Shown in pieces: positions 1 through 64,000 of a stretch of 64,000 bases of DNA (position 1 is its first letter; every line of letters begins with the position of its first letter). This DNA is from Anaeromassilibacillus sp. An172 (GTDB lineage Bacteria > Bacillota > Clostridia > Oscillospirales > Acutalibacteraceae). The translations under genes were made by a program, and so were the position numbers. The notes beneath the pieces were generated by a model, which saw nothing but the letters and a program-made list of their open reading frames with translations, had not been told where the DNA came from and ran no database searches. The DNA lies in assembly GCF_002160515.1 (NCBI RefSeq), contig NZ_NFKS01000004.1, forward strand, positions 62,001 to 126,000, given 5' to 3'.

Positions 1-702
1 ACACTCGGCAAAAACAGAATTTGTAATACTTTTGGTCTCATCTCTAAGGATTGCCTGTTCAATATCTTTGTCAACAGCTATAAGGTGATTTCCCAAATAG
101 AGCATGTGATTATCCCAGTTGTCCCTGTTGTTGAAATATGCGGTATTTTCAAAAGCTGCGTATCCGATTTCAGTTACGCTTTCCGGGATATTTATCACTG
201 TAAGATTCGTACATCCGCTGAATGTCCAAGGTTCAATTTTCAAAACGCCCTTTGGAATTGTGATTTCTTCCAAAGATTTGCAGTCTGTAAATGCATTGTT
301 TTCTATTACTGTAACGCTCTGCGGTATATTTATTTCTTTAAGATTTTCGCATCCGTAGAAAGCTCCGCTTTTGATTGTTTCAATGGTATCGGGAAGGGTG
401 ACTTCCGTAATATCAGTGTTAGAGAAGAAAGCGTCTTTTCCGATTGCGGTAACAGGCATTTCATCTATTTCAGAAGGAATTGAAACATGACCTTCAGCAT
501 TTGTATATCCTGTTATCGTTACAGCTCCGTTTTCAACAGTATATGTAAAATCTTCTCGTGAAGCATATTCAGAAGCGGATGCTAAATCCGGCTGGATATT
601 TTCCTCACCGAAAGCGAATATTGTTCCCGATGCAGTGATAAAAACTGCAAGGCAAACTGCCAAAGCAAAGCGCAAAGGTCTGAATTTGTAATTCTGTTTC
701 AT
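1..702 (-). CDS. BspA-like secreted leucine-rich-repeat protein (3' end off window)
   Basis: An open frame runs left from an ATG at 702 (good AGAAGGGA ribosome binding site upstream) to the window edge, giving the first 234 residues. Residues 1-32 form a signal peptide (basic start, hydrophobic core, then FAFGEE). From about residue 50 it has repeats of the LRR_5/BspA kind: a short strand ending in IP, then an A-F-x-x-C turn (GAFYGCENL, NAFTDCKSL, WTFSGCTNL). This family is usually surface-exposed or secreted; ligands vary and none can be assigned. The C-terminus, where a dockerin or anchor would sit, is missing. Other dockerin proteins in the window (36276-38216) carry the same repeat type, so a dockerin here is possible but unseen. 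Confidence 0.85.
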   Translation of the reverse strand, partial: MKQNYKFRPLRFALAVCLAVFITASGTIFAFGEENIQPDLASASEYASREDFTYTVENGAVTITGYTNAEGHVSIPSEIDEMPVTAIGKDAFFSNTDITEVTLPDTIETIKSGAFYGCENLKEINIPQSVTVIENNAFTDCKSLEEITIPKGVLKIEPWTFSGCTNLTVINIPESVTEIGYAAFENTAYFNNRDNWDNHMLYLGNHLIAVDKDIEQAILRDETKSITNSVFAEC

Positions 703-781
703 ATCTTTCCCTTCTTTCCATCAAAACGTGTTTTATAGTCATATATTATAAAAAGAATTAACAGTTTCTTTTTATATTTGT

Positions 782-810
782 AGTATAGCATAATTTTAAT
801 TGATATGCAA
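782..810 (-). promoter_or_regulatory. putative sigma-A promoter for the BspA-like gene
   Basis: On the minus strand TTGCAT (805-810) and TATACT (782-787) are 17 bp apart, about 80 bases upstream of the ATG at 702. Read by eye; not tested. Confidence 0.45.
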
Positions 811-1070
811 TAAAAATTATAATATTGTAATAAAAATTTTGCCGTGTTAAACGCTTGTATAGAAAATGGTTACAGACAATAATCTAAAGATTACAACATG
901 ATACTTAATTGTCAAAAGAGTAACAAAGAAACATTCCTGTAAATATGGTGGAGACTTTCCATAAATAATGAGCCAAAACTTAAAATAGTGGAAAAGGCTT
1001 TAGCTTAATAAAATTATATTAAAAAAAAGAAATTTTGTGAATTTATGCTTTATTTAAGTTTTGGCGAAAA

Positions 1071-1100
1071 TTGATAAGAAAAATTGAAAATTGATATACT
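1071..1100 (+). promoter_or_regulatory. candidate promoter for the GH95 gene
   Basis: TTGATA (1071-1076) and TATACT (1095-1100) with an 18-bp spacer. It would give a leader of about 335 bases before the GTG at 1442, which is long, so another promoter nearer the gene may exist in this AT-rich DNA. Confidence 0.3.
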
Positions 1101-1441
1101 GTATATTGATTTTGTTGTACAATTATTTTTATGACAAAAACTATATTTTGTTTATATTTTATGAAACGATATAACGATATAAATATAAAAATAATTATAT
1201 ATATTTAAAATATATTTGATTTTATTGCTTTGTATCTTTTCGCTAATCTAAATGTAATAAAATATTTATCCAACTGGCAATTATGCTTTTTTATTTAATA
1301 AGAACAAAATATTATTTTTAATGCTGAACAGCGATTTTTATAAAAAAATCTATTTTTACGAAACTTTATAAAAAGTTTTTTAAATAAGCCAATTTTATCT
1401 ATTTGATATATTTAATTTTTTAGAAAAGGAGTGTAAAAGTA

Positions 1442-4400
1442 GTGAAAATTGGAAATTTAAAATGGAGAAAAATAGCGTCCGCAGCGCTTGCCGGAATGAT
1501 TCTTTTATCATCCCTTCCGGCTTTCTCCGCACAGGAAAAGGAGCCGCTTGTTTCCTCCGTTCAGGAAAACAGCGAATCTGACGCTCTCAGACTCTGGTAT
1601 ACCGCACCATCTTCTAAATGCGGAGCCAGCGGAGAGAAAGACATTTGGCAGCAGTGCACTCTCCCAATCGGAAACGGAGATATCGGTGCAAATGTTTACG
1701 GAGAAATTGTAAACGAAAGGCTTACATTTAACGAAAAAACTCTGTGGACAGGCGGCCCAAGTGAAAGCAGACCGGATTATAACGGCGGAAATCTTACTCA
1801 AAACGGTCAGAACGGCGAAACAATGAAACAAATTCAGCAGCTTTTCGCAGAGGGAAAAGACGCTGAAGCTTCAAGCCTGTGCAATAAATTGGTTGGCACA
1901 AGTGACGGATACGGCTCTTATCAGTCATGGGGCAATATCTATTTCAACCATACAGGACTTAATGAAAACAACATTACAGGTTATGTTCGTGATTTGGATT
2001 TGAATAATGCAATCGCAAGTGTTGAATTTGATTCAAACGGAACACACTATACAAGAGAATATTTCATAAGCAACCCGGACAATGTTCTTGTGGCTCATTT
2101 CACAGCAGAGGGTTCGGACAAGCTTAATATGGAGATAACTTTCCCATCCAACCAGGGCGGAAAGACAGTGGCAGAGGGCAACAGCCTTTACCTTGCCGGT
2201 GAGGTAAGCGACAACCAGCTTAAATATGACTCAGTTCTTAAAGCTGTGACAGAAACCGGAAAGGTTGACGCTTCCGGAGATAAGCTTGTTGTAAGCGGAG
2301 CCCAGGAGCTCACTGTATATGTAAGCGCAGATACAGACTATAAAAACGAGTATCCTAAGTACAGAACAGGTGAAACAGCGGAAGAACTCCACGAAAAGGT
2401 AAACACTACAGTGGAAAATGCCGCTGCAAAACCATATGAAGAGGTTAAAAACACACATGTTGAGGATTACAGCGACCTTTTCGGAAGGGTTGAGCTTGAT
2501 TTGGGACAGTCTGTTTCAGACAAAACAACAGACGCACTTTTGAAAGCTTACAACAACGGAACAGCAACTGAAGAAGAGCAAAGACAGCTTGAAGTTATGC
2601 TTTTCCAGTATGGACGTTACCTGACAATAGCTTCTTCAAGAGAAAATTCTGAACTTCCATCAAACCTCCAGGGTGTATGGAATAATGTGAACAATCCTCA
2701 GTGGAGTTCAGACTATCATATGAACGTAAACCTTCAGATGAACTACTGGCCTACATATTCCACAAATCTTGCAGAGTGCGCAGACCCCCTTATAAGATAC
2801 GTGGATTCACTGAGAGAGCCGGGAAGAGTTACAGCCGCTATTTATGCAGGTGTTGTAAGTGAAGAAGGGGAAGAAAACGGCTTTATGGCTCATACCCAGA
2901 ACACACCATTCGGATGGACTTGTCCCGGATGGGCATTTAGCTGGGGATGGTCACCGGCTGCTGTTCCGTGGATTTTGCAGAACTGCTGGGAGTATTACGA
3001 GTACACCGGTGATTATGATTACATGGTAAATAATATCTATCCAATGCTTCGTGAAGAGGCAATGCTCTACAACTCCATGCTTATAAAGGACGAGGACGGA
3101 AAATATGTTTCATCACCAACATACTCTCCTGAGCAGGGACCTTACACAGCAGGAAATACATACGAGCAGTCATTGATTTGGCAGCTTTTTGAAGATGCAA
3201 TAACTGCCGGAAAGCTTGTAGGCGAGGACGAAGAGGTTATCGCCCAGTGGCAGGAAAAGCAGGATAATCTTAAAGGACCTATCGAAATAGGTGACGACGG
3301 ACAGATTAAAGAATGGTACATAGAAACTTCATTTAATAAGGACGAAAACGGAAACACATTGGGCGAGGGCTACGGTCACAGACATCTTTCCCATATGCTT
3401 GGTTTGTTCCCGGGCGATCTTATTACAGAGGATACACCTGAATGGTTCGAGGCTGCAAAGGTTTCAATGAATATGAGAACTGATTCCAGCACAGGCTGGG
3501 GTATGGGCCAGAGAATAAACACATGGGCAAGACTTGGCGACGGAAACAGAGCTCATAAGCTTATCACAGACCTGTTTAAATCCGGTATTTACATGAACCT
3601 CTGGGATACACATCCTCCTTTCCAGATTGACGGTAACTTCGGTATGACCTCAGGTGTTTCCGAAATGCTTGTTCAGAGCAACGCCGAATATATAAATCTT
3701 TTGCCGGCTCTCCCTGATGAATGGGCAGACGGAAGCGTAAGCGGTCTTGTTGCAAGAGGCAATTTTGAAATCACAATGAACTGGGAAAACAAGTCAATTC
3801 AGACTGCAACTTTGCTTTCAAATAACGGCGGCGAAGCTATAGTACAGGCTGACAGAATTTCCCTTGGAACAGTTAAAGACAGCGACGGCAACTATGTTGA
3901 TTTTGAAGTATTAAAGGACAACAGAATTTCCTTTGAAACAGAGGCAGGAAAGAGCTACACAATCTCATCAATTCCTGCTGAGGAAGAAAAGGCAGAATCT
4001 CCTGCAAATATCAAGGCATACAAGCTTACAGACGGACAGACAGAAATCCTCTGGGACGCTGTTGACGCAGAAAATGCAGTTTACAATGTATACAGACAGA
4101 TTAACGACGGCGAATGGTACCTTATCGGAACAGATATCTCCGATTTGAGCTTTAAGGATACTGACGCTTACGATGTTTTGGGAACCTTATCCTATAAGGT
4201 TTCTGCCGTTATAGACGGTGAGGAAACAAAACTCAGCGATGCAGTTTCTGTTATGGACATGAGAAACATGGCAGGAATGATGGACGACCAGGATTCCAGA
4301 ATAGTTTACAGCGGAAACTGGGGCAACTGGACAGGGGACGCCGACAACTACAAGGGAACAATCAAATTCCTTGAAACACCGAATGGCAGTGAAACAATTT

Positions 4401-6328
4401 CCCTTACCTTCTGCGGTACAGGTATTGAGGTTCTCACCTGCAAAAACCACGACAGAGGAACAATGAGGGTTGATATCGACGGAGTTGACATGGGAACAGT
4501 CGATACATATTCTCCTACAACACAAAGACAGGTTAAAATATTCTCTAAGGATGATTTGGAGTACGGAATACACACAATAACACTTACAGCTACAGGCGAA
4601 CATTCAGCTCAGAGTTCAAAGGCAAAGCTTGAGTTTGACGGATTTAATGTACTTGACAATTCAGTGGTCTATCCTGAATCACTGAAGGTTGTGTCATCAA
4701 ACGGTATTACCACAGTTTCCAAGGCTGATACACAGCTTCAGATGAAGGCTTACAGTATGCCTGAGGGAACAGAAAATACAGGCGTTGTATGGTCTGTTGA
4801 AAGAAAGAGCGGAAACACAACTGCAAAGATAGACGAAAACGGACTTTTGACACTTGACGGTGAAAACGGCGTTGTAACAGTCAAGGCATCTATGAAGAAC
4901 AACGGTAATATAGCCGGAACTGTAGATATAACAGTTGCAATTCCAACAGAGAATGATAACTATGAAATAGTAGAGGATTCCGTAAATAAGAAAAATCCGA
5001 ACCCTGCTATTACTTGGAACGGTTCATGGTCAACATGGGCAGGCGAACCCACAAGACACCATGGCGGCACAAAGACAGACGGTTCAAGAGCCGGCAGTTC
5101 ATTTAGCTACACCTTTACAGGAACAGGAATAGAGCTGTATGCTCAGAAGAACCTGAAATACGGCAAGTACACAGTTGTTCTTGACGGTGAGGACGCAGGA
5201 GAAGCAAGCCTTGTAGGTACTGTTCAGGGCGGCGAAGACCAGCAGCTTGTTTATTCAAAGCTTGGCTTGGAAAATAAAGAGCACACAATCACATTTACAG
5301 TTGCCGCAGTTGACGGAAATACAACCGTAAATATGGACTATTTCAAGGTTTACAAACCATCTGAAGAGATTGTTGATAAATCACAGCTTCAGGAAGCAAT
5401 AGAAAAGTACGGCGACAGAACAGAAGCCGAGTACACACAGGAAGCATGGGCTCCTTTTGAGGCTGCAATGAAAGCTGCTGTAGAGGGAATGAACAGCAGT
5501 GAAACAACAGCAGAGCAGGTACAGACACTTGCAGACAATCTGAACAAAGCAGGCGAAGAGCTTGACAAGCAGGAAATTGTAGCCCCTGAATTTGCAGAGA
5601 ACGCAAAGGCTGTAGTTTCAGGAATAGAGTCCGACAAGGTTACTCTTATCTGGGATAAAGCCGAATGTGCAGTGTCCTATAAGGTTGTTGTAAAGGACAA
5701 CGAGGGCGCAGAGGTTAAGACAGCTGAGACAGATAATAGCTATTTGCAGATAAATGAGCTTAACCCGAATACAGAATATGTATTTGAAGTTTACGGAGTA
5801 AACAGAAACGGAAAAGCTTCCGAAACTCCGTTGACCGTAAAGGGAACAACAGCGGCTCCAATCGACAACGAAGCTCCTGCACAGGTTACAGGACTTGCTG
5901 TTACTGAAATTTCCGGAGCAAATCAGGCTAAAATAACCTGGGAGAAATCCACAGACCCACAGGGCAGCGTGATTACTTATGAAGTTTATATCAACGGTAT
6001 TAAGACTGCTGAAACCCAGGAAACAGAGTTTATTTTCGACATAATCGACGGCACATCCTATAGCATAAGAATAGTTGCTGTTGACGAGGCAGGAAACAAA
6101 TCTCTGCCGGCAGTTTATAACTATGCTACCGGTTCACAGTCCGTAAAAGGCGACGTAAATAAGGACGGAAAAGCGGATGTAGAGGACGTTACCTTAATTC
6201 AGAAATTTATAGTTAAAATTGATTTAGGAGAAACTATATTTGATGAAAAGGTTGCAGATGTAAACGGTGACGGTGCAATCACAGTAACCGACGCAACAGA
6301 AATACAGATAATGCTTGGCCGCAGTTAA
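1442..6328 (+). CDS. secreted multimodular GH95 alpha-L-fucosidase/galactosidase with dockerin
   Basis: GTG start at 1442 after AAGGAG (1426-1431); 1628 residues. Residues 1-30 are a signal peptide. Residues about 48-840 are a GH95 enzyme, a family that removes terminal alpha-1,2-L-fucose (some members alpha-L-galactose) from host or plant glycans. The N-terminal TLPIGNGDIGA motif, the NVN pair (N428/N430), SPEQG (E564, likely acid) and FQIDGNFG (D730) match the known inverting active site. After it come, approximately: FN3 (855-940), a carbohydrate-binding-like module (955-1065), a Big-type Ig domain (1070-1170), a second copy of the binding-like module (1185-1300), a FIVAR helical bundle (1310-1375), two FN3 domains (1380-1560) and a dockerin with two Ca-binding repeats (DVNKDG, DVNGDG). 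It would be secreted and docked on a cohesin scaffold, probably to strip fucose from mucin or milk-type glycans. Substrate is inferred from family only. Confidence 0.93.
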   Translation: MKIGNLKWRKIASAALAGMILLSSLPAFSAQEKEPLVSSVQENSESDALRLWYTAPSSKCGASGEKDIWQQCTLPIGNGDIGANVYGEIVNERLTFNEKTLWTGGPSESRPDYNGGNLTQNGQNGETMKQIQQLFAEGKDAEASSLCNKLVGTSDGYGSYQSWGNIYFNHTGLNENNITGYVRDLDLNNAIASVEFDSNGTHYTREYFISNPDNVLVAHFTAEGSDKLNMEITFPSNQGGKTVAEGNSLYLAGEVSDNQLKYDSVLKAVTETGKVDASGDKLVVSGAQELTVYVSADTDYKNEYPKYRTGETAEELHEKVNTTVENAAAKPYEEVKNTHVEDYSDLFGRVELDLGQSVSDKTTDALLKAYNNGTATEEEQRQLEVMLFQYGRYLTIASSRENSELPSNLQGVWNNVNNPQWSSDYHMNVNLQMNYWPTYSTNLAECADPLIRYVDSLREPGRVTAAIYAGVVSEEGEENGFMAHTQNTPFGWTCPGWAFSWGWSPAAVPWILQNCWEYYEYTGDYDYMVNNIYPMLREEAMLYNSMLIKDEDGKYVSSPTYSPEQGPYTAGNTYEQSLIWQLFEDAITAGKLVGEDEEVIAQWQEKQDNLKGPIEIGDDGQIKEWYIETSFNKDENGNTLGEGYGHRHLSHMLGLFPGDLITEDTPEWFEAAKVSMNMRTDSSTGWGMGQRINTWARLGDGNRAHKLITDLFKSGIYMNLWDTHPPFQIDGNFGMTSGVSEMLVQSNAEYINLLPALPDEWADGSVSGLVARGNFEITMNWENKSIQTATLLSNNGGEAIVQADRISLGTVKDSDGNYVDFEVLKDNRISFETEAGKSYTISSIPAEEEKAESPANIKAYKLTDGQTEILWDAVDAENAVYNVYRQINDGEWYLIGTDISDLSFKDTDAYDVLGTLSYKVSAVIDGEETKLSDAVSVMDMRNMAGMMDDQDSRIVYSGNWGNWTGDADNYKGTIKFLETPNGSETISLTFCGTGIEVLTCKNHDRGTMRVDIDGVDMGTVDTYSPTTQRQVKIFSKDDLEYGIHTITLTATGEHSAQSSKAKLEFDGFNVLDNSVVYPESLKVVSSNGITTVSKADTQLQMKAYSMPEGTENTGVVWSVERKSGNTTAKIDENGLLTLDGENGVVTVKASMKNNGNIAGTVDITVAIPTENDNYEIVEDSVNKKNPNPAITWNGSWSTWAGEPTRHHGGTKTDGSRAGSSFSYTFTGTGIELYAQKNLKYGKYTVVLDGEDAGEASLVGTVQGGEDQQLVYSKLGLENKEHTITFTVAAVDGNTTVNMDYFKVYKPSEEIVDKSQLQEAIEKYGDRTEAEYTQEAWAPFEAAMKAAVEGMNSSETTAEQVQTLADNLNKAGEELDKQEIVAPEFAENAKAVVSGIESDKVTLIWDKAECAVSYKVVVKDNEGAEVKTAETDNSYLQINELNPNTEYVFEVYGVNRNGKASETPLTVKGTTAAPIDNEAPAQVTGLAVTEISGANQAKITWEKSTDPQGSVITYEVYINGIKTAETQETEFIFDIIDGTSYSIRIVAVDEAGNKSLPAVYNYATGSQSVKGDVNKDGKADVEDVTLIQKFIVKIDLGETIFDEKVADVNGDGAITVTDATEIQIMLGRS

Positions 6329-6369
6329 TGTTTGTAAAAGTATAAATAAGATTTAACGGTCATAAAATT

Positions 6370-6413
6370 GGCTGTCAGCAAAGACTTTATAAACCTCTGC
6401 TGACAGCCTTTTT
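6370..6413 (+). terminator. rho-independent terminator after the GH95 gene
   Basis: An 11-bp perfect stem (GGCTGTCAGCA / TGCTGACAGCC, 6370-6380 with 6398-6408) followed by five T. Confidence 0.9.
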
Positions 6414-6443
6414 AATTAGACAATTCTATAAGACAAAATAAAA

Positions 6444-6480
6444 AGAGCTGATTTAAAATTATTAGTTTTAAATCAGCTCT
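6444..6480 (-). terminator. rny: terminator after rny
   Basis: A 15-bp perfect stem (6444-6458 with 6466-6480) preceded on the plus strand by an A-run, so it reads as stem plus U-run on the minus strand, 38 bases past the rny stop. Confidence 0.85.
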
Positions 6481-6517
6481 GTATTTTCTCAGTCGAAAAT
6501 GTATTTTTAGAACAAGA

Positions 6518-8071
6518 TTATTTTGCGTAATCTATAGCTCTGGATTCTCTGATGATGTTTACTTTAATCTGACCCGGATATTCCAAATCGGATTCAATTT
6601 TCTTACAGATTTCTCTTGCCAGAGGAATCATACCCTCATCTTTAACAACCTCAGGTTTAATCATTATTCTGATCTCTCTGCCCGCCTGGATTGCGAAACA
6701 TCTTTCAACTCCGTTAAATGAAGAAGCAACCTCTTCAAGCTTCTGAAGTCTCTTGATGTAGTTTTCAAGATTTTCACGTCTTGCGCCAGGTCTTGCAGCA
6801 GATATTGCGTCTGCCGCCTGTACTATGCAGGCAACAACTGTTTTTGCCTCAACGTCGCCGTGATGAGCCTGAATGGCATGGATAACAGCGTCGTTTTCTC
6901 TGTATTTTCTTGCAACTTCAACACCGAGTTCGATATGGCTTCCCTCGTGCTCGTGGTCAAGAGCCTTACCGATATCGTGAAGAAGTCCCGCTCTTTTTGC
7001 AACAGTAGGATCAAGTCCAAGCTCTGTGGCTATAAGTCCGCACAGATAAGCAACCTCTATTGAATGATTTAAAACATTCTGACCGTAGCTTGTTCTGTAG
7101 CGAAGTCTTCCCAAAAGCTTTATAAGCTCAGGGTGAATTCCGTTTACACCAACTTCGATGACAGCTCTTTCACCGTCCTGCTTAATGGCAAGCTCAACTT
7201 CACGTCTTGCTTTTTCCACTGTCTCTTCGATTCTTGCAGGATGTATTCTTCCGTCGGAAATAAGTTTTTCAAGGGCAACTCTCGCAATTTCTCGTCTTAC
7301 AGGCTCGAAGCAGGAAAGTGCGATTGCCTCAGGTGTGTCATCAATAATAAGGTCTACGCCTGTAAGGGTTTCGATTGTCCTTATGTTTCTGCCTTCTCTT
7401 CCGATGATTCTTCCCTTCATTTCATCGTTGGGGAGAGGTACAACGGAAACAGTGGCTTCTGCAACCTGGTCAGCAGCCAATCTCTGGATTGCGAGTGTGA
7501 TAATGTTTCTCGCCTTTGCGTCGGCTTCTTCTTTCAGCCTCTGCTCATACTCCATAATCTTGGTGGCTTTCTCATGGGTAAGCTCGGAATCAAGCTGTGA
7601 AAGCAGATAGCTTTTTGCCTGCTCTGCTGTGTATCCTGAAATTCTCTCAAGCATTTCAAACTGGCTGCTCTTAATCTTCTCGATTTCCTCCAGCTTTGCA
7701 TCTGCATCCTTGAGTTTTTTGGATACCTTTTCTTCCTTAGCTTCCAAGTTGTCCAGTTTCTTGTCGAGGGTTTCCTCTTTTTGCTGTATGCGTCGTTCCT
7801 GTCGCTGAACTTCCTTGCGGCGGTCAGCAATCTCTTTTTCATTTTCACTGCGCAGACGATGAAGCTCATCCTTTCCCTCAAGAACAGCTTCTTTCTTCTT
7901 AGCTTCTGCGGTCTTTATCGCTTCGGAAACAATTCTCTTTGCTTCCTGTTCGGCACTGCCAATTTCTGCTTCTGCAATCTTTTTTCTTCTCTGTATACCA
8001 AGGTAAATACCTGCGGATATACCTATAAGAAGAGCTGCGACTGCAATCACAATGGCTAACCAAAACGGCAT
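6518..8071 (-). CDS. rny: ribonuclease Y
   Basis: Endoribonuclease that starts mRNA decay, tethered to the membrane. Residues 3-25 are one N-terminal membrane helix, 30-200 a long charged coiled coil, about 205-270 a KH RNA-binding domain ([15 protein letters not shown]), and about 330-425 an HD phosphohydrolase domain with the HDIGKA metal motif; 517 residues, the usual size. A longer frame starts at 8104, but AAGGAGGT (8081-8088) sits 9 bases before the ATG at 8071, where the family's membrane helix begins, so I chose 8071. It is monocistronic with its own terminator. A long AT-rich stretch lies upstream, with the nearest good promoter more than 560 bases away. Confidence 0.97.
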
Positions 8072-8939
8072 AGAATGGACACCTCCTTGATAAGTTTTGT
8101 TCAATTTTCAAGTTTCGAATAAAATATAATTTAAGAATAATTAAAAGCAATCAAGCTCAAGTACTTTTGGGATAACAAAAAATAAATAAAAAACGTCAGA
8201 ATTTGGAAATGTCCCGAAATAGAAAAGAAAACAACACATATACACAAATGTACGGATAGTCATTGCAAGTTATCCCAAATGAGTAATAGTATTGTTCTTA
8301 ATCCAAAACATATTCTTTTTTTAAAAATATTTTTTATATGTATATCCATCTGCCCTGAAAGGCGAGGTTTTATATCAATTAAAATATCCTAAAAATCAAT
8401 ATTCACAGGAATAAAATTTCCTATAACAGCCATTCTCCTATTTGAAAATAACGACATTCAATTTATTTATTTTCTTTATTCGCAAATAAAAACGCCGATA
8501 CAGACGCTTTTCAGTACAAGACAATATTGATTGACCTGAAAGGAAAAGAGTTTAAAAAATAATACAATCTGTATTGATAAAAAGAATATGCAAAAAAGCA
8601 TTTACAACCAATACATACTGTACTTGCTCGTATTCCTCACCATATATAGTAATATATTTTGTGTACATTGTCAAGATAAAACCTTGTAAATAAGTCACAT
8701 TTTATTTAAAGTAAGGTTTAAACGGACTTGATATTAAATTTTTAAAGTACGAAAGGTAAAAATTTTATGTGATAAAAATGGGGAAATGGTCAAAACTTAA
8801 ATATGCGTAAAAATAAATCGTAAAAATCATTGATTTGAACAAATATAATAATTTTTAATAACCGTTTTTGTCGCTTAAAGGGATTTTATTAAAAATATGT
8901 AAAATTTAAAAATTTTTTTCTTTATTTTCGTATAAGCTC
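8072..8939. other. long AT-rich non-coding gap between rny and gap
   Basis: Nearly 900 bases without a credible gene on either strand. It contains a minus-strand consensus-like promoter at 8646-8674. I found no tRNA, known riboswitch core or strong hairpin in it. Any small RNA here would be a prediction without further support. Confidence 0.6.
8646..8674 (-). promoter_or_regulatory. promoter-like element facing rny
   Basis: Minus-strand TTGACA (8669-8674), 17-bp spacer, TACTAT (8646-8651). If it drives rny the 5' leader would be about 568 bases; alternatively it drives a separate small transcript. Confidence 0.5.
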
Positions 8940-8968
8940 TTGAAATTTTACGCTAAATGTAATATTAT
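8940..8968 (+). promoter_or_regulatory. gap: gap promoter
   Basis: TTGAAA (8940-8945), 17-bp spacer, TATTAT (8963-8968), ending 34 bases before the gap ATG. Confidence 0.75.
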
Positions 8969-9002
8969 ATAAGTACCATATTTTGTATTGGAGGAATTAA
9001 AA

Positions 9003-10013
9003 ATGGCAATTAAAGTTGGTATTAATGGTTTTGGCCGTATCGGCCGTCTTGCTTTCAGACAGATGTTCGGCGCTGAAGGATATGAAGTAGTTGCTATCAA
9101 CGATTTGACAGATGCAAAAATGCTTGCACACCTCTTGAAGTACGATTCAGCTCAGGGCCGTTATGCTCTCGCTGATAAGGTTGAAGCTAAAGAGAATTCA
9201 ATCGTTGTAGACGGCAAAGAGATCACAATCTATGCTGAGAAAGACGCTAACAATCTTCCTTGGGGAGAGCTTGGTATCGACGTAGTTCTCGAGTGCACAG
9301 GTTTCTACTGCTCAAAGGATAAGGCTCAGGCTCACATCAACGCTGGCGCTAAGAAGGTTGTTATTTCTGCTCCTGCTGGTAAGGACCTTAAGACAATCGT
9401 TTACGGCGTTAACGAGAAGACTCTCACAGCTGATGATACAATCATTTCTGCTGCTTCCTGCACAACAAACTGCCTCGCTCCTATGGCTAAGGCTTTGAAT
9501 GATTATGCTCCTATCAAGAGCGGTATCATGGCTACAATCCACGCTTACACAGGCGATCAGATGATCCTCGACGGTCCTCACAGAAAGGGTGACCTCAGAA
9601 GAGCTCGTGCTGGTGCAGTTAACATCGTTCCTAACTCAACTGGTGCTGCTAAGGCTATCGGCCTTGTTATCCCAGAGCTCAACGGCAAGCTCATCGGCGC
9701 TGCTCAGCGTGTTCCTGTTCCAACAGGTTCTACAACAATCCTCACAGCTGTTGTTGAGGGTACAGTTACTGTTGATGGCATCAACGAGGCTATGAAGGCT
9801 GCTCAGTCTGAGAGCTTCGGCTACAACACAGACCTCATCGTTTCTTCTGATATCGTTGGTATGAGATACGGCTCATTGTTCGATGCAACTCAGACAATGG
9901 TTACAAATCTTGACAACGGCACATCTCAGGTTCAGGTAGTTTCTTGGTACGACAACGAGAACAGCTACACAAGCCAGATGGTTAGAACAATCAAATATTT
10001 CGCAGAACTCTAA
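9003..10013 (+). CDS. gap: glyceraldehyde-3-phosphate dehydrogenase
   Basis: Cytoplasmic glycolytic enzyme that oxidises glyceraldehyde-3-phosphate to 1,3-bisphosphoglycerate with NAD. The Rossmann motif [10 protein letters not shown] (7-16) and the catalytic SCTTNCLAP with Cys153 are intact, and 336 residues is the usual length. A TTG at 8988 opens the frame further upstream, but GGAGGA (8990-8995) is placed for the ATG at 9003. It stands alone, without pgk or tpi nearby, and has its own promoter and terminator. Codon choice differs from its neighbours, with many ATC, CTC, GCT and AAG codons, as expected of a very highly expressed gene. Confidence 0.98.
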
Positions 10014-10041
10014 TTAAATATTTGAATTCCTTTTAATACCC

Positions 10042-10083
10042 ACGTGGGCGGGAAGACGGGAGTTTTCCTGCCCATGTTTTTTT
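10042..10083 (+). terminator. gap terminator
   Basis: A 13-bp stem with two G-T pairs (10042-10054 with 10065-10077) followed by a run of seven T. Confidence 0.9.
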
Positions 10084-10127
10084 AAATCTTATTTGTTAAC
10101 TTTTTTTGAAAAAAATTAAAAAAAGTC

Positions 10128-10156
10128 TTGACAACAGCTATTGGTTTTGCTATAAT
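10128..10156 (+). promoter_or_regulatory. perfect consensus promoter for the tRNA pair
   Basis: TTGACA (10128-10133), exactly 17 bp, TATAAT (10151-10156): both hexamers are full consensus, 35 bases before the tRNA-Leu. Confidence 0.92.
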
Positions 10157-10191
10157 AATCAAGCACGGTAACGGAAACGACCCTGTGATAT

Positions 10192-10278
10192 GCGGATATG
10201 GCGGAATTGGCAGACGCGTATGGTTCAGGTCCATATGAATGCAAGTTCATGCAGGTTCAAGTCCTGTTATCCGCACCA
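10192..10278 (+). tRNA. tRNA-Leu (anticodon CAG)
   Basis: The acceptor arms GCGGATA and TATCCGC pair. The anticodon loop is TTCAGGT (anticodon CAG, reading CUG), a long variable arm is present as in leucine tRNAs, the T-loop is TTCAAGT, and the 3' CCA is encoded. Total 87 bases. Confidence 0.95.
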
Positions 10279-10283
10279 ATTAT

Positions 10284-10359
10284 GGGAGCATAGCTCAGCT
10301 GGGAGAGCATCTGCCTTACAAGCAGAGGGTCATAGGTTCGAGCCCTATTGTTCCCACCA
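10284..10359 (+). tRNA. tRNA-Val (anticodon TAC)
   Basis: The acceptor arms GGGAGCA and TGTTCCC pair, the D arm is GCTC/GAGC, the anticodon loop is CTTACAA (anticodon TAC), the T-loop is TTCGAGC, and CCA is encoded. 76 bases, 5 bases after tRNA-Leu and in the same transcript. Confidence 0.95.
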
Positions 10360-10360
10360 A

Positions 10361-10391
10361 GAGAGAGTACATTTTGTATTCTCTCTTTTTT
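10361..10391 (+). terminator. terminator of the tRNA operon
   Basis: A 10-bp stem (GAGAGAGTAC with GTATTCTCTC, loop ATTTT) followed by six T. Confidence 0.9.
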
Positions 10392-10520
10392 GTTTTAATT
10401 AAACATTATGGATAAGTGATAAAGGTTTTCATTTGCCCATATTAGTCCTTGAAAAAGTTAAAGAACTGTTTTGCTTATTCTGTATTTTAAAGTATTTTAT
10501 ACAGAGTATTTAAAGCTCAA

Positions 10521-10562
10521 TTAAAAAATTAACCCCGCTGTGACTTTTCAGCGGGGTTTTTG
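10521..10562 (-). terminator. xpt terminator, possibly bidirectional
   Basis: A 10-bp perfect stem (10531-10540 with 10549-10558) flanked by an A-run on the left and a T-run on the right, so it can stop transcription in both directions. Confidence 0.85.
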
Positions 10563-10565
10563 TAA

Positions 10566-11141
10566 TTATAAGAATGTTACGCCGTTTTCAGGGTCGGCGG
10601 ATTTTATTATTGCAAGTGACTCAAGGCGCACTCCCATTTCTCTGAGGATTTTTCCTCCGTCCTGGAAACCTTTTTCAATCACAATTCCACAGCCGGCAAG
10701 CTTTGCGCCTGACTGTTTTACAATGTCGATAAGTCCCAGCAAAGCCTGACCTTTTGCCAGAAAATCGTCGATTATGAGAACATTGTCCTCGGGGCTGAGA
10801 TATTTTTTTGATACCTGAACGTCATAGGTAATTCCTTTGGTAAATGAGTGAACCTTGGATTTGTAAAGTTCTCCGTCAAGATTTTTTGACTGGGTTTTCT
10901 TTGCAAAGATAACAGGAACATATCCGAAGTGACCGGAGGTCAGTGCGGCAATTCCGATGCCTGAAGCTTCGATGGTGAGAATTTTAGTAATTTTCTCGTC
11001 TGCAAATCTTTTTGCAAATTCCTCTCCTATTTGATTAAGAAGCTGTATATCCATTTGATGATTTAAAAAGCTGTCAACTTTAATAATGTTTCCGGCTTTT
11101 ATGTGTCCGTCCTTTAAAATTCGCTGTTTCAAAATTTCCAT
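10566..11141 (-). CDS. xpt: xanthine phosphoribosyltransferase
   Basis: Salvages xanthine to XMP using PRPP. The protein has the type I PRTase PRPP loop [13 protein letters not shown] and the N-terminal [12 protein letters not shown] typical of Bacillus Xpt; 191 residues against about 194 in the family. The frame is open back to 11186, but the family start is the ATG at 11141, preceded by a GGGGGT ribosome binding site. It has its own promoter-like element (11177-11205) and terminator. I looked for a purine riboswitch, common before xpt in other Firmicutes, and found none in the short leader. Its role fits the purine permease and molybdenum hydroxylase genes at 40-48 kb. Confidence 0.93.
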
Positions 11142-11176
11142 AAGACATGTAACCCCCAGAAGTGAATATACACTAT

Positions 11177-11205
11177 ATTTTATCACATCTCGACGAGAAA
11201 TACAA
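11177..11205 (-). promoter_or_regulatory. candidate xpt promoter
   Basis: Minus-strand TTGTAT (11200-11205), 17-bp spacer, TAAAAT (11177-11182), 36 bases before the xpt ATG. Confidence 0.5.
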
Positions 11206-11242
11206 TTATTTTTATTTGTTTATGAAATTTTATCTGAAAGAT

Positions 11243-11926
11243 TTAATAGTCTTTATTTTTAAATATTTTCAAAGAACACCAGTAGGATATAAATAATGAC
11301 AGATAACCAAGTATACTGCATATCCAGAATATTGTAATTAAAGTATTTGTATCCATATATACCCCGTAATAATTGACATAGCGGTAAGCGCTGCCTCCTT
11401 CATCATAGTAAATATAATTGTGCGCCTGTGAAATACAGGCATAATATATAGGAAAGACCACGCACAGAAAGGCGAACAATGAAATAAAAATTCCTTTTAA
11501 AGGGCTTGATGAGTAAGCGCAGGGGATAAATACAGCTACGGTTATGCAGATAAAAAGAATGGCAGAAGATGAAAAGAGAATTAAATCAAAATATGCGGCA
11601 GTATTTGACTCGAGAATAACTCGGATACTTCCAAAGAAAAGCATGGTAATTTGTATCAATACGATTAAACCTGTTGATACAATGAATTTCTCTCCCACGA
11701 TTTCTTTTTCTGACAAAGGAAGGGACTTTACATATTTATTCCAGCCTGAGTTATACTCATTTGAAAAAAGTCCGTAGATTGCAATTGTGGGCAGCCAAAA
11801 TAATATAATAAGATTTTTCATGGCGTCACTGCTTAAAGGAGCTGTCAAAACTAAAGCGTCAATAAATAAAAGTACAGATACAGGCAAGGCGATATATTTT
11901 AAATCTTTTATCAACAAAGCTTTCAT
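11243..11926 (-). CDS. ABC-2 type transporter permease (second)
   Basis: An integral membrane protein of 227 residues with six predicted hydrophobic segments and the SGWNKYVKSLPLSEKEIVGEKF loop seen in Clostridia ABC-2 permeases paired with YtrA regulators. A strong GGAAAGGGGA ribosome binding site precedes the ATG. It is the last gene of a gntR-ATPase-permease-permease operon and 24 bases follow the previous permease. It is paralogous in layout to that permease, and the two probably form a heterodimeric channel. Substrate unknown; related systems act in drug or cell-wall stress export. Confidence 0.8.
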   Translation of the reverse strand: MKALLIKDLKYIALPVSVLLFIDALVLTAPLSSDAMKNLIILFWLPTIAIYGLFSNEYNSGWNKYVKSLPLSEKEIVGEKFIVSTGLIVLIQITMLFFGSIRVILESNTAAYFDLILFSSSAILFICITVAVFIPCAYSSSPLKGIFISLFAFLCVVFPIYYACISQAHNYIYYDEGGSAYRYVNYYGVYMDTNTLITIFWICSILGYLSLFISYWCSLKIFKNKDY

Positions 11927-11950
11927 AAAAATTCCCCTTTCCTAAAAATT

Positions 11951-12580
11951 TTAAAAATCACGTTTTTCAAATAGATGACAGGTTACAAGATAGGATATGA
12001 ACATGATTGCGATGCTCATTATAAATACTGAAATATAAAATGCCATGGGGTAGCCTTGGTAGGGAACAGCCGCAGGATTTAAAATTTTTGCCTGCAATGT
12101 AAACATGAGATAAATAACTGTAAATAATAAAAAGAACATAGCCGCAGCACTTTTAATTCCCATACCTATGGCGGCAGGCAGTGATATTGAAAGGGATACC
12201 ACCGCCGTAAGGTAAGCAATCATAGCAACAGCGATAATTGCTGACGGTTCAGTGTTTGAACCAGATGCCATAGAACCGGCAAATCCCCATAATACAAGGA
12301 ATATACCTGTAAACAAAGCTATACACAGGGCGAGAGTGTATTTGGCTCGTACAATGTCTTTTCTTTTGATTGGCAGAGCTAATGAGAAGCTGCTCCAGCC
12401 TGAAGCGTTGTCTTTGTCTATTATATTTATAAAAGGTAATAAAGCGATGAGAACGAGAAATATTAAAAGGTCATATCTTTGTTCTATATGTCCTGTTGAA
12501 AAAATAATAAATGTTAAAAGTAAAAACGAAAATATGCCGGGCAATATGGCTTTAAATTCTTTTTTCAAAATGCTGTTCAC
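11951..12580 (-). CDS. ABC-2 type transporter permease (first)
   Basis: About six hydrophobic segments; the motif NASGWSSFSLALPIKRKDIVRAKY is the same cytoplasmic loop as in its downstream partner. A GTG at 12589 is possible, but AAGGTG overlaps it; the next GTG at 12580 has that site 8 bases upstream, so I chose 12580 (209 residues). The ATPase stop lies 5 bases upstream of this start, so translation is probably coupled. With the ATPase and its sister permease it should form a membrane exporter. Confidence 0.8.
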   Translation of the reverse strand: MNSILKKEFKAILPGIFSFLLLTFIIFSTGHIEQRYDLLIFLVLIALLPFINIIDKDNASGWSSFSLALPIKRKDIVRAKYTLALCIALFTGIFLVLWGFAGSMASGSNTEPSAIIAVAMIAYLTAVVSLSISLPAAIGMGIKSAAAMFFLLFTVIYLMFTLQAKILNPAAVPYQGYPMAFYISVFIMSIAIMFISYLVTCHLFEKRDF

Positions 12581-12585
12581 GGAAA

Positions 12586-13425
12586 TCACACCTTTATCAT
12601 ATGAATAAGCACGTCTTCCAAGGTTGTTTTCTCTGTTTCTAAGTCAATACCGTTTAACTTGCTTTTGTCCAAAATAAGCTTCAAGCTGTAGTTTGTGTTT
12701 TCCACGCTGATTACGGCTTCTTTTGGTATATCGTTGTACTGTTCCGTTGTGCAGTTGCAGAGAACGTATTTTTCAAGAATTTCGTCCTTTTCTTCAATAA
12801 ACTGTATCTGTCCGTTGTCTATAAGGCAGATGTAGTCGCAGAGTTTTTCCAAGTCGCTTACAATATGTGAGCTTATAAGCACAGAGCAATCCTCTTCACG
12901 GGTAAATTCAAAGAGTATATTTACAATTTCGTCACGGGCTACAGGGTCAAGACCTGTTGTGGGTTCGTCCATGATAAGGAGCTTTGCGCCGTGGCAGATG
13001 GCTGTCATTATGGAAAGCTTTGCTTTCATTCCCTTTGAAAATTCCTTTATCTTTTGGTCAAGGGAAAGATGAAACTTTTTTGCATATTCAAGGAAAAGAG
13101 GTTCGTTCCACTCTCTGTAAATACCGCCCATAAGCTTGTTTATTTTTATCAGTGTGTAGTTTTCATCAAATATTCCGCTGTCGGGAACATAGCCTATATA
13201 TTGTTTTGTGTATTTAAAATGTTTTCTGTTGTCACAGCCGAGAACGGTAATAGTGCCGCTGTCGGCTTTTGCTATGCCCAAAATTAGCTTTATAAGGGTG
13301 GTTTTACCGGCTCCGTTTTTTCCAACCAGTCCCATGATGCAGCCTGTGGGCAGGTTAAGATTTATGTCCTTCATTGAAAACTGTCCCAAAGTTTTGTTTA
13401 CGTCTTTGATTTCTATAGCGTTCAT
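12586..13425 (-). CDS. ABC transporter ATP-binding protein (YtrB-like)
   Basis: A nucleotide-binding domain of 279 residues with Walker A GLVGKNGAGKTTLIK (residues 33-47), Walker B LLIMDEPTTGLDP and the switch histidine in ISSHIV. The signature motif reads FSKGMKAKL in place of LSGGQ, a form common in this subfamily. It begins just after the gntR stop and ends overlapping the first permease, so the four genes are one unit. It powers the two ABC-2 permeases. Confidence 0.92.
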   Translation of the reverse strand: MNAIEIKDVNKTLGQFSMKDINLNLPTGCIMGLVGKNGAGKTTLIKLILGIAKADSGTITVLGCDNRKHFKYTKQYIGYVPDSGIFDENYTLIKINKLMGGIYREWNEPLFLEYAKKFHLSLDQKIKEFSKGMKAKLSIMTAICHGAKLLIMDEPTTGLDPVARDEIVNILFEFTREEDCSVLISSHIVSDLEKLCDYICLIDNGQIQFIEEKDEILEKYVLCNCTTEQYNDIPKEAVISVENTNYSLKLILDKSKLNGIDLETEKTTLEDVLIHMIKV

Positions 13426-13426
13426 A

Positions 13427-13810
13427 TTACCGCTCCTCTCCGTATAGAATAAACATTTTTATTATTTCATTTTGTTCAAGTCCGCATATGTCGGCAATTT
13501 CATATATCTCGGCGATGTGTTCTTCAATCTTTTTAAGATTTTCTTCCATTATAAGGTCCTTGTTTTTTTCAGCCACGAAACAGCCTTTTCCCTGAACTGT
13601 ATATATGTAGCCGTCCTTTTCCAGTTCGTCATAGGCTCGCTTTGTGGTTATTACGCTTATTTTCAAATCTTTTGCAATACCTCTTATGGAGGGAAGTGGC
13701 TCTCCCGGTGATAATTCGCCTGAAATAATAAGATTTTTGATTTGGTCGTACATCTGTTGATATATAGGTGCATCTTTTTTATTGCTTATAACTATATTTA
13801 TATGAATCAC
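13427..13810 (-). CDS. GntR-family regulator, YtrA type
   Basis: 127 residues: an N-terminal winged helix-turn-helix (APIYQQMYDQIKNLIISG and LPSIRGIAKDLKISVITTKRAY) and a short helical C-terminus, the YtrA subtype that controls neighbouring ABC genes. The frame is open to 13897, but the YtrA-type N-terminus points to the GTG at 13810; the ribosome binding site there is weak. The promoter and a palindromic operator lie directly upstream, which suggests autorepression relieved by an inducer or stress. Confidence 0.88.
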   Translation of the reverse strand: MIHINIVISNKKDAPIYQQMYDQIKNLIISGELSPGEPLPSIRGIAKDLKISVITTKRAYDELEKDGYIYTVQGKGCFVAEKNKDLIMEENLKKIEEHIAEIYEIADICGLEQNEIIKMFILYGEER

Positions 13811-13828
13811 CAGCTTTAAATCGTTCTT

Positions 13829-13853
13829 ACTGTATATATACAGTATATACAGT
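13829..13853. promoter_or_regulatory. operator for the GntR/YtrA-type regulator
   Basis: ACTGTATATATACAGT (13829-13844) is a perfect 16-bp palindrome, followed at once by one more ATATACAGT half-site (13845-13853). It overlaps the -10 of the gntR promoter, the expected place for an autorepressor. Confidence 0.75.
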
Positions 13854-13870
13854 TGTAACAAAAAAGTCAA
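13842..13870 (-). promoter_or_regulatory. promoter of the gntR-ABC operon
   Basis: Minus-strand TTGACT (13865-13870), 17-bp spacer, TATACT (13842-13847). The -10 lies inside the operator repeats. Confidence 0.75.
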
Positions 13871-13886
13871 TAGGTTACAAAGGTTT

Positions 13887-14035
13887 TTTACATACAAAAT
13901 TTACATTAAAGCCTAAAGTTAACATAGATTTTACACAGAGAAAAGCGTTTTAAATTTTTTATATAAAAAAGAGGGAAAGTTAACATGGATTTTACATACA
14001 GCAGATATCACAGTTAACAGGCTTTAACGTATAAT
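13887..14035 (+). promoter_or_regulatory. Pho-box repeats and pstS promoter
   Basis: TTAACA-N5-TTTACA occurs twice, at 13919-13935 and 13980-13996, each with the 11-bp phasing of PhoP/PhoB binding repeats, and the two pairs are 61 bp apart. Further TTTACA copies lie at 13887 and 13900 and a TTAACA/TTAACG pair at 14014-14029. The last pair abuts a consensus TATAAT (14030-14035) that has no good -35, as expected for an activator-dependent promoter. Confidence 0.8.
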
Positions 14036-14105
14036 CTATGTGTACCCTGAGGGCGGGGGAAACAGCCCGAATACTAAACTTAAAAATAATAAGGAGAAAT
14101 AAGAA

Positions 14106-15014
14106 ATGTTTAAGAAAGTAATTTCTGTTATGATGGCAGTAATGATGTCAGCAGCAATCTTCACAGGCTGCGGCGGCAATAACACAACCACAGAAGGTAC
14201 AACAGACGGTGCAACAGAGGGCGGCTCAACAGGTGAGGCAATCACAGTTTGCTCAAGAGAAGACGGTTCAGGTACAAGAGGTGCATTCGTAGAGCTTTTC
14301 GGTATCGAGCAGGAAGATGAGAGCGGCGAAAAGGTTGACATGACAATCCCAACTGCTGAAATCACAAACAGCACATCTGTTATGATTACAACAATCGTAG
14401 GCAACAAGAATGCAATCGGTTATATCTCACTTGGTTCACTTGATGAATCAAAGGTAAAGGCTTTGAAGATTGACGGAGCAGAGCCAACAGTTGAGAACAT
14501 CAACGCAGGTACATACAAGGTTTCAAGACCATTCAACATCGCAGTTAGAGAAGACGTAAGCGAAGCAGCTCAGGACTTCATCAGCTTCATTCTCAGCTCA
14601 GACGGTCAGGCAGTTGTTGAAGAAAAAGGTTACATCAAGGCTTCTGACGCAGAGGCATACACACCAAGCGGTGTTACAGGTAAAATCACAGTTGCAGGTT
14701 CTTCTTCCGTAAACCCAGTAATGGAGAAGCTTGCAGAGGCTTATGAAGCTCTTAACGAGGGCGTAAGCGTTGACATTCAGATGAACGACTCATCAACAGG
14801 TATCCAGTCAGTAGCAGAGGGCAGCTGTGATATCGGTATGGCTTCAAGAGAGCTCAAGGACAGCGAGCTTGAGAAGGGCCTTACACCTACAGTAATCGCT
14901 ATCGACGGTATTGCAGTAATCGCAAACCTTGAGAACCCTGTAACAGACCTTACTTCAGAGCAGGTAAAGAGCATCTACACAGGCGAAATCACAAACTGGG
15001 GCGAGATCGAGTAA
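14106..15014 (+). CDS. pstS: phosphate-binding lipoprotein PstS, lobe order swapped
   Basis: The substrate-binding subunit of the Pst phosphate importer. Residues 1-22 are a lipoprotein signal ending in the lipobox FTGC (Cys22). The order of motifs is unusual: the segment that normally lies in the middle and C-terminal part (SREDGSGTRGAF, then NKNAIGYISLGSL and the FNIAVRED stretch) comes first, about residues 45-185. The normal N-terminal segment (ITVAGSSSVNPVMEKLAEAY, CDIGMASRELKDSE, then IYTGEITNWGEIE) comes last, about 195-302. All phosphate-binding loops are present, so it reads as a circular permutation and not a broken gene. It is the first gene of the pst-pho operon behind Pho boxes. 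Confidence 0.93.
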   Translation: MFKKVISVMMAVMMSAAIFTGCGGNNTTTEGTTDGATEGGSTGEAITVCSREDGSGTRGAFVELFGIEQEDESGEKVDMTIPTAEITNSTSVMITTIVGNKNAIGYISLGSLDESKVKALKIDGAEPTVENINAGTYKVSRPFNIAVREDVSEAAQDFISFILSSDGQAVVEEKGYIKASDAEAYTPSGVTGKITVAGSSSVNPVMEKLAEAYEALNEGVSVDIQMNDSSTGIQSVAEGSCDIGMASRELKDSELEKGLTPTVIAIDGIAVIANLENPVTDLTSEQVKSIYTGEITNWGEIE

Positions 15015-15055
15015 TCTACATTCAGTTAGTTCAAATAAAATCCCATTAAAAATAC

Positions 15056-15087
15056 ATAGCTGTAGGTAAACCTTTGCCTACAGCTAT
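15056..15087 (+). other. stem-loop between pstS and pstC
   Basis: An 11-bp perfect stem (15056-15066 with 15077-15087) lacking a T-run. It may protect the pstS 3' end or partly stop transcription, giving more PstS than permease, as seen in other pst operons. Confidence 0.6.
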
Positions 15088-15147
15088 AGTTTAGAATAGC
15101 ATAATCTCTCGAAAGATGTACTCAAGCAAGAGGAGAATGGTTAGATA

Positions 15148-16005
15148 ATGAAGAAATTTTCAGAAATTGCAATGAAAGTAGTGTTCCTGCTTTCTGCCTG
15201 TATCTCTATAGTGGCTGTTTTGCTTATATGTCTTTTCCTTTTTGCAAACGGCATACCTACTATAGGCGAGATAGGGCCTCTTAACTTCCTGCTGGGCACA
15301 ACGTGGCGTCCGGGAAATGATATATACGGAATACTTCCGATGATTTTGGGAAGCGTGTATGTAACAGCAGGAGCAATCATAATAGGCGTGCCAATAGGAG
15401 TGCTTTGCGCAGTATTTCTCGCAAGCTACTGTCCTAAAAAACTTTATACATTTTTAAAGCCGGCGGTTGACCTTCTTGCCGGAATACCTTCCATAGTATA
15501 CGGTTTCTTTGGTTTGGTTGTTATCGTTCCGATGTTCCAAAATCTTGTGGGAGGCGGATTCAGCGGAAAGAGTATTCTTACAGCATCAATTTTGCTGGGA
15601 ATTATGATACTGCCCACAATCATCAGTGTCACAGAGTCATCTTTGAGAGCTGTGCCTGTTCAGTATTATGAAGGTGCATTGGCTTTGGGTGCTACAAAGG
15701 AAAGAAGTATTTTCAGAGCTTCAATGCCTGCGGCTAAATCCGGTATCACAGCGGGTATTATCTTAGGCGTTGGACGTGCAATCGGTGAAGCTATGGCTAT
15801 TACATGGATTGCAGGAAACCAGGCGATTATACCTGACAGTATTTTCAGCGGTGTAAGAACCCTTACCGCAAATATAGTTTTGGAGATGGGATATGCAAGC
15901 GATTTGCACAGAGATGCGCTTATTGCAACAGCAGTTGTACTGTTTGTATTCATCCTTATAATAAATCTCTGTTTCTCTATGCTTAAAAGGAGGAATAAGA
16001 CTTGA
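15148..16005 (+). CDS. pstC: phosphate ABC transporter permease PstC
   Basis: An inner-membrane permease of 285 residues with six hydrophobic segments. It has the binding-protein-dependent permease EAA loop EGALALGATKERSIFRASMPAAKSG, and VDLLAGIPSIVYGFFGL is diagnostic of PstC/PstA. AGAGGAGA precedes the ATG. Pairs with PstA to form the phosphate channel. Confidence 0.95.
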   Translation: MKKFSEIAMKVVFLLSACISIVAVLLICLFLFANGIPTIGEIGPLNFLLGTTWRPGNDIYGILPMILGSVYVTAGAIIIGVPIGVLCAVFLASYCPKKLYTFLKPAVDLLAGIPSIVYGFFGLVVIVPMFQNLVGGGFSGKSILTASILLGIMILPTIISVTESSLRAVPVQYYEGALALGATKERSIFRASMPAAKSGITAGIILGVGRAIGEAMAITWIAGNQAIIPDSIFSGVRTLTANIVLEMGYASDLHRDALIATAVVLFVFILIINLCFSMLKRRNKT

Positions 16006-16871
16006 ACCATTACATTAACAAAGTTACCTTTTCGGAGAAACTCAAAACTTACAGAAAGCACCCCCTGTCTTTTGTAATGCTTTTGATTATCTTCTTAGGC
16101 GCAATTTTGACAATAGGTACACTGCTGTATCTTATCGCTTATATTCTTATAACCGGTATTCCAAACATCAAGCCGGAGCTTTTCGAGTGGGAATACAATT
16201 CTGAAAACGTATCCATGATGCCGGCGATAATCAATACGATTACCATGACATTCCTCACATTGTTAATGGCTGTGCCAGTAGGAATTTTCTCTGCTATCTA
16301 CCTTGTAGAATATGCAAAGAAAGGAAACAAGCTGGTTTCTGTAATAAGAATTACCACAGAAACACTTTCAGGTATTCCTTCAATTGTTTACGGATTGTTT
16401 GGTTTCCTTATGTTCAACGTAACCTTTAAATGGGGTTATTCCTTCCTTTCAGGTGCAATAACCCTTGCTATAATGATACTGCCCCTTATTATAAGAACAA
16501 CGGAAGAGGCTTTGCTTGCGGTTCCTGACTCTTACCGTGAAGGCAGCTTTGGCTTGGGCGCAGGCAAACTTAGAACAGTTTTCAGAGCGGTTCTTCCATC
16601 TGCTGTTCCGGGAATTCTTGCCGGCGTAATCCTTGCAATAGGAAGAATTGTGGGCGAAACAGCAGCCCTTATTTATACATCCGGTACCGTTACCGGTATT
16701 CCGGAAAATCTTATGGATTCGGGAAGAACTCTTTCCGTTCACATGTACGCATTGCTTTCCGAGGGTCTTTACATGGAACAGGCGTATGCAACATCCGTAG
16801 TTCTTTTGGTTTTGGTTCTTGGCATCAACACATTGTCAGGATTTATTGCAAAAAAAGTGGGAAAGGTGTAA
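16002..16871 (+). CDS. pstA: phosphate ABC transporter permease PstA
   Basis: 289 residues with six membrane segments, the LSGIPSIVYGLFGFLMF signature and the EAA loop REGSFGLGAGKLRTVFRAVLPSAVPG. It starts at a TTG that overlaps the pstC stop, with AGGAGG about 8 bases upstream, so translation is coupled to pstC. Confidence 0.95.
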   Translation: MNHYINKVTFSEKLKTYRKHPLSFVMLLIIFLGAILTIGTLLYLIAYILITGIPNIKPELFEWEYNSENVSMMPAIINTITMTFLTLLMAVPVGIFSAIYLVEYAKKGNKLVSVIRITTETLSGIPSIVYGLFGFLMFNVTFKWGYSFLSGAITLAIMILPLIIRTTEEALLAVPDSYREGSFGLGAGKLRTVFRAVLPSAVPGILAGVILAIGRIVGETAALIYTSGTVTGIPENLMDSGRTLSVHMYALLSEGLYMEQAYATSVVLLVLVLGINTLSGFIAKKVGKV

Positions 16872-16880
16872 AAGGTACTG

Positions 16881-17723
16881 ATGAAAAGCTTAAAATCTTT
16901 TGTAATGAACAATACTACTTCACAGACAAATGTAAGCAGTTCTGCCCCTGTTTCTGAGGCTGAGAACTCTTCTATGCCTAAATTTGAGGTTTCAAATCTT
17001 GATCTGTATTACGGCGACTTTAAAGCCCTTAAAAATATAAATCTTAAAATTCCGGAAAAGAAAATAACAGCTTTTATCGGACCTTCCGGCTGCGGCAAGT
17101 CAACATTGCTTAAATCACTTAACAGAATGAACGATTTGGTTGAGGGATGCAGAATTGACGGAAGCGTGCTTCTTGACGGTGAGAGCATCTACGGCGGTAT
17201 GGACGTAAACCTTTTGAGAAAACGTGTAGGAATGGTTTTCCAGAAGCCTAATCCATTTCCTATGAGCGTGTTTGACAACATAGCTTTCGGCCCACGTACT
17301 CACGGAATTAAGTCAAAGTCAAAGCTCAACGATATAGTTGAAAAATCCTTGAGAGACGCAGCTATCTGGGATGAGGTTAAAGACAGACTTAACAAAAGCG
17401 CATTGGGACTTTCCGGCGGTCAGCAGCAGAGACTTTGTATCGCAAGAGCTTTGGCTGTAAACCCTGAGGTTCTTCTCATGGACGAACCTACCAGCGCCCT
17501 TGACCCGATTTCCACTACAAAAATTGAGGACTTGGCTGTCGAGCTTAAAGAAAAATATACAATAATTATGGTTACTCACAATATGCAGCAGGCTGTCAGA
17601 ATTGCCGACAACACCGCCTTCTTCCTTTTAGGAGAAGTGATTGAGTACAGCAACACAGAAAAAATGTTTTCAACTCCTAAGGACAAGAGAACAGAGGATT
17701 ACATTACAGGGAGGTTCGGTTAA
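16881..17723 (+). CDS. pstB: phosphate ABC transporter ATPase PstB
   Basis: 280 residues with Walker [10 protein letters not shown], signature [15 protein letters not shown] and Walker [29 protein letters not shown] is typical of PstB. It has an extra polar N-terminal stretch of about 30 residues (Ser/Thr/Asn-rich); a shorter start at the second Met (16905) is possible, though the first ATG has an AAAGGT nearby. Energises PstCA. Confidence 0.95.
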
Positions 17724-18373
17724 TGCGAGTACAATTCGACAAGCAGCTTGAAACTTTAAACATAGAGCTTATTAAAATGGGTGCACTTTGCGAGGACGCA
17801 ATTTCCTGCGCCGCAACATATATGCTTGAGGGCGGAAAAAATCTTTTGGACAAGGTTTTTCAGGCCGATTCCGCTATAGACAGAAAAGAACGTGAGATTG
17901 AAACAATCTGTATGCGACTTTTGCTTCAGCAGCAGCCTGTAGCTAAGGATTTGAGAACAGTTTCATCCGCTCTGAAAATGATTTCCGATATGGAGAGAAT
18001 AGGCGACCAGGCGGCTGATATCGCTGAGATTATGAAATACACAGAGGAATTCAATGTTCCAAGTAAGCTTCATATAGGCGATATGGCAAGAGCTACAATT
18101 CAGATGGTTACAGACAGTATCGAATCATTTGTTAAAAAGGACTACAATACAGCCATCGCCGTTATCAAGTACGACGATAAGGTTGACCATCTTTTTGCTA
18201 AGGTTAAGAAAGAACTTACAGACTATATCGCAAAAGACCCGGAAAACGGCGAGCTTTATCTGGACCTTTTGATGATTGCTAAATACTTCGAGAGAATCGG
18301 CGACCACGCAACAAATATTGCAGGCTGGGTATGCTATTCAATTACAGGAAAGCATAACTCAAGTATCAATTGA
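17723..18373 (+). CDS. phoU: phosphate signalling regulator PhoU
   Basis: 216 residues forming two PhoU three-helix repeats with the metal-binding E/D-x-x-x-D pattern (SDMERIGDQAADIAE, then AKYFERIGDHATNIAGW). Links Pst transport status to the PhoR kinase and damps the response when phosphate is plentiful. Its ATG overlaps the pstB stop by one base (TAATG). Confidence 0.95.
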   Translation: MRVQFDKQLETLNIELIKMGALCEDAISCAATYMLEGGKNLLDKVFQADSAIDRKEREIETICMRLLLQQQPVAKDLRTVSSALKMISDMERIGDQAADIAEIMKYTEEFNVPSKLHIGDMARATIQMVTDSIESFVKKDYNTAIAVIKYDDKVDHLFAKVKKELTDYIAKDPENGELYLDLLMIAKYFERIGDHATNIAGWVCYSITGKHNSSIN

Positions 18374-18398
18374 TGAAAGCGGATTTTCGTGATATAAT
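18370..18398 (+). promoter_or_regulatory. internal promoter before phoP
   Basis: TTGATG (18370-18375), 17-bp spacer, TATAAT (18393-18398), overlapping the phoU stop. It could give basal phoPR expression independent of the Pho boxes. Confidence 0.5.
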
Positions 18399-18400
18399 TT

Positions 18401-18433
18401 ACAGGTCAGGCTATAGTATGGAGTCTGACCTGT
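18401..18433 (+). other. stem-loop between phoU and phoP
   Basis: A 9-bp perfect stem, ACAGGTCAG with CTGACCTGT (18401-18409, 18425-18433), with only a broken T-run after it. Probably a weak terminator or mRNA 3'/5'-end structure. Confidence 0.55.
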
Positions 18434-18487
18434 ATTGTTTGTAAATTTTAGTTTTACATATAAATTTGCTCAAGAGGTGTAATTGAA

Positions 18488-19180
18488 ATGATATTCCTTT
18501 TGGAAGACGACGGAAATATTAGAAAACTGGTGGAATACACACTTAACGCCAACAACATGGATGTTAAGTCCTTTGGACTACCCTCTGATTTTTGGGAGGC
18601 AATGGGAAACGACAAGCTTCCGGAGCTGATTTTGCTTGATATCATGCTTCCTCAGGAGGACGGCATGGATATTTTAAGAAAAATCAGAAACGACAATGTC
18701 ACAAAAAGTATTCCTGTTATAATGCTTACCGCAAAAGGCACGGAGTTTGACAAGGTTATCGGCCTTGACTGCGGAGCTGACGACTATGTGTGCAAGCCAT
18801 TTTCACCACTTGAGCTTGTTGCAAGAATAAAAGCGGTAAAAAGAAGAGCCGGTCACGCAATTAAGAGTGACAGCTCTACATACAATATAAACGGAGTTAT
18901 AATTATTGACGGTCAAAGCCACAGAATTGAAGTTGTCGGCGATGAAATATCTCTTACCCCTAAAGAGTTTAACCTTATTGAAATTTTGGCAAAAAATCGT
19001 GGAAATGTCCTTTCCCGTGAAGAGCTTCTTAGAAAAATCTGGGGATACAATTTTGACGGAGAAACAAGAACCGTTGATGTCCACATAAGAAAACTAAGAC
19101 AAAAGCTGGGAGATTATGCGGACTTAATTGAAACCGTAAAGGGTATAGGTTACTGTATAAAAGGAGAAAACGATGAGTAA
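18488..19180 (+). CDS. phoP: phosphate response regulator PhoP/PhoB
   Basis: 230 residues: a receiver domain with phospho-acceptor Asp51 (LLLDIMLP), acidic pair at LEDDG, conserved Thr (MLTAKG) and Lys (VCKPF), and an OmpR-type winged helix at the C-terminus (SLTPKEFNLIEIL, VDVHIRKLRQKLG). Should bind the Pho-box repeats at 13887-14029. Gene order right after phoU supports the phosphate role. Confidence 0.93.
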   Translation: MIFLLEDDGNIRKLVEYTLNANNMDVKSFGLPSDFWEAMGNDKLPELILLDIMLPQEDGMDILRKIRNDNVTKSIPVIMLTAKGTEFDKVIGLDCGADDYVCKPFSPLELVARIKAVKRRAGHAIKSDSSTYNINGVIIIDGQSHRIEVVGDEISLTPKEFNLIEILAKNRGNVLSREELLRKIWGYNFDGETRTVDVHIRKLRQKLGDYADLIETVKGIGYCIKGENDE

Positions 19181-20834
19181 GCGAATTTTCAGAGCCATCT
19201 GCATTGTGGCATGTATTGTACTTGTTGTTTCGGTATCCTTGACCGTCGGTGTGCTTTATACTCATTTTGAAAACGAGTTAAACTACGAAATGAAAAGCGA
19301 AGCTCAGGCTTTGGCTTATGTTATGGATAAAAACGGGATTGACTTTATAGAGGAAATGCCTAAAACAGACAAAAGAATAACTGTGATCGCTTCCGACGGA
19401 ACTGTCATGTATGACAACTCTGTGGACGATATTACTTCCATAGAGAATCACCTTGGCAGAGAAGAGGTATCAGAAGCTTTGCAGTATGGTTTTGGCGAAA
19501 GTTCCCGTTTTTCAACAACCATTGCGGAAAAGACGGTTTACTATGCGGTGAGAACCTCAGAGGGAAGTATATTGCGTATAAGCGATACACAGTATTCTTT
19601 GTTTACTATAATCATGGGCACTTTACAGCCTATTATAGTTATAATAATTATAATGATTGTGCTTGCCGCTTTCTGCGCTTCACGTGCTTCAAAAGCCATT
19701 GTGGCGCCAATTAACGGTATTGACCTGGAAGCTCCGGAGAACGGCAAAATCTATGAGGAGCTTGCTCCGCTGGTTACAAAAATTTCAAGACAGAACCGCA
19801 CAATCAGGGAACAGCTTGAAGAAGCAAAGCAAAAGCAGGAGGAGTTTCTGGTAATCACGGAAAACATGCTGGAAGGTCTTATACTCATTGACACAAAGTC
19901 AAATATTATTACCTGCAACAGCGCCGCAAAGCGTCTTTTAAATTCCGATGTTCCTTATGACCACTGCTGTGTGCTTATTTTAAACAGAAGCACAGAGTTT
20001 TCCTCCTGCGTAGAAAAGTCCCTTGCCGGCGAGCATTGCACTGAGGTGCTGGAAAATGAGGGAAGATTTTGCAGGCTTGTTGCTGACCCCGTGAAAAACG
20101 ACGGCAAGGTTGTGGGCGCCGTTATAGTTATTCTTGATATAACCGAAACGGCAAAGCGAGAGGAGCTAAGACGTGAGTTTACGGCAAATGTTTCTCACGA
20201 GCTTAAAACTCCCCTCACATCAATAGCAGGTTTTGCCGAGCTTATGAAATACGGAATGGTAAAGCCGGAAGATATAAAGGATTTTTCCGAAAGCATTTAC
20301 GACGAAGCTCAGAGGCTTATCACTCTTGTAAACGATATTCTCAACCTCTCAGCCCTTGATGAGGGAGGTTTGAGCGACGAAAAGGAAAGCGTTGATTTGT
20401 TTGAATTGTCGGGGGATATTTTGAAAAGCCTTAAAATACCTGCTGAAAAGAAAAACATCACTTTGGAGCTTCAGGGAAAAAATACGACAGTTATGGGTTC
20501 GAGAAAAGTAATCAGGGAAATGATTTTTAACCTGTGCGACAACGGTATCAAATATAACGTAGACGGGGGAAATGTCACCGTTAATGTGATTGATGATGTT
20601 GATTGTGCAAAGGTTGTGGTTTCCGACAGTGGTATAGGTATACCAAAAGCCGACAGACAGAGAGTTTTTGAAAGATTTTACCGTGTTGATAAAAGCCATT
20701 CAAGGGAAATCGGCGGCACAGGCCTTGGTCTTTCAATAGTAAAGCACGGCGCCGTTTATCACAATGCTGATATTTCCCTGGAAAGCGAACCGGGAAAAGG
20801 TACTGTAATTACAATAAGTTTTCCGAAAAAGTAA
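19173..20834 (+). CDS. phoR: phosphate sensor histidine kinase PhoR
   Basis: 553 residues: membrane helices at about 7-29 and 148-170 enclose an extracytoplasmic domain of about 115 residues. Then come a short linker, a PAS domain (about 222-320), HisKA with phospho-acceptor His342 (VSHELKTPLTS) and an HATPase domain (DNGIKYN, DSGIGIP, GTGLGLSIVKH). The start overlaps phoP by 8 bases. Phosphorylates PhoP when phosphate is low. Confidence 0.93.
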   Translation: MSKRIFRAICIVACIVLVVSVSLTVGVLYTHFENELNYEMKSEAQALAYVMDKNGIDFIEEMPKTDKRITVIASDGTVMYDNSVDDITSIENHLGREEVSEALQYGFGESSRFSTTIAEKTVYYAVRTSEGSILRISDTQYSLFTIIMGTLQPIIVIIIIMIVLAAFCASRASKAIVAPINGIDLEAPENGKIYEELAPLVTKISRQNRTIREQLEEAKQKQEEFLVITENMLEGLILIDTKSNIITCNSAAKRLLNSDVPYDHCCVLILNRSTEFSSCVEKSLAGEHCTEVLENEGRFCRLVADPVKNDGKVVGAVIVILDITETAKREELRREFTANVSHELKTPLTSIAGFAELMKYGMVKPEDIKDFSESIYDEAQRLITLVNDILNLSALDEGGLSDEKESVDLFELSGDILKSLKIPAEKKNITLELQGKNTTVMGSRKVIREMIFNLCDNGIKYNVDGGNVTVNVIDDVDCAKVVVSDSGIGIPKADRQRVFERFYRVDKSHSREIGGTGLGLSIVKHGAVYHNADISLESEPGKGTVITISFPKK

Positions 20835-20878
20835 TAAAGATGTATGGCAGTTTTCTTTTGGTTGCTGCTGGTTTAAAG

Positions 20879-20905
20879 ACAGGCGTCCTCGGACGTCTGT
20901 TTTTT
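20879..20905 (+). terminator. terminator of the pst-pho operon
   Basis: A stem of up to 10 pairs (20879-20888 with 20891-20900) followed by six T. Confidence 0.85.
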
Positions 20906-21116
20906 AATATTCAAGTGTTTCCAGAAATACTTCAAGCACTTCCTCCAGATGTATAGGGTCAAGTTCTTCCGTGTTAAATTCCATTGTCATTTTGAGAATA
21001 GTTTCAAAATCCTCTGTTATGTCTTCAAACCTAAGAAATTCTTTGTTATCCATAACCGCAACTATGCCGTATGAAATCCTGTCCTTGCGGACAGTCCTGA
21101 TAGCCCGATAATACAT
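20904..21116 (-). CDS. small conserved-looking protein of unknown function
   Basis: 70 residues, acidic, no signal or membrane segment. A GGGGGA ribosome binding site precedes the ATG. The sequence (ISYGIVAV near the start, then EDITEDFETI and a helical end) resembles short Clostridia proteins of the DUF6514 type, but I cannot confirm this by eye. Convergent with phoR. Confidence 0.65.
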   Translation of the reverse strand: MYYRAIRTVRKDRISYGIVAVMDNKEFLRFEDITEDFETILKMTMEFNTEELDPIHLEEVLEVFLETLEY

Positions 21117-21392
21117 GTTCGTCCCCCGTACAGTATGATAATAAGATGTGAATATATCAATACATTATGTGAATATTTTTCACTAGTTTAATTTATCATT
21201 TTTGGGAAGGAATGTCAATACAAATTACAATTCTGTAATTATAAATTATATAAATAAAGGGTCGAGATATAGTGATTTTGGATTTTTTTAACCGGCGTTT
21301 TTTATTATAATAGGTTATTAAAGCTTGAATTTAATAACTATATATCGAAAGGTGAAAGTTTACTGAAAAATCTCAAGTTATGTTGTGAATTA
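21117..21392. other. AT-rich intergenic region
   Basis: Divergent spacer between the 70-residue gene and the zinc-ribbon gene. It holds two GTGAATAT copies near 21150 and 21170 but no gene or strong structure that I can support. Confidence 0.5.
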
Positions 21393-21421
21393 TTGACAAG
21401 TATTGATAAGGAAGATATAAT
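21393..21421 (+). promoter_or_regulatory. perfect consensus promoter for the zinc-ribbon gene
   Basis: TTGACA (21393-21398), 17-bp spacer, TATAAT (21416-21421), 48 bases before the ATG. Confidence 0.88.
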
Positions 21422-21468
21422 TTAGAAGACTAGATTAAAAGTTTTATCTTTTTAAAGGAGTGTTATAG

Positions 21469-22134
21469 ATGTCCTTTTTTAATGATTTAGGAAAGAAAAT
21501 CAGCGAGACCAGTCAGGGCGCTGTCAATAAAACAAAAGCAATGGCTGAAACCTCCAGACTTAATTCAGCTATAAATGACTGCAAAAATAAAATCGATATG
21601 GCATACATGGAGATAGGCAATTTCTATGTAAATAAATACGGAGAAAATCCTAACCCTGAGGTTGCCGATAAAGTAAATATGATAAAAGAGCTTGAGGGCA
21701 ATATAAAGAATATGCAGGAAGAAATCAGAAAAATAAACGGATACGCTGTATGTCCGAAATGCGGAAAAACAGTGAGAAACGACGCTTTCTTCTGCGACGG
21801 ATGCGGTGAAAAGCTCAGAAGTCAGGAGCCGGATAACCGCTGCGCTTTCTGCGGAGCCACATTACAGCCAAACGCTTCTTTCTGCACAAAATGCGGAAAG
21901 CCAAGAAATGCTGCACCACAGCCACAGCCTCAACCTCAACCACAGCCACCTTATCAGCCTCCATACGGCGGCCAGCCTTTTAACGGTCAGCCGAAAATGA
22001 ATGTGGACAGTCAGCCTGTCAACAATACAGAGAATGTTAAGGAACCGGCTCCCGCAAAGAAAATATGCCCGGTATGCGGATATGAGCTTGACGCAAGCCA
22101 GGAGATTTGTCTCAGATGCGGAGAAAAACTGTAA
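21469..22134 (+). CDS. zinc-ribbon protein with coiled N-terminus and Pro/Gln linker
   Basis: 221 residues. Residues 1-85 are helical and charged. Then come three CxxC-x(n)-CxxC zinc ribbons: CPKCG/CDGCG (about 95-115), CAFCG/CTKCG (125-145) and CPVCG/CLRCG (200-220). A Pro/Gln-rich linker (a PQ-repeat run about 150-168) separates the second and third. No signal peptide or membrane helix is present. Double-zinc-ribbon proteins of this layout are common in Clostridia, with no agreed function. AAAGGAG lies before the ATG. Confidence 0.85.
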   Translation: MSFFNDLGKKISETSQGAVNKTKAMAETSRLNSAINDCKNKIDMAYMEIGNFYVNKYGENPNPEVADKVNMIKELEGNIKNMQEEIRKINGYAVCPKCGKTVRNDAFFCDGCGEKLRSQEPDNRCAFCGATLQPNASFCTKCGKPRNAAPQPQPQPQPQPPYQPPYGGQPFNGQPKMNVDSQPVNNTENVKEPAPAKKICPVCGYELDASQEICLRCGEKL

Positions 22135-22160
22135 AAGCAATTGTCACGAAAGGATAATAT

Positions 22161-22868
22161 ATGGAAAAAACTTATGTAACGGCGATTATCGTTGCCGCAG
22201 GAAGTTCCACCAGAATGGGCGGTCACGTTAGCAAACAGCTTATGTGTATTTTGGGAAAATCTGTTATAGAGCACACTTTAAACGCCTTTGAAAATGCCGA
22301 AAGCATTGACGAGATTGTCATTGTTGCCAGAGACTGTGACCGTGAGGAAATTCAAAAGAGAATAGACAGAAACGGTTTTGAAAAGGTTAAAAAGATAGTG
22401 ACCGGAGGAAAAACCAGAAGCGAAAGTGTTAGAAACGGTATTGCCCAGTGTGATGAAAAAACCACCCATGTGGCTATTCACGACGGCGCAAGACCGCTGG
22501 TTACCACTGAGGATATAGAAAACGTGGTTGATGTCGGTCTTTGCTACGGCGGAGCCACTTTGGGAACAAAGGTAATAGACACCATAAAGGTTATAGGAAA
22601 AGACAGTGTTATAACATCAACACCTGACAGGGATAAGCTTGTGGCGGTTCAGACTCCACAGGTTTTCAGACTTGAGGACTATATATCCGCTTTGGACGAA
22701 TTGAAGTCAAAGGGAAAAGAGGCGGAGTTTACCGACGACTGCGCAATTTTTGAAGCAACCGGAAGAAATGTAAAGGTTGTGGAGGGAAGCAGAGAGAATA
22801 TAAAAATCACCACCGCCGAGGATATAACCACAGCGGAAAATATTATGCGCAGCAGAAGAAAGGCGTGA
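22161..22868 (+). CDS. ispD: 2-C-methyl-D-erythritol 4-phosphate cytidylyltransferase
   Basis: Third step of the MEP isoprenoid pathway: CTP plus MEP gives CDP-ME. 235 residues with the nucleotide-binding [10 protein letters not shown]-x-SKQL at the start, HDGARPLV in the middle and TPQVFR toward the end, all family hallmarks. Four bases before ispF, in one transcript. Confidence 0.95.
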
Positions 22869-22872
22869 GTTT

Positions 22873-23352
22873 ATGGATATAAGAGTGGGTCACGGCTATG
22901 ACGTTCATCGCCTTGTGGAAAACAGAAAGCTTATAATCGGTGGAGTTGAAATCCCCTGGGAGCTGGGACTTTTGGGTCACAGCGACGCAGACGTGTTGCT
23001 TCACGCCATAAGCGACGCAATTTTGGGAGCGGCGGCCCTGGGAGATATCGGCAGACATTTTCCCGACACCGATGAGAAATACAAGGGCGCAGACAGCCTT
23101 ATGCTTTTAAAAGAGGTCTGCGCAAAGGCGGCTGAAAAGGGCTATCGTGTTTCAAATATCGACGCAACGGTTATTGCCCAGAAGCCAAAGATGAAGGATT
23201 ATATACCTAAAATGTGTGAAAATGTGGCAAAGGCCTGCGGTGTTGACACTGACAGGGTGAATATTAAAGCCACCACAGAGGAAAAGCTTGGCTTTACAGG
23301 CAGACAGGAGGGCATTTCCGCCCACAGTGTTTGTCTTTTGATAAAAGAATAA
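22873..23352 (+). CDS. ispF: 2-C-methyl-D-erythritol 2,4-cyclodiphosphate synthase
   Basis: Forms MEcPP, two steps after IspD. 159 residues, with the zinc-binding GHGYDVHR, the [14 protein letters not shown] motif, [10 protein letters not shown] and the C-terminal [11 protein letters not shown]. IspE, the step between, is not in this window. The ribosome binding site is weak, so translation probably depends on coupling to ispD. Confidence 0.96.
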
Positions 23353-23389
23353 TAATCAGAATATTTCTGACCACGGAGGATAGTTGAAG

Positions 23390-24997
23390 ATGCATAAAAA
23401 AAGAAAAAAGGGAGCTTCTTTCTTGAAAAAAGGGATTTCTTTGGCGATGGGAGCTTTGATGCTTGCATGCACGGTGCTGGGATTATCAGGCTGTGTTTCA
23501 CAGGAGCCGGACGAATATCCGGATAAGGAAGCTTTGAAAATCGCTATTGTAAATTACTACGACTCGGATAAGGATGTGGAGTTCAATCAGGCTGTTGTCA
23601 ACGAGATAAACACATATCTTGACAATATGGGCTGTGAATACAAGGTTGAATTTTCCGGCATACAGCTGTCAGATGAAAATTTCAGGGACAGTGACGCTTA
23701 TAAAAAACTGAAGGAAGCCGACATAGTTTATGCCGCTCCTTATTCCACCGTGGGAGATAACAAGGCAACACTTATTGATGTACTGAACGCACTTATCGAC
23801 GACGGTTATGCCGCTAATCTCAGCGAAAGCCTTGATGGCGGATTAAAGGACGCCGCCGCAGTTTTGGAAAATTACGGTTTTGAATTTGGGGACGAGGTTT
23901 ATTCACTTCCCCTCAATGTGCAGATTCCCGTAAGCGCAGGCATTAAAATTGAAAAAGAACTGCTGGATAAATCAGGCTTTGAGCCGAGAGCATTGGAAAG
24001 CTTTGAGGACTGCGCAGAGCTTTTTGAAAAGCTTTACAAAGCCAACGAAAACGACGCTTTTCTTTTTGTTGACCAGTCAGCCAGCACAGTTGGTTATATA
24101 GAGGTTGGCTACAAAACCACAAAGCCTGCCGTTATGGACTACTTGAGAGACTACATGTTCATAAGCGCATCAACCGCAATAGATTTGAAAACAGGCGAAG
24201 CGGTAAATGTGTACGAAGAGGAAAAAGCCAGAGATTATATAAAAACAATGTACTCCTATTCCGACAAGGGCTACACAACAGGAACATCAAAGGATGCACA
24301 GGCTACTTTTGATATAGCTGTTTATCCTGAGCCATATATGGAGAAAAGCGGTTCAGATGACGAGGAGAACTCATACTATTATGTTCTGCCTATAGGCGAC
24401 GTGATTTCCAGCTATTCAAAGGAAAAACCAACTTCCGGTGTTTGCATTTCAGCGAATACACAGCACAAGGACTGGGCAGAGCAGTTTATAAACCTTGTAT
24501 ACAGCGATGAGGATTTCAAAAGGATTGTAATGTTCGGCGATACAGAAATGACGGTTGAAACCTATCTTACATATCTTGAGGACCATCCAAGAAAGGGACT
24601 TAATCCAACATATGCAGTTCCTTTTATGGAAATGGATGAGGATTTGAACAACATCTACAACTACACAGACCTTGAGGGCAACACCCTCACAATGGAGGGG
24701 ATCTATTCTGCGGCAAAGGAACAGGCTCCTGAGTCTAAGTTCTGTATAGACGCTGTGGACTTCCAGTCCCTCGAAGATGAAATAATGGCTGTAGATGAAA
24801 AAATGAAAGAAATTCTCAAAGATCAGCCGTACATTTTCGCAAACGACGGAATACTTTCCGAAAGCGATGAAACCACCGGCGAATCATTTATAAACAATGA
24901 AACAATTGACGCAGGTCTTGACGAATTAAGCCGCCAGCTTTCAGAAGCCGGAGGAACAACAATAACCGATGAGATAAACAGACAGCTTGGGTATTGA
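23390..24997 (+). CDS. extracellular solute-binding lipoprotein, substrate unknown
   Basis: 535 residues. The start is the ATG at 23390, 9 bases after GGAGGA; an upstream TTG at 23384 is too close to that site. Residues 1-34 are a lipoprotein signal with lipobox LSGC. The body resembles type I/II solute-binding proteins (VYAAPYSTVGD, VYSLPLNVQIPVSAG, and VCISANTQHKDWAEQFINLVYSDE near the C-terminal third). No ABC permease or ATPase lies next to it, so its partner must be elsewhere or it acts as a sensor or surface protein. Possibly co-transcribed with ispDF. Confidence 0.8.
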   Translation: MHKKRKKGASFLKKGISLAMGALMLACTVLGLSGCVSQEPDEYPDKEALKIAIVNYYDSDKDVEFNQAVVNEINTYLDNMGCEYKVEFSGIQLSDENFRDSDAYKKLKEADIVYAAPYSTVGDNKATLIDVLNALIDDGYAANLSESLDGGLKDAAAVLENYGFEFGDEVYSLPLNVQIPVSAGIKIEKELLDKSGFEPRALESFEDCAELFEKLYKANENDAFLFVDQSASTVGYIEVGYKTTKPAVMDYLRDYMFISASTAIDLKTGEAVNVYEEEKARDYIKTMYSYSDKGYTTGTSKDAQATFDIAVYPEPYMEKSGSDDEENSYYYVLPIGDVISSYSKEKPTSGVCISANTQHKDWAEQFINLVYSDEDFKRIVMFGDTEMTVETYLTYLEDHPRKGLNPTYAVPFMEMDEDLNNIYNYTDLEGNTLTMEGIYSAAKEQAPESKFCIDAVDFQSLEDEIMAVDEKMKEILKDQPYIFANDGILSESDETTGESFINNETIDAGLDELSRQLSEAGGTTITDEINRQLGY

Positions 24998-25062
24998 TTT
25001 TGGTTAATTTAGATAAAAATAGTTATCTTGTGATGTGCAGATATACAAAAATTAAAAAATCC

Positions 25063-25091
25063 TTTACAACGACAGATTCCTGTGATATACT
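25063..25091 (+). promoter_or_regulatory. promoter of the licT-bglP-bgl operon
   Basis: TTTACA (25063-25068), 17-bp spacer, TATACT (25086-25091), about 30 bases before the RAT element. Confidence 0.75.
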
Positions 25092-25119
25092 AATAACACA
25101 AGGAAATAATTTATATTGA

Positions 25120-25148
25120 AGATTGTAACTGGTAATGCAGGCAAAACT
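25120..25148 (+). promoter_or_regulatory. RAT site (antiterminator target of LicT)
   Basis: The 29-base element matches the BglG/LicT ribonucleic antiterminator pattern (GATTGT-A-ACTG, then GCAGGCAAAAC), and its last ten bases are also the left arm of the terminator. Binding of LicT would block terminator formation. Confidence 0.88.
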
Positions 25149-25184
25149 CCATTAGGTATCTAACGTGGGTTTTGCCTTTTTTTT
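25139..25184 (+). terminator. leader terminator overlapping the RAT site
   Basis: Stem AGGCAAAACTC (25139-25149) with GGGTTTTGCCT (25167-25177), then a run of T. Conditional terminator controlled by LicT. Confidence 0.9.
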
Positions 25185-25226
25185 ATGCTTTTTGTGTGCA
25201 GGTATTTTATACAGGGGGAACAGTAA

Positions 25227-26060
25227 ATGATTATAACAAAGGTTTTGAATAACAACGCTTTTGTGGCTTTAGACGATAACAATAAGGAAATTATCGTCAT
25301 GGGCAGGGGTGTTGGTTTTAAAAAGAAAGCGGGTCAAAAAGTAGAGTTAATGCCGGGTGCGCAGGTTTTTTCCAACCAGGACCAGTCCCTCAACTCAAAA
25401 ATGAAAGAAGTTATAGCAAATATACCCGGCGAATATTTGGATATTACAGAAAAGGTTGTTTCAATTCTCAGCAAAGAATACAACAAAAAGGTACACGATA
25501 TAATTTACGTATCCCTTACTGAACATATCCAAAGCGCAGTTGAAAGATACACAAAGGGATTTGAAATTGAAAATCCTTTGCTCAACGAGATAAAAAGAAT
25601 ATATAGAGAAGAGTATGAGGTTGCGGTTCGTGCTCTTGAATTGATTAAGGATAAGTTCGGCGTTGAGTTTACCAAGGACGAAGCCGGATATATAGCTTAT
25701 CACATTGTAAATGCAGAGCTTGACGGAGGCATGAACAATGTGGCTGAGATGACCCACATAGTGGAGAACATCTTAAATATCGTTAAAAAATATATGAATA
25801 TAGAGTACAATGAAGAGTCCCTTCATTACGACAGATTTATAACTCATCTTAAATTCTTTGCCCAGAGAATTCTGTGCAATACGGTTTATAACGATGATGA
25901 AGAGGAGCTTTTCTCATTCCTCAAAACAAAATATCCACAGTGTTATGACTGCATGACGGAGATTAAAAAGTTTATTGAGGAAGAATATATGTACAAGCTG
26001 ACAGAATCAGAGCAGATGTATCTGATAATACATATTCAGAGAATTGTCAGCGCCTGTTAA
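25227..26060 (+). CDS. licT: PRD-containing transcription antiterminator LicT/BglG
   Basis: 277 residues: a co-antiterminator RNA-binding domain (1-57, starting MIITKVLNNNAFVALD) and two PTS regulation domains. The four regulatory histidines fall at positions 100, 159, 207 and 269, the same numbers as in Bacillus LicT, so phosphorylation by HPr and by EII should still control it. A GGGGGAA site precedes the ATG. Its own leader carries the RAT and terminator, which makes it autoregulated. Confidence 0.95.
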   Translation: MIITKVLNNNAFVALDDNNKEIIVMGRGVGFKKKAGQKVELMPGAQVFSNQDQSLNSKMKEVIANIPGEYLDITEKVVSILSKEYNKKVHDIIYVSLTEHIQSAVERYTKGFEIENPLLNEIKRIYREEYEVAVRALELIKDKFGVEFTKDEAGYIAYHIVNAELDGGMNNVAEMTHIVENILNIVKKYMNIEYNEESLHYDRFITHLKFFAQRILCNTVYNDDEEELFSFLKTKYPQCYDCMTEIKKFIEEEYMYKLTESEQMYLIIHIQRIVSAC

Positions 26061-26068
26061 ACAGTCGG

Positions 26069-26145
26069 TTGCCGAACCGGCAATGAAATCACAAAAGAAA
26101 TATAAAAATTTCAAGGCGCCTGAGATTTTTACAAATCTTTTGTGA
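26069..26145 (+). other. inverted repeats between licT and bglP
   Basis: The 252-base gap contains a small hairpin, TTGCCG-AAC-CGGCAA (26069-26083), and then a long nested one: TCACAAAAGA (26089-26098) pairs with TCTTTTGTGA (26136-26145), enclosing AAAAATTTCA with TGAGATTTTT around GGCGCC. No RAT consensus or T-run, so it is not a second antitermination site; it may set mRNA stability. The rest of the gap up to 26312 shows nothing clear beyond the bglP ribosome binding site. Confidence 0.6.
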
Positions 26146-26312
26146 CTGCTTCAGAAACAGTAACGGGAATTTTTCAAACCATTTATGAAAGCTAATTTGA
26201 ATAATGAAAACAAGGGTACAAATTTTGAAAAATATCTCCGGCTGAAAAGCTGAATGAATTTATTTGGTTCGGAAAATATAAAAGTAAATTCAATCAGAAT
26301 GGAGGAGTTTTA

Positions 26313-28184
26313 ATGGATTACGCAAGAACAGCGGAAAAAATCCTGGAAAGAGTAGGAGGAAAGGACAATGTTCTGGGTCTTGTACATTGCATGACCAGAC
26401 TGCGTTTTACTCTGAAAGATGAGTCTATTGTAGACGACGATTTGGTAAAGAGAACAAAGGGCGTTATGGGCGTTATAAGAAAGGCAGGTCAGTATCAGGT
26501 TATTATAGGAAACGACGTTGCCTATGTTTATGAAGAGCTGTGCAAGCTTGGAAACTTTAAGGGCCAGCCTGCACCTCAGAAAGCAAACAATGCCCCTAAG
26601 AAAAAACAAAGTATTCCGGCTATGCTGATGGATACTATCTCCGGTATTATGTCACCGGTAATTCCGGCAATCATCGGTGCGGCGATGATAAAGGTTCTTC
26701 TGACACTGCTGCCTATGATTGGCTGGCTGAATACAGAAGGTCAGACCTATCAGATTTTAAGCGTTATAGGCGACGGAGCTTTCTATTTTATGCCTGTGCT
26801 TATAGCTATTTCTGCGGCAAGAAAATTCAACACAAACACATATTACGCCGCAAGCCTTGCACTCATTATGCTGCATCCTAACTTTGTAAGCCTTATGAGT
26901 GCGGCTAACGAAGCGGAACAGACTGTTAAGTTTTTGGGAGTAATTCCGGTTACATACGCAAATTATGCTTATTCGGTTATTCCGATTATACTTTCCGTAT
27001 GGATGCTCAAGTATGTTGAAAAACTGGTTGACAAGATTACTCCGGTTATCACTAAGAACTTCTTAAAGCCTATGCTTGTTGTGCTTATTGCAGCTCCTAT
27101 TGCACTTATTGTTTTAGGACCTCTCGGAGCTATCTGCGGCGAATGGCTTTCAAAGATTGTATACTTTGCTCATGATAAGCTTGGATTTATCGCTGTGGGA
27201 ATTGTTGCAGGTGTGTTCCCATTTGTTGTTATGGCTGGTATGCATCACGCATTTACACCGATTAAGCTGGGAATGATTGCTACAGGCGGATATGAAGCAT
27301 TTATCTGTATTGCCGAGCTTTGCTCAAATATGGCTCAGGGTGCAGCAGCTCTTGCAGTTGCAGTTAAGACAAAGAACAAGGATTTTAAGCAGGTTGCAGG
27401 TTCTTCCGCATTCTCCGCCCTTGTTGCAGGTATCACAGAGCCAGCCCTTTACGGTGTTACAGTAAGACTTAAAAAACCAATGCTCGGAGCATGTATAGGT
27501 GCAGTTGCCGGCGGTCTTTTCGGCGGATTTATGCAGATGAAGTGCTACGGTATCGCAACTCCTGCTATTGTAACAATAGTTCAGTATGCAGAACCTGGCA
27601 ACGCAATGAGCCTTGTTATTGCCGCTTTGACAATTCTCATCACAGTGGTTGTAACATTTATCGCAACAATGATTATAGGCTTTGAGGACATTGTAGACGA
27701 GGATGACGATGATATGCCATCACCGGAGCCTGCAAAGATTGTAGAGCCAAAGAGCAAGTTTGACAAGGTTGTAAGCCCTGTTGAGGGAACTGCGGTTAAG
27801 TCCGAAATCCTTAAAAATCAGGAACAGTCAGAGTTTTCAAAAAATTTCGATATGGTGATGAGCCCGGAGAAAGAAACCGTTTATGCTCCTTTTGAGGGAA
27901 AAGTTCTGAAAGTATCTCAGGACGGAAAAGTTATTGAAATGGAAAAAGCAGGAAGCGGACTTAAAGTAACTTTGAATGTTTTCGGAAGTAAAAATGCTTT
28001 TGAAATAAAGAAAAACCCAGGCGACAACATGTCAGTAGGGGAAGAAATAGGAAAAATAAATACTAATGATTTGAAAAATGCTCTTGTAGGCATAAGCGTT
28101 CAGGAAAAGGAAAAATACATGGACGTTGTGCCGTCACAGAAAGATGTTTTTAGCAGACAGGATGTTTTGGTAACAGTTGTCTGA
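26313..28184 (+). CDS. bglP: beta-glucoside PTS EIIBCA with a histidine-free EIIA domain
   Basis: 623 residues. EIIB (1-90) has its phospho-cysteine C26 in LVHCMTRLRF. EIIC (about 105-455) has the GITEPALYGV loop and about ten membrane segments. An acidic linker follows (EDIVDEDDDDMP). The C-terminal part (about 490-623) aligns with EIIA-Glc by SPVEGT, YAPFEGKVLKV and PGDNMSVGEEIGKIN. The two active-site histidines are gone: the usual LIHIG reads TLNVFG, the usual KHAIGL reads DGKVIEM, and no histidine occurs after residue about 470. The frame is intact, so this is a degenerate domain and not a frameshift. A separate EIIA would have to phosphorylate EIIB. Sits between licT and the GH1 gene. 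Confidence 0.9.
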   Translation: MDYARTAEKILERVGGKDNVLGLVHCMTRLRFTLKDESIVDDDLVKRTKGVMGVIRKAGQYQVIIGNDVAYVYEELCKLGNFKGQPAPQKANNAPKKKQSIPAMLMDTISGIMSPVIPAIIGAAMIKVLLTLLPMIGWLNTEGQTYQILSVIGDGAFYFMPVLIAISAARKFNTNTYYAASLALIMLHPNFVSLMSAANEAEQTVKFLGVIPVTYANYAYSVIPIILSVWMLKYVEKLVDKITPVITKNFLKPMLVVLIAAPIALIVLGPLGAICGEWLSKIVYFAHDKLGFIAVGIVAGVFPFVVMAGMHHAFTPIKLGMIATGGYEAFICIAELCSNMAQGAAALAVAVKTKNKDFKQVAGSSAFSALVAGITEPALYGVTVRLKKPMLGACIGAVAGGLFGGFMQMKCYGIATPAIVTIVQYAEPGNAMSLVIAALTILITVVVTFIATMIIGFEDIVDEDDDDMPSPEPAKIVEPKSKFDKVVSPVEGTAVKSEILKNQEQSEFSKNFDMVMSPEKETVYAPFEGKVLKVSQDGKVIEMEKAGSGLKVTLNVFGSKNAFEIKKNPGDNMSVGEEIGKINTNDLKNALVGISVQEKEKYMDVVPSQKDVFSRQDVLVTVV

Positions 28185-28210
28185 AATGATTTTGATTTGA
28201 GGTGACCTTG

Positions 28211-29659
28211 ATGAAAAATTTGAAAATGCCCCAGAACTTTTTATGGGGAGCGGCTTCGGCTTCTTATCAGATTGAGGGAGCTTATCTGGAGGACGGAAAA
28301 GGCCTTACAAACTGGGATAATTTCGTAAGAATAGAGGGTAAAACCTTTAAGGGAACAACCGGCGATGTGGCTGTTGACCATTATCACAGATACAAAGAGG
28401 ATATCGCCCTTATGGCAGAAGCCGGACTGAAAACCTATAGATTTTCAATAGCATGGGCAAGAATTTTCCCAAACGGCAGAGGAGAAGTAAATAAAAAGGG
28501 TATTGAGTTTTATAACAATATTATAGATGAATGTCTTAAATACTCCATAGAGCCTATGATTACCATATATCACTGGGATTTGCCCCAGGCTTTGGTTGAT
28601 GAATACGGCGGCTGGGAAAGCAGAAAGATTGTTGATGATTTTGTAAACTATGCAACAACACTCTTTAAAGCTTTCGGAAATAAGGTAAAATACTGGATTA
28701 CCTTAAACGAGCAGAATATATTTACATCTCTGGGCTGGCTTACAGCTATGCATCCTCCGGGAAAATTCGACGACCAAAAGACTTTTTATCAGGTAAACCA
28801 CCACGCCAACATGGCTCACGCAAAGACCGTTATTGCCTACAGGGAAATGGGATTTACCGGAATGATAGGCGCAAGCTTTGCCTATACACCTTCTTACGCT
28901 CTCAACTGCGACCCTATAAACGCAATGTCAAAGGTTAACTACGACGATTTAAAAAATTTCTGGTGGATGGATATTTACGCTTACGGAAGATACCCGAAAG
29001 CCGCTATGAAATACTTGCAGGACAGAGGATTTGCCCCTGATATTCAGCAGGGCGATATGGAAATACTCAAAGAAGCCGCTTCAAAAATCAGCTTTATGGG
29101 CGTGAACTACTACCAGTCTTGTGTCTGCGAGTACAATCCTCTTGATGGCGTTACACCTTACGGAACAATGAACACAACAGGCAAAAAGGGAACAGGTGCA
29201 GTTGTGGGAATTCCTGGAGTTTATAAAAATCCGGCAAATACATTCCTTAAAACCACTGACTGGGATTGGACAATAGACCCCAGCGGCTTGAAATACTGCT
29301 GCCGTGAAATCACAAGCAGATATAATCTTCCAATAGTGATTTCTGAAAACGGCTTGGGAGCTTTTGACAAGCAGGAAGAGGACAAGAGCATCCACGACCC
29401 TTACAGAATAGCCTATCTCAAAGAGCATTTAAAGGCTTTGGCTGAAGCTTTGGACGAGGGCTGTGAGGTTATTTCCTACTGCGTGTGGTCATTTACAGAC
29501 CTTTTAAGCTGGCTCAACGGCTATCAGAAGCGTTACGGACTTGTGTATGTTGACCGTGACGAAACAGACAGCGGAAGCCTTGACAGATACAAAAAGGACA
29601 GCTTTTTCTGGTATAAAAAAGTAATAGAATCTCAGGGAAAAGCCCTTTTTGATGAATAA
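28211..29659 (+). CDS. bglA: 6-phospho-beta-glucosidase, GH1
   Basis: 482 residues. Cleaves phosphorylated beta-glucosides delivered by the PTS. Acid/base Glu in TLNEQNI and nucleophile Glu in ISENGLG are present. NGYQKRYGLVYVDRD near the C-terminus carries the Lys/Tyr pair of GH1 enzymes that hold the 6-phosphate. The ATG at 28211 follows GAGGTGA by 5 bases; the GTG at 28202 lies inside that site. Last gene of the operon. Confidence 0.93.
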   Translation: MKNLKMPQNFLWGAASASYQIEGAYLEDGKGLTNWDNFVRIEGKTFKGTTGDVAVDHYHRYKEDIALMAEAGLKTYRFSIAWARIFPNGRGEVNKKGIEFYNNIIDECLKYSIEPMITIYHWDLPQALVDEYGGWESRKIVDDFVNYATTLFKAFGNKVKYWITLNEQNIFTSLGWLTAMHPPGKFDDQKTFYQVNHHANMAHAKTVIAYREMGFTGMIGASFAYTPSYALNCDPINAMSKVNYDDLKNFWWMDIYAYGRYPKAAMKYLQDRGFAPDIQQGDMEILKEAASKISFMGVNYYQSCVCEYNPLDGVTPYGTMNTTGKKGTGAVVGIPGVYKNPANTFLKTTDWDWTIDPSGLKYCCREITSRYNLPIVISENGLGAFDKQEEDKSIHDPYRIAYLKEHLKALAEALDEGCEVISYCVWSFTDLLSWLNGYQKRYGLVYVDRDETDSGSLDRYKKDSFFWYKKVIESQGKALFDE

Positions 29660-29706
29660 GATTTACTCCTTTATCTCTTTCATATATTTCAAACAATCTC
29701 TGAAGA

Positions 29707-29744
29707 AACCCCTGCGCATTTAATGCGCAGGGGTTGGTTTTTTT
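29707..29744 (+). terminator. terminator of the beta-glucoside operon
   Basis: A GC-rich perfect stem of about 13 bp (29707-29735) closely followed by seven T. Confidence 0.92.
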
Positions 29745-29749
29745 ATCAA

Positions 29750-29794
29750 GAGAAAAACACAACCTTTAAGTATAATAATTAAAGGCTGTGTTTT
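29750..29794 (-). terminator. terminator of the 31.0-29.8 kb operon
   Basis: Arms 29754-29769 and 29779-29794 pair with one mismatch in 16; on the minus strand the stem ends in a short U-run. Confidence 0.8.
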
Positions 29795-29806
29795 GTTATA
29801 GTTGAT

Positions 29807-30277
29807 TTAACTGCCGAAATTTAAACTTATTCCATATTTTTCTTCGAGCTTTTCTGCATCCTCAGGATTGAAAATTTCATCTTCCGACGGCGTTTCCCTT
29901 ATAACCAGAATTGCCGGAAGCTGTGAGGTTGAACCCACGGATACAAGGGTTGACTCAGGACCGTAACGATAAATATCACCGGAACAGGACAAAAGTCCTC
30001 CTTTTTCAACTTTGTAGTATTCCATAAAACTGTTTGATGTATAACCGGATTGGTCAATGCTTGTGACTGCCGCTTTGGTTTTTGAGCCTAACTCAGAACC
30101 TATAACCTCTTCGACAGTCATGTCCTCGGGAACTCTGAATGTAATGGCTATTTTACCTGTTTCTGAAAATTCTACGCCCTGTATTCCGGATGATTTTTCA
30201 TCGGAACAACCGGAAAAACAAATTGTTATTGCTATTATTATTGTAAACAAGAGAGTTTTCAAAGCTTTGCTGTTCAT
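29807..30277 (-). CDS. small lipoprotein of unknown function
   Basis: 156 residues from the ATG at 30277, preceded by CGGAGG; an ATG at 30304 has no site. Signal sequence ends in the lipobox CFSGC. The mature part is acidic, with a possible beta-rich domain. No family recognised. Last gene of a three-gene leftward operon. Confidence 0.75.
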   Translation of the reverse strand: MNSKALKTLLFTIIIAITICFSGCSDEKSSGIQGVEFSETGKIAITFRVPEDMTVEEVIGSELGSKTKAAVTSIDQSGYTSNSFMEYYKVEKGGLLSCSGDIYRYGPESTLVSVGSTSQLPAILVIRETPSEDEIFNPEDAEKLEEKYGISLNFGS

Positions 30278-30315
30278 TATTTTCCTCCGATATTTTTGTA
30301 ACAAGAAATATATTT

Positions 30316-30642
30316 TTATACCAGTGGAGCGATTGCTGAACGTGCTTCCTCAAGAATTTTTTTCATTTTTTTCTTAGGAAGCATTGCTACAAAACCGTCA
30401 AGATTTGACTCTCCTGTTATGGCGTCACCCATCCATCCCTGCAAAGTTATCTCTGTTTTTGAGAAAATTATTCCGAAATTCTGCTGTTTAAGTACAACAC
30501 CGTCGCCTTTTGACCAGCACTGTTCACCTTTTATAATTTTTTCCTTATAGCCGTTTGAAGAAACTATACGGGCAAACACGTTTTGCACTGCATTTACATC
30601 GTAGTCTTTGGTTACACGAATAGTAATACTTGTTCTTGGCAT
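30316..30642 (-). CDS. small cytoplasmic protein of unknown function
   Basis: 108 residues from the ATG at 30642 (CAGGTGA site); in-frame codons further up lack a site. Basic C-terminal helix (LPKKKMKKILEEARSAI). Pattern TSITIRVTKDYDVNAVQNVFARIV followed by strands suggests a small alpha-beta fold. No signal peptide. No family recognised. Lies between a lipoprotein gene and a membrane protein gene in one operon. Confidence 0.7.
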   Translation of the reverse strand: MPRTSITIRVTKDYDVNAVQNVFARIVSSNGYKEKIIKGEQCWSKGDGVVLKQQNFGIIFSKTEITLQGWMGDAITGESNLDGFVAMLPKKKMKKILEEARSAIAPLV

Positions 30643-30691
30643 AATAATCACCTGCTGAATATTGTCAGCTTAATTCCTTTCTTATTAAATT

Positions 30692-31045
30692 TTATTTTAA
30701 TTTGTGGTTACATTTCGGACAGTATTCGCTGTCTCTTGTGGTTTTACAGTTACATACTGGACATGAAATAAAGTTTACTCTTCCGTTTCCTACATCGCTC
30801 ATATCCTGTACATTTTTGGAATAGTAAATTTTGCTTACAATCATCAGAAGCAGTATGATTATTCCGATTATGAGCATGCCTATTCCTATGTATTTTGTTA
30901 TAATTACCCCTGCTTCATATTCTGTATAGGGAAGTCTGAATGTATATCCTCTTGCTGTGCTCATTTCTATATTGGTAATAATGATATTTATAAAGCCAAT
31001 AAAAGTCATAAGTGCGCCTATAATAAAACCAATAATCTTTTTCAT
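30692..31045 (-). CDS. two-helix membrane protein with C-terminal zinc ribbon
   Basis: 117 residues from the ATG at 31045, preceded by GGAGGGGGTGAG. Membrane helices at about 5-25 and 50-75 flank a short outside loop; the cytoplasmic tail ends in CPVCNCKT and CPKCNHK, a zinc ribbon. First gene of a three-gene operon behind a perfect consensus promoter. Function unknown. Confidence 0.8.
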   Translation of the reverse strand: MKKIIGFIIGALMTFIGFINIIITNIEMSTARGYTFRLPYTEYEAGVIITKYIGIGMLIIGIIILLLMIVSKIYYSKNVQDMSDVGNGRVNFISCPVCNCKTTRDSEYCPKCNHKLK

Positions 31046-31071
31046 AAACTCACCCCCTCCCATTTGTAAAA

Positions 31072-31100
31072 ATTATAGTACAAAAAGGTATTAGTGTCAA
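31072..31100 (-). promoter_or_regulatory. perfect consensus promoter of the three-gene operon
   Basis: Minus-strand TTGACA (31095-31100), 17-bp spacer, TATAAT (31072-31077), 27 bases upstream of the ATG. Confidence 0.9.
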
Positions 31101-31125
31101 TACCTTTAGTGCTTATTTAGTGCTC
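31084..31125. promoter_or_regulatory. candidate operator between the operon and the XRE gene
   Basis: AAAGGTATT (31084-31092) and AATACCTTT (31099-31107) form a perfect inverted repeat across the -35 region, followed by two direct copies of TTTAGTGCT. Placement suits repression by the divergent XRE protein. Confidence 0.6.
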
Positions 31126-31200
31126 TAAAGGTCGTTGAATGACGGATAGAAGTATATTAGGATATAAATATATAGCCTATAGTGCAGAAAGGCGGTTTAT

Positions 31201-31539
31201 ATGGAGAGAGAAGATATAGCCAAAAATCTTGGCAATAATATAAAAAGGTTTCGTTTAGAAAAGGGATTCAGTCAGGAAAATTTAGCTTTGCGTGCCGGTA
31301 TTCATCCGGCTTATTTGGGACGTCTGGAAAGAGGGGAAAAGTGTCCCACTTTGGACACGGTTTTTAAAATCTGTGACGCTCTTTCAGTTCCTGTGGCTGA
31401 CATTATTACTTTTTCCGAAAAGGAGAACAAGTCTGAGGGAGATAAAAAGACTGTGGAAGAAATCCTTGAAAAGCTTCCTAAATCTAAACAGGACAAGCTT
31501 TTGGATATAATAAAAAATATTGCAGAGCTTATGGAATAA
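31201..31539 (+). CDS. XRE-family transcriptional regulator
   Basis: 112 residues. Helix-turn-helix at about 12-66 (RLEKGFSQENLALRAGIHPAYLGRLERG) and a charged helical tail. AAAGGCGG site before the ATG. Diverges from the 31.0-29.8 kb operon across a 155-base region with an inverted repeat, so it is the likely regulator of that operon. Effector unknown. Confidence 0.88.
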   Translation: MEREDIAKNLGNNIKRFRLEKGFSQENLALRAGIHPAYLGRLERGEKCPTLDTVFKICDALSVPVADIITFSEKENKSEGDKKTVEEILEKLPKSKQDKLLDIIKNIAELME

Positions 31540-31587
31540 AAAAGGTCAAATGGATTGGAATTAACTTTCCTTTCCATTTGACCTTTT
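31540..31587. terminator. bidirectional terminator between convergent XRE genes
   Basis: A 15-bp perfect stem (31540-31554 with 31573-31587) with A-run and T-run inside its ends; it can serve both convergent genes. Confidence 0.85.
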
Positions 31588-31592
31588 AAATA

Positions 31593-31910
31593 TTATTTAT
31601 TTTTTTCTTTAAGTCTTTTCGCCATGGATAAAAGCACCTCTAAGTCCTCTTTTTCCAAGGATAAAGATATATTGTAAAGTTCACGGACAAGCTGTGGGTC
31701 CTTTGTTTCCTCGTCAAAAAATTCCTTTGGGGTTACTCCCAAGTATTCGCAGATATACAGAAACTCGGATAGAGAGGGGAGAGCTCTGCCTGCCGATATA
31801 CTCTGTACATAGCTTTTGCTGTGTCCTAAATCAAGGCTCATTTTATATTCGGATATACCCTTTTTAGTCCGCAGGATTGATATTCTGTCACGGATAAATT
31901 TATCATTCAT
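31593..31910 (-). CDS. XRE-family transcriptional regulator
   Basis: 105 residues from the ATG at 31910, which follows GAGGTGATAGGA; an upstream start at 31934 has no better site. Helix-turn-helix at about 5-60 (ISEYKMSLDLGHSKSYVQSI, a less basic recognition helix), then a helical tail similar in length to the convergent regulator. Target unknown. Confidence 0.85.
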   Translation of the reverse strand: MNDKFIRDRISILRTKKGISEYKMSLDLGHSKSYVQSISAGRALPSLSEFLYICEYLGVTPKEFFDEETKDPQLVRELYNISLSLEKEDLEVLLSMAKRLKEKNK

Positions 31911-31933
31911 TCCTATCACCTCATATAAACACA

Positions 31934-31960
31934 AAAGACTGCGGATTTTCCGCAGTCTTT
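31934..31960 (-). terminator. terminator after the acyl-CoA synthetase gene
   Basis: A 12-bp perfect stem AAAGACTGCGGA with its complement (31934-31945, 31949-31960), followed on the minus strand by a broken U-run; it ends just before the ribosome binding site of the next gene. Confidence 0.8.
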
Positions 31961-31981
31961 TATATTTTATTTAATGAAAAA

Positions 31982-33625
31982 TCAGGCTTTTTTATCTCCA
32001 CGGATTTCTGTTCTTCTGATTTTTCCGCTGATTGTCTTAGGAAGTTCGTCTACGAACTCTACAACTCTCGGATACTTATAAGGTGCAGTGTTGACCTTTA
32101 CATACTGCTGGATTTCCTTTTTAAGCTCTTCGCTCGGTGTGTAGCCCTTTGCAAGAACGATTGTTGCCTTTACAATCTGGCCTCTGATTGGGTCAGGTAC
32201 GCCTGTGATTGCACATTCAAGACAGCATGGGTGTTCCATGATAACAGATTCAATCTCAAACGGTCCTATACGATAACCTGATGACTTGATGATGTCGTCT
32301 GTTCTTCCCACATACCAGAAATAGCCGTCCTCGTCTTTCCATGCGGTGTCGCCTGTGTGGTAGATGTTGTTGTCCCAAACTGTTTTTGTAAGCTCCGGAT
32401 TTTCATAATATCCGTCAAACATACCACATGGCTTGCCCTTGTCTGTTCTCAAAACAATTTCACCTACGGAACCTGTTGGAACGCTGTTGCCGTCGTAATC
32501 GATAAGGTCGATATTATATGCAGGTGACGGCTTGCCCATTGAGCCTGGCTTTGGTGTTGTTCCAACCATGTTGAACAGTGTAAGAGTTGTTTCTGTCTGA
32601 CCGAAGCCCTCCATAAGCTTCAAGCCTGTTGACTGCAAGAACTTGTTGTAAACCTCAGGGTTCAAAGGCTCACCTGCAACAGTTGCGTGCTTTATAGATG
32701 AAAGGTCGTACTTATCCAAATCTTCCTTGATGAAGAATCTGTACATTGTAGGCGGTGCGCAGAATGTGGTTATGTTGTATTTTGCGAACAATGGCAAAAG
32801 CTCGGCAGGTGTAAACTTGTTAAAGTCACATACGAAAATTCCTGCTTCCATAAACCACTGACCGTAAAGCTTACCCCACATGGCTTTCATCCAGCCTGTG
32901 TCGGAGATAGTCAGGTGAAGTCCGTCAGGAATTACATTGTGCCAGTATTTTGCTGTTACAATGTGGCCGATTGGATAGGTGTGGTCGTGCCATACCATCT
33001 TTGGCATTCCTGTTGTACCTGATGTAAAATACAGAAGCATTGGGTTTGTTGCGAGTGTTTCGATTCTGTCCATTGTGTCAGGATATTTTTCCAGCTCACT
33101 GTCAAAATCTGTCCATCCCTCGTGGCTGCCCTTTACGGAAATTTTTACCTTAACTGTAGGTGAGTCAGGCAATGCTGATTCAACATGCTCTATAACGTCG
33201 CCGTCTGTAGTGGCGATTATGCCCTTTACATGGGCTGCGTTAAATCTGTAAACATAGTCCTTCTTTGTGAGAAGATTTGTTGCAGGAATTCCTACAGCTC
33301 CGATTTTATGAAGACCTAAAACACAGAACCAGAACTGGTAATGTCTTTTAAGTACAAGTACAACTGTGTCGCCACGTCCAATTCCCAAAGAAGTGAACAT
33401 ATTTGCAGCCATTGTGCTGTATCTTGAAATATCGCCGAAAGTAAAGGTCTTATCGTTGCCAAAATCGTCTGTCCAGAGCATTGCACGTCTCTGTGGCTCT
33501 GCCTTTGCTATTTCGTCGATTACATCATATGCAAAGTTAAAGTTTTCCCCGTATACGGGCTGGAAATCTACCAATTTACCGTCAAAGAAAGTTTCACGGC
33601 AAAATTTCTGGTGTATATTTATCAT
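31982..33625 (-). CDS. AMP-forming acyl-CoA synthetase (medium-chain/ACSM-like)
   Basis: 547 residues. P-loop YFTSGTTGMPKMV, GFGQTETT, YHTGDTAWKDEDGYFWYVGRTDD and the A10 lysine motif KTISGKIRRTEIR mark the ANL superfamily. Overall layout is closest to medium-chain or aromatic acyl-CoA ligases. An AGAGGT site precedes the ATG. Follows the XRE-cupin gene by 36 bases, so both are probably one transcript and the regulator senses the acid or its CoA ester. Exact substrate not assignable by eye. Confidence 0.88.
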   Translation of the reverse strand: MINIHQKFCRETFFDGKLVDFQPVYGENFNFAYDVIDEIAKAEPQRRAMLWTDDFGNDKTFTFGDISRYSTMAANMFTSLGIGRGDTVVLVLKRHYQFWFCVLGLHKIGAVGIPATNLLTKKDYVYRFNAAHVKGIIATTDGDVIEHVESALPDSPTVKVKISVKGSHEGWTDFDSELEKYPDTMDRIETLATNPMLLYFTSGTTGMPKMVWHDHTYPIGHIVTAKYWHNVIPDGLHLTISDTGWMKAMWGKLYGQWFMEAGIFVCDFNKFTPAELLPLFAKYNITTFCAPPTMYRFFIKEDLDKYDLSSIKHATVAGEPLNPEVYNKFLQSTGLKLMEGFGQTETTLTLFNMVGTTPKPGSMGKPSPAYNIDLIDYDGNSVPTGSVGEIVLRTDKGKPCGMFDGYYENPELTKTVWDNNIYHTGDTAWKDEDGYFWYVGRTDDIIKSSGYRIGPFEIESVIMEHPCCLECAITGVPDPIRGQIVKATIVLAKGYTPSEELKKEIQQYVKVNTAPYKYPRVVEFVDELPKTISGKIRRTEIRGDKKA

Positions 33626-33661
33626 GTTTACTTGATACCTCTTTTTGTTTATTTAAAAGAC

Positions 33662-34246
33662 TTACTTGTTTTCTTTGTTTGGGCCGTGGATTGTGATTGC
33701 AAGGAATACACATTCTTCTCCGCCTGTTGCTATCATTCCGTGGTCCTCAGCGGAATTGTAGTAAACGCTGTCGCCTGCGTTGAGAATTTCTGTCTGTCCG
33801 CAGAACTGACATTTAAGAGAACCGCTTATAATATAGTCGAACTCCTGACCGGCATGTCTTGACATAATAATAGGCTTGTCCTGCTCTTCTTCAATATACG
33901 GAGCTTTTACAAGAAAACATTCCGCAAGCTTGTTTTTGAAACGGTAGCCGAGATGCTCATACTTAAATCCCTTACGGCGTGTAATGTTGAGGCCCTTGCC
34001 TTTTCTTACAACGCAGTATCTGGAAAGGTGAGGATTTTCTCCTGTGAGAAGCTCTACTATGTCAACTCCAAGCTTTGCAGCTACATTGTTGAGGAAAGTA
34101 AAGCTCAAGTCGCATGTTCCTGATTCATATTCAAGATATTTTTCCAAAGGAACATTTACAGCTTCGGCAACTTCTTCGGGTGTGTAGTCGCTGAGTTCTC
34201 TCAGGCCTTTAATTCGCTCTGCTATTTCAATAATACTTGTATCCAT
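33662..34246 (-). CDS. XRE-cupin transcriptional regulator
   Basis: 194 residues: helix-turn-helix at about 10-70, a linker, and a C-terminal cupin barrel (about 125-190; SRHAGQEFDYIISGSLKC and LNAGDSVYYNSAEDHGM with metal-ligand type His/Glu). CGGAGGG site before the ATG. First gene before the acyl-CoA synthetase; its promoter spacer holds a palindrome. Confidence 0.9.
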   Translation of the reverse strand: MDTSIIEIAERIKGLRELSDYTPEEVAEAVNVPLEKYLEYESGTCDLSFTFLNNVAAKLGVDIVELLTGENPHLSRYCVVRKGKGLNITRRKGFKYEHLGYRFKNKLAECFLVKAPYIEEEQDKPIIMSRHAGQEFDYIISGSLKCQFCGQTEILNAGDSVYYNSAEDHGMIATGGEECVFLAITIHGPNKENK

Positions 34247-34297
34247 AATATCCCTCCGTCGGTAAAATAGTCTATATTTGTAAATATTGTCTTTTTA

Positions 34298-34326
34298 AGT
34301 ATATATCACCTGTGTTCAGGTGTCAA
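34298..34326 (-). promoter_or_regulatory. promoter and operator of the cupin regulator-acyl-CoA synthetase operon
   Basis: Minus-strand TTGACA (34321-34326), 17-bp spacer, TATACT (34298-34303). CACCTG-TGTT-CAGGTG (34307-34322) is a perfect 6+6 palindrome filling the spacer, well placed for repression by the encoded regulator. Confidence 0.82.
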
Positions 34327-34465
34327 GCTAATTTCTCAAAACTTGGAATGAATTTATGCATAAAAATACAAATAAGGTGAATAATTCACGTTAATTCAAG
34401 GAATACTGTGTATATTTACATAATGTATGGATTTTTGCGCTGTTTTACATATAATAAAATAGTGT

Positions 34466-34494
34466 TTGATTATATGGGCTTGTTCTGATATAAT
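34466..34494 (+). promoter_or_regulatory. promoter of the transglutaminase-dockerin gene
   Basis: TTGATT (34466-34471), 17-bp spacer, TATAAT (34489-34494), 40 bases before the TTG start. Confidence 0.75.
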
Positions 34495-34534
34495 AAAGGT
34501 AATTTATAGAATTTAAAACAAAGGAGGAATTTTT

Positions 34535-36088
34535 TTGAAGTTAAGAAAAAGATTTATATCTGCTTTTCTTTCACTGTGCATGGTTATTTCTTTGGCTTCC
34601 GTGGCTGTCAGTGCTCAGGAAGAAGAGGAGATTTCTTATGCAACAAGCGAATATATCACATTTTCAAATCCTGACGATGACAATATCGGCGAAATAGTAG
34701 AGGATTTGTATGAAGCAAAAATGACTGTAATTTCCGGTCTTGAATCCTTGCAGAGAAAAATCGATGTGCGAGGCATGGGAGTTACAAGAGATGTTGTTCA
34801 GGATTTCTACATGAGTATTCTCTTTGATAATCCTCAGTTTTTCTACGTATTTACTTATTTGAAGTATGGATATGTAGGAGATGAAGTTCTTTATATTTAC
34901 CCTCAGTATATCACATCAAATAAAAATCCCGGTGAGGATACAGATGAGGAAATAGCTAAGCAGAATATTGAAATCGGCAAAATGCAGGAGGCTTTTGATA
35001 GAAATACTCAGCAGCTTTTGTCAAGCGTAGATGAGTCTATGACCGATGAGGAAAAGCTTCTTGCTCTTCATGATGCATTGGTTTGTCATGTATCATACAG
35101 CAAAGAAAGCACTGGAAAATATAAAAACTCAATTTACACCGCTTACGGAGCTATCGTAGAGGGCACAGGCGTTTGTCAGTCCTATGCACTGGCTTATGAG
35201 TACCTTGTAAGACTTGCCGGAATACAGGATATTCACATTGTTTCAAATACAATTCATTCATGGAATATGGTTAAGCTTGACGGCAACTGGTACCATATTG
35301 ATGCGACCTTTGATGACCCGGTAAGCGATGTTAACGGAAGAGTGCTGCATAAGTATTTCTTAATCAGCGACAAGAAGCTTTCAGAAAACGACAGCAGTGA
35401 AAGCCATGGAACATGGGCTCCAAATTATTCAGCAGAAAGCACAAAATACGACAGCGGCGATTATTACTGGCTTGATACCGAGTCCCAGGTAATATTTGAC
35501 GGCGGAAAAATTTACTATGTGGATATGTCAAGCAATACGTCTGCCGGAAGTAAGATGGGAATTATTACACAGATAGACGAAAGTGGAAAGAAAACCCAGC
35601 TTGCAAAAACCGAAGACCTCTGGAGTGCCGGAACAGGTTTCTATGCAGGAAATTATACAAGACTTTTTAAAGAAGGGGATTACCTCTACTTTAATAATTC
35701 AACCACTGTTATGAGAGTCAATGTAAATGACTGCAAGCAGGAGGTTGTCTACACGCTTCCGGATGATATCAAAGAATCAAACTGCATTTACGGACTTAAA
35801 AAAGGTGACAATACAATTTACATTGGATACGGAAAAACACCTACCAGTGTTATGACAATTGTTGAATACAAATACGATTTCAACAGCGGTACAACTCCTA
35901 AATATGAAATGGGAGATGTGAACCATGATAATATTTTAAGCATTGCAGACGTAACAGCGGTTCAAAGTTATATTGCGGGAAACAGTGTAGAAATTGATAT
36001 TTCCCTTGCAGATATGGACAAAGACAGCTTGATTACAATCGGTGACTGTACAGCCATTCAAAAGATTATCGCAGGAATGGCGGCTTAA
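34535..36088 (+). CDS. secreted transglutaminase-like protein with dockerin
   Basis: 517 residues. TTG start, 7 bases after AAGGAGG. Signal peptide 1-27 (AVSA-QEEE). A helical region (45-195) precedes a transglutaminase-like cysteine protease fold with Cys214 (GTGVCQSYALAYEYL), His241 (TIHSWN) and Asp256 (WYHIDATFDDP). A WD/beta-strand-like region (300-440; repeated strands such as GGKIYYVDMSSNT) follows. The C-terminus is a dockerin (GDVNHDNILSIADVTAVQSYI and DMDKDSLITIGDCTAIQKII). The enzyme part may act as a peptidase or cross-linker; activity is not known for this subfamily. Exported and probably docked to a scaffoldin. Confidence 0.9.
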   Translation: MKLRKRFISAFLSLCMVISLASVAVSAQEEEEISYATSEYITFSNPDDDNIGEIVEDLYEAKMTVISGLESLQRKIDVRGMGVTRDVVQDFYMSILFDNPQFFYVFTYLKYGYVGDEVLYIYPQYITSNKNPGEDTDEEIAKQNIEIGKMQEAFDRNTQQLLSSVDESMTDEEKLLALHDALVCHVSYSKESTGKYKNSIYTAYGAIVEGTGVCQSYALAYEYLVRLAGIQDIHIVSNTIHSWNMVKLDGNWYHIDATFDDPVSDVNGRVLHKYFLISDKKLSENDSSESHGTWAPNYSAESTKYDSGDYYWLDTESQVIFDGGKIYYVDMSSNTSAGSKMGIITQIDESGKKTQLAKTEDLWSAGTGFYAGNYTRLFKEGDYLYFNNSTTVMRVNVNDCKQEVVYTLPDDIKESNCIYGLKKGDNTIYIGYGKTPTSVMTIVEYKYDFNSGTTPKYEMGDVNHDNILSIADVTAVQSYIAGNSVEIDISLADMDKDSLITIGDCTAIQKIIAGMAA

Positions 36089-36102
36089 CAATCTAATAAT
36101 CG

Positions 36103-36135
36103 ACGGGCAGGAGATGAAAATCTTGTCCGTTTTTT
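36103..36135 (+). terminator. terminator after the transglutaminase-like gene
   Basis: About ten pairs between 36103-36113 and 36121-36130 (some G-T), then six T. Confidence 0.8.
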
Positions 36136-36200
36136 ATTTGTATGAATAATTGATTATAGCGGTTGATAAAATATTAACTTGTTGAATTATCATAAAAGTA

Positions 36201-36229
36201 TTGAAAAATACATAAATAAATGGTACAAT
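36201..36229 (+). promoter_or_regulatory. promoter of the discoidin-LRR-dockerin gene
   Basis: TTGAAA (36201-36206), 17-bp spacer, TACAAT (36224-36229). Confidence 0.65.
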
Positions 36230-36275
36230 TTTATATGTAAGCTTTAACAGATAATAAAAAAGGAGTTGATATTTG

Positions 36276-38216
36276 ATGTTAAAAAAGATGTTATCTGTTC
36301 TTATGGCGGCATCAATGCTTCTCAGTGTATTTGCGGTTTCTTTCACATCCGCAAGTGCTGCTGAATCGCCTCAAATTACCGGTGTAACCGGATATGCTGA
36401 AAGTGAGGACCCTACCCGTGTAATGGGTGACGCAGTAGACGGAAATACCGAGACTTTCTGGCATACAAAGTTTAACAGCAATGAAGTTAACTTTGAAACA
36501 GACACAAAGAACAGCTATTACTTGGATTTGGGTGCAGAATATTTTGTAGATAAATTCGAGTATGTGCCGAAGCAGAGAGCTGACAAGAACGGTAAGATTA
36601 CAGATTTCGAACTTTACGGAACATTGGACACAGACAGAGAAAGTGCAGAGTGGTCTTTGATTACAACTGTAAACGGTTGGACTTATGGAACATCCGGCGA
36701 AGGTACAGAAAGTCATTCAGTAGAGATTGCTGATCCTAAGCCTTGGAGAATGATAAAGATTACAGTTAAAGGCTCAACAAAAAATGACGGAGATCCTAAC
36801 AGCTTTATCTGTGCCGCAGAGTTCAGAGTTTTCGGAACTGAAGAGCCGTCAGAAGTTTCTGTATGGGAGTATGAAGAAGTAGGCACTGATTCTGCAAGAA
36901 TTACAAAGTACAACGGAACAGATGTAAATGTTGTTATTCCTGAAACAATAGACGGAAGAACAGTTTCCTCTATCGGTGCAATGAGTACAAGCACATCAGT
37001 ATTTAAAGAAGCTTACGACAAAGGCGTTATGATTGAAAGTGTTGAGATGCCTGATACAGTAGTGCTTATAAACCAGCATGCTTTCAGAGGTATAGCTTCT
37101 CTTAAAACTGTTAATCTGAGTCAGAATCTTACTGAAATCAGAACAAGTGCTTTCCTTGACTGCTCATCATTGGAGAAAATCGATATTCCTGCAACTGTTA
37201 CAGATATAGGAAACAACGCATTTATCGGCTGTGAAGCTCTGAAAACTGTAATAATCAGAGGCAAAAATACATATATAAACAATGAAGGAGCTTCAGCTTA
37301 TACAGCAGCTTTCGGATTTATGGAAATTTCCCAAAAGACAAAGATTGAGGGAATTACAATGGTTGGTGTAGAAAAATCATTTGCGCAGAGATATACAACG
37401 ACATACCCACACATCGCTTTTATGACCATTGAAGATTATGAAACAAGACCTGAGCTTATGTGGGAATACACAATCAATGAAAGCAACAAGGAAGCAAGAG
37501 TTACAAAGTATCTTGGAAATGACGTAAACGTAGTTGTTCCCGATAAGCTTGAGGGATACGATGTAGTCGCTATTGAAGAATACACATTTAAGGATGCATA
37601 TGATAAGGGAGTAAAGGTTGAAAGCGTTGTAATTCCCGATACAGTAATCTTTATCAGAGATAATGCTTTCAGAGGACTTGATTCTTTAAAGAGTGTTACA
37701 GTTGGAAATTCAGTAAAAACAATAAATAGATATGCATTCAGAGATTGTACCGGATTGGAAATTATTGACCTTCCGGCAAGCTGTAGTACACTTTCTGACG
37801 GATGCTTCATCGGATGTGCAAATCTCAAAACAATTATTATCAGAAGCGAAAATCCGTTTATTGATAATGCAGGAGCATCTTCATGGCTTGCAGCTATAGG
37901 ATTTATGGATATAACCCAAAATGAAAAAATCGAAGGTATAACAATGGTTGGTGTTCCGGGAACAAATACCGAGAAATATACTCAGAAATATCCGCATATT
38001 AATTTCATGTCAATCGAGGATTATGAGAGAGGCGGAATTTTAGGTGATGTAAACGGTGACGATGAACTTACTGTTGACGACGCTACATTGATTCAGATGT
38101 ACATTGTAGGAATGCCTGTTGAGAACTTTAATGTTGAGTTGGCAGATGTAAACGAAGACGGTCAAATCAGCATTTATGACGCAACATTGGTTCAGATTAA
38201 AATCGTAAATAAATAA
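36276..38216 (+). CDS. secreted discoidin (F5/8C) + BspA-type LRR protein with dockerin
   Basis: 646 residues from the ATG at 36276, 10 bases after AGGAG; the adjacent TTG at 36273 is also possible. Signal peptide 1-29. Residues about 30-190 are an F5/8 type C (discoidin) module, often sugar-binding. Residues about 195-385 and 388-580 are two copies of a larger unit, each opening W-E-Y-x-x and ending in an IEGITMVGV...YPHI-F-M-IEDYE segment, with LRR_5 repeats between. The C-terminus is a dockerin (DVNGDDELTVDDATLIQMYI, DVNEDGQISIYDATLVQIKI). No catalytic domain is visible, so it is probably a binding or adhesion component of a scaffolded complex. Confidence 0.9.
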   Translation: MLKKMLSVLMAASMLLSVFAVSFTSASAAESPQITGVTGYAESEDPTRVMGDAVDGNTETFWHTKFNSNEVNFETDTKNSYYLDLGAEYFVDKFEYVPKQRADKNGKITDFELYGTLDTDRESAEWSLITTVNGWTYGTSGEGTESHSVEIADPKPWRMIKITVKGSTKNDGDPNSFICAAEFRVFGTEEPSEVSVWEYEEVGTDSARITKYNGTDVNVVIPETIDGRTVSSIGAMSTSTSVFKEAYDKGVMIESVEMPDTVVLINQHAFRGIASLKTVNLSQNLTEIRTSAFLDCSSLEKIDIPATVTDIGNNAFIGCEALKTVIIRGKNTYINNEGASAYTAAFGFMEISQKTKIEGITMVGVEKSFAQRYTTTYPHIAFMTIEDYETRPELMWEYTINESNKEARVTKYLGNDVNVVVPDKLEGYDVVAIEEYTFKDAYDKGVKVESVVIPDTVIFIRDNAFRGLDSLKSVTVGNSVKTINRYAFRDCTGLEIIDLPASCSTLSDGCFIGCANLKTIIIRSENPFIDNAGASSWLAAIGFMDITQNEKIEGITMVGVPGTNTEKYTQKYPHINFMSIEDYERGGILGDVNGDDELTVDDATLIQMYIVGMPVENFNVELADVNEDGQISIYDATLVQIKIVNK

Positions 38217-38249
38217 TTACAGAGACGTTGAAAAGTCAAATGTAAAAAG

Positions 38250-38280
38250 GGGAGAGGTTCACGCCTCTCCCTTGTATTTT
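38250..38280 (+). terminator. terminator of the discoidin-LRR gene
   Basis: Perfect 8-bp GC-rich stem GGGAGAGG with CCTCTCCC (38250-38257, 38264-38271), then a T-rich stretch. Confidence 0.7.
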
Positions 38281-38328
38281 GCAAAAATAAAACCGGCGGT
38301 TTTCCGATTTTGGATTACCGTCGGTTTT
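38281..38328 (-). terminator. terminator of the 38.8 kb lipoprotein gene
   Basis: Stem of 12 pairs (38289-38300 with 38317-38328, one G-T) ending in a U-rich run on the minus strand; T-rich on the other side too. Confidence 0.8.
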
Positions 38329-38347
38329 GTATGTACTAAAGATTAAA

Positions 38348-38827
38348 TTACATTCCCAAAGCGGAAGAGTCAATGTACCAGCTGCCGTCAACCTTTACAT
38401 AGCTCAATGACTGTGTTTCATCTTCAACACCATCTGCTTTTGCAAGAACGTCTGCTGTAGCTTTGTCACCGTCAATTTTGATGTTTGAAACTTCAAGCTT
38501 TACAGTTTTGATATCAAAAGGCATTGCTGACTCAAACTGCTCAATAATTGATGTGTAGTACTCGCTTTCTTTGAAGTCGTCCATTGACATTCCAAGAGCC
38601 TCGAGGGATGTTTCAAGCTGTTCCTTAACCTGAGCACCTGTTTCAGGCTCGATGCAATCGTAGATTCCCAAGATATCCATATCGTTCATGCATTTCTGGA
38701 ATTTAGCTGTAACATCTTTGATTCCCTGTTCGTCTGCGCTGCCTGAATTTCCACCGCATCCTGCCAAAACAGTCATAGCCATAATCAGTACCAGAACAAG
38801 AGCAGATACTTTTTTCATTGTTTTCAT
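38348..38827 (-). CDS. small lipoprotein with NTF2/DUF4878-like domain
   Basis: 159 residues. Lipoprotein signal with lipobox LAGC (Cys24). The mature part, with GIKDVTAKFQKCMNDMD at one end and SYVKVDGSWYIDSSAL at the other, has the layout of DUF4878/NTF2-like domains. GAGGTAG site before the ATG. It is a close paralogue of the 39.5 kb lipoprotein: same signal peptide, same core pattern, same promoter region. Confidence 0.85.
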   Translation of the reverse strand: MKTMKKVSALVLVLIMAMTVLAGCGGNSGSADEQGIKDVTAKFQKCMNDMDILGIYDCIEPETGAQVKEQLETSLEALGMSMDDFKESEYYTSIIEQFESAMPFDIKTVKLEVSNIKIDGDKATADVLAKADGVEDETQSLSYVKVDGSWYIDSSALGM

Positions 38828-38863
38828 TTTACTACCTCATTTCGTATAATAATTGGTGAGTAC

Positions 38864-38892
38864 ATTCTAATATAATTGTGCAGTTTTGTCAA
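38864..38892 (-). promoter_or_regulatory. promoter of the 38.8 kb lipoprotein
   Basis: Minus-strand TTGACA (38887-38892), 17-bp spacer, TAGAAT (38864-38869). Confidence 0.8.
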
Positions 38893-39008
38893 CACTTAAT
38901 AAACTTAAATATAATAACATATAAATTATAAATGTGTTGTTTTAGTGTGGTTGAAATATAAGAGGTTAGTAATTGTTTAGGCAAATATAATTATTTTGTT
39001 TTTAGGTT

Positions 39009-39046
39009 AAAAAAATTTCCCGTCGCCTTATAACAACAGGAAATTT
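39009..39046 (-). terminator. terminator of the 39.5 kb lipoprotein
   Basis: AAATTTCC (39013-39020) pairs with GGAAATTT (39039-39046); on the minus strand it ends in a U-run. Confidence 0.75.
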
Positions 39047-39058
39047 CTGTAATTTCTA

Positions 39059-39508
39059 TTATGCAAGACCGCTGCCGCTTCCGTCAATGTACCATGTTCC
39101 GTCAATCTTTTTAAATGTAAGCTCGCTTGTGGAGTCTTCTACATCATCGGCGTTAAGTGTAACATCGGCTGTTGCGGTTTCACCGTCTATAACGATGTTT
39201 TCAGTGGTGAATTTTGCTGAACTTGGATTTGAGGAGAGCTGTGCAAAGAAGCTTGATGCGATTTCATCTTTAGTCATTCCAAATTCAGAAGCCTGGTCAA
39301 TTACTGTCTGAACCTCGGCAGATGAATCAGGGTCGAAGCATTTGAGCATATCGTCAATGTTCTGAGTCTGAACACTTTTTTCAAACTGTGCTACAACCTC
39401 TTTGATTGCGTCTTCGTCGCTTGTTCCTGTTCCGCCGCATCCTGCAAATATTGCCACTGACAAAAGCACAGCAATAAGAAGAGCAGATACTTTTTTCATT
39501 GCTTTCAT
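39059..39508 (-). CDS. small lipoprotein, paralogue of the 38.8 kb gene
   Basis: 149 residues from the ATG at 39508 (GGGGTA site 7 bases upstream; the frame opens at 39526). Lipobox FAGC. Ends SELTFKKIDGTWYIDGSGSG, matching its paralogue's SLSYVKVDGSWYIDSS. Same NTF2/DUF4878-like layout. Transcribed separately, with its own promoter and terminator. Confidence 0.85.
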   Translation of the reverse strand: MKAMKKVSALLIAVLLSVAIFAGCGGTGTSDEDAIKEVVAQFEKSVQTQNIDDMLKCFDPDSSAEVQTVIDQASEFGMTKDEIASSFFAQLSSNPSSAKFTTENIVIDGETATADVTLNADDVEDSTSELTFKKIDGTWYIDGSGSGLA

Positions 39509-39544
39509 AATAATACCCCATTTCATATAATAATTGGTTACTAA

Positions 39545-39573
39545 ATTCTAATACAATTGTACAATTTTGTCAA
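39545..39573 (-). promoter_or_regulatory. promoter of the 39.5 kb lipoprotein
   Basis: Minus-strand TTGACA (39568-39573), 17-bp spacer, TAGAAT (39545-39550), the same layout and nearly the same bases as at 38864-38892. Confidence 0.8.
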
Positions 39574-39593
39574 TGGAATATGATAAAATCATA

Positions 39594-40151
39594 TTAAAAT
39601 TTTATATCGTAATCAGTTAAATATATTTCGGGGACTTTAAAGAGAAAGGTTTCGGACTCTCTGTTTTTAAAAAGCTTTTTGCCGCCGCAGTCGCCTGTAA
39701 GCTCTAAAAGCCGTTCTCTTTCAGTTGGCAGAAATATTGTGGGACTTCCGAAGCTGTTTTCTGAATATACACGACCCAGAGATTTTCCGCTTTTCTTAAA
39801 CTCTTCCGTAAAATTTAAAAATTCATCGCTTTTAAAATGTGGCTGGTCGCAGACAAAAAAGCATAGAATGTGGTTTGCATCTGCTGAATTTACTCCGGCT
39901 CTCACAGAAGCGGCGATGCCCTCCACAGGGGGAGGGGCATCTATAACTTTATATCCGTATTCTTCCGCTTTTTCTGCGATTTCTTTATTGGACGTCACCA
40001 CGGAAACCATGTAGTCATCTCTGTTTTTAAAAACAGAAACAATATCAAAGGCGTATAAAAATAATTTTTTGCCTTTAAATTCAGATGTCAGCTTGTTTCC
40101 GTTAAAGCGTCTGGAAGCTCCGCCGGCAAGAAGAATAATTTCCGTAATCAT
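39594..40151 (-). CDS. MobA/MocA-like nucleotidyltransferase
   Basis: 185 residues. N-terminal nucleotide-binding LLAGGASRRFNGNKL, then VCDQPHF and SFGSPTIF, as in molybdenum-cofactor nucleotidyltransferases (MocA attaches CMP to molybdopterin, MobA attaches GMP). It overlaps the hydroxylase large-subunit stop by one base (TAATG), so it is the last gene of that operon and probably makes the dinucleotide cofactor for that enzyme. MocA-type is favoured because xanthine-dehydrogenase-family enzymes use the cytosine form, but this is inference. A weak hairpin without a U-run overlaps its stop. Confidence 0.85.
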   Translation of the reverse strand: MITEIILLAGGASRRFNGNKLTSEFKGKKLFLYAFDIVSVFKNRDDYMVSVVTSNKEIAEKAEEYGYKVIDAPPPVEGIAASVRAGVNSADANHILCFFVCDQPHFKSDEFLNFTEEFKKSGKSLGRVYSENSFGSPTIFLPTERERLLELTGDCGGKKLFKNRESETFLFKVPEIYLTDYDIKF

Positions 40152-42436
40152 TATTTGTCCTCTTTTTCAGCAAGCGCCAAGGCTATCTGCTCCGCCTTTA
40201 TTGGAAGTGTGCGGAAGAAAAGTCCTGTTGCATTGTAGATTGCGTCTGTGATTGCAGGGGATGGGGTGTTTATTACAAGCTCACCTATGGATTTTGCTCC
40301 GAAAGGACCTGTCGGCTCGTAACTGCTTTCAAATTCAACCTTGATAGTTCCTAAGTCTGTTCTGGCTGGGATTTTGTATTGCAGGAATGAATTGTTTATC
40401 ATGCGTCCCTGTTCGTTGTACTGAATATCCTCATAAAGAGCCATTCCTATTCCCTGAACTATACCGCCTTCGGTCTGTACACGGGCAAGGTTTCTGTTTA
40501 CAACTGTTCCGCAGTCAACTGCTGCGGCGTAGTCAACCACCTGAACATATCCTGTTTCAGGGTCAAGGTCGATTTCCGCAATTCCCACCATAAACGGAGG
40601 AGGTGAAATCGGGGAGGAGTGAGAGCAGGAGGCAGAAAGACTCTTGTTGTGTCCCTCAAAGCTTGCGTAACCGATTTCTGAAAGTGAAACGCTTTTTCCT
40701 GTTTCAAGGTCAAACACCTTTTCTCCGTCAAAGTCGCCTTTTTCCTTGTCAATGCCCAAAAGCTTGCAGCCTGTTTCAAGAATTTTTTCTCTAAGCTCCT
40801 GACAGGTTTTTACAACAGCCATTCCGGTAACATAGGTTGTGGATGATGCATAAGAGCCTGTGTCGTAAGGGGATTGGTCTGTGTCAACGCCTCTTACAGC
40901 GATTTTGTCTATATCACAGTCAAGACAATCCGCCGCCATCTGGGAAAGTATTGTGTCACAGCCTGTTCCCATATCGGTACAGCCTATAAGCAAGGTGTAG
41001 AAGCCGTCGTCGTTTAGTCTTATTTCTGCGTTTGCTATGTCAACACCGGAAATACCGCTGCCCTGCATAGCCATGGCAACGCCCACACTTCTTATGTGAC
41101 CGTTATCAAGCTTTCTTGCCGGGTACTTGCTGTCCCAGTCTATCATCTCTTTGGCTTTAGCCATACATTTGTCAAGGGTACAGCTGTTGCATGGCTCACC
41201 GTAGTAGGTTTCCATTGTCTGACCCTCTTTTACCATGTTCATTTCACGGATTTTGCATGGGTCCATGTTCAGCTCTGCCGCAATTTCATTTACGGCAGTT
41301 TCAATGGCGTAAATTCCCTGGGTCGCGCCGTAACCTCTGTAGGCTCCGCCGCCCATTGTGTTTGTGTATACAACATCGCAGGCAAATTTTGCCGCTTCAA
41401 GATTTCCGTAAAGTGAAAGAGATTTGTGTCCTACAAGTCCGATAGTTGTCGGGCCGTGGTCGCCGTAAGCTCCGGCATTTGAAAGGGCGTAAAGGTCCAT
41501 AACCTTAATTCTTCCGTCCCTGTCTGCGCCGATTCTGACTTTCATCTGCATTTGATGACGTGGTGAACCATTGGTCATGCTCTCTTCTCTTGTGTAAACA
41601 ATATAAGCGGCTCTTCCGGTTTTCATTGTGACGATTGCCGGGAACTGCTCGCTTACAACGCTCTGCTTTGCGCCGAAACCGCCGCCGATACGTGGCTTAA
41701 CTACTCTGATTTTTGATTTTGGAATTTCCAAAGCGTTGGAGAGGATTCTTCTCACGTGGAAAGGAACCTGTGTTGAGCTTACCACGTTAAGTCTTCCGTA
41801 CTCGTCAATATAGGTAAAGGTGCGGAATGTTTCCATCATTGCCTGGCTGTTGGCTTTTGTGTTGTAGGTTCTCTCAAGTACAACATCGCAGTTTTTTAAG
41901 GATTCCTCAACATTGCCCACCTCAAAAACATCGCTGCTGCAAATGTTTCTGTTCTTGTCTGTTCCCACATTGCAAAGAGCCTTGAAATTGTCCTCCGGAT
42001 GAACAATTATAGGGTTGTCCATTGCCTTTGTGAAGTCCAAAAGTGGTTCAAGGACATTGTATTTTACCTTTATAAGCTTTAAAGCCTTGTCAGCCGCCTT
42101 TTCATTTTCCGCCGCAACAATAGCCACAGGGTCGCCGGCACAGCGCAGAAGCTTGTCAAGAATAAGTCTGTCATAGGGGCTTGGCTCAGGATATGTCTGT
42201 CCGGCTGTAGTAAATCTTGAGTTTGGAACATCCTTATAGGTGAGTATGCACTCAACGCCGGGAACCTTCATAGCCGCCGCAGTGTTGATGTCAATAATTT
42301 CAGCCCTTGCGTGGGGGCTTCTCAAAAGCTTTACCACCAAAGCGTTCTGGGGAACAATATCACCTGTATAAACAGGTTTACCTGTAACAAGGCTCATTGC
42401 GTCTTTTTTTCTTATATGAGCGTTGACGTATTTCAT
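40151..42436 (-). CDS. xdhA: xanthine-dehydrogenase-family hydroxylase, molybdopterin subunit
   Basis: 761 residues. Aldehyde oxidase/xanthine dehydrogenase a/b hammerhead domain (about 15-125) and the molybdopterin-binding domain, with RIGGGFGAKQ, GGGAYRGYGA and the catalytic glutamate in GPFGAKSIGELV. It starts at an ATGA overlap with the iron-sulfur gene, with AAGGAGG inside the previous gene. With the two smaller subunits it oxidises a purine or another N-heterocycle or aldehyde by hydroxylation. Xanthine or hypoxanthine is suggested by the nearby purine permease, but the true substrate is not proven by sequence. Confidence 0.92.
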   Translation of the reverse strand: MKYVNAHIRKKDAMSLVTGKPVYTGDIVPQNALVVKLLRSPHARAEIIDINTAAAMKVPGVECILTYKDVPNSRFTTAGQTYPEPSPYDRLILDKLLRCAGDPVAIVAAENEKAADKALKLIKVKYNVLEPLLDFTKAMDNPIIVHPEDNFKALCNVGTDKNRNICSSDVFEVGNVEESLKNCDVVLERTYNTKANSQAMMETFRTFTYIDEYGRLNVVSSTQVPFHVRRILSNALEIPKSKIRVVKPRIGGGFGAKQSVVSEQFPAIVTMKTGRAAYIVYTREESMTNGSPRHQMQMKVRIGADRDGRIKVMDLYALSNAGAYGDHGPTTIGLVGHKSLSLYGNLEAAKFACDVVYTNTMGGGAYRGYGATQGIYAIETAVNEIAAELNMDPCKIREMNMVKEGQTMETYYGEPCNSCTLDKCMAKAKEMIDWDSKYPARKLDNGHIRSVGVAMAMQGSGISGVDIANAEIRLNDDGFYTLLIGCTDMGTGCDTILSQMAADCLDCDIDKIAVRGVDTDQSPYDTGSYASSTTYVTGMAVVKTCQELREKILETGCKLLGIDKEKGDFDGEKVFDLETGKSVSLSEIGYASFEGHNKSLSASCSHSSPISPPPFMVGIAEIDLDPETGYVQVVDYAAAVDCGTVVNRNLARVQTEGGIVQGIGMALYEDIQYNEQGRMINNSFLQYKIPARTDLGTIKVEFESSYEPTGPFGAKSIGELVINTPSPAITDAIYNATGLFFRTLPIKAEQIALALAEKEDK

Positions 42437-42900
42437 TTTTGTTCCTCCTTTTGCTTAAAATCAAGATATTTCTTTATGGCTCTCATCTGGCTTTGATATC
42501 CTGTACAGCGGCAGAGATTGCCCTCGAGGTATTTTTTTATTTCCTCGTCTGTTGGATTTTTAAGCTCTTTTACCATTGCCAAAACATTCATAATAAATCC
42601 CGGACTGCAAAAACCGCACTGTTCGCCGCCCTCGTCCGCAAGAAAAGCTCCGAACTCTTCCGCTTCCTTTTGAAGTCCCTCAAGGGTGGTTATCTCCTGA
42701 CCGTCGGCACGAACTGCCAAAACACTGCATGAAAGCACAGGATTCGAGTTCATATGAACGGTGCAAAGTCCGCAGTTAGAGGTTTCACAGCCTCTTTTAA
42801 CGGAGTAACAGCCGTGACTTCTCAGATAATCTAAAAGAACTGTATCGGGGGCAACTTCGTCCTTGTAGGTTTTTCCGTTTATTTTAACTGTAATAATCAT
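42433..42900 (-). CDS. xdhC: xanthine-dehydrogenase-family hydroxylase, 2Fe-2S subunit
   Basis: 155 residues. First cluster in the plant-ferredoxin fold (CYSVKRGCETSNCGLCTVHMN) and second in the helical domain (QCGFCSPGFIM, CRCTGYQ). Transfers electrons from the molybdenum centre to FAD. ATGA overlap with the FAD-subunit gene. Confidence 0.95.
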   Translation of the reverse strand: MIITVKINGKTYKDEVAPDTVLLDYLRSHGCYSVKRGCETSNCGLCTVHMNSNPVLSCSVLAVRADGQEITTLEGLQKEAEEFGAFLADEGGEQCGFCSPGFIMNVLAMVKELKNPTDEEIKKYLEGNLCRCTGYQSQMRAIKKYLDFKQKEEQK

Positions 42901-43688
42901 TGTTCGCCCTCCTTACAGACAAGTTTTTTATAGGCACGCTTCAAAAGTACAAGGCAGAGATGTTTTCTGTATTCCTTTGACGCCCTTGTATTGGTTCCAA
43001 ACTCTGTTTCAGCTTGGATTTTTTCAAAGAATTTAAAAATTTCTTCAGAGTTTTCCACATCGGAACAGTCCATTGTGGAAACTTTTCCCCTCATTGGTCT
43101 TGCGCCCACAGCGGCATAAAGCTTTTTGCCGTCATATGCAAGGGAACAGTTTAAAACAGGAATGTCCGTCTGTGTGTTTCTAAAGCTTTCATAGGCGGCT
43201 TTTCTGCCGTCCTTTTTGATGTGTATGTTTACAACAATATCGTTGTCATAATCTCTTTGGGAGTATTCCTCCATGGAAACAGTTTCGCCGCCGGCAAGCT
43301 CAACCTCTGTACCCAAAACAATCAGAGAGGTGACAATATCTGAAAATCCGAAGCGTGAGAAAACACTGCCGCCTATAGTTGCGCAGTTGCGGAACTGCAC
43401 GCCTACAATATGTGTAAATGCATCTTTAAAGTAATTGCCAAAATATTTTTCTATAACAGGGCTTGTTTCAATGTCACGGAGAGTGACCATAGCGCCTATT
43501 ATTATTTCGTCGTCGGTTTCTGTTATTTTATCAAGTCCCAAACTGCTGAGGTCTATCAGTGTGTTGATGTTCTTTTTTCCCATCTTCATCCAACAGCCGC
43601 CGCCAAGAACTTTGTTGGTTCTTTTTTTGTTCAGTTCAAGGGCTTCCTGAAGGTCTGAAGCTTTAATATAATTTTGAGCCTTAAACAA
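42897..43688 (-). CDS. xdhB: xanthine-dehydrogenase-family hydroxylase, FAD subunit
   Basis: 263 residues. FAD-binding domain of the CO-dehydrogenase flavoprotein type: VLGGGCWMKMGKKN near the start (loop variant of AGGTDL), NCATIGGSVFSRFGFSDIV in the middle, and a CO_deh_flav_C end. TTG start, with AAAGGAGG upstream. Between it and the ABC ATPase there are only 64 bases and no terminator. Confidence 0.92.
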   Translation of the reverse strand: MFKAQNYIKASDLQEALELNKKRTNKVLGGGCWMKMGKKNINTLIDLSSLGLDKITETDDEIIIGAMVTLRDIETSPVIEKYFGNYFKDAFTHIVGVQFRNCATIGGSVFSRFGFSDIVTSLIVLGTEVELAGGETVSMEEYSQRDYDNDIVVNIHIKKDGRKAAYESFRNTQTDIPVLNCSLAYDGKKLYAAVGARPMRGKVSTMDCSDVENSEEIFKFFEKIQAETEFGTNTRASKEYRKHLCLVLLKRAYKKLVCKEGEQ

Positions 43689-43752
43689 TATAATTCCTCC
43701 TTTTGCTGACAGAATTGACCTTTTATTTTTTGTCTTATTATATCATTTTATG

Positions 43753-44517
43753 TCAGGTTTTCCAATATAAAAATCCCTCTTCCGACAAATTAAGGTCATT
43801 TCCGTAAACGGGTATAAGTTTTTTCAAAAGGCTTTTTGCAAATTCATCCGTTTTTGGTATGATGTCCACTTTTTTATCCTTTATAAGCAAGATACCGTCG
43901 CCGTACTGTAGGGCAAGGTTGGGGTCGTGAACGCTGAGTATTATAAGCTTGTTTTGATTTTCCTTTGAAAGGGCTTTGACCTTTTTCATAAAATCCTGCT
44001 GGCGTTTTACATCAAGTCCCGAGGTTGGCTCGTCCAGCAGAATATAGTCGGTTTCCTGGGTAAAGGTTTTGGCAAGGCAGGCAAGCTGAAGCTCTCCTCC
44101 GCTTATTTCCTCTGTACTTCTCTGAGAAAGGTGGGAAATCCCCATTTCCTCTATATATTTTTTTGCCTTTTCCCTGTGGCTTTTTTGAGGCTGCTGAAAA
44201 GGGGAAAGGTAAGGGGTGGCGCCCATTGTTACAAAGTCCTCAACGGTCATTGACTGAGAATAAAATTTCTGGGGCATGTATGCGATTATTTTTGCTCTTT
44301 TCTTTATCGGTATGTTTTTAAGGGGAATATTGTCATAAAGAATATCGCCCTTTTCCGGCGTTATATATCCTCCAAGAGTTTTTATAAGTGTGGATTTTCC
44401 CGAGCCGTTAGGCCCTAAAAGAAACCATATTCCGCCTTTTGATATTTCAAAGGAAACATTTTCAAGTATTGGATTTTTATGAAACCCGGCGGTAAGGTCT
44501 TTTACCTGAATTTTCAC
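43753..44517 (-). CDS. FecE/BtuD-type ABC transporter ATPase
   Basis: 254 residues. Walker A LLGPNGSGKSTLIK, signature EISGGELQLACLAKTF, Walker B YILLDEPTSGLD. GTG start overlapping the permease stop (GTGA). Powers the FecCD-type permease upstream. Confidence 0.93.
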   Translation of the reverse strand: MKIQVKDLTAGFHKNPILENVSFEISKGGIWFLLGPNGSGKSTLIKTLGGYITPEKGDILYDNIPLKNIPIKKRAKIIAYMPQKFYSQSMTVEDFVTMGATPYLSPFQQPQKSHREKAKKYIEEMGISHLSQRSTEEISGGELQLACLAKTFTQETDYILLDEPTSGLDVKRQQDFMKKVKALSKENQNKLIILSVHDPNLALQYGDGILLIKDKKVDIIPKTDEFAKSLLKKLIPVYGNDLNLSEEGFLYWKT

Positions 44518-45512
44518 AGTCTGTTTCCTCCTTTTTTATCAAAAAATCTTCTTATAAGCAGGAATGTAAGGAACACGCTTCCGAATAGTGATGTGAATAT
44601 ACTTATAGGAAGCTCAAGTCCCGAAATATTTCTTGCGAAAAGGTCGGCTGCCATCAAAAGCACGCCGCCGGTAAAGAAAACAGCACCCATATTTTTGCTT
44701 ATGTCACGGCTTATGCAAAGTCTGACTATATGGGGAGCGATAAGTCCTATCCAGCTCACAACGCCCGCAACAGATACCACTGCGGAAACAGGCAGAGTGG
44801 CTAAAACTATAAAAAATATCCTTGTTTTAAGGGGAGAAATTCCCAAGCTTTGCGCCTGCTCGTCGCCGAGGGATAAAACTTTCAGGCGGTATCTCAAAAG
44901 ATACATTAAAATCAAAGGGATTATTGTGATTGATACAACAAGTATGAGCTTGCTGTTTGTTGAGTTTTGAAATCCTCCCATAAGCCAGTATTCAATGGCT
45001 GGGAGCTGGTTTAACGGGTCTGCCACCATTTTGAAAATCATAAGCACAGCGGAAGCGGCACTGCTGACAATAATTCCAGCCAAAACCATGCCTAAAATCC
45101 TGTTTGATTTTACAAATGAGGACAGAAACAGGGCAAACGCCACCACCAAAAGTCCGAAAACAAAGGCAGAGCCCTGTACCGCCCACATGGCTGAGGGCAG
45201 GAAAAGCATGGCAAAAACTGCGCCTACGGAGCATCCGCTGGTGACGCCCAAAACATCGGGAGATACCAGTGGGTTTGAAAAAAGAGTCTGAAAAACTGCG
45301 CCAGAAACAGCCAAAGCTCCTCCGCCGTATGCCACCAAAAGCACACGGGGAAGCCTTATTTCCCAAAACAGGGAAACGGCAGTGGCTGACTCATGTCTGC
45401 CTGTTATAATCAGAAAAATATCCTCAAGTGATAAAGGGTATCTTCCGACGCAGGCGGAAACGAGTATAAGAGCCACCCATAATAGCGCTGTTATCAAAAG
45501 TCTTTTTTTCAT
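44514..45512 (-). CDS. FecCD/BtuC-type ABC transporter permease
   Basis: 332 residues, about ten membrane helices, with RLPRVLLVAYGGGALAVSG and the SLGISPLKTRI coupling region typical of the FecCD family (iron-siderophore, haem, cobalamin or molybdate/tungstate importers such as Haemophilus MolB). GGGAGA site before the ATG. Position in a molybdenum-enzyme operon favours a metal-oxyanion substrate. Confidence 0.92.
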   Translation of the reverse strand: MKKRLLITALLWVALILVSACVGRYPLSLEDIFLIITGRHESATAVSLFWEIRLPRVLLVAYGGGALAVSGAVFQTLFSNPLVSPDVLGVTSGCSVGAVFAMLFLPSAMWAVQGSAFVFGLLVVAFALFLSSFVKSNRILGMVLAGIIVSSAASAVLMIFKMVADPLNQLPAIEYWLMGGFQNSTNSKLILVVSITIIPLILMYLLRYRLKVLSLGDEQAQSLGISPLKTRIFFIVLATLPVSAVVSVAGVVSWIGLIAPHIVRLCISRDISKNMGAVFFTGGVLLMAADLFARNISGLELPISIFTSLFGSVFLTFLLIRRFFDKKGGNRL

Positions 45513-45557
45513 TTCGGTATCTCCCGTTGTTATTGTTATATTTTTGTTTAAAGAAAA

Positions 45558-46637
45558 TTAAGCCGCAGCTGTTTCGTAGTTGTTTACATCCTCAAGGGTT
45601 ACGTCGATGTCGAAATACTCCTTGTAGAACTCTGATACTCTTGTTTCAAGGTCCTCATCGGAAACAAGCTCAGGGTGCAAGTCGTTTGCAAGCCACAAAA
45701 CGCCCAAAGGTGCGGAAGCTGTCGGATAATCCCATGGCTCTATAGCTCCTGGGAATACCTTTACATTTTCCTCAGGTGACTGTGTTGCTGTAAGCTGAGG
45801 ATATGCGGCGATAAATTCGTCCATTGTGTAATCGCTGTAGGAAACAACGTAAACCTTTTCAGGATTCCATGAGAGAAGCTCTTCTGCTGTTATGTCAACC
45901 CATGCGCTGTCCTCGATGGATGCGGCTGCGTTTGTGCCGCCTGCAATCTCGATGAGGTCGTTCTGGTACATGCCTGTTCCGGCTGTTCTCAGCATGTCAC
46001 TGCCTGCGATGTAAACAAGAGGTTTGTTTTCAACGTCTTTTGTAAGCTCGGAAACCTCTGTGATAACCTGGTTGTAATCGTCGATAAGGCTCTGTGCCTT
46101 TTCCTCACAGCCTGTGAGCTTGCCCAAAATGTCAACTGTTTCAAGGAAGCTGTCAAGTGTTTCAGGGTCAATAACTACTACCGGAATGTTCAAAGCTTCA
46201 AACTGCTCTACAGAGTCGGAAAGCTTCTTTGGAATGATAACAAGGTCAGGTTCCAAAGCGGCGGTTTCCTCAACGTTTATGCCCTTGCCTGAGCCTACTG
46301 CCGGCAAATCAAGGAACTGAGGAGCGGCGAGCTTATAGAGTCCTCTTGTGTCTGCTTTCATCTCGATGCCCACAACCTTATCCTCTGCGCCAAGTGCGAT
46401 GAGCAGGGAAGAGGAGAGATAGTAAGCGGAAACGATTTTCTCAGCCGGAGCCTCGAGGGTTACCTCTCTACCTATCTGGTCTGTAATTGTGATTTCGCCT
46501 GTGGTTTCTGCGGTTGTTTCCTGTGCTGCTGTGGTCTGCTCTTCTGTTGTGGTATCATTGTTTCCTGCGCATCCTGCGAAAACAGAGAACATCATAATCA
46601 AAGCCAAAAGAAAAGCAAGTGTCTGTTTTTTCTTCAT
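45558..46637 (-). CDS. ABC transporter substrate-binding lipoprotein (class III, FecB-like)
   Basis: 359 residues from the ATG at 46637 (AAGGAA site; the frame opens at 46685). Lipobox FAGC. Two lobes joined by a rigid helix, with EKIVSAYYLSSSLLIALGAEDKVVG at the start and EPDLVIIPKK and DMLRTAGTGMYQNDLIEIAGG further on, as in iron/B12/molybdate-type binding proteins. First gene of the operon leading into the hydroxylase genes. Substrate is inferred as molybdate or tungstate, with an iron chelate as the main alternative. Confidence 0.9.
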   Translation of the reverse strand: MKKKQTLAFLLALIMMFSVFAGCAGNNDTTTEEQTTAAQETTAETTGEITITDQIGREVTLEAPAEKIVSAYYLSSSLLIALGAEDKVVGIEMKADTRGLYKLAAPQFLDLPAVGSGKGINVEETAALEPDLVIIPKKLSDSVEQFEALNIPVVVIDPETLDSFLETVDILGKLTGCEEKAQSLIDDYNQVITEVSELTKDVENKPLVYIAGSDMLRTAGTGMYQNDLIEIAGGTNAAASIEDSAWVDITAEELLSWNPEKVYVVSYSDYTMDEFIAAYPQLTATQSPEENVKVFPGAIEPWDYPTASAPLGVLWLANDLHPELVSDEDLETRVSEFYKEYFDIDVTLEDVNNYETAAA

Positions 46638-46712
46638 TTCGAATTTTTCCTTTCTTTTTAATTTTATTTTATCAAAAAGGCGCAAGCCTTGTCGATAGCT
46701 TAATGTGTTTTT

Positions 46713-46741
46713 ATTATATAATAAGGTTTTATTTATGTGAA
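46713..46741 (-). promoter_or_regulatory. promoter of the importer-hydroxylase operon
   Basis: Minus-strand TTCACA (46736-46741), 17-bp spacer, TATAAT (46713-46718), 76 bases before the ATG at 46637. No ModE-like or Mo-co riboswitch structure was recognised in the short leader. Confidence 0.6.
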
Positions 46742-46757
46742 AAATGTCAAATCAAAA

Positions 46758-46806
46758 GGGCTGTCATTCAATGTGGGCTAAACACGCCCGGCATTGAAGA
46801 CAGCCC
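46758..46806 (-). terminator. terminator of the purine permease gene
   Basis: Arms 46758-46773 and 46792-46806 (GGGCTGTC...GACAGCCC core) pair with one bulge; the minus strand then reads TTTTGATTT. Confidence 0.85.
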
Positions 46807-46838
46807 CGGGAATCCTGTCGTTAAGGACTCAAATATTC

Positions 46839-48191
46839 TTATTTGTCTTTGTATTCCTCACGGACAACCTTTGAAACCTTTTCGTCGTCTGTTTCTTTGT
46901 CCTTTGGAAGAATAAGGTTAAATACGGTAGCGATTACGAAAGTCATGATAATTCCGTTCTGTGCGAAAATCTGGCTAACCCATTCAGGCATAAGACTAAG
47001 TGACTCAGGAACCATACCGATACCAACGCCCAAGCCGAGAGCAAGGGAAATGATGATTTCGTTTCTGCCTGTGAGCTTCTCTCTCTGGAGTGAACGCATA
47101 CCGCTAACCAAAATCATAGCGAACATGATTACAGCTGCGCCGCCCAAAACTGACTGAGGCATTACTGAGAGAATAGCGGAAAGCTTTGGAACAAATCCGC
47201 AGAGAATGAGGAAAACTGCACCGGTCATAATGCAGAATCTGTTTACAACCTTTGTAACAGCTACAAGACCTACGTTCTGGCTGAATGATGTGTTTGGAAG
47301 AACACCGAACACAGCAGCCAAAAGGCTTCCGAAACCGTCAGCGATTACGCCGCCGGAAAGCTCTTTGTCGGTTGCTTCTCTGTCAAGTCCGCCGTTGGCG
47401 ATACCTGAAATGTCGCCGACAGTTTCAACGGCAGTTGCCACGAACATGATGAGCATTGCAACGATTGCCTGCCAGTTAAAGTCCATAGCTATCGGCATAA
47501 GATGTGGAAGGCTTATCCAGCTTGCCTCTGCAACCTGAGTAAAATCAACCATTCCAAGGCAGATTGCAAGGATATATCCAACGATAATACCGATAAGGAT
47601 TGAGGAAACACTCAAAAATCCCTTTGTAAACTGCTTGAAGAAAACGATTGTGAGAACAACAACTGTACCTACCAAAAGGTGTTTCCAGTTGCCGTAATCT
47701 GCGCTGCCTGAGCCGCCTGCGAAATAATTAACGCCTACAGGAAGCAGTGAAAGACCGATTGACATGATAACAAGGCTTGTAACAACCGGAGGGAAAAGCT
47801 TTTTCAAAGGCTTGATGAAGAAACCTAAGAAAATTTCAAAAATTGCGCCTATGAGGGAAGCTCCCAAAATTGCGCCGTAGCCGTAGTTTACACCTATGGC
47901 TTTGCAGGTTCCGATAAAGCCTGAGCTTGTACCCATTACTACAGGAAGTCTGCATCCGACTTTCCAGATTGGATAAAGCTGAATAAGGGTTGTGATACCT
48001 GCAATGAACATTGCGTTCTGAATAAGCATTGTTTTCATAGCCGGGTCCATCTCAATAAGACCGCAGACAATGAGCAGAGGGGAAACATTGCCCAGAAACA
48101 TTGCAAGAACGTGCTGAATTCCCAAAGGAATTGCCCTTGACAGAGGTACTCTTCCGTCAAGCTTGTAAATGTTGCTTACTTGATTTGACAT
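46839..48191 (-). CDS. pbuX: NCS2 purine permease (xanthine/urate type)
   Basis: 450 residues, about 12-14 membrane helices. NCS2 signature ATAVETVGDISGIANGG and GVLPNTSFSQNVG, as in xanthine or urate carriers, together with QHVLAMFLGN near the start. The ATG at 48191 has AGGAG 8 bases upstream; an ATG at 48227 opens the frame but lies inside the leader hairpin. Preceded by a purine riboswitch. Next to the molybdenum hydroxylase operon, so purine uptake and oxidation may be linked. Confidence 0.93.
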   Translation of the reverse strand: MSNQVSNIYKLDGRVPLSRAIPLGIQHVLAMFLGNVSPLLIVCGLIEMDPAMKTMLIQNAMFIAGITTLIQLYPIWKVGCRLPVVMGTSSGFIGTCKAIGVNYGYGAILGASLIGAIFEIFLGFFIKPLKKLFPPVVTSLVIMSIGLSLLPVGVNYFAGGSGSADYGNWKHLLVGTVVVLTIVFFKQFTKGFLSVSSILIGIIVGYILAICLGMVDFTQVAEASWISLPHLMPIAMDFNWQAIVAMLIMFVATAVETVGDISGIANGGLDREATDKELSGGVIADGFGSLLAAVFGVLPNTSFSQNVGLVAVTKVVNRFCIMTGAVFLILCGFVPKLSAILSVMPQSVLGGAAVIMFAMILVSGMRSLQREKLTGRNEIIISLALGLGVGIGMVPESLSLMPEWVSQIFAQNGIIMTFVIATVFNLILPKDKETDDEKVSKVVREEYKDK

Positions 48192-48200
48192 AAAAAAACT

Positions 48201-48236
48201 CCTCATATTATTTGCGTTTTTCGGCATAATATGAGG
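48201..48236 (-). terminator. riboswitch expression-platform terminator holding the RBS
   Basis: CCTCATATTAT pairs perfectly with ATAATATGAGG (48226-48236 with 48201-48211), followed by a U-run. The right arm contains the AGGAG site of the permease start, so folding would both end transcription and hide the ribosome binding site. Confidence 0.85.
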
Positions 48237-48248
48237 CAGGCAGGGAAA

Positions 48249-48348
48249 CAGACGCCATTTTTAAAATGACGTCTGCCGTTATTCCTGCGTAGTCCTTTAT
48301 TACGGATAAAGGGTAGAAACTTACAGCCCATTATGCTGAAATATACGC
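48249..48348 (-). promoter_or_regulatory. purine riboswitch
   Basis: On the minus strand: P1 arms GCGTA (48344-48348) and TACGC (48287-48291); a P2 of about 4 bp (CAGC/GCTG) with loop ATAATGG; conserved J2/3 GTTTCTACC; P3 CCTTTA/TAAAGG with loop TCCGTAA; then GACTAC, with C at the specificity position (48292) as in guanine-type members. P2 is shorter than usual and J1/2 deviates, so the ligand (guanine, hypoxanthine, xanthine or other) is uncertain. A 13-bp stem (48249-48275) lies between the aptamer and the terminator. Confidence 0.88.
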
Positions 48349-48418
48349 ATTTTTTTTAAATTTTAACATACTTTAGCGGAGTTTTAAAGGCATTAACTCC
48401 AAAAAGTGACGGCTTTAT

Positions 48419-48446
48419 GAATTTTCGTATTATTGTACGAAAATTC
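48419..48446 (-). terminator. likely terminator after asnA
   Basis: An 11-bp perfect stem (GAATTTTCGTA with TACGAAAATTC), 40 bases past the asnA stop; no strong U-run, so it is weak. Confidence 0.55.
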
Positions 48447-48485
48447 CGGAAATTTTCTTTACATATGTCATGTTTTGACAAAAAA

Positions 48486-49493
48486 TCACAGTAAAATAAT
48501 GTTGCCCTCTTTGCATTTTTCAACCATATCGGCAGGCCACAGGGAAACCTGTACTTCGCCGATGTGAGCTTTGTCAAGCATAAGCATACAAAGTCTTGAC
48601 TGTCCGATGCCGCCGCCTATTGTAAGCGGGAGTTCATCGTTTAAAATCATCTTATGATATTCAAATTTTGTTCTCTCTGTTGCATTGCAGATTTCAAGCT
48701 GTTTCATAAGTGACTGAGCATCAACTCTTATTCCCATTGAGGAAATCTCAAGGGAAGCGTTTAATGCGTTGTGCCAGAAGAACAGGTCGCCGTTTAAGCT
48801 CCAGTCGTCGTAGTCAGGTGCTCTTCCGTCGTGCTTCTTGCCGCTTTTGAGAACAGAGCCAATCTGAGAGATAAACACAGTGCCGTGCTCTTTTGTGATT
48901 GCGTTTTCTCTTTCCTTTGAGGTCATGTCAGGATACATATCCTCAAGCTCCTGAGATGTTATAAAGAATACATCTCTGTTGAAGTCGCCCTGGATTTTAG
49001 GATACTTTGCTTTTACCCCATAGAAAGTGTCAACAACTGCATGGGCGATTGTTTCAACTGTCTTTTTCAGAAAATCTGTGTTTCTGTCCTCTCTTGTGAG
49101 AACTCTTTCCCAGTCCCACTGGTCAACAAAGATTGAATGTGTGTTGTCAACATCGTCGTCACGTCTTAAAGCATTCATATCTGTGTAAATACCCTCGCCG
49201 TTTTGGTATCCGTAACGGTGGAGAGCCATTCTTTTCCATTTTGCCAAGGACTGTACAACCTCGGCAGTGCCGTCGATTTCCTTCATGGAGAAAGAAACCT
49301 TGCGCTCAACTCCGTTAAGGTCGTCGTTTATTCCGCTGTCGCTGAAAACAATAAGGGGAGCGGTAATTCTGTCAAGGTTAAGTCCTGCGATAAGCTTTTT
49401 CTGGAAAGTATCTTTGATGTATTTTACCGCACTTTGAGTTTCTCTCAAAGTAAGCGGTGAGGAGTAGTTCTCCGGAATTATAAGATTTTTCAT
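48486..49493 (-). CDS. asnA: aspartate-ammonia ligase (asparagine synthetase A)
   Basis: 335 residues. Makes asparagine from aspartate, ammonia and ATP; a relative of class II aminoacyl-tRNA synthetases. Motifs: TETQSAVKYIK-type start, VDQWDWERV, GLGIGQSRLCM-like GGGIGQSRLCMLML near the end. AAGGAT site. Starts 32 bases after asnS, so the two are co-transcribed under the Asn T-box. Confidence 0.95.
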   Translation of the reverse strand: MKNLIIPENYSSPLTLRETQSAVKYIKDTFQKKLIAGLNLDRITAPLIVFSDSGINDDLNGVERKVSFSMKEIDGTAEVVQSLAKWKRMALHRYGYQNGEGIYTDMNALRRDDDVDNTHSIFVDQWDWERVLTREDRNTDFLKKTVETIAHAVVDTFYGVKAKYPKIQGDFNRDVFFITSQELEDMYPDMTSKERENAITKEHGTVFISQIGSVLKSGKKHDGRAPDYDDWSLNGDLFFWHNALNASLEISSMGIRVDAQSLMKQLEICNATERTKFEYHKMILNDELPLTIGGGIGQSRLCMLMLDKAHIGEVQVSLWPADMVEKCKEGNIILL

Positions 49494-49525
49494 ATTTTCT
49501 TATCCTTTCGTAGTGTTAGAAAGCC

Positions 49526-50896
49526 TTATCTGATGCTTCCTACTGTTCTCGGGTAAAGAATTACGTCACGGATGTTGCTCATACCTGTTACATACATGAT
49601 AATTCTTTCAAAGCCAAGACCGAAGCCGCTGTGCGGAACAGAGCCAAACTTTCTAAGCTCAAGGTAATCTGCATATTCATCCATGTTCATGTTTCTTGCT
49701 TTCATTGCCTCAACCAGCTTGTCGTAGTCAGCTTCTCTCTCGCTGCATCCGATGATTTCGCCTACGCCGGGAACAAGAAGGTCTGTTGCGGCAACTGTCT
49801 TTCCGTCCGGATTTTGCTTCATATAGAAAGACTTGATGTCCTTAGGATAGTTTGTGATAAATACAGGCTTGTTGAATACTTCCTCTGTGATGTATCTTTC
49901 ATGCTCTGTCTGAAGGTCGCAGCCCCACTCAACAGGGTATACAAACTCTTTCTTTGCGTCCTTGAGGATTTCGATAGCCTTTGTGTAATCGAGAATTTCA
50001 AACTCGCTGTCCAAAAGGTGCTGGAGCTTGTCGATAAGACCCTTTTCAAAATGCTGGTTGAAGAAAGCAAGCTCCTGAGGGCATTTTTCCATAACGTCTC
50101 TTACTATATATTTTATCATGTCCTCGGCAATTTCGATTATGTCGTCAAGCTCTGCAAAAGCAACTTCCGGCTCAATGTGCCAGAACTCTGCAACGTGTCT
50201 TGGTGTGTTGCTGTTTTCAGCTCTGAAGCTTGGACCGAATGTGTAGATTTTGCCCATTGCCATTGCGGCAACCTCGCCCTCAAGCTGACCTGAAACGCTC
50301 AGACCTGCTTTCTTGCCGAAAAAGTCGTTGCTGTAGTATTCCTCTTCTGATTTGTACTGGTCGGAATAACCAATTGTAGTTACCTTGAATACCTCGCCTG
50401 CGCCCTCGCAGTCGCTTCCTGTGAGAAGAGGTGTGTTGATATATACATAGTTTCTGTCCTGAAAATACTTGTGGATTGAGGCAGCCATAACTGAACGAAC
50501 TCTCAAAACAGCGTTAAATGTGTTGGTTCTAACTCTGAGGTGTGGCATAGTTCTCAAAAATTCAAGGGTGTGGCGTTTTTTCTGCAAAGGATAATCTGCC
50601 GGACAGTCGCCCAAAAGTGTGATTTCCTTAGCGTTTATCTCAACACTGCCCTGTCTTGCAGGAACTACTGTACCTGTTACCTTTAAAGCAGTTCCAAGCT
50701 TTAAAGCAAAGTCGTAATTGTCAAGGGCTGACTTGTCGATTACGATTTGAAGATGTTTAAGGCTTGTTCCGTCGTTCATCTCGAGAAAAGCCATGTTTTT
50801 TGAATCTCTGGAAGTTCTTACCCAGCCGCATACTGTGACGTCTGTGTCTACATATTCAGCTTTTGTCTGAATGTCTTTAATGTCGATGTGTTTCAT
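49526..50896 (-). CDS. asnS: asparagine-tRNA ligase
   Basis: 456 residues, class IIb synthetase: N-terminal OB-fold anticodon-binding domain (about 15-100), catalytic domain with motif 2 FRAENSNTPRHVAEFW and motif 3 GFGLGFERIIMYVTG. AAGGAGA before the ATG. It charges tRNA-Asn; transcription is controlled by the T-box upstream, which responds to uncharged tRNA-Asn. Confidence 0.96.
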   Translation of the reverse strand: MKHIDIKDIQTKAEYVDTDVTVCGWVRTSRDSKNMAFLEMNDGTSLKHLQIVIDKSALDNYDFALKLGTALKVTGTVVPARQGSVEINAKEITLLGDCPADYPLQKKRHTLEFLRTMPHLRVRTNTFNAVLRVRSVMAASIHKYFQDRNYVYINTPLLTGSDCEGAGEVFKVTTIGYSDQYKSEEEYYSNDFFGKKAGLSVSGQLEGEVAAMAMGKIYTFGPSFRAENSNTPRHVAEFWHIEPEVAFAELDDIIEIAEDMIKYIVRDVMEKCPQELAFFNQHFEKGLIDKLQHLLDSEFEILDYTKAIEILKDAKKEFVYPVEWGCDLQTEHERYITEEVFNKPVFITNYPKDIKSFYMKQNPDGKTVAATDLLVPGVGEIIGCSEREADYDKLVEAMKARNMNMDEYADYLELRKFGSVPHSGFGLGFERIIMYVTGMSNIRDVILYPRTVGSIR

Positions 50897-50944
50897 AAGT
50901 TTTCTCCTTGTATACTTTTGTTTTATTTAAGATTATTATTTCCA

Positions 50945-50983
50945 AAATAAAAAACCGCCGTCCTATTTAATTAGGACGAGCGG
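50945..50983 (-). terminator. T-box terminator
   Basis: CCGCTCGTCCTA pairs with TAGGACGGCGG (50955-50965 with 50972-50983), then a U-rich run on the minus strand. Competes with the antiterminator formed with the T-box sequence. Confidence 0.92.
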
Positions 50984-51215
50984 CTATAACACCCGTGGTA
51001 CCACCTATATTACCGGAAAACCGGTCACTCTAAGCTTCATAAAAAAGCATCCTGTTTAACGCACAGTCAACGGCATCACCTACTTGGGGATATTCCTGTT
51101 CAGATAGCTGCTCCGAAGTGTTATTCACGAAAGCTCTGCTGTACGGTTCACACTGTCCCGTACTCACTGTAAGCGAATTCTTTTGCTACTTCTCTTCATC
51201 ATAGCATTTAAGGCT
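50945..51215 (-). promoter_or_regulatory. T-box riboswitch (Asn) controlling asnS-asnA
   Basis: The conserved T-box AGGTGGTACCACGGGT lies at 50991-51006, followed by the terminator. Stem I begins near 51210 with AGTA on its 5' side; the 3' side reads GAATAACAC, which places AAC (Asn) at 51120-51122 as specifier. This agrees with the downstream genes. Confidence 0.93.
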
Positions 51216-51276
51216 TTTGTTAAATTTTTATTATCAGCTCTGCAAAATGACTTTACAAAGCGCAGATTACTTAATC

Positions 51277-51305
51277 ATTATATGCTTTATAAAAACTTAT
51301 GTCAA
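51277..51305 (-). promoter_or_regulatory. perfect consensus promoter of the T-box operon
   Basis: Minus-strand TTGACA (51300-51305), 17-bp spacer, TATAAT (51277-51282), about 60 bases upstream of Stem I. Confidence 0.9.
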
Positions 51306-51362
51306 GTATTTGATGTGATTTTTAAGGATAAAAAAATATTTTTTGAAAATCAGTAATCACTA

Positions 51363-51391
51363 TTGACTTTTACTATATATGGTGCTAGAAT
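51363..51391 (+). promoter_or_regulatory. promoter of the 97-residue gene
   Basis: TTGACT (51363-51368), 17-bp spacer, TAGAAT (51386-51391), 50 bases before the ATG. Confidence 0.75.
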
Positions 51392-51440
51392 ATGTGTGCA
51401 CTCAGAGAGAAACACAATATTTAGTAATGGAGGTTAACTT

Positions 51441-51734
51441 ATGAATATAAATGTAGTAGGCGGAAATCTTTCCCAGGAAGAGATAAATGTATACGTTGAA
51501 CAGCTTAAAGCAAATCATCCTGATAAATATATAAAATCTGTAGAACTTAAAGTAGACGGCGAGTTCGTTGACATGAGATACGAGTATGACCCTGTTCCTT
51601 TTGAGAGAATCAGAAGAATTACAGGCTATCTTGTAGGAACTGTTGACCGTTTCAACAATGCAAAGAAAGCAGAAGTAAACGACCGTGTAAAGCACAGCTT
51701 GGGCTGCTCCTGCTCAATGGAAGAAATCGCTTAA
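51441..51734 (+). CDS. small NrdD C-terminal-like (glycyl-radical-like) protein
   Basis: 97 residues. The C-terminal half has R59-I-T-G62-Y followed by LVGTVDRFNNAKKAEVNDRVKH, which resembles the glycyl-radical end of class III anaerobic ribonucleotide reductase (pattern R-V-T-G-Y-L then W-N-x-G-K). It lacks the large catalytic domain and the CxxC zinc pair before the glycine; a CSC motif lies at the very end. Such stand-alone proteins occur in Clostridia under the NrdD name. It could be a spare glycyl-radical part, like GrcA for pyruvate formate-lyase, or an unrelated small regulator. Single gene with own promoter and terminator. Confidence 0.75.
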   Translation: MNINVVGGNLSQEEINVYVEQLKANHPDKYIKSVELKVDGEFVDMRYEYDPVPFERIRRITGYLVGTVDRFNNAKKAEVNDRVKHSLGCSCSMEEIA

Positions 51735-51781
51735 AATTTTTCCTTAGTTAAACACTATCCTTAACATAATAGATATCCGGC

Positions 51782-51812
51782 AAAAGTCTTGATAAAAATC
51801 AAGGCTTTTTTT
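51782..51812 (+). terminator. terminator of the 97-residue gene
   Basis: 12 pairs AAAAGTCTTGAT with ATCAAGGCTTTT (51782-51793, 51798-51809), one G-T, then T-run. Confidence 0.88.
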
Positions 51813-51845
51813 CTTTAATAACGCTTTCATTAAAACTTCCTTAAT

Positions 51846-51875
51846 AAAAACAACGCCTCGAAAACTCGGGGCGTT
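51846..51875 (-). terminator. terminator of the aminotransferase gene
   Basis: AACGCCTCGA pairs with TCGGGGCGTT (51852-51861, 51866-51875); the minus strand ends in a U-run. Confidence 0.88.
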
Positions 51876-51913
51876 AATTTTTTATGGTATATTTAAGAAA
51901 ACAGATGTATTTA

Positions 51914-53185
51914 TTATTTGTTTTCTTCTTTGAGAACCTCTTTGATTGCGTCTCTTAAAATGCCGAGACCCTCAAGAAGTGTTTCGTCCTCGATAATAAG
52001 AGGAGGCATTGTTTTCAAAACAGCGTTCTTTCTGCCTGCGCCCTCGATTATGAGCTTATGGGCAAAAGCGTAATCCTGAACCTTATCGGCAAAGCCCTTT
52101 ACAGGAATTTCGGAGAAATCAATTCCCCAGATAAGTCCTATGCCACGCATTTTAATTCTGCTGTCAAGAGGAAGAATTTCTTTTTCAATAAATTCTTTTT
52201 CGATTTCGCCTTTTCTTCTTGTTTCTGCTTCGATGTTATGGCTCAGCATGTACTCAAGACCTGCTTTTGCAGTGATAAAGGCAATCTGGTTTCCTCTGAA
52301 TGTTCCGTTGTGCTCGCCCGGTGTGAATACGTCAAGCTCAGGCTTGAACAAAGTCAAAGCCAGAGGGAAGCCGTAGCCGCCGATTGATTTTGAAAGTGTA
52401 AAGATGTCAGGCTTAATTCCGGCACGTTCAAAGGAGAAGAAGGTTCCGCTTCTTGCGCAGCCAACCTGAATATCGTCAACTATAAGGAGAATTTCGTGCT
52501 TTGTGCAGAATTCTCTTACTCTTTTCAGCCATTCAACATCGAATACCTGAATTCCGCCCTCTGCCTGAATTGTTTCAATAACAAAAGCGGCCGGCTTTTC
52601 AACACCTGAATGGTCGTCTGTGAGAAGTGTTTCCATGTACTTGATTGTGTCAAGCTCAGGGAACATATAAGGTGCAGGAATGTGAACTACATTTGAGTCA
52701 AGGGGAACGCCTGCGCCTCTTCTTGAGGCTTTGTCAGTGGTGAGAGCCAAAGCGCCCAATGTCATTCCGTGGAATGCGCCCATGAGAGCCCAAACAGTTC
52801 TGCGCTTTGTGTACTTTCTTGCAAGCTTCAAAGCGGCTTCAACAGCGTTTGTGCCTGTAGGGCCCGGGAACATGATTTTGTAGTCCAAATCTCTTGGCTT
52901 CAAAACCTTTTCCTCAAAATATTCTATAAAATCTCTTTTAGCTGTGGTATACATATCAAGTGAATGAGTTATACCGTCGTTTGCTATATAGTCGAGAACT
53001 TTTTCCTTTATATAATCGTTGTTGTGGCCGTAGTTTACAGCACCTGCTCCGCAGAAAAAGTCTATATATTTATTTCCGTCCTCATCGAAGAAGAAAGCTC
53101 CCTTTGATTTAGTGAAAACAGTAGGGAAATGTCTGCAGTATGAACGGACTTCGGACTCGTATTTTTCAAATGCTAAAGTATTCAA
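51914..53185 (-). CDS. class III aminotransferase, EctB (diaminobutyrate-2-oxoglutarate) type
   Basis: 423 residues. Fold-type I PLP enzyme: VDDIQVGCARSGTFF and the Schiff-base lysine in TLSKSIGG. The start FEKYESEVRSYCRHFPTVF and FFCGAGAVNYGHNN match diaminobutyrate aminotransferases (EctB/Dat). An ATG opens the frame at 53233, but the promoter -10 (53239-53244) puts the RNA start at about that base, so I chose the TTG at 53185, 9 bases after AAAGGA. No ectA or ectC is present, so ectoine synthesis is unlikely; diaminobutyrate for another product, or another amine, is possible. Confidence 0.85.
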   Translation of the reverse strand: MNTLAFEKYESEVRSYCRHFPTVFTKSKGAFFFDEDGNKYIDFFCGAGAVNYGHNNDYIKEKVLDYIANDGITHSLDMYTTAKRDFIEYFEEKVLKPRDLDYKIMFPGPTGTNAVEAALKLARKYTKRRTVWALMGAFHGMTLGALALTTDKASRRGAGVPLDSNVVHIPAPYMFPELDTIKYMETLLTDDHSGVEKPAAFVIETIQAEGGIQVFDVEWLKRVREFCTKHEILLIVDDIQVGCARSGTFFSFERAGIKPDIFTLSKSIGGYGFPLALTLFKPELDVFTPGEHNGTFRGNQIAFITAKAGLEYMLSHNIEAETRRKGEIEKEFIEKEILPLDSRIKMRGIGLIWGIDFSEIPVKGFADKVQDYAFAHKLIIEGAGRKNAVLKTMPPLIIEDETLLEGLGILRDAIKEVLKEENK

Positions 53186-53238
53186 ACCGATACTTCCTTT
53201 CTGATAACTATACATATACAAGTTTTCATTCATTTGCC

Positions 53239-53267
53239 ATTATACAATTACCTGTTAATGAAGTCAA
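53239..53267 (-). promoter_or_regulatory. promoter of the EctB-like gene
   Basis: Minus-strand TTGACT (53262-53267), 17-bp spacer, TATAAT (53239-53244). Predicted RNA start about 53232. Confidence 0.8.
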
Positions 53268-53481
53268 CAAAAACAGGACTATTCCTTAATAAAATATTAA
53301 GGCTGGAAAGTTTAAAAAATTATGCATAATATCTATCAATTTCAAATGATTTGTGGTAGAATACATTCATACAGTGCTTAGAGGGTATGACATCATTTGC
53401 ATACTTAAAAACATAAACAATATTGATAAAAAAGCATGTGCGCTGTATAAATATCTTATTTTAGGAGCAGGAGAAAATTAT

Positions 53482-53700
53482 ATGCAGGACGATTTACTCA
53501 AGAGAATTAACGAACTTGCAAAAAAGAAAAGAGAACAGGGACTTACAAAAGAAGAGCAGGATGAGCAAAAGGCTCTCTATGCGGTTTATCTCAAAAACTT
53601 TCGTGAGAATTTCGACAAGCAGCTTGATTCGGTAAGTGTAAAAACTCCCGACGGCAAGGTTATTCCTTTTAAGGAGTTTAACAGAAAAAAAGATTTATAA
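53482..53700 (+). CDS. UPF0291/DUF896 family protein
   Basis: 72 residues: KRINELAKKKREQGLTKEEQDEQKALYAVYLKNF is typical of the helical UPF0291 (YnzC/YneS-like) family of Firmicutes. The ATG at 53482 follows GGAG; the frame is open further upstream without support. Function of the family is unclear. Fifty bases before the CorC-like gene. Confidence 0.88.
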   Translation: MQDDLLKRINELAKKKREQGLTKEEQDEQKALYAVYLKNFRENFDKQLDSVSVKTPDGKVIPFKEFNRKKDL

Positions 53701-53749
53701 TTGATGGTGCAGAATATTATTTATAGAAAGATAATTTGAGGTGATTTTT

Positions 53750-55033
53750 TTGAACGAAAACGCAATAATGGGTATTGTTATATTCATTTGTATATTGTTT
53801 TCCGCATTTTTTTCGGGTACAGAAACAGCTTTTTCTACAGTAAATCAGGTAAGACTTAAAAGCTATGCAGACAGCGGCAGTAAAAAGGCAAAGCGTGCCA
53901 AGACTGCTCTTTATATCTGCGACAACTACGACAAGACTATTACCACTATTCTTATAGGAAACAACATAGTAAACCTGGGCGGTTCTTCACTTGCCACAGT
54001 TTTGTGTATGAATATCTGGGGCGACATGGGTGCGGCTATCGCTACCGGCGCAACCACATTTTTGGTTTTGACATTCGGCGAGATTATACCTAAATGTATA
54101 GGAAAAGAGAGCAGTGAAACCATTGCCCTTTATACAGCCGGAATACTCAGAGTATTTATGTTTGTTCTTTATCCTATTGCGCTTTTCTTTATAGGACTGA
54201 AAAGTATAGTTATAAAGATGCTGAGAATAAAGAACGACGCACCATCTGTTACAGAAGATGAGCTTAAATACATAATAAATAGTATCGAGGAAGAGGGCGT
54301 GCTGGAACAGCAGGAAAAAGAGCTTGTGCAGTCAGCCTTGGACTTTGACGAAAAGACAGCCTTTGAAATCCTCACACCGAGAGTTGACATGACCGCAGTT
54401 GACATAGACAGCGATTATGAAACAATGAAAAAGACAATCCTTGAGGAGCGTTTTTCAAGAATACCGGTATATCAGGGAAATTACGATAATATAATAGGTA
54501 TAATCCACAGCAGAGATTTCCTTGAGGAAATGGCTATGAGCGTAAAGCCAAATATCAAAAAGCTTATTCAGCCTGCCCAGTTTGTTTACAAGAACCAGCG
54601 TCTTTCCGATATCCTTACCGAATTTAGAAAAAACAAGCACCATATGGCAATAGTAATCGACGAGTACGGCGGAACATTGGGACTTATCACAATGGAGGAT
54701 TTGCTTGAGGAAATTGTGGGAGAAATCTGGGACGAGGACGAGGAGGAAGAAAAGCTCTTCACAAAAATCGAGGACGGAACCTACAAGGTAAGCGGCGATA
54801 TGCCGTTGGAAGAGGTATTCGGACTGTTTGGTGTAAGCACAAGAAATCTTGATACGGACAGTATAACAATAGGCGGATTTTTCCTTGATAAAAAGGGTGA
54901 AATTCCAAAGGCGGGAGATTCTTTGGAGATTGACGACCTGAAGATTACCGTTATGGAAATAGAGGACCAGAGAATTATTACCCTTCTTGTTGGCTATTCA
55001 GATAAGGAAGAACCTGCTGAAGAACAAAAATAA
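53750..55033 (+). CDS. CorC/HlyC-family CNNM-CBS membrane protein
   Basis: 427 residues. DUF21/CNNM domain with 3-4 membrane helices (1-180; FSGTETAFSTVNQ, FGEIIPKCIG), a CBS pair (about 200-325; TPRVDM, VIDEYGGTLGLITMEDLLEEIVGEIWDE) and a CorC_HlyC C-terminal domain. The family is linked to magnesium/cobalt efflux and not, despite the old name, to haemolysis. TTG start with AGGTGA about 6 bases upstream; the GTG at 53741 overlaps that site. Confidence 0.92.
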   Translation: MNENAIMGIVIFICILFSAFFSGTETAFSTVNQVRLKSYADSGSKKAKRAKTALYICDNYDKTITTILIGNNIVNLGGSSLATVLCMNIWGDMGAAIATGATTFLVLTFGEIIPKCIGKESSETIALYTAGILRVFMFVLYPIALFFIGLKSIVIKMLRIKNDAPSVTEDELKYIINSIEEEGVLEQQEKELVQSALDFDEKTAFEILTPRVDMTAVDIDSDYETMKKTILEERFSRIPVYQGNYDNIIGIIHSRDFLEEMAMSVKPNIKKLIQPAQFVYKNQRLSDILTEFRKNKHHMAIVIDEYGGTLGLITMEDLLEEIVGEIWDEDEEEEKLFTKIEDGTYKVSGDMPLEEVFGLFGVSTRNLDTDSITIGGFFLDKKGEIPKAGDSLEIDDLKITVMEIEDQRIITLLVGYSDKEEPAEEQK

Positions 55034-55052
55034 AAACTAAAAATTTTCATAG

Positions 55053-55080
55053 AGGACGTGCATTTTTGTGCGTCCTTTTT
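55053..55080 (+). terminator. terminator after the CorC-like gene
   Basis: 10 pairs AGGACGTGCA with TGTGCGTCCT (55053-55062, 55067-55076), two G-T, then five T. Confidence 0.88.
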
Positions 55081-55231
55081 ATTTTTTAAGGGTAAAAATT
55101 TCCAATGTGAAAATGCTTAAAATAAAGAGTAAAAAACAGTTGAAGAAGTGTTGCAATAATGTTATAATCAAATTTAAAGCTATGCATTTTGAGGCTTTTT
55201 TCGGGAATAATTTTCTCGGAGGTGTTTTCAA

Positions 55232-56026
55232 ATGGCAAAAGCTGAAAAGAAAAATACAAAGAGCAAAAAGCTCCGACAGGCGGTTTCCGAAGAGGAAAAT
55301 CCGGTGGAACAGGCTCAGGAGGAAGAGGAAAACAGTCCCCAGTCGGCTCCAATGGAGGACTGCGGCATGATAGCTGCCAGTCACAAGGGGAAAAATATAA
55401 GGTGTCTTACGATTATCGGGGAGATAGAAGGTCATTTTATATTGCCTGCTCAGAACAAAACTACAAAATACGAACACGTTATTCCTCAGCTTGTAGCGGT
55501 GGAGGAGGATCAGAATGTTGACGGACTTTTGATACTTATAAACACCGTGGGGGGAGATGTGGAGGCGGGTCTTGCCATTGCAGAGGTTATCTCCGGAATG
55601 AAAAAACCCACGGTTTCAATTGTTTTGGGAGGCGGACACTCAATCGGAATCCCTTTGGCTGTGGCGGCTAAAAAGAGCTTTATCGCAAGAAGTGCTTCCA
55701 TGACAGTGCATCCCGTAAGGACAAACGGGATAACCCTGGGAGTGTCCCAGTCCTTTGAGTATTTCAAGAGAATGCAGGACAGGATAAATAACTTTGTCTG
55801 CCGAAATTCCAATATTTCAAAGGAAAGATACAGCGAGCTTGTGCTGAATACTGGAGAGCTTGTGATGGATGTGGGAACAATTCTTGAGGGCGAGGACGCT
55901 GTGGAAGAAGGTCTTATAGACAGCGTGGGAAGCGTCAGCGATGCTATGGAGTGCCTTTATTCCATGATAGGAAAAGGAAGCTCAAGGACAAAAAGAAAAT
56001 CAAAGCAGGAAAAAGAAAACAATTAA
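55232..56026 (+). CDS. tepA: ClpP-like protease TepA/YmfB
   Basis: 264 residues. A basic/acidic N-terminal tail of about 45 residues precedes a ClpP/crotonase fold with candidate serine in GGGHSIGIPLAVAA, histidine in TVHPVRTNG and ILEGEDAVEEGLIDSVG near the end. It resembles Bacillus TepA (YmfB), which, as here, lies just before the SpoIIIE/FtsK gene. GGAGGTG site before the ATG. Confidence 0.9.
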   Translation: MAKAEKKNTKSKKLRQAVSEEENPVEQAQEEEENSPQSAPMEDCGMIAASHKGKNIRCLTIIGEIEGHFILPAQNKTTKYEHVIPQLVAVEEDQNVDGLLILINTVGGDVEAGLAIAEVISGMKKPTVSIVLGGGHSIGIPLAVAAKKSFIARSASMTVHPVRTNGITLGVSQSFEYFKRMQDRINNFVCRNSNISKERYSELVLNTGELVMDVGTILEGEDAVEEGLIDSVGSVSDAMECLYSMIGKGSSRTKRKSKQEKENN

Positions 56027-56035
56027 GGTCAGAAA

Positions 56036-56066
56036 TGCCGCATAAGGGAAAGTCCTTTGTGCGGCA
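56036..56066 (+). other. stem-loop between tepA and uppP
   Basis: TGCCGCATAAGG pairs with CCTTTGTGCGGCA apart from one bulge; no T-run. Probably an mRNA structure. Confidence 0.5.
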
Positions 56067-56085
56067 GTCACAACGGAGGTACATA

Positions 56086-57039
56086 ATGTCAATTTTTGAA
56101 GCGATTATCAACGGTATCGTGCAGGGATTAACAGAATTTCTGCCAGTATCCAGCAGCGGTCATCTCTCCATAACTCAGCATATTTTGGGAGTTACCGACA
56201 ATAATCTTTTCTTTAACGTAATGCTGCATATCGGTACTTTGTTTGCGGTATGCGTATTTTACCACAAGCTTATCTGGAGACTTATCAAGGAGTTTTTCGC
56301 ACTTGTAAAGGATGTATTCACAGGAAAGTTTAAGTGGTCACAGATGAACGAAGAGCGCAACATGATTATGATGCTCATAATCGGTCTTTTGCCTCTGTTC
56401 TTGCTGTTTGTTCCGATTCCTTTTGCCGGAGTCAACGGAAAAGACCTTGCTGATATCTGGACAGGTCAAAAGTATTTTATAATTGTAGGTTTTGCACTTC
56501 TTGCAACCTCAGTTCTTCTCACTTTGGGAGATATTAAAAACAAGAAAACAACTCTCAGATACAAGAAAGCCGGAAAGCTTCGTGCAGACGGCGCAGGCAG
56601 ACGCAGACTTAAAGTGGGCGACGCAATAGTTGTTGGTCTTACTCAGTGCTGTGCAGCTGTATTCCCCGGACTTTCACGTTCAGGTTCAACACTTGCCGCA
56701 GGTGAGATGAGAGGACTTAACAAGCAGAAAATGCTTGATTACACCTTTGTTCTTGCAATTCCTTCAATCCTTGCAGCTGCGGTATTGGAGCTTAAAGACG
56801 CTTTGGGTGCAGAGGGCGGACTTACAGGAAATGTAAGCGTCGGTGCAATTATTGCCGGAATGCTGGCCGCAGCTATTGTGGGATATCTCTCAATAGTTCT
56901 CTTTAAGTGGCTTCTTAAAACCGATAAGATGATTGTGTTTATTGCATACACAGCTATTGTAGGTATTGCTGTAATTATAATAAGTATTATTGAAATATCC
57001 ACCGGTGTAAACGTATTTACCGGTATGCCAATCGTTTAA
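56086..57039 (+). CDS. uppP: undecaprenyl-diphosphatase
   Basis: 317 residues; recycles undecaprenyl pyrophosphate to the lipid carrier for peptidoglycan. Starts MSIFEAIINGIVQGLTEFLPVSSSGHL, the family signature with active-site glutamates and Ser-rich loop; the second signature GLSRSGSTLAAGEMRGL is at about 195-212. Eight or so membrane helices. The frame is open to 55951, overlapping tepA, but GGAGG stands before 56086, the conserved start. Confidence 0.95.
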   Translation: MSIFEAIINGIVQGLTEFLPVSSSGHLSITQHILGVTDNNLFFNVMLHIGTLFAVCVFYHKLIWRLIKEFFALVKDVFTGKFKWSQMNEERNMIMMLIIGLLPLFLLFVPIPFAGVNGKDLADIWTGQKYFIIVGFALLATSVLLTLGDIKNKKTTLRYKKAGKLRADGAGRRRLKVGDAIVVGLTQCCAAVFPGLSRSGSTLAAGEMRGLNKQKMLDYTFVLAIPSILAAAVLELKDALGAEGGLTGNVSVGAIIAGMLAAAIVGYLSIVLFKWLLKTDKMIVFIAYTAIVGIAVIIISIIEISTGVNVFTGMPIV

Positions 57040-57098
57040 AGCCTGGTGTTTAATTTAAATAATTAAAAGACAGGAATAAAAAATCGGAGGTGAGGGGA

Positions 57099-59861
57099 TT
57101 GGCAGCGACTAAAAAAACAAGCGGAAAATCAAAAAGCTCCGCATCTTCCAGAAATTCTTCAAAAGGCAGAACGGCTTCAAAGACCCAAACTTCTAAAAGA
57201 AAAAATACAAAAAATCAGTCCCAAAGAGAGGGCATGAGCCCCAGAGTAAAGGCTATTTTATATGCTGCCGCCTGTGTTGTATCAGCTATGCTTTTGCTGA
57301 TACAGGGCGGTCTTGTATGGGGATTTTTCAGGAGTGTTCTTTTCGGTATATTCGGAGTGGCGTCCATAGGACTTCCGGCGTTTCTCGGATACATGGCATA
57401 CATAACCACAAAGGAAAGAACGCTTTTTAAAGGAAGCATGAAAATGTGGCTTGCTGCCGGTATTGTATTTGTGCTGGACTGCTTTTTCTATCTGTTCAGT
57501 TCGGAACAGTTTTTGGAAACGGGATTTTTCACAGCTATGAAAAACCTTTACATGCAGTCAGCTTCCTCAGCTACAATATTTACATGCAGAGGCGGTATTC
57601 TCAGCGGACTTTTGGGATATCCCATGCTTCAAAACATGGGTTATGTTCCCACAATTCTCATATATGTGCTTGCTTTGGTTGTCTTGATTATGCTAATCAC
57701 CGAGAGCTCAATTTCTGATGTGGGAAGAGCTGTAAAGAAAGCCGGCAAAAAGTCAAATGCTGTTGTGGGCAGAACCTTTGATATGGCAAAGGAAGCCAAG
57801 GAAAAGCACCGTCAGAAAAAGGCTATTGAAAGACAGCAGGAAGAAGATTTGTATTACAGCGATTATCCGCCGGATATTCAGTATGATGTTGAATACGGAT
57901 ATAACGACGAATATTATGAGGAAACTCAGCCTCAGTATACAAATAATCCGTATATGACTGTTGACCAAAGAGTTGGAAGCATAGATATTCCTGTGGACGG
58001 AATGTCATCACAGGGAAAAGCTCCCCAGAAACCACAGAGGGACAACAGCGGAAATTTGGGTTCTCAGCTGGTTGACGCAGTGAGAAAGGGAAACAAAAGG
58101 ACAAATGTTTCCGATATAGCAAAAGAAATTACCAGAAAAAAACAGAAGGATGAAACCTTTAACACAGACAGCTCCCAGCCTTTGGCGGACGGTATAGAAA
58201 ACCCTTTTGCAGGTGTCAGCAAGACCGCCGTTCTCAATAGTCAGGAGGAAAGTGAAGCTCATCAGACTGTAGAGTATAAGCTTCCGCCTGTTCAGCTTTT
58301 GAAACCTCCATCATCATCAAACGATTTGGGCGCAATGGAGGAGCTTCAGGGCAACGCCAAAAAGCTTATCTCCACCTTGGAAAGCTTCGGAGTAAAGGCT
58401 GAAATCGTGAATATATGCCGTGGACCATCAGTAACCAGATACGAGCTGTCACCGGCTCCCGGCGTTAAAATAAGTAAAATAACAAACCTTGCCGACGACA
58501 TAGCTCTAAACCTTGCCGCAGACGGAGTAAGAATTGAAGCTCCTGTTCCCGGCAAAGCCGCTGTGGGTATAGAGGTTCCAAACAAGGTTGTAAACATGGT
58601 TTCAATACGTGAGCTTATCGACTCCGACCAGTTCAGAAAGGGCAAAAGCAAGCTCACCTGTGTGCTGGGAAGAGATATCACCGGCGATATTGTAACCCTT
58701 GATTTGGCAAAAATGCCCCACCTGCTTATCGCAGGTACAACCGGTTCAGGTAAGTCTGTTTGCGTAAACGCACTGCTTTTGAGTATACTTTATAAAGCTA
58801 CTCCCGAACAGGTAAAGCTTATACTTATCGACCCGAAGATGGTTGAATTTTCAAAGTATAAGGGAGTTCCACACCTGCTTATTCCGGTTGTGGCGGACGC
58901 CAAAAAAGCCGCCGGCGCACTTAACTGGGCGGTTTCCGAAATGCTACAGAGATACAAGGTATTTTCAGAGTTTGAGTGCAAGGACATATATTCCTTTAAT
59001 AAGCTTGTAGAAGCAAACATCAAGTTTATGGAGGAAAACAGTACAGACGAGGAAGAGCGTCCAATGGAAGTAAACGGTCTGCCCGTTCCAAAGGAAAAAT
59101 TCCCTCAGATAGTTATCGCCATTGACGAGTTCGCCGACCTTATGATGGCTGCTCCCGGCGAGGTTGAAGAGTCTGTATGCCGTCTTGCACAGATGGCAAG
59201 AGCCGCAGGTATGCACTTGGTAATCGCCACACAAAGACCGACAGTAAACGTTATCACAGGTGTTATCAAGTCCAACATCCCATCAAGAATTGCCTTGAAG
59301 GTTGGTTCAAATACAGACTCGAGAACAATTCTGGATATGGGCGGCGCAGAAAAGCTTATAGGTAAGGGCGACCTGCTCTATATGCCTGTAGGTGCGGCAA
59401 AGCCCATACGTGTGCAGTGCTGTTTTGCTTCCGACGACGAAATCGACAGGGTAACAGCCTACACCAAGAAGATGCACAAAGCGGCGTATAACACAGAAAT
59501 CGAAGAGAAAATAAGAAGAATTGCCGCCGAGGAGATAAATTCCAAGGGTAAATCCTCTGAGACGGTTGATTCGGAAAGTGACGACGACCACGATTCAATG
59601 ATAGAGGAAGCGATTAAATGTGTTCTTGAAGCCGGTCAGGCTTCGACCTCTATGCTTCAGAGAAGACTGAAAGTGGGATATGCCAGAGCCGGACGAATGA
59701 TAGACGAAATGGAACAAATGGGAGTTGTAGGTCCCTATCAGGGTTCAAAGCCCAGAGAGGTTCTAATGACATATAATCAGTGGCTGGAACGAAGCAATTT
59801 GAGATTTGACAGAGCTCCCGAAAGCGGAGCCGTAAACAACGAGGAAGAGGAAACGCCGTAA
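57099..59861 (+). CDS. ftsK: DNA translocase FtsK/SpoIIIE
   Basis: 920 residues. After a basic Ser/Lys-rich tail, 3-4 membrane helices (about 45-205) anchor it at the septum. Linker (210-415), alpha/beta motor with Walker A AGTTGSGKSVCVNALLLS, Walker B IVIAIDEFADLMM and a C-terminal gamma domain (EEAIKCVLEAGQASTSMLQRRLKVGYARAGRMID) that reads KOPS/SRS sites. The TTG at 57099 follows GGAGGTGA by 6 bases; the GTG at 57090 overlaps the site. Pumps chromosomal DNA during division or sporulation. Confidence 0.96.
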   Translation: MAATKKTSGKSKSSASSRNSSKGRTASKTQTSKRKNTKNQSQREGMSPRVKAILYAAACVVSAMLLLIQGGLVWGFFRSVLFGIFGVASIGLPAFLGYMAYITTKERTLFKGSMKMWLAAGIVFVLDCFFYLFSSEQFLETGFFTAMKNLYMQSASSATIFTCRGGILSGLLGYPMLQNMGYVPTILIYVLALVVLIMLITESSISDVGRAVKKAGKKSNAVVGRTFDMAKEAKEKHRQKKAIERQQEEDLYYSDYPPDIQYDVEYGYNDEYYEETQPQYTNNPYMTVDQRVGSIDIPVDGMSSQGKAPQKPQRDNSGNLGSQLVDAVRKGNKRTNVSDIAKEITRKKQKDETFNTDSSQPLADGIENPFAGVSKTAVLNSQEESEAHQTVEYKLPPVQLLKPPSSSNDLGAMEELQGNAKKLISTLESFGVKAEIVNICRGPSVTRYELSPAPGVKISKITNLADDIALNLAADGVRIEAPVPGKAAVGIEVPNKVVNMVSIRELIDSDQFRKGKSKLTCVLGRDITGDIVTLDLAKMPHLLIAGTTGSGKSVCVNALLLSILYKATPEQVKLILIDPKMVEFSKYKGVPHLLIPVVADAKKAAGALNWAVSEMLQRYKVFSEFECKDIYSFNKLVEANIKFMEENSTDEEERPMEVNGLPVPKEKFPQIVIAIDEFADLMMAAPGEVEESVCRLAQMARAAGMHLVIATQRPTVNVITGVIKSNIPSRIALKVGSNTDSRTILDMGGAEKLIGKGDLLYMPVGAAKPIRVQCCFASDDEIDRVTAYTKKMHKAAYNTEIEEKIRRIAAEEINSKGKSSETVDSESDDDHDSMIEEAIKCVLEAGQASTSMLQRRLKVGYARAGRMIDEMEQMGVVGPYQGSKPREVLMTYNQWLERSNLRFDRAPESGAVNNEEEETP

Positions 59862-59879
59862 GGCTTTTCTCTTCCTTTT
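59843..59879 (+). terminator. ftsK terminator spanning its own stop codon
   Basis: GGAAGAGGAAA (59843-59853) pairs with TTTTCTCTTCC (59865-59875), and GCC/GGC extends it; four T follow. The ftsK stop (59859-59861) lies in the loop. Confidence 0.85.
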
Positions 59880-59954
59880 ATATGTAAGGCTTTAGTTTTC
59901 TTAAAAGATATGATATAATGGAAAAAACGAAACAGACTGCTGCGGAGGTTTAGA

Positions 59955-61838
59955 ATGGCTTTTTTACCTATAAATGGAAAAGAAATGAGAGAAAGAGGCT
60001 GGGACGGCGTTGACTTTGTAGTTGTTACAGGCGACAGCTATGTTGACCACCCCTCTTTCGGTACTGCTATTATATCCAGAGTTTTGGAAGCTGAGGGTTA
60101 CAAAGTGGCTGTTCTTCCTCAGCCAAACGTAAACAGCGACATGGATTTTAAACAGTTCGGACAGCCACGACTGGGTTTCATGGTTTCTTCAGGAAACATC
60201 GACAGCATGGTTGCCCACTACACCGCCGCCAAAAGAAAGAGAAGCGACGACGCATACACAGCAGGCGGAAAGGCCGGCAAGCGTCCGGACAGGGCGGTTA
60301 TTGTTTATTCACAGAAAATTAAGTCAATATACCCCGACTCTCCGGTTATAATAGGAGGTCTTGAGGCTTCACTGAGAAGATTTGCCCATTATGACTACTG
60401 GGACGACGCTGTGCGCCCATCTATTCTTTTTGACAGCGGCGCTGATATTTTGTCCTACGGAATGGGCGAAAAGCAAACCATTGAAATAGCCGACAGATTA
60501 AACAGAGGTTTTCCCATTGAAAGCCTTTACGACATAAGGGGCATATGCTATGCTGTGGACACAAAGGACTACACTCCGGGCCCGGCGGTGGACTTGCCAT
60601 CCTATGAAAGGGTAAAGGAAAATAAAAAGGACTACGCCATAGCCGCAAGAAAAGAGCTTGAGGAGTCCGACGCTGTAAGGGGACGTGTGGTAATTCAGCG
60701 TCACGGTAAAAAAATTCTTATACAAAATCCCCCTATGACGCCTCTTACTACAGAGGAGCTGGACAGGGTTTATTCACTTCCTTATGAAAGATACTATCAT
60801 CCATCCTATGAAGCTTTGGGCGGAGTTCCGGGTATTCAGGAGGTTGAGTTTTCCATAACCCACAACCGTGGGTGCTTCGGCGCATGTAATTTCTGCTCCA
60901 TAGCATTCCATCAGGGAAGAGCTATAACTGTAAGAAGCATGGAAAGCGTTATTGACGAGGCGAAAAGACTTACTGAAAACCCGCGCTTTAAGGGCTATAT
61001 ACACGATGTGGGCGGCCCTACAGCAAATTTCCGCCTGCCTTCCTGTAAATTGCAGGAAAAAGCAGGTCTTTGTAAAAACAAGAAATGTCTTGCGCCTACA
61101 CCCTGTAAAAATCTTCAGGTTTCACATACCGAATATATAGAAATGCTGAGAAAGCTGAGGTCTTTGCCGAAAATTAAAAAGGTATTTATAAGAAGCGGAA
61201 TAAGATTTGACTATCTTATGGAGGATGAAAGCCGTGAGTTTTTCAGAGAGCTGGTAGCTCATCACATAAGTGGTCAGCTTAAAGTGGCTCCCGAGCATTG
61301 TTCGGCGGCGGTTTTGGACAAGATGGGCAAGCCTCATATTGAGGTTTACAAAAAATTCCAGGATGAATTTTACAGGACAACCAAAAAGATAGGCAAGGAA
61401 CAATATTTGGTTCCTTATCTCATGAGTTCTCACCCAGGCTCTACAATGAAAGACGCTGTGGAGCTGGCTCTGTTTTTGAAAAGGGAAAAAATACATCCCG
61501 AACAGGTTCAGGATTTTTATCCAACGCCGGGAACAATTTCAACCTGTATGTTTTACACAGAGCTTGACCCCTACACATTAGAGCCTGTTTATGTTCCGAA
61601 AACTCCCGAGGAAAAGGCGATGCAGAGAGCTTTGCTCCAGTATTTTAACCCGAAGAACAAAGCCCTTGTAATAAAAGCTCTTAGAATTGCCGGAAGAACC
61701 GATTTGATAGGAACTGGCAAAAACTGCCTTGTAACTCCCGATAGGTCTTTTGTACAAAATAATCAGCAAAAGAACAGAAACAGCGGAAAGAGTAAGCTTT
61801 CCAAAAATAAAAAATTATCAAACAAAAAGAAAAGATAG
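59955..61838 (+). CDS. YgiQ family radical SAM protein
   Basis: 627 residues. N-terminal YgiQ domain (1-290; B12-binding-like fold, DSYVDHPSFGTAII) and radical SAM core with CxxxCxxC in RGCFGACNFCS (about 310-320), binding a 4Fe-4S cluster; C-terminal YgiQ domain and a Lys-rich tail. Family function is not established. GGAGG before the ATG; own terminator. Confidence 0.93.
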   Translation: MAFLPINGKEMRERGWDGVDFVVVTGDSYVDHPSFGTAIISRVLEAEGYKVAVLPQPNVNSDMDFKQFGQPRLGFMVSSGNIDSMVAHYTAAKRKRSDDAYTAGGKAGKRPDRAVIVYSQKIKSIYPDSPVIIGGLEASLRRFAHYDYWDDAVRPSILFDSGADILSYGMGEKQTIEIADRLNRGFPIESLYDIRGICYAVDTKDYTPGPAVDLPSYERVKENKKDYAIAARKELEESDAVRGRVVIQRHGKKILIQNPPMTPLTTEELDRVYSLPYERYYHPSYEALGGVPGIQEVEFSITHNRGCFGACNFCSIAFHQGRAITVRSMESVIDEAKRLTENPRFKGYIHDVGGPTANFRLPSCKLQEKAGLCKNKKCLAPTPCKNLQVSHTEYIEMLRKLRSLPKIKKVFIRSGIRFDYLMEDESREFFRELVAHHISGQLKVAPEHCSAAVLDKMGKPHIEVYKKFQDEFYRTTKKIGKEQYLVPYLMSSHPGSTMKDAVELALFLKREKIHPEQVQDFYPTPGTISTCMFYTELDPYTLEPVYVPKTPEEKAMQRALLQYFNPKNKALVIKALRIAGRTDLIGTGKNCLVTPDRSFVQNNQQKNRNSGKSKLSKNKKLSNKKKR

Positions 61839-61840
61839 AA

Positions 61841-61877
61841 AAAAACAACCCCGGAATATTATTCCGAGGTTGTTTTT
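61841..61877 (+). terminator. terminator after ygiQ
   Basis: 17-base arms 61841-61857 and 61861-61877 pair nearly perfectly (one mismatch) and end in T. Confidence 0.9.
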
Positions 61878-61897
61878 CTAAAATGTTTGGGAGACTA

Positions 61898-61928
61898 TTG
61901 ACTTGGAGTTATCTTCAAGTGTTATCAT
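61898..61928 (+). promoter_or_regulatory. MerR-type promoter with 19-bp spacer
   Basis: TTGACT (61898-61903), 19-bp spacer, TATCAT (61923-61928). The dyad ACTTG-N10-CAAGT (61901-61920) lies in the spacer. The long spacer with central dyad is the hallmark of MerR-activated promoters. Confidence 0.85.
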
Positions 61929-61957
61929 AAATTAAAAAAAGGATGGAGGTTTTCTTT

Positions 61958-62374
61958 ATGACGATTGCCCAAGTCAGCGAAAAATACAATATAAGTGCCG
62001 ACACTCTCCGCTATTATGAAAAAATAGGACTTATTCCGCCTGTCCGCAGAACCCCGGGAGGTATAAGGGATTATTCCTCCGAGGATTGTGGTTGGGTTGA
62101 GTTTATAAGGTGCATGAGAGATGCCGGCGTACAGGTAGAGGCTTTGGCGGAATATGTCAAGCTGTTCCAGCAGGGGGATGCAACAAAAGATGAAAGAAAA
62201 AATATCCTGATAGAACAGCGTCAAAAGCTTGTTGAGCAGCTTGAAAAAATACAAAAGTGTATTGAAAGGCTGGATGTAAAAATAAATAATTACGACGGAA
62301 TAGTTGTTACCGCCGAAAATAAACTTAGAAACGGTTTTGCAGATGGTGAAACCTCAATTTGTGAAAAGTCTTAA
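61958..62374 (+). CDS. MerR-family transcriptional regulator
   Basis: 138 residues from the ATG at 61958 (GGATGGAGG site). Winged helix with IAQVSEKYNISADTLRYYEKIGLIPPVRRTPGGIRDY, then a coiled-coil dimer helix (ILIEQRQKLVEQLEKIQKCIERLD). The type is that of the aldehyde/oxidative stress group (AdhR-like), but without the usual Cys near residue 50; one Cys sits at the coil end. It presumably activates itself. No target gene is adjacent on the same strand. Confidence 0.92.
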   Translation: MTIAQVSEKYNISADTLRYYEKIGLIPPVRRTPGGIRDYSSEDCGWVEFIRCMRDAGVQVEALAEYVKLFQQGDATKDERKNILIEQRQKLVEQLEKIQKCIERLDVKINNYDGIVVTAENKLRNGFADGETSICEKS

Positions 62375-63181
62375 GGCAATCTGCATATAGTGTTTATAAA
62401 GCAGTCCGAATCTGTGGCGGTACACATCTTTCCAGGGTTTTGATTTTCCGCAGAAATGAAGTATTGCAGTGTTTCTCATAACCCAGTCAGCGTCCGCTGT
62501 TCCTCCGCTTCGGAGAAGATAACTGCTGTAGTTTCTTGCATCGTAATTCCAGATAAAATCGTTGATTTCCAGAATTTTATTTCCATAAAGTACGTTTAAA
62601 ATGTCCTGGTCTGGAAGTATAAGCTCACGGCTGTGGGTCTTGGCAAATCTGAAAATCTCTTCGGGATTTACTTCTCTTCTTGCCATAGGAAGATTTATCA
62701 GAAGTACGCCGGAGTTGTAGTATTTGGTTGCTGTCCCCAGTCTAAGTTTGTTTACGCTGTTTGATATATCGGTTTTTCCTGTATGAGCGGCGGCTGCGAA
62801 AATATTGCCGCCCATATCCATATCCCAAAGGGGACGGAGAGGATTTATAATAAGCAGATCAGGGTCAAGATAAATTATCTTATCAAGGTCCTCAGGGAGA
62901 AGTTTTTGAGCGCAAAGGCGGTAGTACATTTCCTGAGGATAGAGCTTGCCTGTTGGTATGTCCTGAAAATATTTCTCGTCTACCAAAATAGGGAAAAATC
63001 CATAACCGAATTTCTCCATTGTCTTTTCAGTTCCGGAAAGACGATTTTTTGAAATGCCTCGGTGAATAAGGTATATGTTGAATTTCTCGCCCGGATTGTT
63101 TATATACAAAGAGGTTAGCATTACACTGAGCTGAGGCATATAGTTTTCATCTAAAGTTACCAGTATATTTATTGGTTGCAA
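62354..63181 (-). CDS. glycosyltransferase family 8
   Basis: 275 residues, TTG start with GGGGAGA upstream. GT8 (GT-A fold, retaining) motifs: NILVTLDENYMPQLSVMLTSL at the start, DxD in IIYLDPDLLIINPL, YYNSGVLLINL, LPDQDILN and HFCGKSKPW near the end. Probably adds a sugar to lipopolysaccharide-like, teichoic or glycoprotein acceptors; acceptor unknown. Its 3' end overlaps the convergent merR gene by 21 bases. Confidence 0.9.
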   Translation of the reverse strand: MQPINILVTLDENYMPQLSVMLTSLYINNPGEKFNIYLIHRGISKNRLSGTEKTMEKFGYGFFPILVDEKYFQDIPTGKLYPQEMYYRLCAQKLLPEDLDKIIYLDPDLLIINPLRPLWDMDMGGNIFAAAAHTGKTDISNSVNKLRLGTATKYYNSGVLLINLPMARREVNPEEIFRFAKTHSRELILPDQDILNVLYGNKILEINDFIWNYDARNYSSYLLRSGGTADADWVMRNTAILHFCGKSKPWKDVYRHRFGLLYKHYMQIALRLFTN

Positions 63182-63665
63182 AATATCTCCCCTTTATTTT
63201 TTGATTGTATTGCTGCCTTTTTGAAAAAGGTAATCACTACTGTTATTGAGAAATTTTATTGCAAAAATGGGAAAAAAACAATAGACAATTTTGCTTTTAT
63301 GTATAATATTTCCTTAAAAAATAGAAATATAAATAGAAATATATTTTTATTTGGAGAATATTGTAAAAATACATCATTATATGGTTTATACTGAAAAAAT
63401 ATATTGAAATTTTTTAATATAAACAGAAATAAAAATATAAATCGGACAACAGTTTTGTATCCGATTTTTTTCTTTATGCGCTTTATTTATTTAACATGTC
63501 ATATGTTGTAACAATCGAAACAGTTTCGTCGCTTATGGTAACAATTTTGATAATATTGTTGAATTTAGAAAGTCCTCATTATATAATGAACTTGGCAAGT
63601 GTATTTTAATTTTTTTATGTTTAAGAATTAAAAAAAGAGGTAAAATTATTGTTAGGAGCGTATGT
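63182..63665. other. AT-rich intergenic region with a free terminator
   Basis: 484 bases between two divergent genes. It has no supported gene. The plus-strand terminator at 63440-63471 has no gene before it; otherwise only AT-rich sequence is seen. Confidence 0.5.
63440..63471 (+). terminator. terminator-like hairpin without an upstream gene
   Basis: AATCGGA (63440-63446) pairs with TCCGATT (63460-63466), followed by a T-run (63465-63471). It may end a small RNA or a leader transcript. Confidence 0.6.
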
Positions 63666-64000
63666 ATGGTATTTTCAAGTTTGTTTTTTATCTACTTTTT
63701 CCTTGCTCTGAATCTCTTGATTTATTCAAGGATGCGTGATATTAAATCAAAGAACATAGTAATGCTTGTATTTTCTTTGATTTTCTATTCATGGGGCGGT
63801 CCGCAGTATCTGCTGCTGCTTGTGTCGATGACCTTTGTAAGTTACATAATGGCGTTGTGTATACACACTTACAGGGAACACGAAAAGTTGTTTTTGGTCA
63901 TAGAATGTGTGATTATGCTGGGGCTTTTGGGCGTGTTTAAGTATGCCGGATTTATGCTCGGCAGCTTTAAGGCTCTTACCGGTATCCCCGAGATTATTCC
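63666..64000 (+). CDS. MBOAT family O-acyltransferase (5' part, runs off window)
   Basis: ATG at 63666, 7 bases after AGGAG; 111 codons visible. MVFSSLFFIYFFLALNLLIYS, then SLIFYSWGGPQYLLLLV and LLGVFKYAGFM are typical of the membrane-bound acyltransferases of the AlgI/DltB/PatA type that acetylate exported polysaccharides or teichoic acids. Three to four membrane helices are in view; the catalytic His lies beyond the edge. Confidence 0.88.
   Translation, partial: MVFSSLFFIYFFLALNLLIYSRMRDIKSKNIVMLVFSLIFYSWGGPQYLLLLVSMTFVSYIMALCIHTYREHEKLFLVIECVIMLGLLGVFKYAGFMLGSFKALTGIPEII

Follow-up and report, generated by a model that had tools for sequence, protein, structure and literature searches.

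What keeps a PTS permease supplied with phosphate when its own EIIA domain lacks any histidine, and why should such a domain persist? These questions are raised by bglP, a gene of Anaeromassilibacillus sp. An172 that we analysed within a 64,000-nucleotide stretch of contig NZ_NFKS01000004.1 (hereafter, the window). The gene belongs to a three-gene operon on the + strand, in which a leader is followed by licT, bglP and a GH1 glycosidase gene:

25121..25150, + strand: RAT-like antiterminator site AGATTGTAACTGGTAATGCAGGCAAAACTC in the operon leader, read by eye from the sequence.
25139..25184, + strand: intrinsic terminator that overlaps the RAT and is followed by a U run (fold −18 kcal/mol, z −4.8).
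25227..26060, + strand: licT, encoding a BglG/LicT-type antiterminator with CAT_RBD and PRD (NCBIfam NF046042 LicT, 335 bits; cut-off 300).
26313..28184, + strand: bglP, encoding a beta-glucoside PTS permease of 623 aa, EIIB-EIIC-(degenerate EIIA), assigned from Pfam, NCBIfam and full-length orthologues 53–66% identical.
26313..26552, + strand: EIIB domain, residues 1–80, with the Cys26 phosphorylation site intact (PF00367, 55 bits).
26613..27677, + strand: EIIC domain, residues 101–455 (PF02378, 136 bits).
28202..29659, + strand: last gene of the operon, a GH1 glycosidase of the 6-phospho-beta-glucosidase type (PF00232, 543 bits).

A LicT/BglG antiterminator and a GH1 gene are the operon context expected of a beta-glucoside PTS EIIBCA, and the protein has the EIIB with a phosphorylatable cysteine (Cys26) and the EIIC that the corresponding family, TIGR01995, requires (PF00367, PF02378). 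A sequence-only reading had described the frame and Cys26 as intact, and we found the frame open to residue 623 and Cys26 present. The same reading was right that the antiterminator keeps all four PRD histidines (H100, H159, H207 and H269) and wrong to place it downstream of bglP, as licT (25227–26060) lies upstream. An Rfam search returned no RAT match in the leader; the RAT-like site AGATTGTAACTGGTAATGCAGGCAAAACTC is nearly identical to the RAT-like site GGATTGTAACTGGTTATGCAGGCAAAACC before the orthologous operon in L019, and in the orthologous operon of L032 a GH1 gene again neighbours the permease. BglP fell short of the full-length cut-off of TIGR01995 (536.7 versus 614.7 bits), which is consistent with a degenerate EIIA, and among NCBIfam models the IIBC equivalog PRK09796 (cellobiose/arbutin/salicin, AscF-like) came next after the IIABC subfamily.

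The features of the C-terminal domain that bear on phosphotransfer are as follows:

27765..28181, + strand: degenerate EIIA-Glc domain, residues 485–623, without histidine (PF00358, 29 bits; AlphaFold model; orthologue comparison).
27927..27929, + strand: K539 codon, aligned with the helper histidine (D-G-K-V-I against T-x-H-A-[VI] in orthologues).
27966..27986, + strand: VTLNVFG, residues 552–558, the acceptor strand (LIHVG in orthologues, from alignments).

Histidines occur in BglP at residues 25, 188, 287, 311 and 312 only, in agreement with the claim that none remains after residue 470 or so. The PF00358 (PTS_EIIA_1) model matched the isolated domain with 29.1 bits (cut-off 27.2) and scored 24.7 bits within whole BglP, while intact EIIAs, both from relatives and from the An172 genome itself, reached 157–171 bits. 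Neither the acceptor histidine of the PF00358 motif L-[IV]-H-[VI]-G nor the helper histidine of T-x-H-A is present. At the helper position, replacement of KHAIGL by DGKVIEM had been read correctly, with K539 aligned there. At the acceptor site, the histidine is absent as claimed, and the proposed change from LIHIG to TLNVFG depends on the alignment: in one version V556 of LNVFG replaces the histidine, in another the strand is deleted instead of substituted, and no phosphorylatable histidine is left either way. The TVxLxG loop after the acceptor strand is a net five residues shorter than in orthologues. The LIHVGIDTV loop that forms the active site of EIIA has here been both substituted and shortened. 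These comparisons support the view that the domain would be unable to act as a histidine phosphocarrier and so to take phosphate from HPr, as the sequence-only reading had held.

The domain nonetheless aligned in frame with the EIIAs of four relatives (L017, L022, L032 and L056), scoring 97–122 against shuffled maxima of 48–69, and it can be matched to BglP EIIAs from SPxxG at the start through to KYMDVV...VTVV in the BglP-type tail, which argues for descent from a BglP EIIA and against a swap. A frameshift, or a compensated double frameshift, in the EIIA region was rejected, as the other frames hold no EIIA match, and sequencing error was excluded because identity is 21–26% throughout the domain and the frame stays intact. 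The region 27765–28181 has also drifted towards a generic duplicated hybrid motif, its Pfam M23 score nearly equalling that for EIIA.

Full-length orthologues of BglP (53–66% identity) came from uncultured Merdimonas, Lachnospiraceae, Clostridium, Enterococcus, Oceanobacillus and further genomes of the order and class to which An172 belongs, and both EIIA histidines are kept in all 23 of the other full-length homologues examined. A shared loss was found neither in searches of about 1,960 genomes nor among genome-contig matches, and a scan of viral contigs for the EIIA domain found nothing. As sampled, the loss thus appears private to the lineage of BglP; a set of orthologues sharing it had been put forward as a test for a new use, and here all sampled orthologues are intact. 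Divergence was likewise confined to one domain. Identity to the four nearest orthologues (L017, L018, L032 and L056) was 66–79% in EIIB, 80–84% in EIIC and 21–26% in EIIA, while the EIIAs of relatives were mostly 46–59% identical to each other. On a fixed EIIBC tree, the terminal branch for EIIA measured 3.3 substitutions per site, against 0.34–0.67 in the nearest relatives; the EIIBC branch was ordinary (0.15, versus 0.08–0.19 in all close relatives but one). Some permease relatives (L036, L040, L023–L028 and L030) are IIBC-only, and the EIIA has been lost entirely in L036, L040 and several Enterococcus proteins.

The permease itself was found in two of 398 genomes of its own taxonomic family, one being the source genome. 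In the one congener compared (L062), no bgl operon follows the ispD-ispF-lipoprotein genes, so that the operon was either gained in the source lineage or lost in the congener; together with the sparse distribution in the family, this is consistent with horizontal acquisition or with patchy loss. The ispD-ispF-lipoprotein neighbourhood itself is kept between the two genomes (L062, 1–17001, G106:C4, versus window 21469–24997; 71–92% identity).

A probable source of phosphate lies in the same genome, which encodes EI, HPr and three intact EIIA-Glc domains; two of these are free-standing proteins in which both histidines are present. One free protein (L001, crr-like) is encoded in a crr-ptsI-ptsH-IICB cluster, and an intact sucrose-type IIABC adjoins a GH32 gene. 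Of the genome's eight EIIB domains, six lack an in-frame EIIA, the other two being those of BglP and the sucrose-type IIABC, so that supply of EIIA in trans would be routine there. The proposal that a free EIIA serves BglP is thus well supported by gene content, with two stand-alone EIIA-Glc genes found in the genome search. In Bacillus subtilis, EIIA-less permeases are charged by non-cognate glucose-family EIIAs (PMC6148471), observations that bear indirectly on whether a BglP EIIB would accept phosphate from a free EIIA-Glc. Two further PF00358 matches in the source genome (L005 and L006) were weak and partial and were set aside, L005 lying in an efflux-adaptor-like region and not in a PTS protein. 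The gene for the second free EIIA-Glc is isolated: a site-specific serine-recombinase-like gene lies two genes away (L064, 2484–2993 and 4476–6035), and the pair formed by the sucrose-type IIABC and GH32 genes follows about 8 kb further on. An EIIBC-type PTS frame elsewhere (G000:C25:18305-19671; L016, L051) is broken by a TAA and may be another decaying PTS gene.

We therefore favour, with a probability of about 0.68, the reading that the licT-bglP-GH1 operon encodes an ordinary BglP, in which the fused EIIA ceased to be a phosphocarrier on this lineage because intact EIIA-Glc is provided in trans by the genome. Phosphate would pass from PEP through EI, HPr and a free EIIA-Glc to Cys26 of the BglP EIIB and on to the beta-glucoside; candidate donors are the crr-like protein encoded beside ptsI and ptsH, the other free EIIA, and the EIIA domain within the intact IIABC. 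Charging of Cys26 in trans would leave the fused EIIA redundant: its catalytic role would have been lost and taken over in trans, as in AscF or SacP, and the shell of the domain has so far been kept. In the LicT paradigm, the EIIB of BglP is a negative sensor that restrains LicT through PRD1. We infer both the phosphotransfer to Cys26 in trans and its regulatory effect: with EIIB charged from a shared EIIA pool, the operon would be induced according to whether other sugars of the Glc family are being used.

Whether the remaining domain is under any constraint was assessed with a codon model with shared synonymous branch lengths, in which synonymous changes were near saturation, so that omega values are approximate: omega was 0.35 for EIIA on the BglP branch, against 0.08 for EIIA in relatives and 0.03 for EIIBC, the last a sign of the strong constraint expected of a working transporter. 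Equality of EIIA omega with that of relatives was rejected (2 delta lnL = 54.9), as was neutrality (omega = 1) on the BglP branch (2 delta lnL = 22.0). With seven other branches taken in turn as foreground controls, EIIA omega was 0.03–0.13; two other alignments gave 0.35–0.38 for the EIIA branch of BglP. In simulations of neutral decay to the observed divergence, a stop-free frame survived in 0.6–5% of runs, with indels not yet counted; all EIIA indels relative to orthologues are whole codons, and codon usage is still coding-like. Ten of 21 invariant EIIA positions are kept, and retention of the hydrophobic core was no better than in the neutral simulation, a test that did not discriminate. 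The domain is clearly relaxed, yet on these sequence comparisons probably not wholly free of constraint.

Structure prediction gave a similarly qualified answer. With the orthologue alignment, AlphaFold modelled the domain at pLDDT 89, and the best PDB matches of that model, which leaned on the alignment, were EIIA-Glc (TM 0.69–0.77), in line with the above-threshold PF00358 match of the isolated domain. Folding from the single sequence gave pLDDT 36 and no confident model, which makes retention of the EIIA fold plausible rather than demonstrated. We infer that the C-terminal domain is probably still made and folds, as modelled, into a catalytically dead EIIA shell.

As omega = 1 is rejected, redundancy by itself is an incomplete explanation for the persistence of the domain. 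It is possible, if rather unlikely, that the dead EIIA is kept for a non-catalytic job, a reading compatible with phosphate supply in trans. Such a pseudo-EIIA could be a structural cap or docking module aiding EIIB/EIIC assembly, hold free EIIA near EIIB, or contact LicT or another regulator; the fuller version, in which selection maintains it as a docking or regulatory module wiring the permease and the LicT sensor to the shared EIIA pool, we put forward just as tentatively. The rejection of neutrality, the rarity of open frames in simulated decay, the whole-codon indels, the coding-like codon usage and the alignment-guided EIIA-Glc model all speak for a retained job; the poor single-sequence model and the neutral-like core retention speak against it, and as the histidine-less form occurs in no other sampled genome, conservation of a new role cannot be demonstrated. 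The earlier suggestion of a structural or regulatory module is so far not supported by orthologues, none of those sampled sharing the loss, but it keeps some probability because neutral decay is statistically disfavoured. With a single genome as evidence so far, a new role is a tentative reading.

Plain recent pseudogenisation, with EIIA drifting neutrally and no stop codon yet met, would account for the large acceleration confined to EIIA, the broad damage to conserved positions and the neutral level of hydrophobic retention. We consider it improbable, given the rejection of omega = 1, the low odds of frame survival after so many neutral changes, the whole-codon indels and the retained codon bias; a branch first functional and then neutral could average an omega of 0.35, but would meet the same frame-survival argument. 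That recombination exchanged EIIA for another divergent domain with the duplicated hybrid motif, whether M23-like or an unrelated EIIA, is highly improbable: the weak Pfam M23 match (23.4 bits) comes near the 29.1 bits for EIIA, and a C-terminal-domain search in the family gave only an M23-type protein, but the in-frame alignment with BglP EIIAs spans the domain to its tail, structural comparison places EIIA-Glc first (TM about 0.76) and M23 peptidases far lower, and, no histidine being present, the domain lacks the zinc-binding and catalytic histidines of an M23 active site.

The favoured reading, loss of phosphocarrier function with supply in trans, makes BglP look like an example, specific to one lineage, of an already known type of rewiring. 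BglP would be a test case of how fused phosphorelay domains disappear when a free counterpart exists, and of whether catalytically dead EIIAs take on docking or regulatory roles. In antiterminator-permease-GH1 order, leader RAT and terminator, it resembles the licT-bglP-bglH and bglGTH operons that encode BglP, BglF or BglT, an example being the bglG-bglT-bglH type operon of Clostridium acetobutylicum (CA_C1406-1408; PMC12628678). It also shares with those EIIBCA permeases the EIIB-EIIC-EIIA order, EIIB Cys26 and a LicT with four PRD histidines; it differs in an EIIA with neither active-site histidine, only 21–26% identical to the nearest orthologues.

A literature search found no described histidine-less EIIA fused to a PTS permease, which is weak evidence. 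Regulatory EIIA-Glc domains are fused to the non-PTS permeases LacS and RafP (PMC2848229). As in those proteins, the EIIA-Glc domain of BglP is joined C-terminally to a transporter. The EIIA of LacS keeps a phosphorylatable histidine and regulates through it, whereas that of BglP has no histidine at all. With the EIIA-less permeases AscF and TreB of Escherichia coli, SacP, TreP and MalP of B. subtilis, and L036 and L040, BglP would share the supply of EIIA in trans. Those proteins are without the domain, whereas BglP keeps a full-length, open and apparently catalytically dead one, and may thus represent a natural intermediate between EIIBCA and EIIBC permeases, in which the catalytic residues have gone and the domain remains.
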